A DNA stretch of 49,839 bases, from positions 104,272 to 154,110 of the forward strand of contig LJSV01000009.1 in NCBI GenBank assembly GCA_001314715.1, given 5' to 3'. Each line of letters opens with the position of its first letter. Position 1 is the stretch's first letter. Below, one piece after another: positions 1-49,839 of this stretch. A model generated the notes under the pieces. It saw only the letters and a program-made list of their open reading frames with translations, made no database searches and was not told where the DNA came from. The position numbers were made by a program, and so were the translations under genes. This DNA comes from Rhodobacteraceae bacterium HLUCCA12 (GTDB taxonomy: Bacteria > Pseudomonadota > Alphaproteobacteria > Rhodobacterales > Rhodobacteraceae).

Positions 1-1055
1 CCGGCTCGGGCGATCGCGAGGCGGTGCGCGATCTGGTGTTCCGCGCGATCCGTCAGCGGCGTTCGGCGGCGGTGCTGGGCGGGGGCGAGACCGGACGCGC
101 CTTGCTTTTGGGTCTGGCGCGCGCCGATGGGCAGCCGCCCGACTGGACCGGAATGCAACACGCGCCGGCACCGTTGAATGCCGATGAGGCGGCGCTGTTC
201 GACGCCCCCTTGCCGCCCTTGTCGCGCGCCGAGGCCGGCGATTGCCCCGACTGGCTGTTGCCGCATTTCGAGGCCGCGCTGGGGGCAGGGACCGACAAGG
301 TTCTGGCGCTGATGCGCGAACGCGCGCCGGTCTTTCTGCGTGTCAACGCGGCATGTGCGCCGCGCGCGTCGGTTCAGGCCGAACTGGCCCATGACGGGGT
401 CGAAACCAGTGCCCACCCGCTGTCACCGCACGCGCTTGAGGTGATCCGCAATCCGCGCCGCATTCGCAACAGTGCCGCCTACCGCGAGGGGCGGGTGGAA
501 CTGCAAGATGCCGCCTCGCAAGCCGTGGCGCAGGCGGTAGCCGATCAATTGCCCCCGCAAACCCGCGTGCTGGACTATTGCGCGGGCGGTGGCGGCAAGG
601 CGCTGGCGCTGGCGGCGGCGGGGCACAGGGTCAGCGCCCATGACGCCGATCCGCGCCGGATGCGCGATCTGCCCGCCCGCGCCACGCGCGCCGGGGCGCA
701 TATCGCGGTTCTGTCGGACCCGCCGGCACCGGGCTGGCCGGTGGTCTTTGCGGATGCGCCCTGTTCCGGATCTGGCAGCTGGCGCCGCGCACCCGAGGCG
801 AAATGGGCGCTGACACCCGCGCGGCTGGACGACCTTGTCGCGCTTCAGTCGCGCATCCTTGCAGATTGCGCGGCGCTGACCGCACCGGGTGGGCTGCTGG
901 CCTATGCCACCTGTTCGCTGTTTCGCGCCGAGAACGAAGACCGGATCGACCTCTTTCTGGCGCAGATGCCGAATTGGGCGGTGCTGTCGCGGCACCGTCT
1001 GACTCCGCTTGACGGTGGCGACGGGTTCTTTCTGGCGATCCTGCGGCGCGGTTGA
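1..1055 (+). CDS. RsmB/NOP-family RNA (cytosine-5) methyltransferase, 5' truncated
   Basis: Cytoplasmic SAM-dependent enzyme expected to methylate C5 of a cytosine in rRNA. The reading frame is already open at base 3, and the residues before the first GTG (base 24) read like the family N-terminus, so the true start lies left of the window. About 350 residues are visible; full-length alphaproteobacterial relatives are roughly 390. Seen in order are a SAM-binding loop (VLDYCAGGGGK), the DAPCSGSGSW motif with one catalytic Cys, and YATCSLFRAEN with the second Cys. The two-Cys pattern is that of RsmB rather than of single-Cys m5C enzymes. A gap of about 120 bases follows before cckA. The exact rRNA position modified cannot be told from sequence. 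Confidence 0.88.
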   Translation, partial: GSGDREAVRDLVFRAIRQRRSAAVLGGGETGRALLLGLARADGQPPDWTGMQHAPAPLNADEAALFDAPLPPLSRAEAGDCPDWLLPHFEAALGAGTDKVLALMRERAPVFLRVNAACAPRASVQAELAHDGVETSAHPLSPHALEVIRNPRRIRNSAAYREGRVELQDAASQAVAQAVADQLPPQTRVLDYCAGGGGKALALAAAGHRVSAHDADPRRMRDLPARATRAGAHIAVLSDPPAPGWPVVFADAPCSGSGSWRRAPEAKWALTPARLDDLVALQSRILADCAALTAPGGLLAYATCSLFRAENEDRIDLFLAQMPNWAVLSRHRLTPLDGGDGFFLAILRRG

Positions 1056-1178
1056 CCGCCATCGCTTTGACATCTTTTCACAATTTCAAGCGTCGGAAAT
1101 GGTTGCCGGATCAACTGGCGGCTGTATCTGTGAAGGGTTAACCCGTTTTTTACCCCGTCGGAGCACAAGAGGGTCTGT

Positions 1179-3953
1179 GTGCCGCATTTGCCGCCGAATT
1201 CCTCAACGTCGAACGATACCGTGTCCACGACCCCCATGCGCCCTTTGACCTTGCCCGCCTCGGACACGCTTGCCCGATCCCGCGCAGACCGGCCCGCAGG
1301 CCGTTGGGCAGGGTCCGGGGCGGGCACCGCGCCCGGCGGGTTCGGGGACTCGGTTCGCGCCCGGCTCTTGCAGCTGCGCCCGATCCTGCCGGGCCTGGTC
1401 TTGGCCGCATTCGCCGGATTCGCCGCTGTGGCCATGTTCTGGGGCCAGTTTTACGCGCCGATCGTGTTGAGCGTGGCAACCACGCTTGCCGTGATCGTCC
1501 TTACGGTCTGGCTGGCCTCGCTTGCGGCGGGGCGTGCCCGCTCGGCCCTGGCCGAAACCCTGATGGGCGCCGCCGCCCATGACCCCGATGCGATCTTGCT
1601 GAGCGATTGGTCCGGGCGGATTCTGGCTGCCAACCCGGCGGCGCGGCGCGCAGGCGGGGCGGATCGCGCCACCTTGCCCAACCCGGCCGATCTGCTGGCG
1701 CGCTGGAGCGCGGAACCCGATCGCGTGGTTGCCGCGCTTGCCGCCGATGCGGTGGCGGGCAGCGGAGGGCAGCGCGATTTTGCGCGCGCCGATGGCGACT
1801 TGCGGCTGTCGGTTCACCGCGCCGATATCGCGGCAGGCGGCGCGGAACTGCTGATCTGGCGTTTCGGGCGCCGGCAGGGCGGCGCGGCGCGCGATGCCGA
1901 CATGCTGGGCATCGCGCTGCTGACACTGGGGCCCGATGATGCGATCGTCACCGCCAATGCGGCCTTTCGCGCCCGGATCGGCGCGGACGCGGCGCATCCC
2001 GACGTGCCCTGCACGCCTGTCGATCCCGGTGTCGCAACGGCGCTGAACGCCACTCTTGCTCCTCTGCGCCAAGGCGTGAACCCGGCCCTGGTCACGCTTC
2101 CGGCACCGGGGGGCGGGCAACGCTGTCTGGCCTATGCGGTTTCCGCGCCCGACGGCCAGCGCGACATCGTCTTTCTGCCCGACTGGATGGCGCCCGGCAG
2201 AGCCGATGGTGCCCCGGTGGATGAGACCGCCCCCCCGCGCCATGAATTCGAGGATATTCCCGTCGCACTTTTGATGATTGATGCCGAGGGGCGGGTGATC
2301 GAAACCAATCGGCTGGCGCGGGCCCTGATGGGCCTCGCGCCCGACGAGACCCGCCATTTCTGGGAGGTTGTCGAGGGGCTGGGCCGCCCGGTGGCCGACT
2401 GGCTGGCCGACGCGCGCGCTGGCCGCGCCCTCAACCGGCCCGAGGTCTTGCGCGCCGCGCTGCCGCCGCAGGAAACCTTTGTCCAGATCATCCTGCGCCG
2501 CGCATCCGGGCCGGGCAGCGATGGCGCGCTGGTCGCCGTTCTCAATGATGCGACCGAGCTCAAATCGCTGGAGGCCCGGTTCGTCCAGAGCCAGAAGATG
2601 CAGGCGATCGGCCAATTGGCGGGCGGTGTTGCGCATGATTTCAACAACCTGCTGACCGCGATTTCCGGACATTGCGACCTGCTCTTGCTTGAACGCGATC
2701 ATTTCGACCCCGACTATGGCGATCTGGTGCAGATCCATCAGAACGCCAACCGCGCCGCCGCGCTGGTACGGCAGTTGCTGGCGTTTTCGCGCAAACAGAC
2801 CCTGAAACCCGAAACCCTGCGACTGGAAAGCCTGCTGGAAGAACTGGCGCATCTGTTGACCCGCCTCGTGGGCGAACGGATCACGCTGACCCTAGCGCAT
2901 GATCCGGCGGTGCGCGCGATCCGTGCCGATCGCCGGCAACTGGAACAGGTGTTGATGAACCTCGTCGTCAATGCGCGCGACGCGATGCCGATGGGCGGCG
3001 AGATCCGAATCGAGACGCAATTCGTGACGCTGTCGACCGAACAGGAGCGCGGGCGCGCTCGCGTGCCGCCGGGCGACTATGCCGTGATCCGCGTGATCGA
3101 CGAGGGGGTCGGGATCGCGGCCGACATCATCGACAAGATCTTCGAGCCCTTCTTCACGACCAAGCGCACCGGCGAGGGAACGGGGCTGGGCCTGTCCACC
3201 GCCTATGGCATCGTCAAGCAGATGGGTGGCTGGATCTTTGCCGACAGCACCGAAGGGTCCGGCACCGAGTTCGCGCTCTATTTCGCCGCCCATGAGACGC
3301 AGGCCCATGATCCCGCACCGGGCCACGATGCCGCCGATCCCGCCGCGCGGCGGCGTGTTGAACACGCGGTGTCGCGACCTTCGGCGCCGGTCGCCGGCGT
3401 ATCCGGCGGCATCCTCGCGCCTGATCGGGCACCCCGGCCCGGCGCTCGTCCCGGACCGGCCGGCCATGGTCGCCTGGCGGTTCCCGGCGAGCCCATGGCC
3501 CTTGCGCGCGGCGATGGGACGAACGACGTCACCCCGGCCCGCCCCGTCGCGGAGATGCCCGACGGCGCGGGTGACGGGGCGGTGGTCCTCCTGGTCGAGG
3601 ACGAGGGTCCCGTGCGCGCCTTCGCGGCTCGGGCCTTGCGCCTTCAGGGCTATCACGTGATCGAGGCCGAGAACGGCGAACAGGCGCTGGAATTCCTGCA
3701 AGATTCCGCGCTGCGGGTCGATATCTTCGTCACCGACATCATCATGCCCGGAATTGACGGACCCGGTTGGGTAAGCCACGCGTTGCAGGACCGTCCCGGC
3801 ACGCCGGTCCTGTTCGTTTCAGGCTATACCGAAGACGGGCTGAGCGCCGCACTCTCGCGCATTCCGCGCTCGGTTTTTCTGGGCAAGCCCTTCTCGCTCT
3901 CGGATCTGACCGAGACGATCGCCGGGCAACTGGCGGGCGACGACCGGCGATAG
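1179..3953 (+). CDS. cckA: CckA-type hybrid sensor histidine kinase/response regulator
   Basis: Inner-membrane hybrid kinase of the CckA-ChpT-CtrA phosphorelay. In Rhodobacterales this relay controls motility, gene transfer agents and cell-cycle functions. Of 924 residues, two membrane segments lie near residues 70-115, followed by a PAS-like region and a second PAS domain (about 354-470). The HisKA helix follows, with GGVAHDFNN and phospho-acceptor His near 486. The HATPase domain shows NLVVNARDAM, DEGVGI and GTGLGL. After a low-complexity linker (about 710-795) comes a receiver domain (VVLLVEDEG, Asp near 853 in TDIIMPG, late Lys in GKPF). A GTG start was chosen because AGAGGG lies five bases upstream. 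The ATG at 1236 has no visible ribosome site. Confidence 0.93.
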   Translation: MPHLPPNSSTSNDTVSTTPMRPLTLPASDTLARSRADRPAGRWAGSGAGTAPGGFGDSVRARLLQLRPILPGLVLAAFAGFAAVAMFWGQFYAPIVLSVATTLAVIVLTVWLASLAAGRARSALAETLMGAAAHDPDAILLSDWSGRILAANPAARRAGGADRATLPNPADLLARWSAEPDRVVAALAADAVAGSGGQRDFARADGDLRLSVHRADIAAGGAELLIWRFGRRQGGAARDADMLGIALLTLGPDDAIVTANAAFRARIGADAAHPDVPCTPVDPGVATALNATLAPLRQGVNPALVTLPAPGGGQRCLAYAVSAPDGQRDIVFLPDWMAPGRADGAPVDETAPPRHEFEDIPVALLMIDAEGRVIETNRLARALMGLAPDETRHFWEVVEGLGRPVADWLADARAGRALNRPEVLRAALPPQETFVQIILRRASGPGSDGALVAVLNDATELKSLEARFVQSQKMQAIGQLAGGVAHDFNNLLTAISGHCDLLLLERDHFDPDYGDLVQIHQNANRAAALVRQLLAFSRKQTLKPETLRLESLLEELAHLLTRLVGERITLTLAHDPAVRAIRADRRQLEQVLMNLVVNARDAMPMGGEIRIETQFVTLSTEQERGRARVPPGDYAVIRVIDEGVGIAADIIDKIFEPFFTTKRTGEGTGLGLSTAYGIVKQMGGWIFADSTEGSGTEFALYFAAHETQAHDPAPGHDAADPAARRRVEHAVSRPSAPVAGVSGGILAPDRAPRPGARPGPAGHGRLAVPGEPMALARGDGTNDVTPARPVAEMPDGAGDGAVVLLVEDEGPVRAFAARALRLQGYHVIEAENGEQALEFLQDSALRVDIFVTDIIMPGIDGPGWVSHALQDRPGTPVLFVSGYTEDGLSAALSRIPRSVFLGKPFSLSDLTETIAGQLAGDDRR

Positions 3954-4063
3954 CCGTCATGATGACCGCTGGGCGGGCGAGTGGTTCCGATCGGTGCGAA
4001 GCCGGCGATGACGAACGCTGCGCGGGCGGGTCGTTGCAACCCGCCGGCAGGCGCGTTGCGACG

Positions 4064-4091
4064 TTGCATTATGGGCGGCGGATGCTAAGAC
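4064..4091 (+). promoter_or_regulatory. putative sigma-70 promoter for cobS operon
   Basis: TTGCAT (4064-4069), 16 bases, TAAGAC (4086-4091). The expected start of transcription is at or next to the ATG at 4099. The gap between cckA and cobS (3954-4216) shows no convincing B12 riboswitch box on either strand. Confidence 0.35.
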
Positions 4092-4098
4092 GGGCCGA

Positions 4099-4212
4099 AT
4101 GCCCATGCCTCGTCGCCACAGCCGCGCTGCCAACACCATGAACGCCGTCCGTCATCGCCGATCCGCACGGTCCCTCCGCTGGCGCGCCGGTTGCGCGGAC
4201 CAGGGTGCCTAG
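4099..4212 (+). CDS. possible leaderless Arg-rich short ORF before cobS
   Basis: A 37-codon ORF whose ATG falls seven bases after a -10-like hexamer, so it could be translated from a leaderless transcript. It ends five bases before the cobS ATG. Nine of 37 codons are Arg (beginning MPMPRRHSR). No family is recognised. It could be a leader peptide, translationally coupled to cobS, or a chance frame in GC-rich DNA. Confidence 0.2.
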   Translation: MPMPRRHSRAANTMNAVRHRRSARSLRWRAGCADQGA

Positions 4213-4216
4213 GCCC

Positions 4217-4951
4217 ATGCGAAGCGCGCGCGCGGCGCTGATCTTTTTGACCCGCCTTCCGGCCGGTCGGTTGCAGGACGGGGATTTCGCGCTGGCGCCG
4301 GGCTGGTTCGGTCTGGTCGGTCTTCTGGTCGGGTTCGTGCAGGCGGGGGCCTTCGCCTTGGGGGCCGCGATCTGGGGCGCGCCGCTGGGGGCGCTTGCGG
4401 CCATTGCCGCGGGGATCTTGATAACCGGGGCGCTGCACGAGGATGGCCTGGCCGACACATTCGACGGTCTGGGCGGCGGCCACGACGCCGAGCGCGCCTT
4501 GACGATCATGCGCGACAGCCGCATCGGCAGCTACGGTGCGCTGGCGCTGGGTCTGGTCCTGGCGGCGCTGGCGCTGGCGCTGATCGCGCTGGGACCGGCG
4601 CACGCGCCGGCCGCGCTGATCGCGGGTGCCGCGCTCAGCCGTGTGGGGCTGGCGGTGATGCTGCGTCATGGCCGCTACCTGCGCGCCCATGGCGCCGGCA
4701 CCGGCCTGACCGGCCCGCAGGGCATGGCGGGCACCTTGGCAAGCCTTGCGGCGGTGTTGTTGGCGCTGGCCATCGGTTCGGCGGTGCTGGGCCTGTCGGT
4801 CTGGGCGGGCGTGGCCGGATGCCTGCTGGGGGCCGGCATCATCTGGGCCTGGGCGCAGCGCCGACTGGGCGGCGTGAGCGGCGATATTCTGGGCGCGGCG
4901 CAACAGTTCGGCATGCTGGGTTTCGTCCTGGGGGTTGGCGCATGGCCCTGA
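4217..4951 (+). CDS. cobS: adenosylcobinamide-GDP ribazoletransferase (cobalamin synthase)
   Basis: Integral membrane enzyme joining adenosylcobinamide-GDP and alpha-ribazole (or its phosphate), the penultimate/last step of cobalamin assembly. From the ATG at 4217 the protein has 244 residues, normal for CobS. It starts with FLTRLP and carries the diagnostic GALHEDGLADTFDGLGGG metal/substrate motif near residue 75, followed by several Ala/Leu-rich membrane helices. An alternative GTG at 4205 adds four residues. The 3' end overlaps cobC by ten bases and cobU follows, so cobS-cobC-cobU form one tightly coupled transcription unit for nucleotide-loop assembly. A cobalamin-dependent MttB homologue lies elsewhere in the window (31.3 kb). 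Confidence 0.93.
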   Translation: MRSARAALIFLTRLPAGRLQDGDFALAPGWFGLVGLLVGFVQAGAFALGAAIWGAPLGALAAIAAGILITGALHEDGLADTFDGLGGGHDAERALTIMRDSRIGSYGALALGLVLAALALALIALGPAHAPAALIAGAALSRVGLAVMLRHGRYLRAHGAGTGLTGPQGMAGTLASLAAVLLALAIGSAVLGLSVWAGVAGCLLGAGIIWAWAQRRLGGVSGDILGAAQQFGMLGFVLGVGAWP

Positions 4952-5496
4952 TCTTGCTGCGCCACACGCGCCCGCATGGGGCCGATGGTCTGTGCTATGG
5001 CCGCACCGATCTGCCGCTGGCCGGCGATTTCACCACCGAGGCCGCGCGGCTTGCCAGCGATCTGCCCCCGTTTCAGCGCATCCTGACCTCGCCGTTAGGT
5101 CGATGCCGCCGCCTGGCCGAGTCGCTGGCGGCCGCGCGGGGCCGCCCGCTTGCGGTGGATGCGCGGTTGGCCGAGATGGATTTCGGTTCGTGGGAGGGGG
5201 TGCGCTGGGATGCGATCGCGCGCCACGAACTGGATGCCTGGGCCGCCGATCTGACCGGCGCGCGCCCGCATGGCGGCGAGACCGTGGCCGAACTGGCCGC
5301 ACGCAGCCACGCCGCGCTGACCGATGCCGAGAGGGGGGCGGTGCCGGCCCTGGTGGTCTGCCATGCCGGGATCATCAAGGCCGCGCTCTCGGCCGCGCAG
5401 GGCGCCGCCGGGTGGCGCGCCGAGACCGATTACGGCAGTTGGCTGCGCCTGGATTCAGGTTGGAACCGCAGCGTTGCAGGGCACGATCATGACTGA
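4942..5496 (+). CDS. cobC: histidine phosphatase, probable alpha-ribazole phosphatase
   Basis: A 184-residue phosphoglycerate-mutase-like phosphatase expected to dephosphorylate alpha-ribazole-5'-phosphate in lower-ligand attachment. The catalytic phospho-His lies in the N-terminal LLRHT motif. The second conserved His is in VVCHAG near residue 143, and the EMDFGSWEG motif is typical of CobC. The start at 4942 was chosen because it gives the exact family N-terminus (MALILLRH); longer in-frame extensions run into cobS. It overlaps cobS by ten bases and cobU by eight. The specific assignment rests on the neighbours. By sequence alone it is a histidine phosphatase superfamily member. Confidence 0.82.
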   Translation: MALILLRHTRPHGADGLCYGRTDLPLAGDFTTEAARLASDLPPFQRILTSPLGRCRRLAESLAAARGRPLAVDARLAEMDFGSWEGVRWDAIARHELDAWAADLTGARPHGGETVAELAARSHAALTDAERGAVPALVVCHAGIIKAALSAAQGAAGWRAETDYGSWLRLDSGWNRSVAGHDHD

Positions 5497-6013
5497 TTTC
5501 ACGCTGATCCTGGGCGGCGCCCGATCGGGCAAAAGCCGTCTGGCCGAGGCCCGGATCCAGGCGCTGCCGGGGCATCAGGCGCCGGTTTATCTGGCCACCG
5601 CGCAGGCTTTCGATGCAGAAATGGCCGAGCGAATCGCGCACCATCGCGCGCAACGCGCCGATGCCGGCTGGCGCACGGTCGAGGCGCCGCTGGCACTGAG
5701 CGACGCCCTGGGCGCGCAGCCGCCGGATGCGCCGGTCCTGATCGATTGCCTGACGCTGTGGCTCAGCAATCAGATGCTGGCCGGGGCGGATCTGCCAGCG
5801 CAGGTGGACGCGCTGGAGCACGCGATCCTGGCGCGCGCGGCGCCGGTCGTCGCCGTTGCGAACGAGGTGGGTCTTGGGATCGTGCCCGACAATGCCCTCG
5901 CACGGCGCTTTCGCGATGCGGCCGGGCGGCTGAACCAACGCCTTGCGGCGCGTGCGGGGCGGGTGATCCTGGTCACCGCGGGCCTGCCGCTGGCGCTGAA
6001 AGGCGGTCTCTAG
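5489..6013 (+). CDS. cobU: bifunctional adenosylcobinamide kinase / adenosylcobinamide-phosphate guanylyltransferase
   Basis: A 174-residue cytoplasmic enzyme (called CobP in some species) that phosphorylates adenosylcobinamide and transfers GMP to it, supplying the substrate of CobS. A P-loop is present (GGARSGKS near residue 10), as are the typical YLATAQAFD strand and the LIDCLTLWLSN motif. VANEVGLGIVP near residue 127 is diagnostic. The ATG overlaps the end of cobC by eight bases. Its stop overlaps the stop of the convergent lytic transglycosylase gene. Length and motifs match the family without gaps. Confidence 0.93.
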   Translation: MTDFTLILGGARSGKSRLAEARIQALPGHQAPVYLATAQAFDAEMAERIAHHRAQRADAGWRTVEAPLALSDALGAQPPDAPVLIDCLTLWLSNQMLAGADLPAQVDALEHAILARAAPVVAVANEVGLGIVPDNALARRFRDAAGRLNQRLAARAGRVILVTAGLPLALKGGL

Positions 6014-6501
6014 CGGCAGCGGCGATTGACCTCGCGGCGGGCCAGGCCGGTTTCGACCAGCAGACAGCGGTCGCGGGCCTCGTAGTAATAGCCGCGCGCA
6101 TACCATTGCACGGCCTCGTCGATGTCACCGTCCGCCACGATCCAGGCCCCGCGCAGATAGCGCCCGGCGTAACGCAGATTGACCTCGGGATCCAACAGCT
6201 CTTGCGGCGGGCCGCGATGGCCCATGGTGCCTGCGGTCTGCGGCAGGATCTGCATCATGCCCCAATACGGCCCGTTGCGGGCATTCGGCCGATAATCGCT
6301 TTCGCGCTGGATCACCCGATGCAGCAGCGCGGCCGGAATACCATGCTCGGCGGCGGACCGGTTGATCATCCTCCGCAATTGCGGTGTCTCACCGGGATAG
6401 AGTCCGCGCGACACGCCTGCGCGCGCATCGCCATCACGATCACCGCCGCCACCGCAGGACGCAAGCACCAGAACCAGGGCGATGAGCGCGAATTTCCGCA
6501 T
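6010..6501 (-). CDS. lytic transglycosylase (SLT domain) lipoprotein
   Basis: Small envelope enzyme of 163 residues predicted to cleave peptidoglycan glycan strands. It has a lipoprotein signal peptide with lipobox LASC (Cys near 16). The SLT fold carries the catalytic Glu in VIQRESDYRP, then GMMQILPQTA, a DPEVNLRYAGRYL segment and AVQWYARGYY near the end. The protein stays in the periplasm, probably anchored to a membrane by its lipid. It lies six bases downstream of the TfoX-domain gene on the same strand, so the two are probably co-transcribed. It is shorter than classical Slt70-type enzymes, having essentially only the catalytic domain. Confidence 0.85.
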   Translation of the reverse strand: MRKFALIALVLVLASCGGGGDRDGDARAGVSRGLYPGETPQLRRMINRSAAEHGIPAALLHRVIQRESDYRPNARNGPYWGMMQILPQTAGTMGHRGPPQELLDPEVNLRYAGRYLRGAWIVADGDIDEAVQWYARGYYYEARDRCLLVETGLARREVNRRCR

Positions 6502-6507
6502 CGCCGG

Positions 6508-6864
6508 CTACCGCCTTTCGGCGGGCGGTTGCGGGCGCGCGGGCACGACGCCGATGCGGTCGAGAATGGCTTCGAGCCCCGAGCGATCATCCTTGGTCGC
6601 ATGCGCTGCCTTCAGCGCGTCGAACCGGCGGCGAAGCGCAACCTTCTCATCGCCGGTGCAATCGTTCCACGGGCGCCCCTGCAACCCCATCACCAGAACG
6701 TAATAGGCGATGAAATGCGCCCGTTCGCCCGCGCGCAACAAGGCGGCATAGGCGTTATCGGCGCCCATGGCGCGCAGCGCCTCGGCGCTGTGGATGCCGG
6801 CGCGGTGAAAGGCGGCCTCGGTCGCCGGGCCAAGGTTGCGGATGGTGGATATCGGCTCGCTCAT
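6508..6864 (-). CDS. TfoX C-terminal domain protein
   Basis: A 118-residue cytoplasmic protein matching the TfoX/Sxy C-terminal domain, a helix-hairpin-helix-like fold. It opens with a helix-hairpin-helix-like stretch (IRNLGPATEAAFHRAGI) and continues with a domain containing AYYVLVMGLQGRPWND. The start at 6864 gives the family N-terminus; an in-frame ATG 12 codons upstream is less likely. The Sxy N-terminal domain is absent, as is usual for stand-alone TfoX_C proteins of Rhodobacterales. Function is unknown, and a role in competence should not be assumed. It is probably in one transcript with the lytic transglycosylase. Confidence 0.75.
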   Translation of the reverse strand: MSEPISTIRNLGPATEAAFHRAGIHSAEALRAMGADNAYAALLRAGERAHFIAYYVLVMGLQGRPWNDCTGDEKVALRRRFDALKAAHATKDDRSGLEAILDRIGVVPARPQPPAERR

Positions 6865-6893
6865 GGGGCGAATGGTGCCGTGGGACCGTCGGC

Positions 6894-6922
6894 TTGGCAA
6901 GCCCCCGGCGCCGGCCTAGTGT
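6894..6922 (+). promoter_or_regulatory. putative ppk2 promoter
   Basis: TTGGCA (6894-6899), exactly 17 bases, TAGTGT (6917-6922). The start of transcription would fall near 6929, about ten bases before the ATG at 6940. Confidence 0.45.
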
Positions 6923-6939
6923 GAGAGCCCGCGACCCGG

Positions 6940-7845
6940 ATGTTCCAACAAAGGCCCCTGCCCATGCCCACTGACGATCTGCCTTTTGCCGGTGCCATAT
7001 CAGCCTTTCTGGCCGAACAGGCGCCCGAGGAATTGCGCGCCGCGATCGCCGAGGCCGACAAGCGCGATATCGTCACGGCGGGTTTTCCCTATGACCGGTG
7101 GATGAAAAAGGATGCCTATGCCGACCGGATGAAGGCGCTTCAGGTCGAGTTGGTGAAGTTTCACGCCTGGGTCCAGGCCAGCGGGCAGCGCGTGGCGGTG
7201 ATCTTCGAAGGGCGCGACACCGCGGGCAAGACCGGCGCCATCAAGCGCGTAAGCGAAAACCTGAACCCGCGCAGCGCCCGGATCGTGGCCCTGTCCAAAC
7301 CCGATGAGCGCGAGCGCGGGCAATGGTATTTCCAGCGCTATGTCGCCCAGTTGCCGACCGCTGGCGAATTGGTGCTGATGGATCGCAGCTGGTACAACCG
7401 GGCGGTCATCGAGCCGGTATTCGGATTTTGCACGCCGGTGCAGCGCGCGCATTTCTTCGCGCAACTGCCCGATTTCGAGCGCGCGCTGGTCGAGGACGGG
7501 CTGCATCTGATCAAACTGTGGTTCAATGTCGGACGGGCCGAACAGCTTCGACGGATGCTGGCGCGCGAACGCCACCCGCTCAAGCAATGGAAGCTGTCGG
7601 CGATCGACGTGCAGGGCCTGGCCAAATGGGACGCCTACACCCGTGCAATCGACGAGACCTTCATCCGCAGCCATTTCGACCACGCGCCCTGGACCGTGAT
7701 CCGCAGCGATGACAAGTATCGCGCCCGGATCGCGGCGATCCAGCGGATACTGGGCGCCTTTGACTATGCCGGAAAGGATCTTGGGGTCGTTGGTGACCCC
7801 GATCCGCTGATCATGGGCGGGCCGGAACTGGTGCGCGAACCGTGA
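6940..7845 (+). CDS. ppk2: polyphosphate kinase 2 family protein
   Basis: A 301-residue cytoplasmic kinase that transfers phosphate between polyphosphate and nucleotides (PPK2 family, single-domain class I-like). The Walker A motif is EGRDTAGKTGAI near residue 90, followed by FQRYVAQLP and DRSWYNRA (Walker B/lid area near 148). Further conserved segments are WFNVGRAEQ, RHPLKQWKLS and the C-terminal FDYAGKDLG. Another ATG at 6964 is possible, since AAAGG precedes it. Its last 35 bases overlap the end of the convergent ALDH-like gene. Whether it prefers ADP/GDP phosphorylation or polyP synthesis cannot be judged from the sequence alone. Confidence 0.92.
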   Translation: MFQQRPLPMPTDDLPFAGAISAFLAEQAPEELRAAIAEADKRDIVTAGFPYDRWMKKDAYADRMKALQVELVKFHAWVQASGQRVAVIFEGRDTAGKTGAIKRVSENLNPRSARIVALSKPDERERGQWYFQRYVAQLPTAGELVLMDRSWYNRAVIEPVFGFCTPVQRAHFFAQLPDFERALVEDGLHLIKLWFNVGRAEQLRRMLARERHPLKQWKLSAIDVQGLAKWDAYTRAIDETFIRSHFDHAPWTVIRSDDKYRARIAAIQRILGAFDYAGKDLGVVGDPDPLIMGGPELVREP

Positions 7846-8440
7846 CGGCGGGCGCCGGCAGGGCGGCGGGCGGATCGCCGGGTCCGGCCCAGATCCAGGG
7901 TGCCATGCCCGCCAGCGCCGCCCCGGTGTCGTGATCGCCCTGCACCATGGCCAGCCGCCCCCCGGCAAGCGGTCCAAGGACGCGCATCAGCAAATGCGCC
8001 GAAACGGCCGCACCGGGCGCAGGTTTCCACACCAGCCCGCCGGTCTGTGCCCCAGCGAGCAGGACGGCGGCCAATTGCCCGACCGGAAGGCTGGCCGCGC
8101 TGAGCAGAACGAACGGCCCCTGGCCGGGCAGGGGCAGGGACACCGGCAGCTTACCCAGCGTATCGGCGAAGCCTTCGCGCAGGCGTGCTGCGGCAATCGT
8201 TTCGCGGATGTCGTGCAGGGCGGCGATCATGGGCCGCAACGGTGGCGGCGCCCCGGTCTGCCGCAGCCCGTGAAAGGCGCGTTCCATGTCGCGTGCGTCG
8301 GCACAGGCGATGCGCCACGACGCACTGGTATCGGGCAGCCGCACCGCCGCCAGCCGCTGCGAATAGGGCGCGCGCCAGGCGCCATGGGTGAAATGGGTAA
8401 AGAGCCGTTCGTTCAGTTCGGCAACAAAAAGCGCATCCAT
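7811..8440 (-). CDS. truncated aldehyde-dehydrogenase-like protein, function unknown
   Basis: A 209-residue protein resembling only the N-terminal half of an aldehyde dehydrogenase. The middle (PGQGPFVLLSAASLPVGQ followed by VWKPAPGAAVSAHLL) mirrors the ALDH strand-helix region that binds the NAD adenosine, including the KP motif. The part that would hold the catalytic Cys and Glu is missing, so dehydrogenase activity is not expected. An ATG at 8440 was chosen; a GTG lies one codon upstream. The frame is intact with normal host codon use, which suggests a retained protein rather than a decaying fragment. It overlaps the end of ppk2 tail to tail and lies downstream of the rplM-rpsI terminator. 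The relationship is my reading of the motif pattern, not a search result. Confidence 0.5.
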   Translation of the reverse strand: MDALFVAELNERLFTHFTHGAWRAPYSQRLAAVRLPDTSASWRIACADARDMERAFHGLRQTGAPPPLRPMIAALHDIRETIAAARLREGFADTLGKLPVSLPLPGQGPFVLLSAASLPVGQLAAVLLAGAQTGGLVWKPAPGAAVSAHLLMRVLGPLAGGRLAMVQGDHDTGAALAGMAPWIWAGPGDPPAALPAPAVTVRAPVPARP

Positions 8441-8478
8441 CACGCCATGGTATCCCGGTGCGCCCCGCGCGCAACGAA

Positions 8479-8505
8479 AAAGGCCCGCCGGGCGGGCGGG
8501 CCTTT
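8479..8505 (-). terminator. rho-independent terminator of rplM-rpsI
   Basis: On the minus strand an 11-bp perfect stem (AAAGGCCCGCC / GGCGGGCCTTT) with a five-base loop runs into TTTTT, 18 bases after the rpsI stop. Confidence 0.85.
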
Positions 8506-8522
8506 CGTGTCTTGGGGGCGGA

Positions 8523-9020
8523 TCAACGCTTGGAGAACTGGAAGCTGCGGCGCGCCTTGCGCTTGCCGTACTTCTTGCGTTCGACCACGCGCGAGTCGCG
8601 GGTCAGGAAGCCCGCGGATTTCAGCGCGCCGCGCAGGGCGGGATCGTAAAGCTGAAGCGCCTTGGAGATGCCGTGCTTGACCGCGCCGGCCTGGCCCGAC
8701 AGGCCACCACCGGTCACGGTCGCCATGACGTCGAATTGGCCTTCGACACCGGCCACCTGGAACGGCTGGCGCAGGATCATCTGCAACACCGGGCGCGCGA
8801 AATAGCTGTTCAGCTCCTTGCCGTTCACCGTCACCTTGCCCGAGCCCGGCTTGATCCAGACGCGGGCGATGGCGTCCTTGCGCTTGCCGGTGGCATACGA
8901 ACGGCCCAACGCGTCGCGCACGGGTTCGCGCGGCGCTTCGGTTTCCGTCGTCGCGTCGGCGGACACTGTGCCGGCAACGGCCGTTTTCAGCGCATCGAGG
9001 GTTTTGATCTCTTCGGCCAT
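8523..9020 (-). CDS. rpsI: 30S ribosomal protein S9
   Basis: Small-subunit ribosomal protein S9, 165 residues. The C-terminal 130 residues are the conserved S9 core: [21 protein letters not shown], then [17 protein letters not shown], and the basic tail [17 protein letters not shown] that reaches the P-site tRNA. The N-terminal extension of about 35 residues is typical of alphaproteobacteria. ATG 9026 overlaps the rplM stop (ATGA), but the GGAG ribosome site is only three bases from it. The second ATG at 9020 sits nine bases from the same site and was preferred. It is co-transcribed with rplM and followed by a strong terminator. Confidence 0.95.
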
Positions 9021-9022
9021 GG

Positions 9023-9487
9023 TCATGCGCTCCGGGTGTTCTTCGGGTTCATTGCACGCAGGTCCAGCACTTCGGGCTGCTGGGCCTCGTGCGGATGCTC
9101 GGCTCCGGCATAGACGCGCAGGTTGGTCATCTGCTGGCGCGACAGCGAGCCGCCCGGCAGCATCCGCTGCACGGCCTTTGTGACCACGCGCTCGGGGTGC
9201 TTGCCTTCCAGGATCTGGCGCGCGCTGCGGTGCTTGATGCCGCCCGGATGGCCGGTGTGCCAGTAATAGGTCTTGTCGTCACGCTTCTTGCCGGTCATCT
9301 GCACCTTGTCGGCGTTGATGACGATGACATTGTCACCCATGTCCATATGCGGGGTGAAGGACGCCTTGTGCTTGCCGCGCAGGCGCATGGCGATGATCGA
9401 GGCGAGGCGGCCCAGAACGATGCCTTCGGCGTCGATCAGGATCCACTTCTTTTCGATCTCCGCCGGTTTTGCGGTATAGGTTTTCAT
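9023..9487 (-). CDS. rplM: 50S ribosomal protein L13
   Basis: Large-subunit ribosomal protein L13, 154 residues, first gene of the rplM-rpsI operon. Conserved features are the [15 protein letters not shown] start, [37 protein letters not shown] and AVQRMLPGG. The start at 9487 matches the family N-terminus; in-frame sequence upstream is not conserved-looking. The operon is driven by the promoter at 9551-9578. Confidence 0.97.
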
Positions 9488-9550
9488 GTCTGAACCCTGG
9501 AGATTGAAAGGAACTGACGCCACGCCCGAAAGCGCGTGCCGGATGCCGCT

Positions 9551-9578
9551 GTTCTAGCGATTTGCGACATCGCGTCAA
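9551..9578 (-). promoter_or_regulatory. rplM-rpsI promoter
   Basis: Read on the minus strand: TTGACG (9578-9573), 16 bases, TAGAAC (9556-9551). It is followed by a 5' leader of about 55 bases to the rplM ATG. The region 9590-9655 just beyond is AT-rich. Confidence 0.6.
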
Positions 9579-9654
9579 GGGGTGTGAGCGCTAATTAATC
9601 AATCAAAAACAATGGCTTGAGAAATAGGTATTATATTACCCCAGGTAATTTTCA

Positions 9655-10464
9655 CTATCGCAGCCTTGGCGGGCGGGCGGGGTCCATGCCGGGGGGCGTG
9701 GGCGCGCGATGCGGCGCGGGGGTCTCGACCCAGGGTTCGGGGGCGAGCGGCAGACCGGTTTCGGCCAGCGCCGCCACCACCGATGCCGGCGGAAAGATCA
9801 CATCCAGCGCGCCGGCCTCGATGCCCGAAAGCTCCAGCGCTTCGGCCACGGCGCGCGCCAGCGGCGCCCGGACGGCGTCGGCCACGCCGCCGATCGCCAG
9901 CACATGCCCCACGCCGCCACCGCGCCAGCGAACCGAGGCCAGCACTGCCCCATCCAGCCCCGGCGTGTGACGCAATCGCCGTTCCAGCGCCGGGACCAGC
10001 AGTGACAGGACCCCCTCGGGCAGGGTGACGGGGCCAAAGGTTTCGGCCGCGGCCTCGGTCTCGTGGGTCATGGTGCCGGTCAGGGTTTGCGCCAGCCAGG
10101 CGATGGCATCGGGCGCCAACAGGGCCGCGTGGTCGCTGTCGGGGCTGACCAGCAGTGACAGCCCCTCGGGCGAATTGGCCAGCATCGTCACCAGCACGCG
10201 GCCGGGCAGCGCGGCATAGGGAACGGCCTGCCCGGCGAATTCGGCCAGCCGTGCCTCGCTGTCGAACACCAGGACCGTGCGCCCGGAGTCGGTGTCGAAC
10301 ACTTGCGGGCGCAGCGTGTCGCCGGCGGCATCCTCGGCCAGAAGAACGAACAGTTCGGTATCCAGCAACTCGGCGTGAAACCTGAGCCGGCGGGTCGTGT
10401 CATCGGGCGCCGCCTGCATCCGCGCCAACGCGGTTTCCAGGGACGAGGGGGGCGTTTCGGTCAT
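9655..10464 (-). CDS. SseB family protein
   Basis: A 269-residue cytoplasmic protein matching the SseB N-terminal domain family. The domain occupies about residues 8-130: LETALARMQAAP, then ELLDTELFVLL, VFDSEARLAEFAG and a LANSPEGLSLLVSPD region. The C-terminal part (about 150-245) is an Ala/Leu-rich SseB_C-like region (VRWRGGGVGHVLAIGG). In some enterobacteria SseB is linked to serine sensitivity, but the biochemical role of the family is not settled, so no function is claimed. The gene stands alone, divergent from kpsT, and its 3' end faces the AT-rich region before rplM. Confidence 0.78.
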   Translation of the reverse strand: MTETPPSSLETALARMQAAPDDTTRRLRFHAELLDTELFVLLAEDAAGDTLRPQVFDTDSGRTVLVFDSEARLAEFAGQAVPYAALPGRVLVTMLANSPEGLSLLVSPDSDHAALLAPDAIAWLAQTLTGTMTHETEAAAETFGPVTLPEGVLSLLVPALERRLRHTPGLDGAVLASVRWRGGGVGHVLAIGGVADAVRAPLARAVAEALELSGIEAGALDVIFPPASVVAALAETGLPLAPEPWVETPAPHRAPTPPGMDPARPPRLR

Positions 10465-10673
10465 CGCAGACTCCGGTCAGGCGGGCGCAATCGCGTTCAA
10501 TTCCGATGCCGGGGCGGGAATGTAAAGCCCGGCATCCGGGGCGCGCGCGCAGTTTTGACTACCCGGCGCGGCGCGATTGCGGCATAATGCACCGATCGGC
10601 GCAAGCGTCGCAACAAACACACCGTTAACTCTGCGCCGACATAGTGTGGCGACGGGGGCGAGGCAGGCGGGCA

Positions 10674-11333
10674 ATGCTGGAGTTCGACCGGGTAAGCAAA
10701 TCCTTCTGGACGGGCAGGGCACACAAGGTGATCCTGCACGATGCCTCGTTCCGGATCGAGTTGGGTCAGTCGCTGGGCATTCTGGCGCCAAACGGATCGG
10801 GCAAGACCACGATCATCAACATGATGGCCGGATTGGAAAAACCCGACGAGGGGTCGATTACTCGCGCCTGCCGGGTGTCGTTTCCGCTGGGCTTCATGGG
10901 TGGGATCGTGGCCAAGCACACGGCGACCGAGAACGCGCGCTACATCGCGCGCCTCTATTCGCTGGAACCTGACGAGGTCGAGGCCTTTTGCCGCTGGCTG
11001 TGCGATATCGGCGAGTATTTCGACCTGCCGGTTGGAACGTTCAGCCAGGGCATGCGCGCGCGCTTTGCCTTTGCGCTGATGCTGGCGCTGGAATTCGATC
11101 TTTACCTCGTGGATGAGGGGATGCCGGCCACCACGGATGTGGCCTTCAATCGGCGGGCCGGCGCGATCCTGAAGGAACGGCTTGAGGGGGCGACCGTGGT
11201 GATCGTGTCGCACCAGGCCCAGACGCTTGAAAAATACTGCCATTCCGCGGCCGTGTTGCGCGATGGCAAGCTGCACATGTTCAATACGCTTGAGGAAGCA
11301 AGACAGCTTTATGACTACGAAACCCAGAGCTAG
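10674..11333 (+). CDS. kpsT: capsular polysaccharide ABC transporter ATP-binding protein
   Basis: A 219-residue ATPase of the group 2 capsule exporter (KpsT/Wzt class), expected to drive export of a lipid-linked polysaccharide through a KpsM permease. Present are Walker A (APNGSGKTT near 43), the KpsT-style signature FSQGMRARFAFAL and Walker B (LYLVDEG), with the H-loop in IVSHQA. The start at 10674 places the canonical MLEFDRVSKSF at the N-terminus, preceded by AGGCGG. The 3' end overlaps kpsE by 23 bases. Unusually, no kpsM is adjacent: the gene upstream is the divergent SseB gene. The permease must be encoded elsewhere if the exporter is functional. Confidence 0.9.
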   Translation: MLEFDRVSKSFWTGRAHKVILHDASFRIELGQSLGILAPNGSGKTTIINMMAGLEKPDEGSITRACRVSFPLGFMGGIVAKHTATENARYIARLYSLEPDEVEAFCRWLCDIGEYFDLPVGTFSQGMRARFAFALMLALEFDLYLVDEGMPATTDVAFNRRAGAILKERLEGATVVIVSHQAQTLEKYCHSAAVLRDGKLHMFNTLEEARQLYDYETQS

Positions 11334-13287
11334 ACGATTCCGCCTGCGGCTGAGCGAGGATGCCACCGGCGCGCCCGTGGCCGCCCCCGCACGGCCCGCG
11401 CGACCGCAGGCCGGTGCCGAGCCTGCCCGCGACGCGGATCGTCAGGCCGCGGCCCGCGCCGCCCTGCGCCAGGAACCGCGGCCCGAAGCCCTGTTCGACG
11501 AGGAACGCGGCGGCGCGCGGGCGCAAGATGGCACGCGCGACGATGACAGCGCGGGTCGGGCCGCCGCGCAGAGCGGGTCCGCTGGCGGGGCCGGGGACAG
11601 CGGCAGCGATGGCGCCCGTGGCGAGGATGGCGGCGCCGGCGTTGGTCGCGGGCTGACCGCAGCCGCGCGGCGGGCGGCTGCGGCGATGGCCATGGCCAAG
11701 CTGCGCCAGTCCGCGAGTTCCGGGCACGCGGCCGAAAAGGCCGAAAAGACCGCCGCATCGCCCGGTGCCGAAGGCGGGGCGACCGGTGCAAGCGATGCCG
11801 GCGCGCCCGATGCGCCCGGCGCCGAGACCGACGACATCGAAGCCGAGATCGAGGCGATCCGCGCCGAGCAGTTGACCGGGCGACAGTTGCGCATGGCGAT
11901 GCGGGTGGCCCAGAAGCACGGGATCAAGGCGGCCTCCGGGCTTGAGGCCGTGCGCCTCTTGCGTCGCCGGGGGATCGACCCGTTCGAACAATCGACCCTT
12001 CTCGACATCGTCAAGAACCGGCCCGAGCCGGGCCGCGCCTTGACCACCGTCGATCCGCCGCCCCTGCCCAGGACCGTGCGCCAGCCCGGCATGGCGCCGG
12101 CCCCGTATCAGGTCGGGGGCGATCGCGGCACCGAGATCGCGCGCATCCAGCAAAACATCGTGCGCCGCCGTCGCCGCCGCCTGGCCTTGCTGGCCGCGCG
12201 GCTGGCCGTGTTCGTCTTTCTGCCGACCTTCCTGGCGGGCTGGTATTTCTTTGTCATCGCCACACCGCTTTATGCGACAAACACCGAATTCGTCATCCAG
12301 CAGGCCGACTCGCAGCCTTCGTCGGCGGGTCAGGCCGGGGCGCTGGGCGGGCTGTTTTCGGGCACGGGCCTGGCGACCTCGCAGGATTCGGTGACGGTCC
12401 AAAGCTACCTGCAATCGCGCGAGGCGATGCGCAGGCTTGATGCCGATCACGACTTCAAGGCGCATTTTCAGGGCGAGGACATGGACCCCTTGCGCCGCCT
12501 TGATGCCGACGCCACCGACGAGGCGGCCTATCGCCTGTACCGGCGCATGGTCCAGATCAGCTATGACCCGACCGAAGGCATCATCAAGATGGAGGTGATC
12601 GCCGCCGATCCCGAAACCAGCGAACGGTTTTCGCGCGCCCTGATCGAGTATGCCGAGGAGCAGGTCGATCAACTGACCCAGCGGTTGCGCGAGAACCAGA
12701 TGCGCGACGCGATGGCCAGCTTTGAACGGACCGAACAAAGCATGGCCGAGGCGCAGGAGCAGGTTCTGGACTTGCAGGAGCGGTTTCAGGTGCTGTCCAG
12801 CGAAGTCGAAGTAACCTTGCTGACGCAGCAGATCACGACGCTTGAGGGGCAACTCAACCAGGAACGGCTGACGCTGGAGGATCTGTTGTCGAATACGCGC
12901 CCCAACGCCGCGCGGGTCGAGCAGGCGCAAAGGCGCATCAATGCGCTCGAAACCCAGATCAACACGCTTCGCGACAGCCTGACGCAGAGTGGTGGCGAGG
13001 GTGACGCCTCGCTGGCGCGGGTGCAGCGAGAAATGGTCATGGCCGAGGCCGATGTCGCCACGCGCCAGATGATGATGGCCAACTCGCTGCAACAACTTGA
13101 GGCCGCGCGCATCGAGGCCAATCGACAGGTGCGTTACCTGTCCATGGGCGTGAGTCCGGTGGCACCGGATGAATCGACCTATCCGCGCAAGCTGGAAAAC
13201 ACCGCGCTGGCGTTCCTGATCTTTGCCGGGGTCTATCTGATGATCTCGATGACCGTGTCGATCCTGCGCGAACAAGTGACCAGTTGA
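11311..13287 (+). CDS. kpsE: capsule polysaccharide export inner-membrane protein, KpsE/RkpR type
   Basis: A 658-residue polysaccharide co-polymerase-type protein that links the inner-membrane ABC exporter to the outer-membrane channel. The first 290 residues are cytosolic. They include a long Ala/Gly/Asp-rich low-complexity arm (to about 165) and a compact helical segment (DDIEAEIEAIRAEQ to FEQSTLLDIVK, about 170-235). One membrane helix lies at about 291-315. The periplasmic part contains the conserved TNTEFVIQQADS strand and extended coiled coils (about 445-610), and a second helix spans about 632-652 (LIFAGVYLMISM). The E. coli protein is about 380 residues, so the extra length is mainly the N-terminal arm. 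The start overlaps kpsT. Confidence 0.85.
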   Translation: MTTKPRARRFRLRLSEDATGAPVAAPARPARPQAGAEPARDADRQAAARAALRQEPRPEALFDEERGGARAQDGTRDDDSAGRAAAQSGSAGGAGDSGSDGARGEDGGAGVGRGLTAAARRAAAAMAMAKLRQSASSGHAAEKAEKTAASPGAEGGATGASDAGAPDAPGAETDDIEAEIEAIRAEQLTGRQLRMAMRVAQKHGIKAASGLEAVRLLRRRGIDPFEQSTLLDIVKNRPEPGRALTTVDPPPLPRTVRQPGMAPAPYQVGGDRGTEIARIQQNIVRRRRRRLALLAARLAVFVFLPTFLAGWYFFVIATPLYATNTEFVIQQADSQPSSAGQAGALGGLFSGTGLATSQDSVTVQSYLQSREAMRRLDADHDFKAHFQGEDMDPLRRLDADATDEAAYRLYRRMVQISYDPTEGIIKMEVIAADPETSERFSRALIEYAEEQVDQLTQRLRENQMRDAMASFERTEQSMAEAQEQVLDLQERFQVLSSEVEVTLLTQQITTLEGQLNQERLTLEDLLSNTRPNAARVEQAQRRINALETQINTLRDSLTQSGGEGDASLARVQREMVMAEADVATRQMMMANSLQQLEAARIEANRQVRYLSMGVSPVAPDESTYPRKLENTALAFLIFAGVYLMISMTVSILREQVTS

Positions 13288-13524
13288 CGCCTTTTCGCGG
13301 CGCTTTCGCGGCCAGGCAAAGCCGGGACGCGAAAAAGTCCGCTATCGTCATCGTGAAATCCGGCTTGGGAAACATTTTCCCCCCGTCGAACGAATGACGA
13401 AAAGGGTTCCAGCGCGAACGCATCGTCGCGAACGGCCTTCGCCCGCCCGGATGAAATGGCCCGGCCGCAAGACTTGCCTGCCTTTTGGGGTGATGCCAGA
13501 TCGCAGTCAACCGCGATGCTGCAC

Positions 13525-13560
13525 GGCTGCGTCCATGAACAACGGCTGCGCCCATGAACA
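13525..13560 (+). repeat. 19-bp-period direct repeat before the rhodanese operon
   Basis: Two copies of GGCTGCG(T/C)CCATGAACA (13525-13541 and 13544-13560), 16 of 17 bases identical and 19 bases apart. They end just before the ribosome site of the rhodanese gene. Otherwise the 284-base gap 13288-13571 holds no recognisable gene or terminator. Confidence 0.7.
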
Positions 13561-13571
13561 GGAGAACTGCC

Positions 13572-14513
13572 ATGAAAAGACCAATCCGTCTTGCCCTTAC
13601 GCTGAGCGCCGCGCTCGTCCCCGGCCTTGCGCTGGCCGCGCCGCAGGGCTGGTCGCCGCTGCTGGAGCCGTCCGAGCTTGCCACGATGCTGGACGACCAC
13701 GGCGACGATATCCGCGTCGTGCATGTGACCGGCGATTTCGAACAGGGGCACATCCCCGGTGCCGCCTTCTCGCCCTATACCGACTGGCGGTCGGGCGGCG
13801 ACAACCCCGGCGCGTTGCGCGACGTCGATCATTTTCAGGGCCTCGCACGTGATCTGGGCATCGACGCCGATACCCCGGTCGTGGTGGTGCATTCGGGCGC
13901 GAACCCCACCGACATGGGCGCCGCCGCGCGCGTCTACTGGACGCTGAAATCGCTGGGCGTGCAGGATCTGGCGCTGCTCAACGGCGGCTTTTCCAGCTGG
14001 ACAGAGGCCGATCTGCCGGTTTCGACGCAAGCGGCGTCGATCCCCGACTCGGATTTCGAGGCGAACTGGGACGACAGTTGGCGCATCACCACCGAAGAGG
14101 TGGCGCAACTGGTCGAGGAGGGGGACTCGCGCCTGATCGACGCGCGCCCGACCGATTTCTTTTCCGGCGTGCAGTGGTCGATCGCCGCGCCCGGCACGAT
14201 CCGCGGATCGGCCAACCTGACCTATGACTCGTTCTTTGACGGCAACCGCATGCAGGGCGCCGACCAGATCCGCGCGCTGGCCGAGGAGAACGGCTTTACC
14301 GACTCGCCCCTGACCGTCAGTTTCTGCAACACCGGACACTGGGCGGCGATCAACTGGTTCGCCCTCAGTGAGCTGGGCGAGATCGAGAACACGCGCCTTT
14401 ATGCCGAAAGCATGGCCGAATACACTGCGGCAGACCTGCCGCTGGACAACGCGCCAAACCGCGTGACCTATTACTGGCGCGCGACGATGCGCTGGATTTC
14501 GGACGTTCTCTGA
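13572..14513 (+). CDS. periplasmic tandem-domain rhodanese (sulfurtransferase)
   Basis: A 313-residue exported sulfurtransferase with a Sec signal peptide (cleavage after ALA near 22). Two rhodanese domains follow. The N-terminal one (about 30-150) carries the conserved FEQGHIPGA signature but no catalytic Cys. The C-terminal one holds SFCNTGHWAA with catalytic Cys near 252. It probably moves sulfane sulfur in the periplasm. AGGAGA lies six bases before the chosen ATG. The stop overlaps the start of the TsuA-type transporter (TGATG), tying sulfur handling to sulfur import. The substrate (thiosulfate or a persulfide) cannot be read from the sequence. Confidence 0.88.
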   Translation: MKRPIRLALTLSAALVPGLALAAPQGWSPLLEPSELATMLDDHGDDIRVVHVTGDFEQGHIPGAAFSPYTDWRSGGDNPGALRDVDHFQGLARDLGIDADTPVVVVHSGANPTDMGAAARVYWTLKSLGVQDLALLNGGFSSWTEADLPVSTQAASIPDSDFEANWDDSWRITTEEVAQLVEEGDSRLIDARPTDFFSGVQWSIAAPGTIRGSANLTYDSFFDGNRMQGADQIRALAEENGFTDSPLTVSFCNTGHWAAINWFALSELGEIENTRLYAESMAEYTAADLPLDNAPNRVTYYWRATMRWISDVL

Positions 14514-15628
14514 TGCTGGGGCGCCGGATCGGTCTGGGGCTGGTCGCGGCGGTTCTGGTGGCGGGCACGGCCCTTGCCGCCGGGCCGCGCGCGGGTCTGC
14601 TGGTTGGCGTGGGTATCGGGCTGGGCCTGGTGCTGGAGGGGTTGCGCTTTGGTTTCGCCGGGCCGTGGCGCGCGATGATCGCCGAACGCGATGCGCGCGG
14701 TCTGCTGGCGCAACTGCTGGCGATTGGCCTGACGGCGGCGGTCGCGTTCCCGCTTCTGGCAGCCGCGCCCGGCGAATTGCAGGCGGCGCATGCGCCCGTG
14801 GGTCTGGCGATGATCGGCGGGGCCTTCGTCTTTGGTGCGGCGATGCAGGTTGTCATGGGCTGCGGCTCGGGCACGCTGATCAATGCCGGGTCGGGCAATC
14901 TGATCGGGCTTGTGGCGCTGGCGGGCTTTGTCGGCGGCAGTTTCCTGGGAACGCTGCATCTGGGCTGGTGGACGGGTCTGGGCAGTCTGCCCGTGATCTC
15001 GGCCCAATCTCTGGCCGGGGCGACGGGCGGGCTTTGGCTGACCTTGCTGGCTTTGGCTGCGACCGCGGCGCTGCTGGTCTGGCGGGCCGCGCCCGGCAAG
15101 CGCGTCCCGGCGCGGCGGCTGTGGTGGGCGGCGGCGCTGATCGCGGCACTGGCGGTGCTGAACCTGGTCGTCGCCGGGCAGCCCTGGGGCATCGTCTACG
15201 GGCTGGGGCTTTGGGGCGCCAAGCTGGCACAGGCGGGCGGCGCCGATCTGGCGGGCAATGCGTTCTGGGCCGCGTCCGCCAATGCCGCGCGCCTGGACGC
15301 CAGCATCCTCACCGATGTGACATCGCTGACAAATATCGGCCTGCTGTTGGGCGCCTTTCTGGTGATGCGCGGACGCGCCGCGCCCGGTAATCCGGTGGCG
15401 CCCCTGGCTTTGCGCGGCTGGGTCGGGGTGCTGCTTGCGGGGCTGGTTATGGGCTACAGCGCGCGCCTGGCCTTTGGCTGCAACGTGGGCGCGTTCTTCA
15501 GCGGCATATCGACCGGCAGCCTGCATGGCTGGGTCTGGTTCGTGGCGGCCTTTGCAGGCTCGGCCTGGGGGCTGAAGCTGCGCCCGCTGATCCTGGCGCC
15601 CGCCACGCCGCGGGGGGCCACGGCATGA
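14513..15628 (+). CDS. YeeE/YedE (TsuA-type) sulfur transporter
   Basis: A 371-residue inner-membrane protein with about ten hydrophobic segments. It has the two-repeat plan of the YeeE/YedE family, whose studied member takes up thiosulfate. The repeat signatures are MGCGSGTLIN (Cys near 117) and FGCNVGAFFSG (Cys near 323). In the structurally studied homologue such cysteines line the path for sulfur-to-thiolate contacts. The start overlaps the rhodanese stop and the stop overlaps the next small gene (ATGA), so the three genes are translationally coupled. Other YeeE/YedE members carry different sulfur or selenium species. Thiosulfate is the likeliest substrate given the rhodanese partner, but that is inference. 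Confidence 0.85.
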   Translation: MLGRRIGLGLVAAVLVAGTALAAGPRAGLLVGVGIGLGLVLEGLRFGFAGPWRAMIAERDARGLLAQLLAIGLTAAVAFPLLAAAPGELQAAHAPVGLAMIGGAFVFGAAMQVVMGCGSGTLINAGSGNLIGLVALAGFVGGSFLGTLHLGWWTGLGSLPVISAQSLAGATGGLWLTLLALAATAALLVWRAAPGKRVPARRLWWAAALIAALAVLNLVVAGQPWGIVYGLGLWGAKLAQAGGADLAGNAFWAASANAARLDASILTDVTSLTNIGLLLGAFLVMRGRAAPGNPVAPLALRGWVGVLLAGLVMGYSARLAFGCNVGAFFSGISTGSLHGWVWFVAAFAGSAWGLKLRPLILAPATPRGATA

Positions 15629-15804
15629 GCCAGCGCATCCGGTTCACGCGCCCGGTTGTCGGACTTCTGGCACTGGTGTTTCTGGCGCTGGTGATCGCGC
15701 TTGATACCGCGCGATCGGGCCTGCCCGACCCGTTCGATGCGCCCGCACCCCTGGCGTTGGGTTCGGGGGCCGCGCCCGAAGGGGCGCATTGCACCGGGCA
15801 ATAA
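15625..15804 (+). CDS. 59-residue single-pass membrane protein, sulfur operon
   Basis: A short gene overlapping the transporter stop by ATGA. It encodes a basic N-terminus (MSQRIRFTRP), one strong hydrophobic helix (about 11-27) and a Pro/Ala-rich tail. The tail ends with GAHCTGQ, placing a single Cys four residues from the C-terminus. By the positive-inside rule the Cys tail would face the periplasm, where the rhodanese works. I do not recognise a family. The tight coupling and the intact frame with host-like codons support a real gene; a role in sulfane-sulfur relay or transporter assembly is speculation. Confidence 0.65.
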   Translation: MSQRIRFTRPVVGLLALVFLALVIALDTARSGLPDPFDAPAPLALGSGAAPEGAHCTGQ

Positions 15805-15815
15805 GTCAAAAAAAC

Positions 15816-15839
15816 CTCTGGCCGCGCCAAGGGCCAGAG
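15816..15839. terminator. hairpin after sulfur operon
   Basis: Perfect 8-bp stem CTCTGGCC / GGCCAGAG with an eight-base loop. The plus strand lacks a T run after it. Read on the minus strand it is followed by a run of seven T, so it should terminate antisense transcription coming from the esterase/ndk side better than plus-strand transcription. Confidence 0.5.
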
Positions 15840-15879
15840 TCTAGGCTCGCCCGCGACCCTATCTGCACAGGAGATTGCG

Positions 15880-16449
15880 ATGCGCTTTTCCCCCTTCGCC
15901 GCTGTCGGTCTGGCCGTTGTTCTGGCCGGCTGTATCGACATGGATATGGATACCGCCATTCTGGGCCCGGACGAGGCGCGCGTAAGCGGCCATATCGAGG
16001 TGACTCAGGAAATGTATAACATGATGGGCGGCGAGGAAGAGTTCTGCCCCACCGAGGACGGCGGCACGCTGGAAATGACCGAGACCCACGCCCGCTGCAA
16101 CATGCTGATGGAAGGCACCTTTGCCGAGGTGTTCGAACCCTCGGAGGATGGCTCGCCCAGTCCGACCGCGACCGATCTGGGCGACGGCACCGTGCGCGTG
16201 GTCTTTCCGATGGGTGACATGACCAGCGAGATGGACGAAATGACCGCCGATCCGCAGATGGAAGAGATGTTCCGCCCGATGCTTGAGGGGCGGTCCATCG
16301 CGCTGTCCGTCTCGGGCGCCGAAATCGTGTCCAGCAATGGCACCGTATCCGACGACGACACCCGCGCCTCGATCGACTTCAAGCTGACGGACCTGTTCGA
16401 GGACGAGACCGACATTCCCGAAAACTTCGAGACGGTGGTGCGTTACTGA
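15880..16449 (+). CDS. Met-rich acidic lipoprotein, unknown function
   Basis: A 189-residue predicted lipoprotein with lipobox LAGC (Cys 18) and a good ribosome site (AGGAGA six bases upstream). The mature part is acidic and has 15 methionines in 172 residues, clustered as DMDMD, MYNMMGG and a stretch with Met at nearly every third or fourth position near 105-130. The plan, a short beta-rich domain after the lipobox, recalls LppM-like lipoproteins, but I cannot confirm this. Methionine clusters occur in copper-handling envelope proteins, which is a possible but unproven role. The 3' end overlaps the convergent esterase gene by seven bases. Confidence 0.7.
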   Translation: MRFSPFAAVGLAVVLAGCIDMDMDTAILGPDEARVSGHIEVTQEMYNMMGGEEEFCPTEDGGTLEMTETHARCNMLMEGTFAEVFEPSEDGSPSPTATDLGDGTVRVVFPMGDMTSEMDEMTADPQMEEMFRPMLEGRSIALSVSGAEIVSSNGTVSDDDTRASIDFKLTDLFEDETDIPENFETVVRY

Positions 16450-17366
16450 ACCGCGCCTGCGCGGATCGCCAGGGCCGACAGGGTTTCGGCGATCCGCGCA
16501 AAGGACGCGCGCGCGCCCGCGGCCATGTGCCGGGCGCGCAAATAGCCGTGAACCAGGCCCGGTTCGACCATCAGGGTGACCGGAACGCCCGCCGCGCGCA
16601 GGCGGGCCGCGTATTCATCGGCATCCGAGGCGAGCGGGTCGCATTCGGCGGCAAAGATCGCGGTTGGCGGTATATGCGCGAACGTCGTGGCGCGCAGCGG
16701 CGCGGCCGAGGGGTCGCCAAGCGCCTCATCCCTGCCGCCCGCGAAATGGGCGTCGACATAGTATTCGCATTCGTCGCGCGTCAACAGGGGCGCCTGGGCA
16801 TGGCGGGTATAGCTGGGCAGTTCGGGGCTGCCACCCAGGCCGGGATAGATCAGCACCTGCCCACCGATGCCCGGCAGATGCGCCGAAACCGCGGCGGCAA
16901 GGGTGCCGCCCGCGCTGTCACCGGCCAGAACCCTGGGTCCCGCAACCGCACCCGCCACTGCCATGGCATCGTCAAACGCCGCCGGGTGCTTGTGTTCGGG
17001 CGAAAGTCTGTAGTCCACCGCAATCAGCGTCACCTTGGCCATGGCCGCCAGATCGGCGCAGATCGAATCGTGGCTGTGCAACCCGCCAACCACGAAACCG
17101 CCACCATGATAGTAGATCACCGTGACGCCGACCGCCGCCTCGGCCGGGGTATAGACCCGGCAGGGCACACCGGCAACGCTGCGATCCTCGGTTCGCAGGT
17201 CGGGTGGATGCGGATAATCGAACAGCCGGCACATGGTGTCATAGAACACCCGCTGCTGCGCCGCGTCATGGCGGGCGGCATCGGTGGGATAGGCCGCTTC
17301 CGTCTTGCGGATGAAATCACGCAGATCGGCATCCAGCCAACTGTAGTCCGTCATCGTCTCGATCAT
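16443..17366 (-). CDS. alpha/beta hydrolase, hormone-sensitive-lipase (type IV esterase) family
   Basis: A 307-residue cytoplasmic esterase/lipase. The oxyanion motif HGGGFVVGG is diagnostic of the HSL family. The nucleophile Ser is in GDSAGG, catalytic Asp in AECDPLASD and His in LVHGYL near the C-terminus. ATG 17366 was chosen because GAGGG lies six bases upstream; an ATG at 17354 is possible. The gene follows ndk on the same strand, but a strong hairpin separates them, so it may have its own promoter or receive only read-through. The substrate is probably a short-chain ester but is unknown. Confidence 0.87.
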   Translation of the reverse strand: MIETMTDYSWLDADLRDFIRKTEAAYPTDAARHDAAQQRVFYDTMCRLFDYPHPPDLRTEDRSVAGVPCRVYTPAEAAVGVTVIYYHGGGFVVGGLHSHDSICADLAAMAKVTLIAVDYRLSPEHKHPAAFDDAMAVAGAVAGPRVLAGDSAGGTLAAAVSAHLPGIGGQVLIYPGLGGSPELPSYTRHAQAPLLTRDECEYYVDAHFAGGRDEALGDPSAAPLRATTFAHIPPTAIFAAECDPLASDADEYAARLRAAGVPVTLMVEPGLVHGYLRARHMAAGARASFARIAETLSALAIRAGAVQ

Positions 17367-17426
17367 GTTCGGCCCTCGGGTCGCGGGTGCGAGCAGAACA
17401 TGCGCAGGTGCGCGGCCGGGAATCAA

Positions 17427-17455
17427 GACGGCGCGCGGATGACACGCGCGCCGTC
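17427..17455 (-). terminator. hairpin terminator after ndk
   Basis: Perfect 11-bp stem GACGGCGCGCG / CGCGCGCCGTC with a seven-base loop, 22 bases past the ndk stop. The T run on the minus strand is weak (TTGATT). Confidence 0.65.
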
Positions 17456-17476
17456 CTTCGTGCCATGCGGGCGATC

Positions 17477-17899
17477 TCAGCCAACCAGTTCCAGTTGCGA
17501 GAAGAAGAAGGCGATCTCTTGCGCCGCCGTCTCCGGTGCATCCGAGCCGTGCACCGAGTTCTCGCCCACCGACAGGGCGAATTCCTTGCGGATGGTGCCT
17601 TCATCGGCCTGCGCGGGGTTGGTCGCGCCCATCACTTCGCGGTTCTTCGTGATCGCGCTCTCGCCTTCGAGAACCTGAACCACCACCGGGGCCGAGGCCA
17701 TGAAGTCGCACAGTTCACCATAGAAGGGGCGGTCCTTGTGGACCTCATAGAACTTGCCCGCCTGTGCCGGGGTCAGGTGAATGCGCTTTTGCGCAACGAT
17801 GCGCAGGCCCGCATCCTCGAACTTGGCGTTGATCTTGCCGGTCAGGTTGCGCCTGGTCGCATCGGGTTTGATGATCGAAAGCGTGCGTTCAATGGCCAT
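17477..17899 (-). CDS. ndk: nucleoside-diphosphate kinase
   Basis: A 140-residue cytoplasmic enzyme transferring the gamma phosphate of NTPs to NDPs through a phospho-His. It begins [14 protein letters not shown] and has conserved nucleotide-binding residues in [13 protein letters not shown] and [14 protein letters not shown]. Catalytic His117 lies in ENSVHGSD. Length and all motifs match the family. The start at 17899 is preceded by AGAGA. It is divergent from the ABC-F gene at 18059, with about 160 bases between them. Confidence 0.97.
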
Positions 17900-18058
17900 G
17901 ACTGTTCTCTTGTGCAATGGGGCCCGCTCGTGCCCCCGGTTTCGGTCTGCGCCGCCCCGTAGCATGCCGCCCTGCCATTGAAAAGCGCCTCGCGCCCGGA
18001 ATCGCGCGCCGCTGCGCCCGCCCTTGACGGCCCGGCGGGGTTCGGGCAAGCCCACGCC

Positions 18059-19921
18059 ATGCTGACAATCACCGATCTCAACTATTCCATCGACGGCCAG
18101 CCCCTGTTCGAGGGGGCATCGGCGCGCATTCCCGCCGGGCACAAGGTGGGCCTTGTGGGCCGAAACGGTTCGGGCAAGACCACGCTGTTTCGCCTGATCC
18201 GGGGCGAGCTGGTGGCCGAGGGGGGCGCGATCTCGTTGCCGTCGCGCGCCCGAATCGGGGGGGTCGCGCAAGAGGCGCCGTCATCCTCGGCGACCCTGCT
18301 GGAGACCGTTCTGGCCGCCGATGCCGAACGCGCCGCGCTGATGGCCGAGGCCGAGACGGCGCAGGACCCCGCGCGGATCGCCGAGGTTCAGGCACGCCTG
18401 GCCGATATCGACGCCTGGTCTGCCGAGGGGCGCGCAAGTGCGATCCTCAAGGGGCTGGGCTTTACCGGCGATGAGATGCACCAGCCCTGTTCGGCCTTTT
18501 CGGGGGGCTGGCGGATGCGGGTGGCACTGGCCGGTGTGCTGTTCGCGCAGCCTGATCTGCTGCTGCTGGACGAACCCACGAACTACCTTGACCTTGAGGG
18601 CGCGCTCTGGCTGGAAAGCTATCTGGCGCGCTATCCGCACACGGTGCTGGTGATCAGCCATGACCGCGGGCTTCTGAACCGGGCGGTGGGGGCGATCCTG
18701 CATCTGGAGGATCGCAAGCTCACGCTTTATCAAGGCGGCTATGACACCTTTGCCCGGACCCGCGCAGAACAGCGCGCCGTTCAGGCGGCCGAGGCCCGCA
18801 AGCAAGAGGCCCGGCGCGCGCATCTGCAAAGCTTCGTCGATCGGTTTCGCGCCAAGGCGACAAAGGCGCGCCAGGCGCAATCGCGCGTCAAGATGCTGGA
18901 AAAGATGCAGCCGATCACCGCCCCGGCCGAGGCGGCGCGGCATGTCTTCACCTTTCCCAAGCCCGAGGAATTGTCGCCCCCCATCGTGGCGATCGAGGGC
19001 GGCGCGGTCGGCTATGGCGGGCCGCCGGTGTTGCGCCGGCTGAACCTGCGGATCGATCAGGACGACCGGATCGCACTTTTGGGGCGCAACGGTGAGGGCA
19101 AATCGACCCTGTCCAAGCTGTTGGCAGGAAAACTCCGGCTGTCTGCCGGGCAGATCACCACGGCCGCGAAGCTGCGGGTGGGGTATTTCGCCCAGCACCA
19201 AGTCGACGAGTTGCATCTGGATGAGACACCGATTCAGCATGTCCAGCGCCTGAGGCCCGCCGAGGGGCAGGCCAAGCTGCGCGCGCGGCTGGCCGGCTTC
19301 GGGCTGATGGCCGATCAGGCCGAAACCGTGGTCGGGCGCCTTTCGGGCGGGCAGAAGGCACGGCTGAGCCTGCTTCTGGCCACGATCGACGCGCCGCATC
19401 TGTTGATCCTGGACGAGCCGACCAACCACCTGGACATCGAAAGCCGCGAAGCCTTGGTCGAGGCCCTGACCGCCTATGATGGCGCGGTGGTTCTGGTCAG
19501 CCATGACATGCACCTGCTGGGCCTGGTCGCGGATCGGCTGTGGCTGGTGTCGAACGGCACGGTCGTTCCCTATGACGAGGATCTGGAGGCCTATCGCCGG
19601 TTCCTGCTGGCGCCCGATGCGCCGGCGCGCGAGGACAAGCCCAGGCCCGCCAGACGTCGCGTGACCCGTGATGAGCTTTCGGCGTTGCGAGCCGAAGTCA
19701 AGAAATGCGAGCAGCGCATTGAAAAGCTTGAAGAAATGCGAGATCGCCTGGCGCGGAAGCTTGCCGATCCGGATATTTATGACGACAGCCGCAAGGGTGA
19801 TCTGGCGGTCTGGAACAAGAAATATGCCGAAGTGATGGACGGGCTCGATCGCGCCGAGTCGCTTTGGATGAAGGCCGCGCAAACCCTTGAAAAATCAGAA
19901 GGTGAAATGGCTGACAATTGA
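18059..19921 (+). CDS. ABC-F family ATP-binding protein (Uup/YheS-like)
   Basis: A 620-residue soluble protein with two ABC domains and no membrane segments, the plan of ABC-F translation factors. Domain 1 has Walker [10 protein letters not shown], signature FSGGWRMR and Walker [13 protein letters not shown]. Then comes the linker rich in Arg/Lys/Gln (about 235-300). Domain 2 has [17 protein letters not shown] and [14 protein letters not shown]-terminal coiled coil (about 545-615) suggests a Uup- or YheS-type ribosome- or DNA-associated protein. The start at 18059 gives the family N-terminus MLTITDL. TTGACG at 18024-18029 could be its -35 element, but I see no good -10. Confidence 0.9.
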
Positions 19922-20052
19922 ATGTCAGTCATTCAGGTGGCGCCGTTTCTCTTGTTGATCGCCGTGATCCCGCACGCATGCCATGATGGAGGGGCCTGAT
20001 CCTGGGCGCGTCCAGCGATACCGCACGCTTGCGTGAAGGGGATGCGCCGCAC

Positions 20053-20081
20053 TTGGCCTTGGGACGCTGCGCGCCTAGATT
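20053..20081 (+). promoter_or_regulatory. putative promoter of the aspartic protease gene
   Basis: TTGGCC (20053-20058), 17 bases, TAGATT (20076-20081), 27 bases before the ATG. The layout is the same as that of the ppk2 promoter in this window. Confidence 0.45.
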
Positions 20082-20108
20082 GCCGTTCTGCCGTGTCCGG
20101 GGTCCGCG

Positions 20109-20714
20109 ATGATCGACACTCTCAACAGCGACCAGATTGCCCAGATCGTCTATCTGGTGCTTCTGGGCACCGTGCTGGCGTCCTATGCGCTGGTGGCGAT
20201 GCGGCGCCAGATCGGCCAGTTCGTGCGGATGCTGCTGTTGTGGGGGCTGCTGTTCACCGGGGTCGCGGCGGGCTGGGGGCTTTGGCAAACGATCATGGTG
20301 CCCTCGTTCTCGGTTCAGCAAACCGAGGATGGCGCCATCGAATTGCGGCGCGGGCGCGACGGGTCGTTTCGGCTGACGCTGGATGTCATCGGGCAACCGG
20401 GAACGGCGCCGCAGGAGGTGCAGTTCGTGGTCGACACGGGCGCGACCGATGTGGTGCTGACGCGCGACGATGCCGAGGCGCTGGGATTCGCGGATGGAGA
20501 GCTGGCGTTTCTGGGCACGGCGCGCACCGCCAACGGCATGGTCCGCACCGCGCGGGTCGAGCTGGACAGCATCCGCATCGGCGATCTGGAACGCCATGAC
20601 GTTCCCGCGTTGGTGAACGAGGGCGATCTGCATGTGTCGCTCTTGGGCATGAACTATCTCGCCCGCTTTTCGCGGATCGAGATGACGCGCGACAGGCTGC
20701 GCCTGGAATACTGA
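20109..20714 (+). CDS. membrane-anchored retropepsin-like aspartic protease (clan AA)
   Basis: A 201-residue protein with two N-terminal membrane helices (about 10-30 and 40-60). A single-lobed aspartic protease domain follows. The active-site motif is FVVDTGATDVVL (Asp near 114), with LLGMNYL near the C-terminus forming the other conserved strand. This matches the family annotated as TIGR02281 clan AA aspartic protease, common in alphaproteobacteria. Such enzymes act as homodimers, each chain giving one Asp. Substrates are unknown. The domain is probably on the periplasmic side. The gene converges on the Rrf2 regulator gene with 12 bases between the stops. Confidence 0.85.
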   Translation: MIDTLNSDQIAQIVYLVLLGTVLASYALVAMRRQIGQFVRMLLLWGLLFTGVAAGWGLWQTIMVPSFSVQQTEDGAIELRRGRDGSFRLTLDVIGQPGTAPQEVQFVVDTGATDVVLTRDDAEALGFADGELAFLGTARTANGMVRTARVELDSIRIGDLERHDVPALVNEGDLHVSLLGMNYLARFSRIEMTRDRLRLEY

Positions 20715-20726
20715 TCGGGCCAGGGC

Positions 20727-21239
20727 TTAGTCGGTTTCGGCAGTCGCATGGCGGCGCGATTGGCGCGCCCGCACACAGGGGACCGCGCCACCCCGCATCC
20801 TGAGCGGCGAGTCCATCGACAGCAGGGCATCCAGACCGCTGTTGCAGTCCGTCAAGTCGCCAAGCGTCAGCGGATCGAGCGAGGCATAAAAGGCCTCGAT
20901 CGCGCGGGCGAGGTGGCTGGACATGCGGCAATGATCTCTTAGCGGGCAGGTATTGTCGGGCGAAAAACATTCGATGAACGGCAGATCGGACTCGAACCTG
21001 CGAAAGACCGCGCCGACACTGATCTCTTCGGCCGGGCGCGCGAGTGTGAAGCCGCCGTGCCGTCCGCGCAGCGTCCGGATAAAGCCGAATTGGCCCAGTT
21101 GATTGATGACTTGCGCCAGATGGTTTTCCGACGCGTTGATTGCCGCGGCAACGTCAGCCTTGCGCACGATCCGGCCGCCATTGACGGCACAAACCATCAA
21201 TGTGCGCAGCGCGAGGTTGGTCCGGGTGGTCAGTCGCAT
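20727..21239 (-). CDS. Rrf2-family regulator, NsrR-like
   Basis: A 170-residue transcription factor with the Rrf2 winged helix (MRLTTRTNLALRTLM; recognition region ASENHLAQVINQL; wing GRHGGFTLA). Three cysteines in the order C91-x6-C98-x5-C104 match the cluster ligands of NsrR-type sensors of nitric oxide. The ATG at 21239 was chosen because a full GGAGG lies seven bases upstream. The C-terminal 50 residues extend past the usual Rrf2 length with an Arg-rich tail. It is divergent from the sulfide:quinone oxidoreductase gene. An FNR box and a SqrR-type site lie between them, so it may control itself and its neighbour in response to NO or sulfur species. Confidence 0.85.
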   Translation of the reverse strand: MRLTTRTNLALRTLMVCAVNGGRIVRKADVAAAINASENHLAQVINQLGQFGFIRTLRGRHGGFTLARPAEEISVGAVFRRFESDLPFIECFSPDNTCPLRDHCRMSSHLARAIEAFYASLDPLTLGDLTDCNSGLDALLSMDSPLRMRGGAVPCVRARQSRRHATAETD

Positions 21240-21296
21240 GCGGCATCCTCCGGTAATGATGGAGAACATCTTAAGGTTTTGGCGCGTCCACCGTCC

Positions 21297-21310
21297 TTGA
21301 TCAGGATCAA
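21297..21310. promoter_or_regulatory. perfect FNR/FnrL-type box
   Basis: TTGAT-CAGG-ATCAA, a perfect match to the FNR consensus TTGAT-N4-ATCAA. It is 58 bases upstream of the Rrf2 regulator start and 118 upstream of the SQR start, so oxygen-dependent control of one or both genes is likely. Confidence 0.75.
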
Positions 21311-21369
21311 GTTTCGCGCATCCCATCCATGCCATTCTTATGCAAATCGACAGGGCAGTATGCAGTTGC

Positions 21370-21385
21370 ATTCTGTATCTGGAAT
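21370..21385. promoter_or_regulatory. SqrR-type operator (ATTC-N8-GAAT)
   Basis: ATTC TGTATCTG GAAT, 43 bases before the SQR start codon and within an AT-rich promoter-like stretch. As I recall it, the motif reported for the sulfide-responsive repressor SqrR of Rhodobacter capsulatus is ATTC-N8-GAAT, with sqr as the principal target. Confidence 0.6.
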
Positions 21386-21427
21386 GTATATCCAAATATC
21401 GTCATATTCATATGGGTGGAGGAAGAG

Positions 21428-22744
21428 ATGTCCGATCCTTGGGAATTGAGCGCGAGCAGACGGGCGTTTCTGGGCCTGGCGGCCGGGGGCGCGGCGCTGG
21501 CGGCGGCGGGGGCGCCAGCACAGGCGCAGCGGGTCCGCACCTCGGCCCGGATCGTGATTCTGGGTGCGGGCGCCGGCGGCACGTCGATCGCCAACCGGCT
21601 GGCCGCGCGGCTGGACGGGGCCGAGATCACGATCATCGACGGGCGCCAGCAGCACTGGTATCAGCCCGGCTTCACGCTGATCGCCGCCGGGTTGAAGCCC
21701 GCGAGCTATTCGGTCAGCCAAACCGGCGCCTGGTTGCCCGATGGGGTGAACTGGGTGCAGGACTACGCCGCCGAGATCGACCCCGATGCCAACCGCGTGA
21801 CCACGACCGGCGGCCAGCGGTTCGACTATGATTACCTGATCGTCGCCACCGGCCTGACGCTGGATTGGGATGCGATCGAGGGGTTCTCGCTGGACATGGT
21901 GGGCCAGAACGGGATCAGCGCGCATTACGCGGGGCCCGACTATGCCGAACTGAGCTGGCGCGCGCTTGATCGTTTCACCGATGAAGGCGGCGTCGGGCTG
22001 TTTGGCCGGCCCGCGACCGAGATGAAATGCGCCGGTGCCCCGCTCAAGATCACCATGATCGCCGAGGACATCGCCACCCGCAAGGGCACGCGCGCGGATA
22101 CGCGGATCGTCTATAACGCCAACAACCAGTTGCTGTTCGGGGTTCCGATCGTGCATCACCGCGTGCGCCAGATCTTTGACGAGCGCGGCATCGAGGTGCG
22201 CGACAGCCACGTGCTGAAGGCCGTGGATGCCGAGCGCAAGGTCGCGGTCTATGAAACCCCCGATGGCGATGTCGAATCCGACTATGACTTCATCAACGTC
22301 ATTCCGCCCCAGCGCGCGCCGCAGGTCGTGCGCGAGTCCGGCCTGTCCTGGGCCGACCGCTGGACCGATCAGGGCTGGATCGAGGTCGATCGCGAAACCC
22401 TGCGGCATCTGCGGTATGACAACATCTTCGGCATCGGCGACATCAACGGCGTGCCCAAGGGCAAGACCGCGGCCAGCGTGAAATGGCACCAGCCGGTGGT
22501 CGAGGATCATCTGGTCAGCGAGATCCAGGGCCGCGAAGGCACAGCCCGGTTCTCGGGCTATACCTCGTGCCCGATGATCACCCGGATCGGACGCGCCATG
22601 CTGATCGAGTTCGACTACAACGACAACCTTGTGCCCTCGTTTCCCGGCGTGATCGCGCCGCTGGAAGAGCTGTGGATTTCCTGGCTGATGAAGGAGATCG
22701 CGCTGAAACCCACCTATAACGCCATGCTGCGCGGACTGGCCTGA
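21428..22744 (+). CDS. sqr: sulfide:quinone oxidoreductase (SQR-like FAD protein) with Tat signal
   Basis: A 438-residue flavoprotein oxidising sulfide (or a persulfide) and passing electrons to quinone at the membrane. It starts with a twin-arginine-type signal (SRRAFLGLAAGG), then a Rossmann FAD site (VILGAGAGGTS near 42). The two redox cysteines are in MKCAGAPLK (C201) and YTSCPMI (C381). The Cys pattern and the C-terminal ILxEFDY-like segment (AMLIEFDYND) resemble the type II / SQOR-like branch rather than classical SqrA with three Cys. GGAGGAAGAG precedes the ATG. A DUF5368 membrane protein follows after 11 bases. Flavocytochrome c sulfide dehydrogenase is the main alternative, but the cysteine spacing favours SQR. 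Confidence 0.85.
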   Translation: MSDPWELSASRRAFLGLAAGGAALAAAGAPAQAQRVRTSARIVILGAGAGGTSIANRLAARLDGAEITIIDGRQQHWYQPGFTLIAAGLKPASYSVSQTGAWLPDGVNWVQDYAAEIDPDANRVTTTGGQRFDYDYLIVATGLTLDWDAIEGFSLDMVGQNGISAHYAGPDYAELSWRALDRFTDEGGVGLFGRPATEMKCAGAPLKITMIAEDIATRKGTRADTRIVYNANNQLLFGVPIVHHRVRQIFDERGIEVRDSHVLKAVDAERKVAVYETPDGDVESDYDFINVIPPQRAPQVVRESGLSWADRWTDQGWIEVDRETLRHLRYDNIFGIGDINGVPKGKTAASVKWHQPVVEDHLVSEIQGREGTARFSGYTSCPMITRIGRAMLIEFDYNDNLVPSFPGVIAPLEELWISWLMKEIALKPTYNAMLRGLA

Positions 22745-22755
22745 GGAGAGAGCCG

Positions 22756-23112
22756 ATGGAAGAACTGACGTTTTCGACGCTGATCGCCGTGTTCGAGGAA
22801 ATCTTCGGGCGCGGCGTGTTCTGGGGGCTTGTCGTCATCGCGGCGGTGATCACGGCGCTTTATGTCTATATCCTGATCCGGGATCGGGCGGTATCGATGC
22901 ACAAGTTCCTGCTGGCGCAACTGTCGATGCCCGTGGGCGCGGTGGCGGCGGTGTTCTTCGTGCTTCAGATCACCAGCTCGCGCCTGTCCGATATGGGCGG
23001 GCCGATCGACTGGCTGGTCCTTCTGGGCATCGCACTCGTGGGCGCGGTGGGCTTTGCCATACTGGTCTATGTGGTGCAATCGCTGATCCGCAAGCCGCAG
23101 GACGAGGGATAG
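22756..23112 (+). CDS. DUF5368-type small membrane protein
   Basis: A 118-residue protein with three likely membrane helices (about 20-42, 54-72 and 84-108) and a short charged C-terminus. I recognise the pattern as the Rhodobacterales DUF5368 family of unknown function, with moderate confidence. It is 11 bases downstream of SQR and surely co-transcribed. It may anchor SQR at the membrane or serve as a quinone-side partner, which is inference from position only. A two-hairpin repeat follows its stop. Confidence 0.7.
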   Translation: MEELTFSTLIAVFEEIFGRGVFWGLVVIAAVITALYVYILIRDRAVSMHKFLLAQLSMPVGAVAAVFFVLQITSSRLSDMGGPIDWLVLLGIALVGAVGFAILVYVVQSLIRKPQDEG

Positions 23113-23117
23113 GAAAA

Positions 23118-23191
23118 GGGGGGCTGCCGCCCCCCTGTTCGGCTGCGCCGAATTCACCCCCCGCGCGTATTTTCCGGCAAGATGAAGGGGC
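23118..23191 (+). repeat. intergenic double-hairpin repeat, copy A
   Basis: Hairpin 1 is GGGGGGC-TGCC-GCCCCCC (23118-23135). Hairpin 2 is TTCGGC-TGC-GCCGAA (23138-23152). Then come C-rich bases and GCGTATTTTCCGGCAAGATG (from 23166). It starts five bases after a stop codon. It is nearly identical to copy B (35497-35574, minus strand) and shares the last motif with copy C (29541-29561). Confidence 0.8.
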
Positions 23192-23334
23192 GCGCGGATC
23201 ACATTTGGGGCAGCGGCGGGGATGCGACGGTTCGTCGCTTTACATATCCGATCTAATCTGTCAGGAAAGTGCGTGCCGGAAGCCCGACGCCACCGGCGAA
23301 GTGGTCCCGACGTGGTTTACCGGATACTTGCGCC

Positions 23335-23592
23335 ATGATTGTCTGCCATTGCATGAACATCGCCGATCACGAGATTCGCGGCGCCGTCGACTGGATGCGC
23401 GCCGCCGATCCGGACACCATCATTACCCCTCGCAAAGTGTATCGCGCGCTTGGCAAATCTGCCGATTGCGGCGGTTGCCTGCCCCTTTTCCTTGACACCA
23501 TGCGCCGCTGTGACAGTCTTGCGGTGACGGGGGGCGGTGTGCCAGGGCAGTCCGTTCCCCTTTTCGGCACCGCGAAAAGGAAGGCACCATGA
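23335..23592 (+). CDS. bfd: bacterioferritin-associated ferredoxin
   Basis: An 85-residue [2Fe-2S] protein that gives electrons to bacterioferritin to release stored iron. The cluster ligands are C4 and C6 in MIVCHCMNI and C45 and C48 in SADCGGC, the BFD domain pattern. The start at 23335 places the paired cysteines at the N-terminus as in the family. The stop overlaps the bfr start (ATGA), so storage protein and reductase partner are made together. The upstream gap (23192-23334) holds no operator that I can name, although iron control is likely. Confidence 0.9.
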
Positions 23593-24068
23593 AGGGCGAT
23601 CCCAAGGTTATCGAGTATCTCAACGCGGCATTGCGCTCGGAACTGACGGCGGTCAGCCAGTATTGGCTGCACTACCGTTTGCAGGAGGACTGGGGCTATG
23701 GCCACCTGGCCGACAAGTCCCGCGCCGAATCGATCGAGGAGATGCATCACGCCGACAAGCTGATCGAGCGGATCATCTTTCTGGAGGGGCATCCGAACCT
23801 GCAAAAGCTTGACCCGTTGCGGATCGGCCAGACCCTGCGCGAGACGCTGGAATGCGATCTGGCGGGCGAGCACGATGCGCGCACCCTCTATATCGAGGCG
23901 CGGCAGCATTGCGACCAGGTGGGCGATTATGTCACCCGCGCGTTGTTCGACGATCTGATCGCCGACGAGGAAGGGCATATCGACTTTCTGGAAACCCAGC
24001 TCGATCTCTATGAGAAGCTGGGCGCAGAGCGGTATGGCCTGCTCAACGCCAAGCCGGCAAGCGACTAG
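23589..24068 (+). CDS. bfr: bacterioferritin
   Basis: A 159-residue four-helix iron-storage subunit forming 24-mers. Visible are ferroxidase ligands Glu18, Glu51 and His54 (EEMHHAD) and the heme ligand Met52. Later ligands lie in DLAGEHDAR and in [12 protein letters not shown]. Length and N-terminus ([12 protein letters not shown]) match classical heme-containing Bfr. It is coupled to bfd by a four-base overlap. In this window it is the intracellular counterpart of the heme-uptake locus at 40-49 kb. Confidence 0.97.
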
Positions 24069-24196
24069 GCGCCGCGTCGGCGTTGTCGGCCGATCACGGG
24101 GCGCGCGGCGGGTTGTTCGGCGCGGCCCCGGCTGATTCCTGAACGTGCCGGTCACGCCCGTGGGCGTATCCAGAACTGGCGCGAGTCGTTTCCCCG

Positions 24197-24225
24197 TTGC
24201 GCCGCGCCCGCGGCCCATGCTACGG
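24197..24225 (+). promoter_or_regulatory. putative promoter of the cysS leader
   Basis: TTGCGC (24197-24202), 17 bases, CTACGG (24220-24225). The eight bases to the leader ATG at 24234 mean the transcript would begin at or next to that ATG. The rest of the gap 24069-24196 shows only GC-rich sequence. Confidence 0.4.
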
Positions 24226-24233
24226 CAAGCGCC

Positions 24234-24278
24234 ATGAGATTGACGCGCATCAACGGCATTTGCTGCATTACCCGCTGA
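24234..24278 (+). CDS. cysteine leader peptide upstream of cysS
   Basis: A 14-residue ORF, MRLTRINGICCITR, with tandem Cys codons (TGC TGC at 24261-24266) ending 94 bases before cysS. Cys is a rare amino acid, and two in a row just upstream of cysteinyl-tRNA synthetase is the hallmark of an attenuation leader sensing charged tRNA-Cys. The ATG sits at the predicted start of transcription, as in leaderless trpL-type leaders. Too short to have homologues recognised by reading, so the call rests on composition and position. Confidence 0.6.
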   Translation: MRLTRINGICCITR

Positions 24279-24297
24279 CTGACCGGTCGCGCGGGGC

Positions 24298-24366
24298 GCC
24301 TCATTTCCATCGGAAAGCGAAGCCGCCGGACCCGCGCAGGGGACTGCCGCGAGGGCCCATGGAGGC
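24298..24366 (+). promoter_or_regulatory. possible ribosome-site-sequestering pairing before cysS
   Basis: GCCTC (24298-24302) can pair with GAGGC (24362-24366), which contains the cysS ribosome site GGAGG. Flanking CCAT/ATGG could extend the stem past a small bulge. A ribosome stalled at the Cys codons just upstream could change this fold. No T-run terminator is visible, so translational control is more likely than transcription termination. Confidence 0.3.
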
Positions 24367-24372
24367 TGACGC

Positions 24373-25848
24373 ATGGTAACGATCCGGCTGCACAATTCGA
24401 AAACGCGCAAGAAGGAAGACTTCGCGCCGATCGATCCAGAGAATGTGCGCATGTATGTTTGCGGCCCCACGGTCTATGACCGCGCGCATCTGGGCAATGC
24501 GCGGCCGGTGGTGGTGTTCGACGTGCTGTTCCGGCTACTGCGCCATGTCTATGGCGCCGATCACGTGACCTATGTGCGCAACTTCACCGACGTTGACGAC
24601 AAGATCAATGCCCGCGCCCGCGAGATGCAGGCCGCGGGCGATGCGCGCGATCTCAACACGATCATCCGGGCGCTGACGGATGAAACGATTGACTGGTTTC
24701 ATCAGGACATGGATGCGCTGGGTGCCGCGCGTCCCACCCGTGAGCCGCGCGCGACCGAATACATCGGCCAGATGATCGCCATGATCGGCACCCTGATCGA
24801 CCGGGGATGTGCATATGTCGAACAGGGCCATGTGCTGTTCGACGTGCACAGCTATCGCGAGTACGGCGCGCTGTCGGGCCGGTCGCTGGAGGACATGATC
24901 GCGGGCGCGCGGGTCGAGACCGCGCCCTACAAGCGCGATCCGATGGATTTCGTTCTGTGGAAACCGTCATCCGGGGACGAGCCGGGTTGGCCGTCGCCAT
25001 GGGGGCGGGGGCGGCCGGGCTGGCATATCGAATGTTCGGCCATGGCGGATGAATTGCTGGGGGCGGAGTTCGACATTCACGGCGGCGGGCTGGATTTGCA
25101 ATTCCCCCACCACGAGAACGAGATCGCGCAAAGCTGCTGCGCCCACCCGGACGCCGGGTTCGCGCGGTACTGGATGCACAACGAGATGGTGCAGGTCGAG
25201 GGCAAGAAGATGTCCAAGAGCCTGGGCAATTTCTTCACGGTGCGGGATTTGCTGGAGCAGGGTTGGCCGGGCGAGGTGATCCGGTTCGTGATGCTGTCAA
25301 CGCATTATCGGAAGCCGATGGACTGGACGGAGGAAAAGGCCAAACAAGCCGAAATAATCCTCCGCAAATGGTTTGATCATCTAAAGAATTCACACTTGGA
25401 TTTGTCTGTTGATAGTTTGACTCGATATACGATGGAGCCGTGCGTCGTTCCTGACCAAATGATTATTAGAGCATTGGCAGACGATCTGAATACCGCAGCG
25501 GCCATAAGTCGCCTTCACGAGTTGGCTAAACGAAATGATTATGAAAGCATAAATGCATTCCTAGGCTCTATGGTCTTGCTCGGATTGATTGGTCCGAAGA
25601 CTGAAATAGATTTGTTGTCGCTATCGGGCGTAGGCTGGCTTGGAACATATGATCCGCAGCTAGAGAAGAAGGTTGTGCGCCTGTTATTTGATCGGCAGGA
25701 CGCTCGAAAGCGAAAGGACTTCAGCCGCGCCGACGAAATTCGCGACGCACTTCTGAGCGCTGGAATTGTCATAGAAGACAGGCCAGATGGGCCGGAGTGG
25801 CACGTGGGGCCAAACTTTGACCCCGCCAAGCTGGAGGGTCTGGAATGA
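24373..25848 (+). CDS. cysS: cysteine--tRNA ligase
   Basis: A 491-residue class I synthetase charging tRNA-Cys. The N-terminal catalytic part has [10 protein letters not shown] (zinc ligand Cys), the HIGH-type motif HLGNARP, zinc ligands in HIECSAM and FPHHENE, and [10 protein letters not shown] helical DALR-like C-terminal region follows. GGAGG lies seven bases before the ATG. The gene is a compositional mosaic. Up to about 25340 it has host-like high GC. From there to about 25700 it falls to the low-to-mid 40s percent GC with AT-rich codons, then recovers by the stop. The frame stays open and the end ([17 protein letters not shown]) is normal for the family, so the enzyme is probably functional. 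Confidence 0.95.
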
Positions 25849-25894
25849 GGCGCGCGGATCACCGTCTGTCGTCGCCCGGTGCGCGCAGCGGACC

Positions 25895-25957
25895 GGGCAG
25901 CGCCCGCCCCGCCCCCCAGGCGGGCGCTTCTCGCCCACCTCGGGGCAGGCGCTGCCC
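25895..25957 (+). promoter_or_regulatory. overlapping alternative hairpins between cysS and cimA
   Basis: Hairpin 1 pairs GCGCCCGCC (25900-25908) with GGCGGGCGC (25919-25927). Hairpin 2 pairs GGGCAGCGCC (25895-25904) with GGCGCTGCCC (25948-25957). They share 25900-25904 and exclude each other. Neither is followed by a clear T run. It may be a terminator, a dispersed palindrome or an RNA switch. Confidence 0.45.
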
Positions 25958-26001
25958 TCTGACAGTTGCTGTATCAGCGCAAACTCTCAAGGGCCAACGC
26001 C

Positions 26002-27621
26002 ATGCGTGAACGCCTCTATCTCTACGACACCACGCTGCGCGACGGGCAGCAGACGCAGGGTGTGCAGTTCTCGACCGGCGACAAGCTGGCGATCGCGCAG
26101 GCGCTGGACGATCTTGGCATCGACTATATCGAAGGGGGTTGGCCCGGTGCCAACCCGACCGACAGCGACTTCTTTACCGAGGCGCCAGAGACCCGCGCGC
26201 GCATGACTGCCTTTGGCATGACCAAGCGGGCCGGGCGCTCGGCTGCCAATGACGATGTTCTGGGCGCCGTGGTCAACGCGGGCACGCAGACCGTGTGCCT
26301 GGTTGGCAAGACGCATGATTTTCACGTCACCGCCGCGCTGGGCATCACGCTGGACGAAAACCTTGAGAACATCCGCGCCTCGGTCGCGCATCTGGTCGGG
26401 CTGGGGCGCGAGGCGCTTTTCGATGCCGAGCATTTCTTTGACGGCTACAAGGCCAACCCCGGCTATGCGCTGGATTGCCTGCACGCCGCACTGGAGGCCG
26501 GGGCGCGCTGGGTGGTCCTGTGCGACACCAACGGCGGCACCCTGCCGGCCGAGGTCGGGCGCATCACCCGCGACGTGATCGCGGCGGGCGTGCCGGGGGA
26601 CCGGCTGGGCATCCATTGCCATGACGATACCGGCAACGCGGTGGCGGGGTCGCTGGCGGCGGTGGATGCGGGCGCGCGGCAGGTACAAGGCACGCTTAAC
26701 GGTTTGGGTGAACGGTGCGGCAACGCCAATCTGACCACGCTGATCCCGACGCTGTTGCTGAAAGAGCCCTATGCCAGCGGGTTCGACACGGGCATCACCA
26801 CCGGGGCGCTTGCGGGGCTCGTCAAGATATCGCGCCGGCTTGATGACATCCTCAACCGGGTGCCCTTGCGCAGCGCACCCTATGTCGGTGCCTCGGCCTT
26901 TGCGCACAAGGCCGGGCTACATGCCAGCGCGATCCTGAAAGACCCCTCGACCTATGAACATATCGACCCGGCGCTGGTGGGAAACACCCGCGTCATCCCG
27001 ATGTCGAACCAGGCCGGGCAATCGAACCTGCGCGCGCGGCTGGCGGCGGCCGGGATCGAGGTCGCGCCGGGTGATCCGCGCCTGAGCCGCATCCTTGAGC
27101 AGGTGAAGCAGCGCGAGGACCAGGGCTATGCCTATGACGGGGCGCAGGCCTCGTTCGAGTTGCTGGCAAGGGCCGAGCTGGGCCTGTTGCCCGACTATTT
27201 CGAAGTGAAGCGCTATCGCGTCACGGTCGAGCGGCGCAAGAACAAGTACGACCGTATGATCAGCCTGTCCGAGGCCGTGGTGGTGGTGAAAATCGGCAAC
27301 CGGAAGATGCTGTCGGTGTCCGAAAGCATGGATGAAACCGGGTCCGACCGTGGCCCGGTCAATGCGCTGGCCAAGGCGCTGGCCAAGGACCTGGGGCCGT
27401 ATCAGGGCGTGATCGACGACATGAAGCTGGTCGATTACAAGGTGCGCATCACCCAGGGCGGCACCGAGGCGGTGACCCGTGTCATCATCGACAGCGAGGA
27501 CAGCGCGGGGCGGCGCTGGTCGGCAGTGGGCGTATCGCCCAACCTGGTCGATGCCTCGTTCGAGGCGCTGCGCGAGGCGATGGTGTGGAAGCTCTTGCGC
27601 GACGAGGTCGAACCCGTCTGA
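26002..27621 (+). CDS. cimA: (R)-citramalate synthase
   Basis: A 539-residue enzyme of the DRE-TIM family condensing pyruvate and acetyl-CoA to citramalate, the threonine-independent entry to isoleucine. The N-terminal TIM barrel starts LYDTTLRDGQQTQGVQFS and has GGWPGANPTD, the HCHDDTGNAVA metal-site motif and NGLGERCGN. The C-terminal third (about 390-535) is the LeuA-type regulatory domain. The GGWPG segment, length and TIM-barrel signature favour citramalate synthase over isopropylmalate or homocitrate synthase. The start at 26002 matches the family N-terminus. The alpha/beta hydrolase gene follows 10 bases later. Confidence 0.9.
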   Translation: MRERLYLYDTTLRDGQQTQGVQFSTGDKLAIAQALDDLGIDYIEGGWPGANPTDSDFFTEAPETRARMTAFGMTKRAGRSAANDDVLGAVVNAGTQTVCLVGKTHDFHVTAALGITLDENLENIRASVAHLVGLGREALFDAEHFFDGYKANPGYALDCLHAALEAGARWVVLCDTNGGTLPAEVGRITRDVIAAGVPGDRLGIHCHDDTGNAVAGSLAAVDAGARQVQGTLNGLGERCGNANLTTLIPTLLLKEPYASGFDTGITTGALAGLVKISRRLDDILNRVPLRSAPYVGASAFAHKAGLHASAILKDPSTYEHIDPALVGNTRVIPMSNQAGQSNLRARLAAAGIEVAPGDPRLSRILEQVKQREDQGYAYDGAQASFELLARAELGLLPDYFEVKRYRVTVERRKNKYDRMISLSEAVVVVKIGNRKMLSVSESMDETGSDRGPVNALAKALAKDLGPYQGVIDDMKLVDYKVRITQGGTEAVTRVIIDSEDSAGRRWSAVGVSPNLVDASFEALREAMVWKLLRDEVEPV

Positions 27622-27631
27622 AAGGTGCGGC

Positions 27632-28642
27632 ATGAAGGTGGCGGTCAGGATCTTGCTCTCGGTATTCGCCGGCTTGCTGGGCACGCTGGCCGTGGCGCTG
27701 GGCCTGATCGCCAGCGACCGGCCCGTTGCCGACCCGCGCGCCGCATCAGGTGAGGGTCTGGCGTTCGCGGGGGTTCTGGCCGACGGCCCCACCGACATCC
27801 CGCTTGCGCCGCCGCACAGGGCAGTGATGGGCGACGGCACCGAACTGGGCTATCGCCGCTGGGACAGCGACGATGCCGGGGCGCCGCTTGTGGTGGCGCT
27901 GCATGGCTCGGGCTGGCACGGCGCGCAATTCGCCGCACTTGGCCCGGCGCTGGCACAGGCGGGCGCGGCTGATGTCGTTGCGCCCGATCTGCGCGGGCAC
28001 GGGCTGGACCCGGTCCGGCGCGGCGATATCGATCATGTCGCCCAGCTTGAGGACGATCTGGCGGACCTGATCGACCAGGTCCGGGCGCCGGGGCAAAGGG
28101 TGGTGATGCTGGGGCATTCCTCGGGCGGGGGGCTGGTGATGCGATTCGCCGGGGGGCGCCACGGCGACCGGCTCGACGCGGCGATCCTGCTGGCGCCATA
28201 CCTGCAACACGACGCGCCGACGGCGCGCGATACATCGGGCGGCTGGACGCGGGTTCTGACACGGCGGATCATCGGCCTGACGATGCTGAACGCGATCGGG
28301 CTGACCCAACTGAACCACCTCACGGCGCTTCAGTTCCGCTTTCCCGATGCGGTGCTGGACGGCCCCTGGGCCGAAACCGTCACGCGGGCCTATTCCTACC
28401 GGATGATGACCGGGTTCAACCCGCGCCGCGACTGGGGCGCCGATGTCGCGGCGCTGCCCGATTTCCTGCTGGTCGCGGGCGCCGAGGACGAGGCCTTTGT
28501 GGCGCAGGCCTATGAACCCGCCCTGTCGGCCCATTCGACGCGGGGGCAGTATCGCCTGCTGCCGGGGGTCGGCCATCTGGACGCTGTCGATGACGAGGGG
28601 ACACGCGCTGCCATCGCCGCGTTCCTGGCGGCGCGGCCATGA
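27632..28642 (+). CDS. alpha/beta hydrolase with N-terminal membrane anchor
   Basis: A 336-residue hydrolase with a hydrophobic N-terminal helix (about 5-26) serving as signal or anchor, so the domain is probably periplasmic. The oxyanion region is VALHGSGW, the nucleophile Ser is in LGHSSGGG, the acid is near GAEDEAF and the His in GVGHLD near the end. It recalls lysophospholipase-type serine hydrolases, but the substrate is unknown. It lies 10 bases after cimA and its stop overlaps the next start (ATGA), so cimA, this gene and the squalene-synthase-like gene form one unit. Confidence 0.82.
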   Translation: MKVAVRILLSVFAGLLGTLAVALGLIASDRPVADPRAASGEGLAFAGVLADGPTDIPLAPPHRAVMGDGTELGYRRWDSDDAGAPLVVALHGSGWHGAQFAALGPALAQAGAADVVAPDLRGHGLDPVRRGDIDHVAQLEDDLADLIDQVRAPGQRVVMLGHSSGGGLVMRFAGGRHGDRLDAAILLAPYLQHDAPTARDTSGGWTRVLTRRIIGLTMLNAIGLTQLNHLTALQFRFPDAVLDGPWAETVTRAYSYRMMTGFNPRRDWGADVAALPDFLLVAGAEDEAFVAQAYEPALSAHSTRGQYRLLPGVGHLDAVDDEGTRAAIAAFLAARP

Positions 28643-29406
28643 CCGGGGTCGAGGCCTGCGCATCCCTGGTCGAACGGGGCGATCCCGACCGGTTCCTGGC
28701 CACGATGGCGGCGCCGCCCGAGGCGCGCGGCCCGCTGTTCGTGTTGCAGGCGTTCAACCTGGAGGTGGCGCGCGCACCCTGGGTGACAAGCGAGGCCCTG
28801 ATCGCGCGGATGCGGTTGCAGTTCTGGCGCGACGTGGTCGAACAGGCGGGCCACGAGACCCCGCCCGCCCACGAGGTCGCCGGGCCGCTGGCGTCCCTGA
28901 TCGCGGAACGCGCGCTGCCGCGTGCGCCGCTTCTGGGGCTGATCGACGCCCGCGAACTGGATCTTGAGCGGGCGCCATTCGCCGACGATGGGGCGCTTTG
29001 GTCGTATCTGGACGCGACCGCGGGGGCCCTGATGGTCGCCTCGACCCGCGCGCTGGGCGGCGGGGACGATGCGGTGGCGCGCGAGTTCGGGGCCGCGCAG
29101 GGGCTGGCCAACTACCTCTTGGCCGTGCCGGCGCTGGAAGCGGCGGGCCGGTTGCCGCTGCCCGACGGCCGGGCCGAAGCCGTTGCGGTGCTAGCCCGCG
29201 AGGGCCTGGACCGGCTGACCCGTGGCCGTCGCGGGCGCGGCCGGATCGCACCCGCGGCGCGGCCGGCCTTGCTGGCGGCCTGGCGGGCAGGCGTAATCCT
29301 GAAACAGGCCTTGCAAGCGCCGCATCGGGTCAAGGCCGGTGCCCTGGAACAATCGGAATTTGGGCGCCGCGGCAGCCTGCTGTGGCGCGCGCTGAGAGGG
29401 ATTTGA
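28639..29406 (+). CDS. squalene/phytoene synthase-like protein (NDUFAF6-like)
   Basis: A 255-residue protein with the all-helical squalene/phytoene synthase fold. The catalytic Asp-rich motifs of true prenyl synthases are replaced: the first region reads RMRLQFWRDVVEQ, and the second (AAQGLANYLLAVPAL) lacks the DxxxD pair. This places it with the non-enzymatic branch that includes mitochondrial NDUFAF6, a complex I assembly factor common in alphaproteobacteria. A carotenoid or hopanoid role is therefore not assumed. It overlaps the hydrolase gene by four bases and is followed by a strong 19-bp hairpin. Confidence 0.75.
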   Translation: MTGVEACASLVERGDPDRFLATMAAPPEARGPLFVLQAFNLEVARAPWVTSEALIARMRLQFWRDVVEQAGHETPPAHEVAGPLASLIAERALPRAPLLGLIDARELDLERAPFADDGALWSYLDATAGALMVASTRALGGGDDAVAREFGAAQGLANYLLAVPALEAAGRLPLPDGRAEAVAVLAREGLDRLTRGRRGRGRIAPAARPALLAAWRAGVILKQALQAPHRVKAGALEQSEFGRRGSLLWRALRGI

Positions 29407-29415
29407 CGGGGGTGG

Positions 29416-29456
29416 CCGGGGGTGGCGGGGCCGATCTTCGGCCCCGCCACCCCCGG
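29416..29456. terminator. perfect 19-bp hairpin between convergent genes
   Basis: CCGGGGGTGGCGGGGCCGA (29416-29434) and its exact reverse complement (29438-29456) with a three-base loop. It starts ten bases after the squalene-synthase-like stop and lies downstream of guaA on the other strand. No T run follows on either side. Confidence 0.6.
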
Positions 29457-29540
29457 CCCGGCTTTGCGCGCCTGCGGCGCGCGGCGCCGAACAAGACCGT
29501 TCGAATCAGACGGGCCGTGCGCCCGATCCTTCGGTCGCTT

Positions 29541-29561
29541 GCGTATTTGGGGCAAGATGAA
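29541..29561 (+). repeat. partial intergenic repeat, copy C
   Basis: GCGTATTTGGGGCAAGATGA, matching the terminal motif of copies A and B. It too is preceded by two hairpins: the 19-bp one above and GCGCGC-CTGCG-GCGCGC near 29466-29482. It abuts the guaA stop codon. Confidence 0.6.
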
Positions 29562-29565
29562 CGGA

Positions 29566-31146
<1,581 letters not shown>

Positions 31147-31152
31147 GGCCGC

Positions 31153-31181
31153 GCAATACGGCTTTCGCGAGGCCATCGCAA
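31153..31181 (-). promoter_or_regulatory. putative guaA promoter (leaderless)
   Basis: On the minus strand TTGCGA (31181-31176), 17 bases, TATTGC (31158-31153), then six bases to the ATG at 31146. There is no ribosome site between them. Confidence 0.5.
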
Positions 31182-31291
31182 GAGCATTGGCAGGGCTGCG
31201 GATGTCGGTTTTCGGCCTGAGATGACGCAATCGCGGCATGACGGACGCGGGAAAGGGACTAAACGGGGGGCAGCATAGCAGGGGGCCGAAA

Positions 31292-32836
31292 ATGAGCGAA
31301 GCAAGGGCAGAACGGCGGGCACGCGGCGGCGGTGGCGCCGCGCGGCGGGCGGCGCGCACGGCCGTCAGCCTGGAGACCGCGCGTTTCATCGAGCGCAACA
31401 TCCCCAATCTGGAGATCCTCGACGACGAGGCGCTTGCGATCATCGAATGGAATGCCGAAACGGTGCTGGAGGAGATCGGCGTCAATTTCGTCGAGAATCC
31501 CGCCGCGCTGGAGCTTTGGCGCGCGGCCGGTGCCGATGTTCAGGGCGAGCGGGTGCGCATCCCGCGCGGCCTGGCGCGCCAGCTTTGCGCCACCGCGCCC
31601 GCGCGCTTTACCCAGCATGCGCGCAACCCCGAACGCAATGTCGAGATCGGCGGCAAGTCGCTGGTTCTGGCGCCGGTCTATGGCCCGCCCTTCGTGCGCG
31701 ATCTGACGCGCGGCCGGCGTTACGCGACGCTGGAAGATTTTCGCAATTTCGTGAAGCTGGGCTACATGTCCAAATGGCTGCACCATTCGGGCGGCACGGT
31801 TTGCGAACCCACCGACGTCGCCGTGAACAAGCGCCACCTCGACATGCTGCTGGCGCATATGACGCTGAGTGACAAGCCCTATATGGGGTCGGTCACCGAA
31901 CCCGTGCGCGCCGAGGATTCGGTCAAGATGTCCGAGATCCTGTTCGGGGCCGATTTCGTGGCGCAGAACACGGTGATGACATCGCTGATCAACATCAACT
32001 CGCCGCTGACTTTCGATGCGACGATGATGGGCGCGCTGGAGGTGTATGCCCGCGCCGGGCAGGCCAGCATCATCTCGCCCTTCATCGTCGGCGGTGCCAT
32101 GGCCCCGGTGACGGTGGCGGGCACGCTGACGCAGGTTCTGGCCGAGGTGCTGGCCGGGGTCGCCTACAGCCAGATGATCCGGCCGGGGGCGCCGGTGATC
32201 ATGGGCGCGTTCGTGACCTCGATCGACATGAATTCGGGCGCGCCGACCTTTGGAACGCCGGAAGCCGCCCATATCACCTATGGCGCCGGGCAACTGGCGC
32301 GGCGGCTGGGGCTGCCGTATCGCTCGGGCGGATCGTTCTGCGGGTCGAAACTGCCCGATGCACAGGCCGCCTATGAGACCGCCAACAGCCTGAACATGGC
32401 CCTGCTGGCGGGCGTCAACTTCATGCTGCACGCCTGTGGCTGGCTGGAGGGCGGGCTGGTCGCCAGCTATGAGAAATTCGTGCTCGATGCCGATCAGCTG
32501 GGCACCCTGCACCACCTGGCAAAGGGCGTGTCGATGGATGAGAACGGCCAGGCGATGGATGCGCTGCGCGAGGTGGGGCCGGGTGGCCATTTCCTGGGCT
32601 GCGCCCATACGCAGGCGAATTTCAAATCGGCTTTCTGGCGCTCGGATGTGCTGGACTACAAGCCGTTCGAGACCTGGGAAGAAGAGGGCGCGCGCGATTC
32701 CGCGACGCTGGGGGCCGCGCGCGTCGAAAAGCAGTTGCGTGACTATCAGGCACCGGCGCTGGACCCGGCGATCGCCGAGGCCCTGACGGCCTATGTCGAG
32801 CAGCGCAAGGCCTCGGAGCCCGACGCCTTCGGCTGA
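31292..32836 (+). CDS. trimethylamine methyltransferase (MttB) family protein, non-pyrrolysine type
   Basis: A 514-residue TIM-barrel methyltransferase of the MttB superfamily. The frame is uninterrupted with no internal amber codon, so it belongs to the branch without pyrrolysine. Known members of that branch demethylate quaternary amines such as glycine betaine and pass the methyl group to a corrinoid protein. After a basic N-terminus come the family segments [46 protein letters not shown] and [12 protein letters not shown]. No corrinoid protein, activase or betaine permease gene lies nearby, so the partner is unknown. GGGGG precedes the chosen ATG. It is divergent from guaA and convergent with pepN. 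Confidence 0.88.
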
Positions 32837-32887
32837 GCGGGCAAGGCCGGGGGCGGCGTGCCACCGGCCATCGCCTTTCCGGCCGGT

Positions 32888-35437
32888 TCACCCCAGCATG
32901 CGCGCGACCATCTCGCCCATGTCGCGGCTCAGTTTCGGATGCGCCGCGATCATTTCCAGCGCCGCGCGCGCTTTGTCCTGCCGGGTCTTGTCATAGCGTG
33001 GCCAGGTCTCGAAGGCCGTGGACATGCGCGCGGCGAATTGCGGGTTGCGCCCGTCCATCCGGATCAGCCATTGGGCCAGCAGATCATAGGCCGCGCCGCT
33101 GCCATGGTGAAAGCCGGCATGATTGCCGATCAGCCCGCCGAACAATGCGCGAAAGCGGTTCGGGTTGGTCCAGTCGAAGTCCGGGTGCCGGGCAAGGTCG
33201 GCGGCCCGTTCGGCGGCCCGATCCGGTGCCGCATGCAGGGTCTGCAGGGTGAACCACTTGTCGATCACCAGCCGTTCGTGCTGCCAGCGCTCGTAAAAGG
33301 CGGCCAGCGCGGTTTCGCCGCGGCCGGCTTGAAGCAGGGCCGTCAGCGCGCCCAGTTGTTCGGTCATGTTGTCGGCGCGGTCAAAGACCGTTGCCGCCAT
33401 CGCGCCCTCATCGATCAGGCTGAGCAGGCGCAACGCCGTCAGCCGCAACGCGCGCCGCCCGGCCGAGGCCGGGTCGGGGCTGTAGGGGGCGGCGGGCGCG
33501 AGATCGGTGACCAGCCCGGCCAGCGCGTCGCGATGGTGCCTGGCCAGCGCCCGGCGCAGGGCTTGCCCTGCGATATGGATTGCGGCGGGATCGGGCACCT
33601 GTCCCTGTTCGGCCAGCCAGGCGGCCAGCGTCTCGTCGTCGGGCAGGCGCAGCATCAGCGCGCGAAACGACGGGTCAAGGCTGGCATCGGCCAAGATCGG
33701 TGCCAGTGCGCTCAGATAGGCCGGCTCGGCGGTGTCATCGCCTTCGGCAATCATGTGTCCGGCGGTTTGCAGGGCGAGTTGTCGGCCCGCTTCCCAGCGG
33801 ACGAAGGGATCGGTGTCATGCGCCAGAAGATGCGCCAACGCACCCGGCTGCGGCTGGTGCACCAGGCGGACCGGGGCCGAGAACCCGCGCAGCAATGATG
33901 GCACCGGACGCGCCTTGAGATTCTCGAACCTGAGCGACATCTCGGCGCGATCGAGGCCCAGAACCTGGGTTGGTGCCACCTCGGTGCCGTCGGCGCCGAT
34001 CAGGCCCAGGGCAACCGGGATCAGCATGGGTTTCTTGGTTGTCTGGCCGGGGGTGGGCGGCACCTCCTGACGCAGGGTCAGGCGAAAGGTGCTGCCATCC
34101 CATTCCTCATGCACATGCAGGCGCGGGGTACCGGCCTGTTCGTACCACAGCTTGAACTGGCTCAGGTCGCGCCCGGTGGCATCCTCGAAGACCGCGAGCC
34201 AGTCCTCGATCGTGCAGGCCTGACCGTCATGACGTTCGAAATAGAGATCCAGCGCTCGCCGGTAGCCGGTTTCGCCCACCAGGATGGCCAGCATGCGGAT
34301 CACCTCGGCGCCCTTTTCATAGACCGTGGCCGTATAGAAATTGTTGATCTCGACATATTCGGCCGGCCGAACCGGATGCGCCAGCGGCCCGGCATCCTCG
34401 CGGAACTGCCGCGTGCGCAAGGTCAACACATCGCCGATGCGCTTGACCGCCGCGCCGCGCAGGTCGGCCATGAACTGCTGGTCGCGGTAGACCGTCAAGC
34501 CCTCTTTCAGCGACAGCTGGAACCAGTCGCGGCAGGTGATGCGGTTGCCGGTCCAGTTGTGGAAATACTCATGCGCCACGATCCGTTCGATATTGGCATA
34601 GTCTTCGTCGGTCGCGGTCTCGGGCGAGGCCAGCACGTAGCGCGAATTGAAGATGTTGAGCCCCTTGTTCTCCATCGCGCCCATGTTGAAATCATCCACG
34701 GCGACGATGTTGAAGACATCGAGATCGTATGCGCGGCCATAGACGCGCTCATCCCAGTCCATGGATTGGCGCAAGGCCGTCATGGCGTGCCCGGTCTTGT
34801 CCTCGTCGCCTGCCCGCACCCAGATCGCCAGATCCACCGCGCGGCCCGAGGCGGTGGTGAAACTGGCCCGCCGGGCGACAAGATCCCCGGCAACCAGTGC
34901 GAACAGATAGCTGGGCTTGGGGTGCGGGTCGTCCCATTCGGACCAGCCCGGCCCCTGCGCGACCGGGTTCCCGTTCGACAGCATCACCGGCTGATCGCTT
35001 TCGATGCGGACCTTGAACGACGCCATGACATCGGGGCGGTCGGGGTAGAAGGTGATCTTGCGAAAGCCCTCGGCCTCGCATTGCGTGCAATACATCCCCT
35101 TCGACATGTAAAGCCCGTCCAGCGCGGTATTTCCCTGCGGATCGATCTCGACCTCGGCTTCCCACACAAACGCCCCTTTCGGCAGGCGATCTGCCGTCAG
35201 CAGCAGTCCGGATTCGCCGGGCGTGGCCGCCAGCGGCTGTCCGTCGATGGTCGCATGGATCAGCGTCATCCCCTCGCCGTCGAGCCACAGATCGCTGGAG
35301 CCGGCGGCGGGGTTCGGACGAAACCGGATGCGCGACAGCACCCGCGTTGCGCGCGGTGCCAGGCGAAAGGTCAGCTCGACCCCGTCCACCAGGTGGCTGG
35401 GCGGGGCATAGTCGGACAGGCGGATGGGCTGGGTCAT
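32888..35437 (-). CDS. pepN: aminopeptidase N (M1 family)
   Basis: An 849-residue zinc aminopeptidase removing N-terminal residues from peptides in the cytoplasm. The N-terminal beta domain precedes the exopeptidase motif MGAMENKGLN and the zinc site HEYFHNWTGNR with the distal Glu in SLKEGLTVYRDQ. The catalytic Tyr region is NNFYTATVYEKG, and a helical C-terminal domain follows (about 530-849). The length equals the bacterial PepN class. AAGAGGA is five bases before the ATG. It is separated from the USP-like gene by repeat copy B. It stands alone and shows no unusual features. Confidence 0.97.
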   Translation of the reverse strand: MTQPIRLSDYAPPSHLVDGVELTFRLAPRATRVLSRIRFRPNPAAGSSDLWLDGEGMTLIHATIDGQPLAATPGESGLLLTADRLPKGAFVWEAEVEIDPQGNTALDGLYMSKGMYCTQCEAEGFRKITFYPDRPDVMASFKVRIESDQPVMLSNGNPVAQGPGWSEWDDPHPKPSYLFALVAGDLVARRASFTTASGRAVDLAIWVRAGDEDKTGHAMTALRQSMDWDERVYGRAYDLDVFNIVAVDDFNMGAMENKGLNIFNSRYVLASPETATDEDYANIERIVAHEYFHNWTGNRITCRDWFQLSLKEGLTVYRDQQFMADLRGAAVKRIGDVLTLRTRQFREDAGPLAHPVRPAEYVEINNFYTATVYEKGAEVIRMLAILVGETGYRRALDLYFERHDGQACTIEDWLAVFEDATGRDLSQFKLWYEQAGTPRLHVHEEWDGSTFRLTLRQEVPPTPGQTTKKPMLIPVALGLIGADGTEVAPTQVLGLDRAEMSLRFENLKARPVPSLLRGFSAPVRLVHQPQPGALAHLLAHDTDPFVRWEAGRQLALQTAGHMIAEGDDTAEPAYLSALAPILADASLDPSFRALMLRLPDDETLAAWLAEQGQVPDPAAIHIAGQALRRALARHHRDALAGLVTDLAPAAPYSPDPASAGRRALRLTALRLLSLIDEGAMAATVFDRADNMTEQLGALTALLQAGRGETALAAFYERWQHERLVIDKWFTLQTLHAAPDRAAERAADLARHPDFDWTNPNRFRALFGGLIGNHAGFHHGSGAAYDLLAQWLIRMDGRNPQFAARMSTAFETWPRYDKTRQDKARAALEMIAAHPKLSRDMGEMVARMLG

Positions 35438-35496
35438 CGGATCCTCTTGCTTTGAGCAACTGGTGCCATGCGCCGCGACCCGAGGGCAAGGGCCGC

Positions 35497-35574
35497 CGCG
35501 CCCCCTTCATCTTGCCGGCAAATACGCGCGGGGGTGAATTCGGCGCAGCCGAAGAGGGGGCGGCAGCCCCCTTG
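35497..35574 (-). repeat. intergenic double-hairpin repeat, copy B
   Basis: On the minus strand it reads hairpin 1 (GGGGGC-TGCC-GCCCCC), hairpin 2 (TTCGGC-TGC-GCCGAA), C-run, then GCGTATTTGCCGGCAAGATG. Apart from single-base indels and a few substitutions it matches copy A. It lies about 40 bases after the stop of the minus-strand gene at 35612. Confidence 0.8.
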
Positions 35575-35611
35575 GCCGGGGTTTGCGCGGCCAGGGGTCG
35601 CGAAACCGGGG

Positions 35612-36313
35612 TCACGCGCTATCGGGGGCCAGCAGGACCGGGCAGCGCGCGGCCTCGATCAGCGTGGCAAGGCGGCCGGGTGCGAGGACGGGATCGGGCG
35701 CAAGGATCAGCGCCGAGGCCCAGAGCGCGTCGATCCGCGCCGGGTCGTCGGCGGTTTCGCGGGGCAGGCAGAGCAATCGGCGCTGCACCGCACGGGCCAG
35801 GGCGGCGGCAAGGTCCAGTGTGCGGCGGTCCTGCGCGTCGCACAGCACGACCACCGGGGCGCCGGTATTGAGGAGCCGCCGGTGCCCCAGCATGATCATG
35901 TCGCCCGGTTGGCGTATCCGGACCGCGAGATCGGCGCCCAGCCCGATATCGGAGCGAAACTCCCAGCGGATGCGGCCGCGCGTTGCGATCCGTTCCAGCC
36001 GTGTCCTGAACGCGCGGGCATCGGCGGCATAGGCGGCCGACAGTCCTTCGCGCGTCAGCGCCAGGCCGGGCCGGAACGGGCGCGGCGGGGTCAGAACCGG
36101 CGCGCCCTCGGCCGCGTCGACGGCCGGGTCGCGCGCCAGGATGCCGATAATCGCCGCCAGCATCGCGCGTTCCGGCGGATCGCCCAGGACCACGCGCATC
36201 TGTTGCGCGATCGCTTCGGCCAGGCCGATGGCGGGCGCGGCATCGGCATAGCATCCGGCCACGATCACCAGGCGCCCGCGCCCGATCGAGGCGGGGGCGG
36301 GGTCAGTCGGCAT
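35612..36313 (-). CDS. universal-stress-protein-like hypothetical protein
   Basis: A 233-residue cytoplasmic protein that I do not firmly recognise. It alternates short hydrophobic strands (RLVIVAGCYA, AAIIGILARD, APVVVLCDA, SALILAPDPV, CPVLLAPDS) with Ala/Arg-rich helices, a Rossmann-like pattern. The final APVVVLCDA and CPVLLAPDS strands resemble the end of UspA domains. ATG 36313 overlaps the Lon-type gene stop by 11 bases, so the two are translationally coupled and may act together. Codon use is normal. Confidence 0.5.
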   Translation of the reverse strand: MPTDPAPASIGRGRLVIVAGCYADAAPAIGLAEAIAQQMRVVLGDPPERAMLAAIIGILARDPAVDAAEGAPVLTPPRPFRPGLALTREGLSAAYAADARAFRTRLERIATRGRIRWEFRSDIGLGADLAVRIRQPGDMIMLGHRRLLNTGAPVVVLCDAQDRRTLDLAAALARAVQRRLLCLPRETADDPARIDALWASALILAPDPVLAPGRLATLIEAARCPVLLAPDSA

Positions 36314-38756
36314 CGCTCTTGCCCGTGTCGTTCTGGCGCGGCGGGCGGCCGTAGTCACGCCGCACCTCGGCAAAGTCCATCAGGCGCATCTCGACATTGG
36401 CGTTGATCGAATCGGACGGGAACGCGCCGTCAAGGCCACGATGGCCCGCGCGCAGCCCGCTCAGAATCTCCATCGCCTGATCGACATGATCGATTGCATG
36501 AACATGAAACCGTCCCTCGGCCACGGCCGCGACCAGATCGGGGCGCAGCATCAGGTTGTCGATGTTGCGCCGGGGCAGGATCACGCCTTGCCGGCCGGTC
36601 AGCCCCTGGGCGTTGCAGGCATCGAAGAACCCTTCGATCTTTTCATTGACGCCGCCGACCGGCTGAACCGCGCCCATCTGGTTGATCGAGCCGGTGACGG
36701 CAAAGGACTGCGACAGCGGCACGCCCGCAAGCGCCGACAGGATCGCGCACAGTTCCGCCACCGAGGCCGAATCGCCATCCACCCCGCCATAGCTTTGTTC
36801 GAACACCAGCGACGCCCACAGCGACAGCGGCGTGTCGGGCAAATAGTGACCGGACAGATAGCTGGACAGGATCATCACGCCCTTGGAATGGATCGGCCCG
36901 CCCAGCTTCACGGCGCGTTCGATGTCGATCACCTGGCCCGCGCCGAGCCGCACCCGCGCGGTCACGCGCGTGGGCCAGCCAAAGCGCACGGCGCCCAGAT
37001 CGGCCACCGTCAGCGCGTTGATCTGCCCCACCTCGGAGCCGCGCGTGGCAATCAGGATCGTGCCGCGCGCGATATTTTCGCGCATGCGTTCGGGCAGGCG
37101 TCCATGACGGCGGCGCGTGGCCTCGATCGTGGCATCGACATGCGCGCGCGTTACGGTCTCGGCCCCGTCGTCGCGGGCGCGGTAGTCGGCTTCGCGCAGG
37201 ATGTCCCAGATCCGGCTGAGAACCAGCGACAGCTTGGTCCGGTCATCGGCCTGGCGCGCCGCAGCCTCAAGCAGCGCGGCCACGCCATCGGCACTGACCG
37301 GTCGCAACGCTTCGTCCGTCACGACGCTGGCGACTAGGCGCGCGAACAGCGCGGCGCTGTCGGCGCTGCGGTCGATATCGGCGCCGAATTCGGCGGTGAT
37401 GGTGAACAACTGGCTGAAGACCGGATCGTACGCTTCCAGCAGCATATGCGTCAGCCGGTCGCCCACCAGCGCCACGCGCAGATCCAGCGGCACGGGATCG
37501 GGCTCAAGCGTCGATGTCGCACCAAAGCCCATGCGCTCGGATGCGCCGATGATGCGGATCTCGCCCGTCTCCAGGCACCGTTTGAGCGCGTCCCAGGCAA
37601 AGGGTTCGGCCAGCACCCGCGCGGCGTCCAGCACCAGAAAGCCGCCGTTCGCGCGGTGCAGCGCGCCGGGGCGGATCATCGTCACATCCGTCACCAGCGC
37701 GCCCATCTGTTGCTGGTATTCGATCCGGCCGATGAGATTGGCCAGCGACGGCAGGCTTTCGACCACGACCGGCGCGCCCTCGGGCGCATCGGAATCGGCC
37801 GAGACCATCACGTTGACGCCGTAGCGGTGAAAGGCGGGCTGATCATGCAGCCGGGTCGGGGTGATGGGGAACGGGCCGTCGCCGCCCGCGCTTCCGGCTT
37901 TGAGGAACAGCTCGGCGTTGTTGATCAGATCGTCGCGCAGGGCGTCGAAATAGTCGTCCAGCGCGGCGACGCCCCGGAATGAATTGCGCAGGTCCTTCAG
38001 GTTCAGATCGACCAGTTGCTCGGCCATTTCGCGGTGCAACGCGCCGATCGCGTCGCGATGTTCCTTTTCCAGCCGGGGCAGCGATTCCAGGAATTCGCTG
38101 AGTTCGGTCTGGGTGTCGGCGACATGGGCGCGAATCGCCTCGCGTTCCTTTTCCGGCAGCTTGTCGATGACATCGGGCTTTTGCACCTCGCCATCCTTCA
38201 TCGGGGCCAGGGCAAACCCCATTGGTGTGCGCAGGATCGCCACGCCGCGTTCGCGCGCCCGCGCGGTCAGTTCCGAAAAGGATTTTTCGTTGCGGCCGCC
38301 GAATTCCTCTTCGATGGCGGCGCGGCGCGACTGGTATTCCTCGGATTCGAAGAGCGCGGGAATGCCTTGCGCCAGATCGTCCACCAGTTCGGCCATCGCC
38401 TTGCGCAGCTTCGGCCCCATGCCACGCGGCAGGGCCAGCGCGCGGGGGCGGTCTGGCGCGTCGAAATTGTGAACATGCACCCAGTCCGGCGGGGCTGGGC
38501 GTTTGGCGGCCTCGGCGCGCAGCAGCGACAGGATGGCGGTGTGCCGGCCCGTGCCTTCGGGGCCATGCACGAACAGGTTGAATCGCCGGTTGCGGATGCC
38601 CGCCGCCAGCCCGATGGCCTCGATCGCGCGGTCCTGGCCGACGAGGTGGCGCAAAGGCTCCAAGGCTTCGGTGCTGTCAAAGCCCAGTGCGGCGGCATCG
38701 AACCCGTGTCGCAGGTCGTCGGCGGCCAGTTCGGTGTTCGTCGCGTCGTCGGTCAT
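36303..38756 (-). CDS. Lon-type ATP-dependent protease (LonB/YcbZ-like, AAA_32 + Lon_C)
   Basis: An 817-residue ATPase-protease. The N-terminal half contains a P-loop-like segment with Arg in place of the usual Lys (GPEGTGRHT near 66), as in the AAA_32/YcbZ group. A long charged helical insertion (about 150-270) follows, then RANGGFLVLDAARVL. The C-terminal S16 peptidase has catalytic Ser663 in GDSAS and Lys706 in GGVNEKIEG, 43 residues apart as in Lon. It lacks the LAN domain of classical Lon. It probably degrades a restricted set of proteins. The stop overlaps the next gene by 11 bases. It is divergent from the acyl-CoA dehydrogenase. Confidence 0.88.
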   Translation of the reverse strand: MTDDATNTELAADDLRHGFDAAALGFDSTEALEPLRHLVGQDRAIEAIGLAAGIRNRRFNLFVHGPEGTGRHTAILSLLRAEAAKRPAPPDWVHVHNFDAPDRPRALALPRGMGPKLRKAMAELVDDLAQGIPALFESEEYQSRRAAIEEEFGGRNEKSFSELTARARERGVAILRTPMGFALAPMKDGEVQKPDVIDKLPEKEREAIRAHVADTQTELSEFLESLPRLEKEHRDAIGALHREMAEQLVDLNLKDLRNSFRGVAALDDYFDALRDDLINNAELFLKAGSAGGDGPFPITPTRLHDQPAFHRYGVNVMVSADSDAPEGAPVVVESLPSLANLIGRIEYQQQMGALVTDVTMIRPGALHRANGGFLVLDAARVLAEPFAWDALKRCLETGEIRIIGASERMGFGATSTLEPDPVPLDLRVALVGDRLTHMLLEAYDPVFSQLFTITAEFGADIDRSADSAALFARLVASVVTDEALRPVSADGVAALLEAAARQADDRTKLSLVLSRIWDILREADYRARDDGAETVTRAHVDATIEATRRRHGRLPERMRENIARGTILIATRGSEVGQINALTVADLGAVRFGWPTRVTARVRLGAGQVIDIERAVKLGGPIHSKGVMILSSYLSGHYLPDTPLSLWASLVFEQSYGGVDGDSASVAELCAILSALAGVPLSQSFAVTGSINQMGAVQPVGGVNEKIEGFFDACNAQGLTGRQGVILPRRNIDNLMLRPDLVAAVAEGRFHVHAIDHVDQAMEILSGLRAGHRGLDGAFPSDSINANVEMRLMDFAEVRRDYGRPPRQNDTGKSDAD

Positions 38757-38892
38757 GCCTATATCCGTTCAGTCCTGCCTGATCCGAACATGGCATGGCC
38801 CGTGTCCGAGGAAAAGGGCGCAGCCCACCCGGCGCGGGCGTTGCCGGGGGCGGAAAACCTGTCTAGGACAGGGGCGCAAGACGGAGGGCGCC

Positions 38893-40053
38893 ATGTCGGA
38901 CACGATTGAAACCTATCCCGAAATCCGCGAAGCGGTGGGCAGGCTGTGTGCCCGGTTTCCTGGCAGCTACTGGCGCGAACTCGACCGCGACATGGCCTAT
39001 CCGCAGGCCTTCGTCGATGCGCTGACCGAGGCGGGATGGCTGTCGGTGCTGATCCCCGAGGACTATGGCGGCGCGGGCCTGCCCCTGTCGGCGGCGGCGG
39101 CGGTGCTGGAAGAGATGCAGCGCGCAGGCTGCAACGGCGGGGCGTGCCATGCGCAGATGTATACGATGGGCACGCTGTTGCGCCACGGCTCGGAGGCCCA
39201 GAAACAACGATACCTGCCCGAGATTGCGGCCGGGCGGCTGCGGTTGCAGGCGTTCGGTGTGACCGAACCCACCAGCGGCACCGATACCGCCGCGCTCAAG
39301 ACCATGGCGCGGCGCGAGGGCGATCATTTCATCGTCAACGGCCAGAAGATCTGGACCAGCCGGGCCGAACACTCCGACTTGATGCTGCTTTTGGCGCGTA
39401 CCACGCCCCAGACCGAAGGAATGAAACGCACCGCCGGCCTGTCGGTGTTGCTGGTGGACATGCGCGAGGCGCGCGGCAACGGGCTGACGATCCGGCCCAT
39501 CCGCACCATGATGAATCATGCGACGACCGAGGTGTTTTTCGACAATCTGCGCGTCCCGGCCGAAAACCTGATCGGCGAGGAGGGCAGGGGTTTTCGCTAC
39601 ATCCTGTCGGGGATGAATGCCGAACGCATCCTGATCGCGGCCGAATGCGTGGGCGATGCCAAGTGGTTTCTGGACAAGGCCGCCGGCTATGCGCGCGAAC
39701 GCGTGGTGTTCGGCCGGGCGATCGGGCAGAATCAGGGTGTGCAGTTTCCCATCGCCAAGGCCTATGCCAACATGCGCGCGGCCGAGCTGATGGTGCACGA
39801 GGCGTTGCGGCTGTACGAGCGCGGCGACAATCCGGGGGCCGAGGCCAACATGGCCAAGATGCTGGCCGCCGATGCCGCGTTCGAGGCCGCGAATGTCTGC
39901 ATCCAGACCCATGGCGGTTTCGGTTTCGCCGAGGAATACGACATCGAACGAAAGTTCCGCGAAACCCGGCTATATCAGGTCGCGCCGATCTCGACCAACC
40001 TGATCCTGTCGTATCTTGCCGAACACGTCCTGGGGCTGCCGCGCTCGTATTGA
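38893..40053 (+). CDS. acyl-CoA dehydrogenase
   Basis: A 386-residue FAD enzyme introducing a trans double bond in an acyl-CoA, with electrons passed to ETF. Signatures are FGVTEPTSGTDTAALKT and GQKIWTSRAEHSD (flavin site), GFRYILSGMNAERI, and the C-terminal QTHGGFGFAEEYDIERKFRETRLYQVAPIS. This last segment lacks the extended insert of very-long-chain enzymes, and the catalytic base position has the usual Glu in that region. GGAGGG lies five bases before the ATG. No beta-oxidation partner genes are adjacent, so chain specificity is open; branched or short-chain substrates are plausible. Confidence 0.9.
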   Translation: MSDTIETYPEIREAVGRLCARFPGSYWRELDRDMAYPQAFVDALTEAGWLSVLIPEDYGGAGLPLSAAAAVLEEMQRAGCNGGACHAQMYTMGTLLRHGSEAQKQRYLPEIAAGRLRLQAFGVTEPTSGTDTAALKTMARREGDHFIVNGQKIWTSRAEHSDLMLLLARTTPQTEGMKRTAGLSVLLVDMREARGNGLTIRPIRTMMNHATTEVFFDNLRVPAENLIGEEGRGFRYILSGMNAERILIAAECVGDAKWFLDKAAGYARERVVFGRAIGQNQGVQFPIAKAYANMRAAELMVHEALRLYERGDNPGAEANMAKMLAADAAFEAANVCIQTHGGFGFAEEYDIERKFRETRLYQVAPISTNLILSYLAEHVLGLPRSY

Positions 40054-40077
40054 GGGTTCGGCGACGCGGCGCCGCGT

Positions 40078-40106
40078 CCCTCCCCCGGCTGTGCGCCGGA
40101 GGAGGG
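40078..40106. terminator. imperfect hairpin between convergent genes
   Basis: CCCTCC and CCGGC pair with GCCGG and GGAGGG around one mismatch, with a five-base loop, between the acyl-CoA dehydrogenase stop and the heme receptor stop. There is no T run. It probably serves both directions. Confidence 0.4.
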
Positions 40107-40118
40107 CAGGGGCGTCGC

Positions 40119-42209
40119 TTACCAGTGGAAGCTGCGCCCCAGCGTGATGCGGACGTCGCGGCCGCGGCGGGCTTCGGCGGTGGACAGCGAGCCGTCGAGG
40201 ATGTTCTGATACTGCCGGTCGAAGACGTTGTTGACCGACAGTTGCAGCGTCGCCCCGGCCAGCGCCCCGCGATCGGGGGTCCATCTGACGAACAGGTCGT
40301 GCAGCCCGTAGCCGCTGAACCGGTCGCCATTGGCGCGGGTGGCCCCGGCGACGAAGGTGCCGCGCCAGCCTGCCTCGACCCCGTAATCCTGGAACCGGCG
40401 GCCGTATTCGACCACCAGTTCATGCGCCGGGATCGAATCCAGCCGTGCGCCGGAGGTCTGGTTGAACCCTTCCATGGCACTCAGCGCGAGGCGGCCGAAA
40501 TTGGTGTCGGAATCGTATGACGCCTCAAGTTCGACGCCGCGGATACGGGCGCGCGCGATATTGCCATAAGACGGTTGGCCCGGCGTCATCAGCCGCTCGA
40601 TCCGGTCGCGGAAACGGTTGTCGAAGCCCGTCAGCTTGACGTCCAGCGTATCGCTTCCGTCAAGGATCCCGGCGGTGGAATAGGACAGGCCGACTTCGCG
40701 CGTATAGGCGGTTTCCGGGCGCAGACCCAGCGACACGGTGCCGCCCTGGAACCCGCTTTCGAAGATCTCGTCCAGCGTGGGCAGGCGAACGGTGCGCGCC
40801 AGCGAGCCAAAGACGGCCCAGTTGTCGTTGAACCGGTAATGCGCCGACAGCGACGCAGCCGTGCCCTGATGGGTCGCGCTGCGCATGAACGCGGCGGGCA
40901 CGCCGGCGGTCGGCGTGATCTCGGTCCGGTCGAACCGCGCGCCGCCGATCAGGGTCAGCCGCTGGTCATAGATGAACTCGTTTTGCGCATAGAGCCCGTA
41001 GCGCAGGCTGTCGCCCTCGGGATGGGTCGAGCGGGGATTGCCGCCGGCGATATGGCGGCGCTCCTGGCGCGAGGCCTGGGCGCCGAAGGTCAGGTAGTTT
41101 TCCCAGTTCTCGCCCTGCGCGGTGATCGTGTTGCGCGCATTGAACGCCAGCGTGCGATAGCCATAGGTGCTGTCGCGGAACAGATCGCTGGGGATCAGGG
41201 CGGTGCTGTTGCGCTGATCGACCTCGGTGTCGGAAAACGACAGTTGCACCCGCGTATCCAGCCAGGGGTTGTCATGGGCGGGGTTTTCCCAGGTGATCTG
41301 GGCGGTGTCGTCGGTGATCGTGCGGTCGATATCGCCAAAGACGGGCGCGACGATATCGGCGGCGTAATTCGCGTTCTCCTGGTCGCTGTGCCAGCGGGTG
41401 AACGAGAAACGGACCTGCTGATCGCTGTCGTCCGAGGGGCGCCAGGTTGCGCTGAGCATGCCGGACTGCGCATCCATCCCCGAGCCGTCGATCACCGTGC
41501 CATTGCCCGAGCGATAGTCGCCGTCGCGCCGATAGGTCAGCGCGCCCAGCACCTCAAGGCGTTCCGACAACCTGTGCGCCAGAATGGCCGAGCCCAGGTA
41601 GCCGCCGCCATTGCTGTTGTAGCCCGCGCGCAGCCTCAGGGCGGTGTCATTGTCGCCGGTCAGGAAGTCGCTGGCATCGCGGGTCTCGAACGCGACGACG
41701 CCGCCGATCGCCCCCGATCCATAAAGGATCGACGAACCCGGCCCGCGCAAGACCTCGACCCGGCGAAACAGCTCTGGCTCGCCAAAGAAAGACCCCATGC
41801 GATACTGCTCGGAATACTTGGGCACGCCATCGACCGAGACGATGATCCGGTTCTCGTCGGACGAGGTGCCGGTGCCGATACCGCGCAGGTTGAAGAACTG
41901 CCCCGACATGCGGCCGCCGCCATAGCCGGTGGCGCCTGGCACCGTGCGCAGGAAATCGCCCGGAACGCCGGCCTGTTCGCGGTCGAGGTCCTCTTCCTCC
42001 AGTGCGGTCACGGCCTGGGGGGTATCGATGGCCACCCGCGCCCGACCGGCACCCAGGATGACGCGGCCCAGCGCGGTAAAGATGCCGCCCTGCGCCTCGG
42101 TGGCGGGTTGGTCGGCGGCGGTTTGCGCCGGGGCGGGTGAGGCGGCGGTGGCCAGGGCGACCAGCGCCACACCGGAAAGGACGCTTGCGCGCCGTCTGTG
42201 TTCAGTCAT
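40119..42209 (-). CDS. hmuR: TonB-dependent heme/hemoglobin-type outer-membrane receptor
   Basis: A 696-residue outer-membrane beta-barrel importing heme. It has a Sec signal (cleavage after APA near 28). The plug domain (about 60-190) includes VDGVPKY, the RRVEVLRGPGSSILYGSGAIGG signature and the N-terminal TonB-interacting region. The barrel ends with an aromatic residue (GRSFHW), as expected for Bam insertion. It is the last gene of the minus-strand hmuS-T-U-V unit, 71 bases after hmuV, and is powered by the divergent exbB-exbD-tonB genes. Heme is inferred from the neighbours. The receptor fold alone would also fit siderophores. Confidence 0.88.
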   Translation of the reverse strand: MTEHRRRASVLSGVALVALATAASPAPAQTAADQPATEAQGGIFTALGRVILGAGRARVAIDTPQAVTALEEEDLDREQAGVPGDFLRTVPGATGYGGGRMSGQFFNLRGIGTGTSSDENRIIVSVDGVPKYSEQYRMGSFFGEPELFRRVEVLRGPGSSILYGSGAIGGVVAFETRDASDFLTGDNDTALRLRAGYNSNGGGYLGSAILAHRLSERLEVLGALTYRRDGDYRSGNGTVIDGSGMDAQSGMLSATWRPSDDSDQQVRFSFTRWHSDQENANYAADIVAPVFGDIDRTITDDTAQITWENPAHDNPWLDTRVQLSFSDTEVDQRNSTALIPSDLFRDSTYGYRTLAFNARNTITAQGENWENYLTFGAQASRQERRHIAGGNPRSTHPEGDSLRYGLYAQNEFIYDQRLTLIGGARFDRTEITPTAGVPAAFMRSATHQGTAASLSAHYRFNDNWAVFGSLARTVRLPTLDEIFESGFQGGTVSLGLRPETAYTREVGLSYSTAGILDGSDTLDVKLTGFDNRFRDRIERLMTPGQPSYGNIARARIRGVELEASYDSDTNFGRLALSAMEGFNQTSGARLDSIPAHELVVEYGRRFQDYGVEAGWRGTFVAGATRANGDRFSGYGLHDLFVRWTPDRGALAGATLQLSVNNVFDRQYQNILDGSLSTAEARRGRDVRITLGRSFHW

Positions 42210-42280
42210 GGGTTCCCCCGTTTCGGTGGTTGTCTCGGGGCTGGCGGAACCGCTGGCGTCCGGTTGTTTGAGTTGGAGTG

Positions 42281-43063
42281 TCAGGCCACGGCCTGCGGCA
42301 GGACAAAGACGCCGCCGCCGGGCGGCGGTGTGCTGACCCGCAGATCGCAGTCATAGGCCGCGCTCAGCGTGGCACTGGTAAAGACCTGCGCCACCGGCCC
42401 GGCCGCCAGCACCTGCCCGCCGGCCATCAGCGTGACCGATCGGGCAAACATGGCGGTCAGGTTCAAATCGTGCATCACGGCGACCACACCGCCGCCTGCA
42501 TTCGCGAACTCGGCGGCCAGGCGCATCACCTGCAACTGATGCCCGATGTCGAGGCTGGCCACCGGTTCATCCAGGAACAGCCAGCGCGCGCGGTCGTCAA
42601 CCACGGGCTGCCAGACCTGCACTAGCACGCGGGCAAGCTGCACCCGCTGTTGTTCGCCGCCCGAAAGCTCTTGAAAGAAGCGCCCGCCGAACCCCTCCAG
42701 CCCGACGCGGTGCAACGCGCGTTCGGGCAAGGTCTCGGCCCCCGGCAAAAGCGCGCTTTGCCCGGTCAGGCCCAGCCGCACCACCTCGTGCACGGTAAAG
42801 GGAAAGGCCAGCGTCGTCGCCTGCGCCAGCACCGCGCGGCGCGCGGCAAGGGCGGCCGGGGGCAGGGTGCGCAGATCGTCGCCATCAAGCGTGATCTGCC
42901 CGCCGCAGGCGATCTCGCCGGTCATGGCGCGCAACAGCGTGGTCTTGCCCGAACCGTTGTGGCCCACGATCGCCGTGATTTCGCCCGGCCCGGCGGTGAA
43001 ATCCACGCCGTGCAGGATGCGTTTGCGGCCAAGTTCGACGGTGATGTTCGTTGCGTTCAGCAT
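42281..43063 (-). CDS. hmuV: heme ABC transporter ATP-binding protein
   Basis: A 260-residue ATPase driving heme import into the cytoplasm. Walker A is GHNGSGKTT near 33, the signature LSGGEQQR, Walker B WLFLDEP and the H-loop VMHDLN. HmuV-type features include VVDDRARWLFLDEP before the D-loop and the AQVFTSATLSAAYDCD tail. The start at 43063 lies one base from the hmuU stop, so translation is coupled. The C-terminus ends close to the receptor gene. Confidence 0.94.
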   Translation of the reverse strand: MLNATNITVELGRKRILHGVDFTAGPGEITAIVGHNGSGKTTLLRAMTGEIACGGQITLDGDDLRTLPPAALAARRAVLAQATTLAFPFTVHEVVRLGLTGQSALLPGAETLPERALHRVGLEGFGGRFFQELSGGEQQRVQLARVLVQVWQPVVDDRARWLFLDEPVASLDIGHQLQVMRLAAEFANAGGGVVAVMHDLNLTAMFARSVTLMAGGQVLAAGPVAQVFTSATLSAAYDCDLRVSTPPPGGGVFVLPQAVA

Positions 43064-43064
43064 G

Positions 43065-44135
43065 TTACATGTCCACCAGGCCACGCCGGCGCAGCAGGAT
43101 CCACAGAAAGACAGGTGCGCCCAATACCGCGGTCACGATGCCGATGGGCAACTCTGCCGGGGCCACGATCACGCGGGCAATCATGTCGGCCAGTAGTAGA
43201 AGCGTTGCGCCCAGCAATGCCGAGGCGGGCAACAGGAACCGGTGATCGGGGCCGATGGCAAGGCGCAGCAGATGCGGCACCACGATGCCGATGAAGCCGA
43301 TCCCGCCTGACACGGCGACCGCTGCGCCGGTCGCTGCCGCCACCGTCAGGATGGCGATGTTCTTCATCCTCTGGACCGCGATACCCAGATGCGCCGCCGC
43401 GGCCTCGCCCAGGGTAAAGGCATTCAGCGCGCGGGCAAGCGCGGGCGCGGCCAGCAACGCCAGCACGATGATCGGGCCGGCGGCGGCGATGCGCGCCCAG
43501 CTGGCCCCGGCCAGCGATCCCAGGCCCCAGAAGGTCAGATCGCGCAGTTGCTGGTCGTCGGCGATATAGACCATCAGGCCGGTCAGCGCGCCCGCCAGCG
43601 CCCCCAGCGCGATCCCGGCCAGCAGCATCGTCGCAACCGAGGTCCGCCCCTGCCGGGTCGAGACGCGATACAGCACCAGCGTGGTGCCCCAGCCGCCCAG
43701 AAAGGCCGCGATCGGCACCAGGTGCGGCCCGCTCAGCGCGGCCAGCGACGCCGGCAGCAAGCTGCCCAGAACGATGGCCAGCACCGCCCCCAGCCCGGCG
43801 CCGGCGCCGACGCCGACGATGCCGGGATCGGCCAGCGGGTTGCGAAACAGGCCCTGCATCACCGCCCCCGAGACCGCCAGCGCGGCCCCGACCATCACGC
43901 CCATGACCATCCGTGGCAATCGGATGTCCATCAGCACCACGCGCTCATGCAGCGCCAGTTCCTGGCCCGCGATCAGGCGCCCCAGCACCGCGCCGAGCGA
44001 GACGCCCGAGGCCCCGACGGCCATGCTGCCCAGCGCGACCGCGACCAGGAGCACGACAAGCGCGACCAGAACCTGCCGTGCCCGGATCGACCGGTCGCCC
44101 GCCGTGGGCTGGACTCGCAGGATTGCCGTCAGCAT
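43065..44135 (-). CDS. hmuU: heme ABC transporter permease (FecCD family)
   Basis: A 356-residue permease with about ten membrane helices, working as a dimer with HmuV. Family signatures are RLPRMVMGVMVGAALAVSGAVMQGLFRNPLADPGIVGVGAGAG and HLGI(A)V, plus GFIGIVVPHLLRL near the end, where the ATPase contacts the permease. ATG 44135 was chosen. An ATG at 44162 would overlap hmuT by 23 bases and cannot be excluded. It lies between hmuT and hmuV with almost no spacing. Confidence 0.93.
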   Translation of the reverse strand: MLTAILRVQPTAGDRSIRARQVLVALVVLLVAVALGSMAVGASGVSLGAVLGRLIAGQELALHERVVLMDIRLPRMVMGVMVGAALAVSGAVMQGLFRNPLADPGIVGVGAGAGLGAVLAIVLGSLLPASLAALSGPHLVPIAAFLGGWGTTLVLYRVSTRQGRTSVATMLLAGIALGALAGALTGLMVYIADDQQLRDLTFWGLGSLAGASWARIAAAGPIIVLALLAAPALARALNAFTLGEAAAAHLGIAVQRMKNIAILTVAAATGAAVAVSGGIGFIGIVVPHLLRLAIGPDHRFLLPASALLGATLLLLADMIARVIVAPAELPIGIVTAVLGAPVFLWILLRRRGLVDM

Positions 44136-44139
44136 CGCC

Positions 44140-44991
44140 CTATGCCCCGCCGTAAAGCGCATCCATCAGCGCCCGCGCGGCGTCCGGGGTGCGCGGGCCG
44201 AAACCCAGCAAGAACATCCCGTCCATGCGGACCACCCGCCCGGCCTGCCCGGCCGGGGTGATCCCCAGCGCCGGATGCGCGGCGATCTGGTCGTCGCTCA
44301 TCGCGTGATCGCCATCGCGGTCCATCATCACGATGGCCTCGGGCGCCGCGGCGGCCACGGCCTCGTCGGTCAGAAGCTGATAGCCCTCGAACCCGGTCAC
44401 CGCGTTCTCCAGCCCGGCCAGCGCCAGGATGCCGGAGGCGGCTGTGTCGGTGCCCGAAGCCATGATCCGCCCGCCTTCGGCCGACAGGATGAACATGGCA
44501 CGGATCGGCGCATCGATCCGGTCGCGGGCTGCGGCGAGATCGGCAAAGCGCGCCTCGACATCGGCGGCCAGGGCGGCACCGCCCTCGGCATCGTCAAAGA
44601 CTTCGGCCACGGCGTCGATCCGGCCCAGCACGCCGTCCTCGGTATAGGCCTGATCGACCTGGACGAAGGGCACCTCGGCGCGTTCCATCAGCTCGATGGT
44701 CTGCGGCGGCCCGGCGCCGGCATCGGCCAGGATCAGATCGGGTTCCAGCCGCAACAGCCCCTCGGGCGACAGCGCACGCATATAGCCTACATCTGGCAAG
44801 GCCGCGATGGCGGCTGGATGGGTCGCGGTGGTGTCGCGCCCGACCAGCCGGTCGGCATGGCCCAGGGCGTGAACGATCTCGGCCAGCGCGCCACCAACCA
44901 CGACCACCCGGTCGGCGGCGATGGCGGGCAGCGTCAGGGCGCCAAGCGCCAGCCCGGCCAACCCCGCGCGCAGGAAAAGACATCTGGTCAT
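44140..44991 (-). CDS. hmuT: periplasmic heme-binding protein
   Basis: A 283-residue substrate-binding protein with a Sec signal (AIAA near 25). It has the two-lobed TroA/FecB fold: VVVVGGALAEIVHALG at the start of lobe 1, LVGRDTTATHPAAI, LEPDLILADAGAGPP, a long connecting helix, then VRMDGMFLLGFGPRTPDAA at the end. It delivers heme from the outer-membrane receptor to HmuU. It follows hmuS by three bases and precedes hmuU closely. Confidence 0.92.
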   Translation of the reverse strand: MTRCLFLRAGLAGLALGALTLPAIAADRVVVVGGALAEIVHALGHADRLVGRDTTATHPAAIAALPDVGYMRALSPEGLLRLEPDLILADAGAGPPQTIELMERAEVPFVQVDQAYTEDGVLGRIDAVAEVFDDAEGGAALAADVEARFADLAAARDRIDAPIRAMFILSAEGGRIMASGTDTAASGILALAGLENAVTGFEGYQLLTDEAVAAAAPEAIVMMDRDGDHAMSDDQIAAHPALGITPAGQAGRVVRMDGMFLLGFGPRTPDAARALMDALYGGA

Positions 44992-44994
44992 GGA

Positions 44995-46035
44995 TCAGAC
45001 CTCGCGCGGCAGGGTTTCGACCATGTCGGCCCAGCGTTCGGTGTCAGGGTCGCGCTTGCCGAACAGTTGCAGGATCAGCCCGCCATCCTTGTCGAACGCC
45101 TCGACCGACAGCGCCGCGCCATGCCGGGTCGGCTTGTTGACCAGCCAGACCTCGGCCACGTGATCGGCGCGCAGATGCAGGTTGAAGCCAGGGTCCAGCA
45201 CATTCAGCCACGGGCCCATCGGTTCGATCCGGTGGATCGGCCCGCCGTGGATCTGGATGCATCCGCGATTGCCAACAAACAGCATTACCGGGATCGCCCC
45301 CTCGGCGGCGGCGCGCAATGCCGCGTCCAGCGCGTGTGGCGCCAGCGGGCGCGCATACGGCGCGCCGGCGATGCGATAGGCGCCGAGCCGGTTCATCTTG
45401 AGCTTGGCGCACAGCCGCAGGAACTGGTGGGTGTCGGTCATGGCCGCCCATTCCTTGCGCAGGATATCGGCGCGGGCAGGGTCTGACCGGGGGGCCTCGA
45501 CCGGCTCGCGCGGGGTCAGGGGCAGGGTGTCGGACTGATCGGGCAGCCGCAAGGCTGCAACCATGCGATCGAAGGCCGCGATGTCCGAGGCCGGGCGCAG
45601 ATGCACCTTGTGCACCGCATCGCCCGCCGCGTCGAACACCTGGATCGAACGGCGATCGCCACGGGTGACGGCAAAGGCATGGACCCAGTGGCGCGGAAAC
45701 ATCCGCAGGTCGATATCCGGGCCCAGCACCATCGAGGCATGCTGGCCGCTGTGATAGTCCAGATAGGTGCCGTCGCGCTCATGCACCGCTGAGTCGTTGC
45801 GCGTCAGCGCCAGCACCGGACCAAGCGACTGGATATGGGCGAAAAGCGCATCCAACGCAGGATCGATTCGCGCGATCTGCGCGCCATCGACTTCGGCGGC
45901 CAGCAGCGCGGCCTCGGTCACGCCCAGGCTGTCGGCCAGATCGCGGGCGCGGGTTTTCGGGTTGTCGGAAAGCGCCTTGCGCAGCGTCCGGGCGCTGTGG
46001 GCATTGGCGTGGGTCGTTTCGGCGAGTGCGGGCAT
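44995..46035 (-). CDS. hmuS: hemin-degrading factor / heme chaperone HmuS
   Basis: A 346-residue cytoplasmic protein of the HemS/HmuS/ShuS family that receives imported heme and in some homologues breaks it down. It has the two-repeat layout: repeat 1 about 28-170 (GPVLALTRNDSAVHERDGTYLD, LRMFPRHWVHAFAV) and repeat 2 about 195-340 (FVGNRGCIQIHGGPIHRIEPMGPWLNVLDPGFNLHL). First gene of the heme-import operon, transcribed from the promoter at 46143-46171, divergent from the tonB operon. Confidence 0.93.
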   Translation of the reverse strand: MPALAETTHANAHSARTLRKALSDNPKTRARDLADSLGVTEAALLAAEVDGAQIARIDPALDALFAHIQSLGPVLALTRNDSAVHERDGTYLDYHSGQHASMVLGPDIDLRMFPRHWVHAFAVTRGDRRSIQVFDAAGDAVHKVHLRPASDIAAFDRMVAALRLPDQSDTLPLTPREPVEAPRSDPARADILRKEWAAMTDTHQFLRLCAKLKMNRLGAYRIAGAPYARPLAPHALDAALRAAAEGAIPVMLFVGNRGCIQIHGGPIHRIEPMGPWLNVLDPGFNLHLRADHVAEVWLVNKPTRHGAALSVEAFDKDGGLILQLFGKRDPDTERWADMVETLPREV

Positions 46036-46142
46036 GCGCGTTCCATCCGTTGCAGTTTCATACGGTCAAGGCGGGCGCGTATCTGGCTGCAAGCTGGATG
46101 GCGAAAGATGGCTGCGGCGGACGCAACCTTTCTTGAGTGATT

Positions 46143-46171
46143 TACTAAGATATTTTCGGCACCGGATGCAA
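46143..46171 (-). promoter_or_regulatory. putative promoter of the hmuSTUV-receptor operon
   Basis: On the minus strand TTGCAT (46171-46166), 17 bases, TTAGTA (46148-46143), giving a 5' leader of about 100 bases before hmuS. Confidence 0.5.
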
Positions 46172-46178
46172 GCCAGAA

Positions 46179-46193
46179 TTTTTCATGGAAAAA
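46179..46193. promoter_or_regulatory. palindrome TTTTTC-ATG-GAAAAA
   Basis: A perfect six-base dyad with a three-base centre, just upstream of the hmuS -35 element, in the 331-base gap 46036-46366 between the two heme operons. The factor is unknown. Confidence 0.4.
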
Positions 46194-46237
46194 AGCCTGT
46201 TAGTCGGGGTGCCCGGCAGGACATCCTGCGAATGGTT

Positions 46238-46267
46238 TAATCTTGACAAATTTACTATGCAAGATTA
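46238..46267. promoter_or_regulatory. dyad TAATCTTG-N14-CAAGATTA over the tonB-operon promoter
   Basis: Perfect eight-base arms (46238-46245 and 46260-46267) that bracket and overlap the -35 element at 46243-46248 and the likely -10. This is good repressor-site geometry. I cannot assign it to a known iron or heme regulator. Confidence 0.5.
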
Positions 46268-46270
46268 GCG
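46243..46270 (+). promoter_or_regulatory. putative promoter of the exbB-exbD-tonB operon
   Basis: A perfect -35 TTGACA (46243-46248) with a weak -10 TTAGCG (46265-46270) at 16-base spacing. The weak -10 suggests a need for activation or an error in my -10 choice. Confidence 0.45.
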
Positions 46271-46366
46271 GCAGCAGAAGCACGCGTGGTCGGTGTCCGG
46301 CCGCGTCGGCATTCGCCAGCCTTGCGCCAGCCCAATGCGACCACGAAACAGACAATGGGGGCCGCC

Positions 46367-46795
46367 ATGGCTGTCTTGCGCCGACTTGCGCCAATCGCCT
46401 TTGCAATCGCCACGACCGCCGCCGCCAGTGCGGCCTTTGCCCAGGAGGGCGCGGACGGCGTGCAGATCGAACTCAATCGCGCCGACCAGCGCGACGATGC
46501 CTGCCAACTGGTCTTCGTCGCCCGCAACGACGGGGCTGCCGGGCTGGATCAGCTTGCACTGGAGATGGTGCTTTTCGACCGCGACGGCGGGGTCGCCAAG
46601 CTGACGTTGCTGGATTTCCAGGCTCTGCCGGCCGGGCGCACGCGGGTGCGCTCGTTCGATATGCAGGGGCTGGACTGCGCGTCATTGGGCCGGGTGCTGG
46701 TCAATGCCACCGCCACCTGCGAGCCGCAAGACGCGCCCGGCTGCACCGACATGACCCTTGAATCGCGTCTGGACGAGATCGAGGTGCTGCAATGA
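46367..46795 (+). CDS. secreted hypothetical protein heading the exbB-tonB operon
   Basis: A 142-residue protein with a Sec signal peptide (ASAAFAQ, cleavage near 24). It has a small beta-rich domain containing CQLVFVARNDGA, LALEMVLFDRDGG and an FDMQGLDCASLG segment; four Cys are present, probably as disulfides. I know the arrangement (secreted protein before ExbB) from Rhodobacterales heme loci but not a function. GGGGG lies six bases before the chosen ATG; an ATG four codons upstream is possible. The stop overlaps exbB by four bases. Confidence 0.72.
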   Translation: MAVLRRLAPIAFAIATTAAASAAFAQEGADGVQIELNRADQRDDACQLVFVARNDGAAGLDQLALEMVLFDRDGGVAKLTLLDFQALPAGRTRVRSFDMQGLDCASLGRVLVNATATCEPQDAPGCTDMTLESRLDEIEVLQ

Positions 46796-47493
46796 TGATG
46801 TTCGAGGCCGTCTCGGCGATTGCCGACATGGGGGGGCCGGTTGTCCTGCTGCTGATTGCGATGTCGCTGGTCGCGCTGGCGCTGGTCCTGGCCAAGGTCT
46901 GGCATTTCATGCGCGCAGGGGTTGGCCGGCACGGCGATCTGGAACAGGCTCTGGCCTGCTGGGATGCCGGCCAGCGCGTCGCCGCGATCGAACGCGCGGG
47001 CGCGGCGTCGAACCATCTGGCACTGCTGACCGTCACCGCCATGCAGGCGGCCGATCAGCCCGGCACCGACCTGACGGCCCTGCGCGCGCGGCTGACCGGG
47101 CTGGCGAGTGCGCGGATGGCATCGCTGTCGGGCGGGCTGCGCCTGCTGGACAGCATAGCTCAGGTGGCGCCGCTGCTGGGCCTTTTCGGCACCGTTCTGG
47201 GCATGATCGAGGCGTTTCAGGCGCTTCAGGCCGCGGGCAGCGCGGTCGACCCCTCGGCCCTGGCGGGCGGGATCTGGGTGGCGCTGTTGACAACCGCGGT
47301 CGGGCTGGCGGTGGCGATGCCGGCAAGCTTGTTGACGACCTGGTTCGACGGCCGCATCGCGCGCGAGGCGTTGATGGCCGAAACGGTGATCGACACGGTT
47401 CTGTGCGCCGGTATCGGCACGCCGCATTGCGCCCTGCGCGCCGCGCCGACACCGGCGCCGCAGGCCGCGGGCGCCGGGGCGCGCCATGCCTGA
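46792..47493 (+). CDS. exbB: MotA/TolQ/ExbB proton-channel family protein
   Basis: A 233-residue inner-membrane protein of the TonB motor. Helix 1 is at about 15-36, and the conserved pair of helices at about 120-145 and 160-185 contains LDSIAQVAPLLGLFGTVLGMIEAF and ALLTTAVGLAVAMPA. It forms the pentameric proton channel with ExbD. Ribosome site GAGGTG precedes the ATG, which overlaps the preceding stop. It overlaps exbD by eight bases. Confidence 0.92.
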   Translation: MMMFEAVSAIADMGGPVVLLLIAMSLVALALVLAKVWHFMRAGVGRHGDLEQALACWDAGQRVAAIERAGAASNHLALLTVTAMQAADQPGTDLTALRARLTGLASARMASLSGGLRLLDSIAQVAPLLGLFGTVLGMIEAFQALQAAGSAVDPSALAGGIWVALLTTAVGLAVAMPASLLTTWFDGRIAREALMAETVIDTVLCAGIGTPHCALRAAPTPAPQAAGAGARHA

Positions 47494-47872
47494 GGCGCGC
47501 CGCCTTGTCCTGCCGCGCCGCCGGTCCGCGCTGTCGCTGACATCGCTGATCGACGTGATCTTCCTGCTGCTTCTGTTCTTCATGCTCAGCTCGACCTTCT
47601 CACGCCAGGGCGAGGTGGAACTGACCGCAGCCGGGGGTGGTGCCGGGGCCGAGGCGGGGAACCCGCTTTTTCTGCAACTGGGCGCCGATGAGGTGACGCT
47701 GAATGCCGAGACCGTCTCGCTTGACGGGCTGGCCCCCGCCCTTGCCGCCCTGACCGAGGGGCCCGAGGCGCTGGTGCTGGTCGCGCTGCGCCCTGACGTG
47801 ACGTCGCAGCGGCTGATCGATCTTCTGGCTGCGCTGCGCGCAACCGGCTACCGCGTGCAGGTGCTGTCATGA
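47486..47872 (+). CDS. exbD: ExbD/TolR family protein, first copy
   Basis: A 128-residue protein with a basic N-terminus, one membrane helix (about 17-36) carrying the proton-pathway Asp in SLIDVIFLLLLFF, and a periplasmic ExbD domain ending YRVQVLS. It is part of the proton-driven motor that energises the heme receptor via TonB. It overlaps both neighbours by a few bases. Confidence 0.92.
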   Translation: MPEARRLVLPRRRSALSLTSLIDVIFLLLLFFMLSSTFSRQGEVELTAAGGGAGAEAGNPLFLQLGADEVTLNAETVSLDGLAPALAALTEGPEALVLVALRPDVTSQRLIDLLAALRATGYRVQVLS

Positions 47873-48252
47873 GTTTGCAACGCCCTCTGTCGCGCGGCCA
47901 GGTGGAACCCACGATCGGGCTGATCAATGTCGTGTTCCTGATGCTGATCTTCTTCCTGATCGCCGGGACGATCGCGCCCTCGCCCGAACCGGGGCTGTCG
48001 CTGGTGCGTCTGGACGATCCCGAACAGCGCCTGCCCGAACATGCGCTGGTTCTGGACGAGGAGGGCGACATCCGGTTCCAGGGCGAGGAAACCGACGCCG
48101 CGGCGTATCTGTCCGCGCTGGGCGATTCCGGGGTTGCGCGGATCATGCCCGACCGCGACGCCCCGGCCGAAGCGCTGGTGCGCCTGTCGCAGGAATTGCG
48201 CGCGGCCGGGGCCGAACGGGTGCTGGTGATGGGAGAGCGCGACACACAATGA
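47869..48252 (+). CDS. ExbD/TolR family protein, second copy
   Basis: A 127-residue ExbD paralogue. At the helix Asp position the sequence is PTIGLINVVFLMLIFF, so Asn stands where ExbD and TolR normally have the essential Asp. Together with the first ExbD it may form hetero-dimers in the ExbB pore, only one chain carrying the proton-accepting acid. The start overlaps the first exbD stop (ATGA) and the stop overlaps tonB. Confidence 0.88.
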   Translation: MSLQRPLSRGQVEPTIGLINVVFLMLIFFLIAGTIAPSPEPGLSLVRLDDPEQRLPEHALVLDEEGDIRFQGEETDAAAYLSALGDSGVARIMPDRDAPAEALVRLSQELRAAGAERVLVMGERDTQ

Positions 48253-49385
48253 CTGCTGCCACGACCGTTCCGTCCCGACCCTGCCTGAACCCCGATTGCG
48301 TCCGCGCGGCGGCGCGGCAGGCCAGCCGCCGGGTGACACGCCTTGGCGGCCGGGCGATCGCGCTCAGCGTCGTCGTGTCGGTCGCGGCGCATCTGTCGGC
48401 GCTGGCCGCGCTGGTGCCGGATGAGACGGTCGAGATCGCGGGCGGCGCGCCCGCCGAGCTGGCCGCGCTGGGAGACAGCTTTGCCGATTTCAGCCAGGGT
48501 GCGACCCCCGCGCGCCCGTCGCAGGCGCAAGCCAGTCCTGCCGAACCGCCGGAACCCGCGCGGCCCGATACGCAACAGGCCGCGGCCTCGGCCAGTCCAC
48601 CCGACACCGCCCGCCAAAGCCCGGCCGAAGCCACCGAGCCGGCGGCATCGCAGGCGCAGGCCGCGGAAAACCGGCCCGAGGCGCCGGCCCCGTCCGCCCC
48701 CGCGGCCGCGGAGCCCACGGTCGCGCTGCAATCCGAACCCGAGGCCGCGGCGGCGTCGTCCGCATCCGCCCCGCCGGCCCGCGCCGAGGCCTCGCCGTCC
48801 GCGTCCGAGCCGGTGCAATCATCGCCAGCGCGACCCGAGGCGCCGGCGGCGGTGGCGCCAGCCCCATCGAACGCGCCCGAGACGGTCGAACCGGCGCCCG
48901 AGCCCGAGATCACGGCGCAGCAGGCCGATGCCGCCACGCCGCGACCGCGCCAGCGCCCGGACCCCGATGCCCGGAACCGGCAAGAGCGCAGCGCCGAGGC
49001 CAGCGCCGCACAGGCGGCGGGCAATGCCGAACAGAACGCCCGGCGCGGCAGTGCCGACGGGTCCGAGCGCGCGGAGGCCGCAGCCAGCGCAACCACACAG
49101 GGCGCGGCCAGCGCGGCCGGCAATGCCGCAGCCTCGAACTACCCCGGCGAGGTGATGCAACGCATTCGCCGAACCCGGCAGCAGCGGGTCTCGGGCCGGG
49201 GCGTGGCGATCGTGTCGTTTTCCATCGGCAATGGCGGGGAACTGGCCTCGGCCTCGATCCAGCGCGGCTCGGGCAATACGCGCATCGATGCCGCCGCGCT
49301 CGACCACATCCGCCGTGCCGCGCCGTTCCCGGCGCCGCCAGCCGGGGCGGGGCGCAGCTATTCATTCGAATACGTGGTGCGCTGA
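48249..49385 (+). CDS. tonB: energy transducer TonB
   Basis: A 378-residue TonB with one membrane helix (about 33-54, ALSVVVSVAAHLSAL, including the conserved Ser/His face). A periplasmic spacer of about 230 residues follows, very rich in Ala, Pro, Glu and Ser, then the C-terminal domain (about 295-378) with YPGEVMQRIRR and GSGNTRIDAAALDHIRRAAPFPAPP. The spacer is long but not repetitive in a regular unit. It is the last gene of the operon, dedicated to the heme receptor by position. No clear terminator follows. Confidence 0.92.
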   Translation: MTAATTVPSRPCLNPDCVRAAARQASRRVTRLGGRAIALSVVVSVAAHLSALAALVPDETVEIAGGAPAELAALGDSFADFSQGATPARPSQAQASPAEPPEPARPDTQQAAASASPPDTARQSPAEATEPAASQAQAAENRPEAPAPSAPAAAEPTVALQSEPEAAAASSASAPPARAEASPSASEPVQSSPARPEAPAAVAPAPSNAPETVEPAPEPEITAQQADAATPRPRQRPDPDARNRQERSAEASAAQAAGNAEQNARRGSADGSERAEAAASATTQGAASAAGNAAASNYPGEVMQRIRRTRQQRVSGRGVAIVSFSIGNGGELASASIQRGSGNTRIDAAALDHIRRAAPFPAPPAGAGRSYSFEYVVR

Positions 49386-49741
49386 GGGCGCGCGCGTGAA
49401 GGGCCGGCTCAACAGCGATCCCGGCGACGCGACGCCATCCGCCAGCGGGGCATGACCCCGAGGGCAACGACTTCGGCCCCGGCGCTCTGGCGTCCCGGTC
49501 CCGATTTTTCGTTCTTTTCATGCTGAGATGGCTGGGGCGGTAGGAACCCCTGACTGCTGATGATCCTAAACCCTTTTTTGAGTTAGCTCAGCTTCTGGGG
49601 CAGTTCTTGGGGCAATTCAGCCACCTCAGGACGCAGCGTAGGCGTCCCCACCCCCCACTGTGTTCACCAGAGAGCACCAGAGCGGCACGAGGGCAGGCGC
49701 TGGGCTGGGACATAGGGGTGGTGATAGCCGAGGTTGACCTG
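49386..49741. other. non-coding stretch after tonB
   Basis: About 355 bases without a supported gene or tRNA. After about 49500 the base composition drops and codon-like structure disappears. T-rich ATTTTTCGTTCTTTT (49504-49518) could be part of a weak tonB terminator. I see nothing else that I can name. Confidence 0.5.
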
Positions 49742-49839
49742 TGAGGTGCTCCCCATTCCTTGGACAGTATCTGGCGCTTTCTAAGCTCTGACTTGCTCCT
49801 GCTGATCGGGTTGGGTTGCTTCGATTTGCAGTGAGTAGA
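49742..49839 (+). mobile_element. possible end of an IS3-family insertion sequence, cut by the window edge
   Basis: TGAGGTGCTCCCCATTCC (49742-49759) followed by TTGGACAG has the look of an IS3-family terminal inverted repeat (begins TG, run of C, GGACA near base 20). The transposase would start just past the right edge. There is no second terminus in the window, so this rests on one end only. Confidence 0.4.

Follow-up and report, generated by a model that had tools for sequence, protein, structure and literature searches.

The locus described here raises the question of which amino acids are sensed by a short upstream open reading frame (uORF) that precedes the cysteine--tRNA ligase gene cysS of Rhodobacteraceae bacterium HLUCCA12, and on behalf of which genes. 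We analysed it within a stretch of 49,839 nucleotides (contig LJSV01000009.1, positions 104,272 to 154,110 of the forward strand; hereafter the window), together with the corresponding leaders of related genomes. Sequence comparison makes it likely that the leader controls a cysS-cimA operon by ribosome-mediated attenuation, through a leader peptide that reports on two amino acids, cysteine and isoleucine. The features on which the argument depends are as follows.

24197 to 24226, + strand: promoter P1, read by eye, with -35 element TTGCGC (24197 to 24202), 18 intervening bases and -10 element TACGGC (24221 to 24226)
24234 to 24278, + strand: probably leaderless uORF MRLTRINGICCITR, with ATG at 24234 to 24236 and stop codon TGA at 24276 to 24278
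24249 to 24251, 24258 to 24260 and 24267 to 24269, + strand: the three Ile codons of the uORF
24261 to 24266, + strand: the tandem Cys codons TGC TGC of the uORF, read from the sequence
24361 to 24366, + strand: ribosome-binding site of cysS, GGAGGC, from the sequence
24373 to 25848, + strand: cysS, cysteine--tRNA ligase (TIGR00435, 470.9 bits, cut-off 340)
26002 to 27621, + strand: cimA, citramalate synthase (TIGR00977, 590.3 bits, cut-off 450), with ATG 26002 chosen as the likely start of a listed ORF that opens at TTG 25966

The initial annotation had given the coordinates and codons of this ORF, a gap of 94 bases between its stop and the cysS ATG (24373), and the coincidence of its ATG with the predicted transcription start, all of which direct reading confirms; it passed over the three Ile codons and the presence of cimA behind cysS. 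Upstream of the leader the window encodes, within 23269 to 24068, a bacterioferritin (TIGR00754) preceded by a small Cys-containing ORF without an NCBIfam match that we take to resemble a bacterioferritin-associated ferredoxin, and further a sulfide:quinone oxidoreductase-like flavoprotein (21329 to 22744) whose best NCBIfam match falls below the cut-off.

Cysteine codons are a conserved property of this leader. We compared cysS leaders from 162 genomes of the family (approximately one per genus, plus the genus of the window) and 17 from other alphaproteobacterial families. A short ORF with tandem Cys residues (CC in the last 8 residues, ORF 60-200 bases before cysS) is present in 101 of the 162 family leaders and in 1 of the 17 leaders from other families; in 100 dinucleotide-shuffled sets of the family leaders the count averaged 0.62 and never exceeded 3. 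When CC, CxC or CxxC are all admitted, the family count rises to 120 of 162, versus 1.8 in shuffles. The search for short tandem-Cys ORFs in related cysS leaders that had been proposed as a check thus bears out the claim that a leader peptide carrying Cys control codons is conserved before cysS. For the analyses below we used a set of 149 uORFs, obtained after discarding one misassigned ORF (L088) and substituting, by hand, the in-register uORF in L028 and L175. Twelve of the 162 family leaders yield no candidate under a rule asking for Cys near the end of the ORF, among them L151, which by eye reads IIGICIRR in register and lacks the usual stop.

We also took 19 letters from the end of the uORF as a core and searched with it a collection of 84,980 species, each represented by a single genome. 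This gave 102 stretches, in 80 of which a cysS start lies 98-166 bases past the first core base; in a further two (L208 and L221) the uORF is present and the sequence ends within 160 bases. The remaining 20 stretches are without cysS, one of them with just 52 bases to inspect, and an in-frame ATG is found near the core in 5 of these 20. Since 80 of the 102 core stretches sit directly upstream of cysS, the uORF is, judged by its sequence context, an element of cysS loci. A plasmid collection returned 13 records, and the five listed among these cover 41% of the query, i.e. its last 129 bases.

The uORF appears to be read without a ribosome-binding site of its own. By eye, 13 bases separate the first T of the P1 -10 element from the A of the uORF ATG; a scan of the window with a sigma-70 consensus found no promoter, this consensus being of the E. 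coli type, which P1 does not match. Among the 149 leaders, a TA occurs upstream of the uORF ATG in 136 (by a loose test that takes the first TA in bases 4-22 before the ATG), and in 116 of these 136 its spacing is 12-13 bases, compared with a mean of 7.7 and a maximum of 12 in shuffled leaders. Shine-Dalgarno-like tetramers precede the uORF in 7 of 149 leaders versus cysS in 122 of 149. Given this conserved TA-ATG spacing, and the rarity of Shine-Dalgarno-like tetramers before the uORF, it is probably leaderless, with transcription starting at or beside its ATG.

Four segments around and behind the uORF stop are candidates for alternative pairing.

24271 to 24275, + strand: region 1, CCCGC, in the final uORF codons (Thr-Arg), predicted to pair with GCGGG of region 2 and thereby to form stem 1, which encloses the uORF stop
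24277 to 24288, + strand: inner part of stem 1, GAC (24277 to 24279) with GTC (24286 to 24288), overlapping the uORF stop
24289 to 24295, + strand: region 2, GCGCGGG, predicted partner of region 1 or region 3
24331 to 24337, + strand: region 3, CCCGCGC, predicted to pair with region 2

The inner part of stem 1 varies in relatives between GAC/GTC, GAGC/GCTC and GACC/GGTC (by eye). When regions are exchanged between leaders, the 1:2 gapped duplex is more stable with its own partner (-12.07, versus -10.77 with swapped partners, sd 0.13), and its ungapped score is only weakly above that of swapped partners (z 1.9-2.4). Pairing of regions 2 and 3 scores 20.04 with own partners and 18.09 after partners are exchanged across genera (z 8.9, 0 of 200), an advantage of just about 2 sd when measured as duplex energy over longer segments. 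No own-partner advantage is seen in the control pairings, namely region 2 or region 1 with the Shine-Dalgarno segment (z -2.1 and -4.7) and region 1 with region 3 (z 0.1). Moreover, hiding region 1 doubles the expected number of 2:3 pairs, from 1.77 to 3.56 (p 6e-10). Comparative pairing and predicted folding therefore support mutually exclusive 1:2 and 2:3 helices. Two other pairings were rejected: that of region 3 with the cysS ribosome site, whose z of 6.0 arose from overlapping segments and fell to 1.2 (22 of 200) without the overlap, and a hairpin within the 2:3 loop, which is visible by eye in a close group and family-wide is worse than swapped partners (z -5.6). A MAFFT alignment (A1; 60 of 73 references plus the window) was set aside for pair counting, its rows having been picked for an exact region 1 and region 3 being off by a column in some of them.

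The sequences give no clear readout for such a switch. A terminator scan of the window found none, only 50 of the 149 leaders have a T run of at least 4 behind stem 1 (the longest in the window is 3), and among leaders inspected by eye a 3:4 terminator with a U run was seen in L006 and L007 only (L220 and L190 are likely the same genomes). The initial annotation had instead proposed that GCCTC pairs with GAGGC at the cysS ribosome site, and that stalling frees the latter. Such translational attenuation, whether the signal is Cys or Cys plus Ile, is in our judgement rather unlikely. Both sequences are present as claimed (GCCTC at 24298 to 24302, GAGGC at 24362 to 24366), and the tract behind stem 1 pairs somewhat better with its own ribosome site than with swapped ones, by gapped duplex energy (-8.71 versus -7.86, sd 0.17, about 5 sd) and slightly by score (z 2.1 and 1.8). 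Against this, hiding region 1, i.e. the 5' arm of stem 1, shifts ribosome-site accessibility inconsistently, from 0.42 to 0.43 in 75 leaders (18 up, 14 down), from 0.377 to 0.385 in a larger set of 145 (32 up, 22 down; p 0.06), and from 0.51 to 0.52 in the window itself. What stands of the GCCTC/GAGGC stem is thus its sequences and a slight own-partner advantage, and not the gain in accessibility upon stalling; with mean accessibility about unchanged in both sets, the release is not supported as a general mechanism, and sequestration of the ribosome site was rejected as the general output.

A second promoter-like pair (TTTYC, approximately 17 bases, TANNNC) lies near cysS, between stem 1 and the gene, in 75 of 149 uORF-bearing leaders and in 6 of 13 leaders lacking a uORF (1.2 and 0.06, respectively, in shuffles), including by eye L104, L111 and L136; in the genus of the window it is found in L021 alone of 14 leaders. 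Judged from its sequence, this pair would let cysS transcription start past the leader.

Part of this leader has been described before. A paper in RNA Biology (2021; PMC8632094) reported the motif uORFC-8-2, which precedes cysS in 145 cases from Rhodobacterales and has Cys codons in tandem; attenuation at a terminator with a U run was proposed for it. The suggestion of an undescribed cysS leader therefore does not stand. The window leader would be classed with it, lying upstream of cysS and having tandem Cys codons in a uORF that begins with AUG, and as far as the published description goes the two further share their host order, two stems and ribosome-mediated attenuation. They differ, on the same reading of the published account, in the Ile codons and the cimA linkage added here, and in the window's lack of a terminator: in the interval 20-46 bases past the uORF stop, T runs reach a length of 3 at most, although this placing of the published U run is a guess. 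In the main text of PMC8632094 only cysteine and cysS are discussed, and isoleucine, citramalate, cimA and threonine have zero occurrences; among the open-licence literature we found no other publication on uORFC-8-2.

The isoleucine codons are the main reason to look beyond cysteine. Ile is the commonest residue of the 149 uORFs, with 544 codons (305 ATT, 234 ATC and 5 ATA) versus 404 for Cys (374 TGC and 30 TGT), and while a Cys rule was used to choose the uORFs and in part predetermines how often Cys occurs, Ile played no part in the choice. Counting from the end, Ile occupies the third position (-3) in 138 of 149 uORFs; position -4 is Cys in 100 and Ile in 43 (143 together), position -5 Cys in 105 and Ile in 27 (132 together), position -6 Cys in 52 and Ile in 49 (101 together), and position -7 Ile in 96 and Cys in 10. 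Since every base changes between TGC and ATT, RNA pairing can hardly account for this exchange, and the conserved feature at these positions is, as far as the sequences go, a choice between Cys and Ile. Certain other codons are scarce (3 internal ATG, 1 TGG, 5 ATA, and 10 GTT or GTC), and therefore the amino acid, beyond the base alone, is kept. At position -3 the codon is ATT in 130 cases and ATC in 8, opposite to the first 20 codons of cysS (ATT 22, ATC 216); this bias may reflect an RNA-level or decoding-speed constraint there, and part of the -3 signal may thus be at the RNA level. The view that cysteine is the signal holds for the Cys codons, and probably fails where it makes cysteine the sole signal, Ile codons being at least as conserved.

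Citramalate synthase catalyses the first step of a threonine-independent route to isoleucine, which gives the Ile codons a potential target downstream. Of 101 family genomes with both places listed, 99 have cimA behind cysS in the same orientation (median gap 104). A search of the organism's own genome for threonine deaminase (TIGR01124) gave matches below the cut-off only, which is uninformative. cysS and cimA are adjacent also in four other families that were sampled (G036, G039, G050 and G051), which show no such leader at the usual place before cysS; L162 has one short ORF, MTCATLICG, 250 bases upstream. On one 12-kb contig (G001:C43; L005 and L181) the cysS-cimA pair is found a second time in inverted orientation, both copies scoring the same, which is probably an assembly artefact.

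The presence of an Ile-rich uORF (2 or more Ile) follows cimA linkage closely. It was found at 134 of 143 loci with linked cimA versus 0 of 13 without, a count that left out four loci of unclear linkage (L004, L288, L295 and L296), two whose sequence ends early (L020 and L051), and 13 further loci of the family for which linkage data were lacking, of which 10 were later linked by sequence and one (L062) by coordinates, L110 and L140 being counted on neither side; with these 11 linked loci added it becomes 144 of 154 versus 0 of 13 (Fisher 1.5e-13, kinship ignored). The 13 unlinked loci represent 10 genera, were partly sought on purpose, and lie on contigs that run on past cysS; 16 of 394 genomes at least 98% complete give no cimA match at E 1e-80. 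The uORFs of L284 to L296 were assigned by hand, out-of-place short ORFs (e.g. MTCAPIACRA in L287) being scored as none. The uORF is absent from 10 of the 13 unlinked loci, and the rest comprise two lineages in which Cys is kept and Ile is reduced to one or none: L050 and L285, of one genus, with MDWICCLCRA (3 Cys, 1 Ile), and L291, with MTKQPASAQSFCSRR (1 Cys, 0 Ile). Loss of the uORF in the 10 could reflect rearrangement of the locus instead of a relaxed need for Ile, and the direct test of Ile dependence is that provided by these two unlinked lineages only.

A CysS tree in which 7 of the 13 unlinked loci are represented requires 6 changes for unlinking, at least 3 of them forced by well-supported branches; its bootstrap had not converged, 13 of 69 CysS rows were left out of it, and two loci of unclear or incomplete status were scored in it as having cimA. 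One sister pair sets L293 (no cimA, no uORF) beside L019 (cimA, uORF MKRICIICCIIPC). Three drafts seemingly without cimA carry a full uORF (L288, L295 and L296), their contigs stopping inside or just behind cysS; that of L110 stops 19 bases behind the cysS match. A possible exception is L140 (G135), whose uORF MGTAIRICGICITV has four Ile and also Cys, and for which no cimA was found in a 95%-complete genome of 870 contigs. The 663 bases that follow cysS, a repeat all the way to the end of the contig, contain none either. In L313 of the same genome, a repeat behind cysS starts where the cysS match stops, reaches the contig end and leaves several frames open. Movement of the Ile-rich leader along with cimA was rejected, since no Ile-rich short ORF occurs in the approximately 370-390 bases upstream of a relocated (G082) or a separated (G192) cimA. 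Taken together, codon exchange and linkage make it reasonably probable that the leader is an either-or sensor, in which interchangeable codons would let a shortage of either tRNA-Cys or tRNA-Ile switch on cysS-cimA, and whose Ile codons, or the leader as a whole, would be dropped once cimA is unlinked.

The alternative closest to the literature is a transcription attenuator responding to cysteine alone, in which stalling at Cys codons prevents an intrinsic terminator and the Ile codons are incidental. This is what has been published for 145 Rhodobacterales cysS leaders (PMC8632094, as far as its account extends), and it fits the tandem Cys of 101 in 162 leaders and the retention of both Ile and Cys in L140, for which no cimA has been found so far. 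However, it leaves unexplained why Ile is as conserved as Cys and exchanges with it, why the Ile-rich uORF follows cimA linkage, and how L175 (G031), where cysS and cimA are linked, can have the uORF MNAPNRIIGIIIGG (IIGIIIGG), with five Ile and no Cys; nor does it sit well with a window lacking a terminator and relatives with weak U tracts. We regard it as unlikely. More doubtful still is an arrest peptide, i.e. a hydrophobic nascent chain that stalls the ribosome on a small molecule and not for want of a charged tRNA. High Ile content is what such a peptide would show, yet other hydrophobic residues are rare in the uORFs (Leu 2.7%, Val 0.9%, Phe 0.9%), which disfavours mere hydrophobicity, and the exchange of Cys and Ile at fixed positions is likewise against it. 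That the ORF is a functionless product of chance is hardly credible given its frequency against shuffled leaders, its core at cysS loci and its residue conservation, and we found nothing in its favour.

The two-amino-acid attenuator that we prefer has counterparts among known systems. Enterobacterial thrL (Thr and Ile) and the multivalent ilv leaders combine interleaved control codons with alternative RNA helices; here the pair is Cys and Ile, the uORF is probably leaderless, and the operon combines the gene of a tRNA synthetase with that of an enzyme from an unrelated pathway. In trp-type four-segment attenuators region 1 lies in the end of the uORF, the stop in stem 1:2, and a 2:3 helix competes, an arrangement of region 1, stop codon and 2:3 pairing that recurs in the window leader, which differs in lacking a 3:4 terminator with a U run. 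T-box leaders, by which synthetase genes are controlled through tRNA charging, gave no match in an Rfam scan of 24060 to 24500, where the one match (E 9.7) was to another family. At the sequence level, two marks of a ribosome-mediated attenuator are found, a leader peptide rich in cognate codons and mutually exclusive helices, as is a mark of a bivalent one, Cys and Ile being both enriched and tied to the downstream genes, with L140 as a possible exception. Among the titles listed from open-licence literature we found no publication on a Cys-plus-Ile leader of a cysS-cimA operon, which is weak evidence. The Cys half is published, and, as far as these searches go, the Cys-plus-Ile leader tied to the cysS-cimA operon appears to be new.

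Under the bivalent mechanism, transcription would begin at or next to the ATG, and the uORF would be translated without a ribosome-binding site, as the conserved spacing suggests. When charged tRNA-Cys or tRNA-Ile runs short, the ribosome would pause at the TGC and ATT/ATC codons, which are interleaved, and would cover region 1 within the last codons, so that region 2 would pair with region 3 and not with region 1; comparative pairing argues for the helices, and the switch between them is our proposal. The 2:3 helix would in turn raise downstream expression, perhaps through lost termination (intrinsic or Rho-dependent) or easier translation of cysS. The expected outcome is more CysS when cysteine charging fails, and more CimA when isoleucine fails.

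If this is correct, the published cysteine attenuator would have to be re-read as a sensor of two amino acids, and a family-wide tie between cysteine charging and threonine-independent isoleucine synthesis would become testable. The exchange of Cys and Ile at fixed positions, together with the loss of Ile on unlinking of cimA, would then show with unusual clarity, in the evolutionary record, to which amino acids a leader peptide responds.
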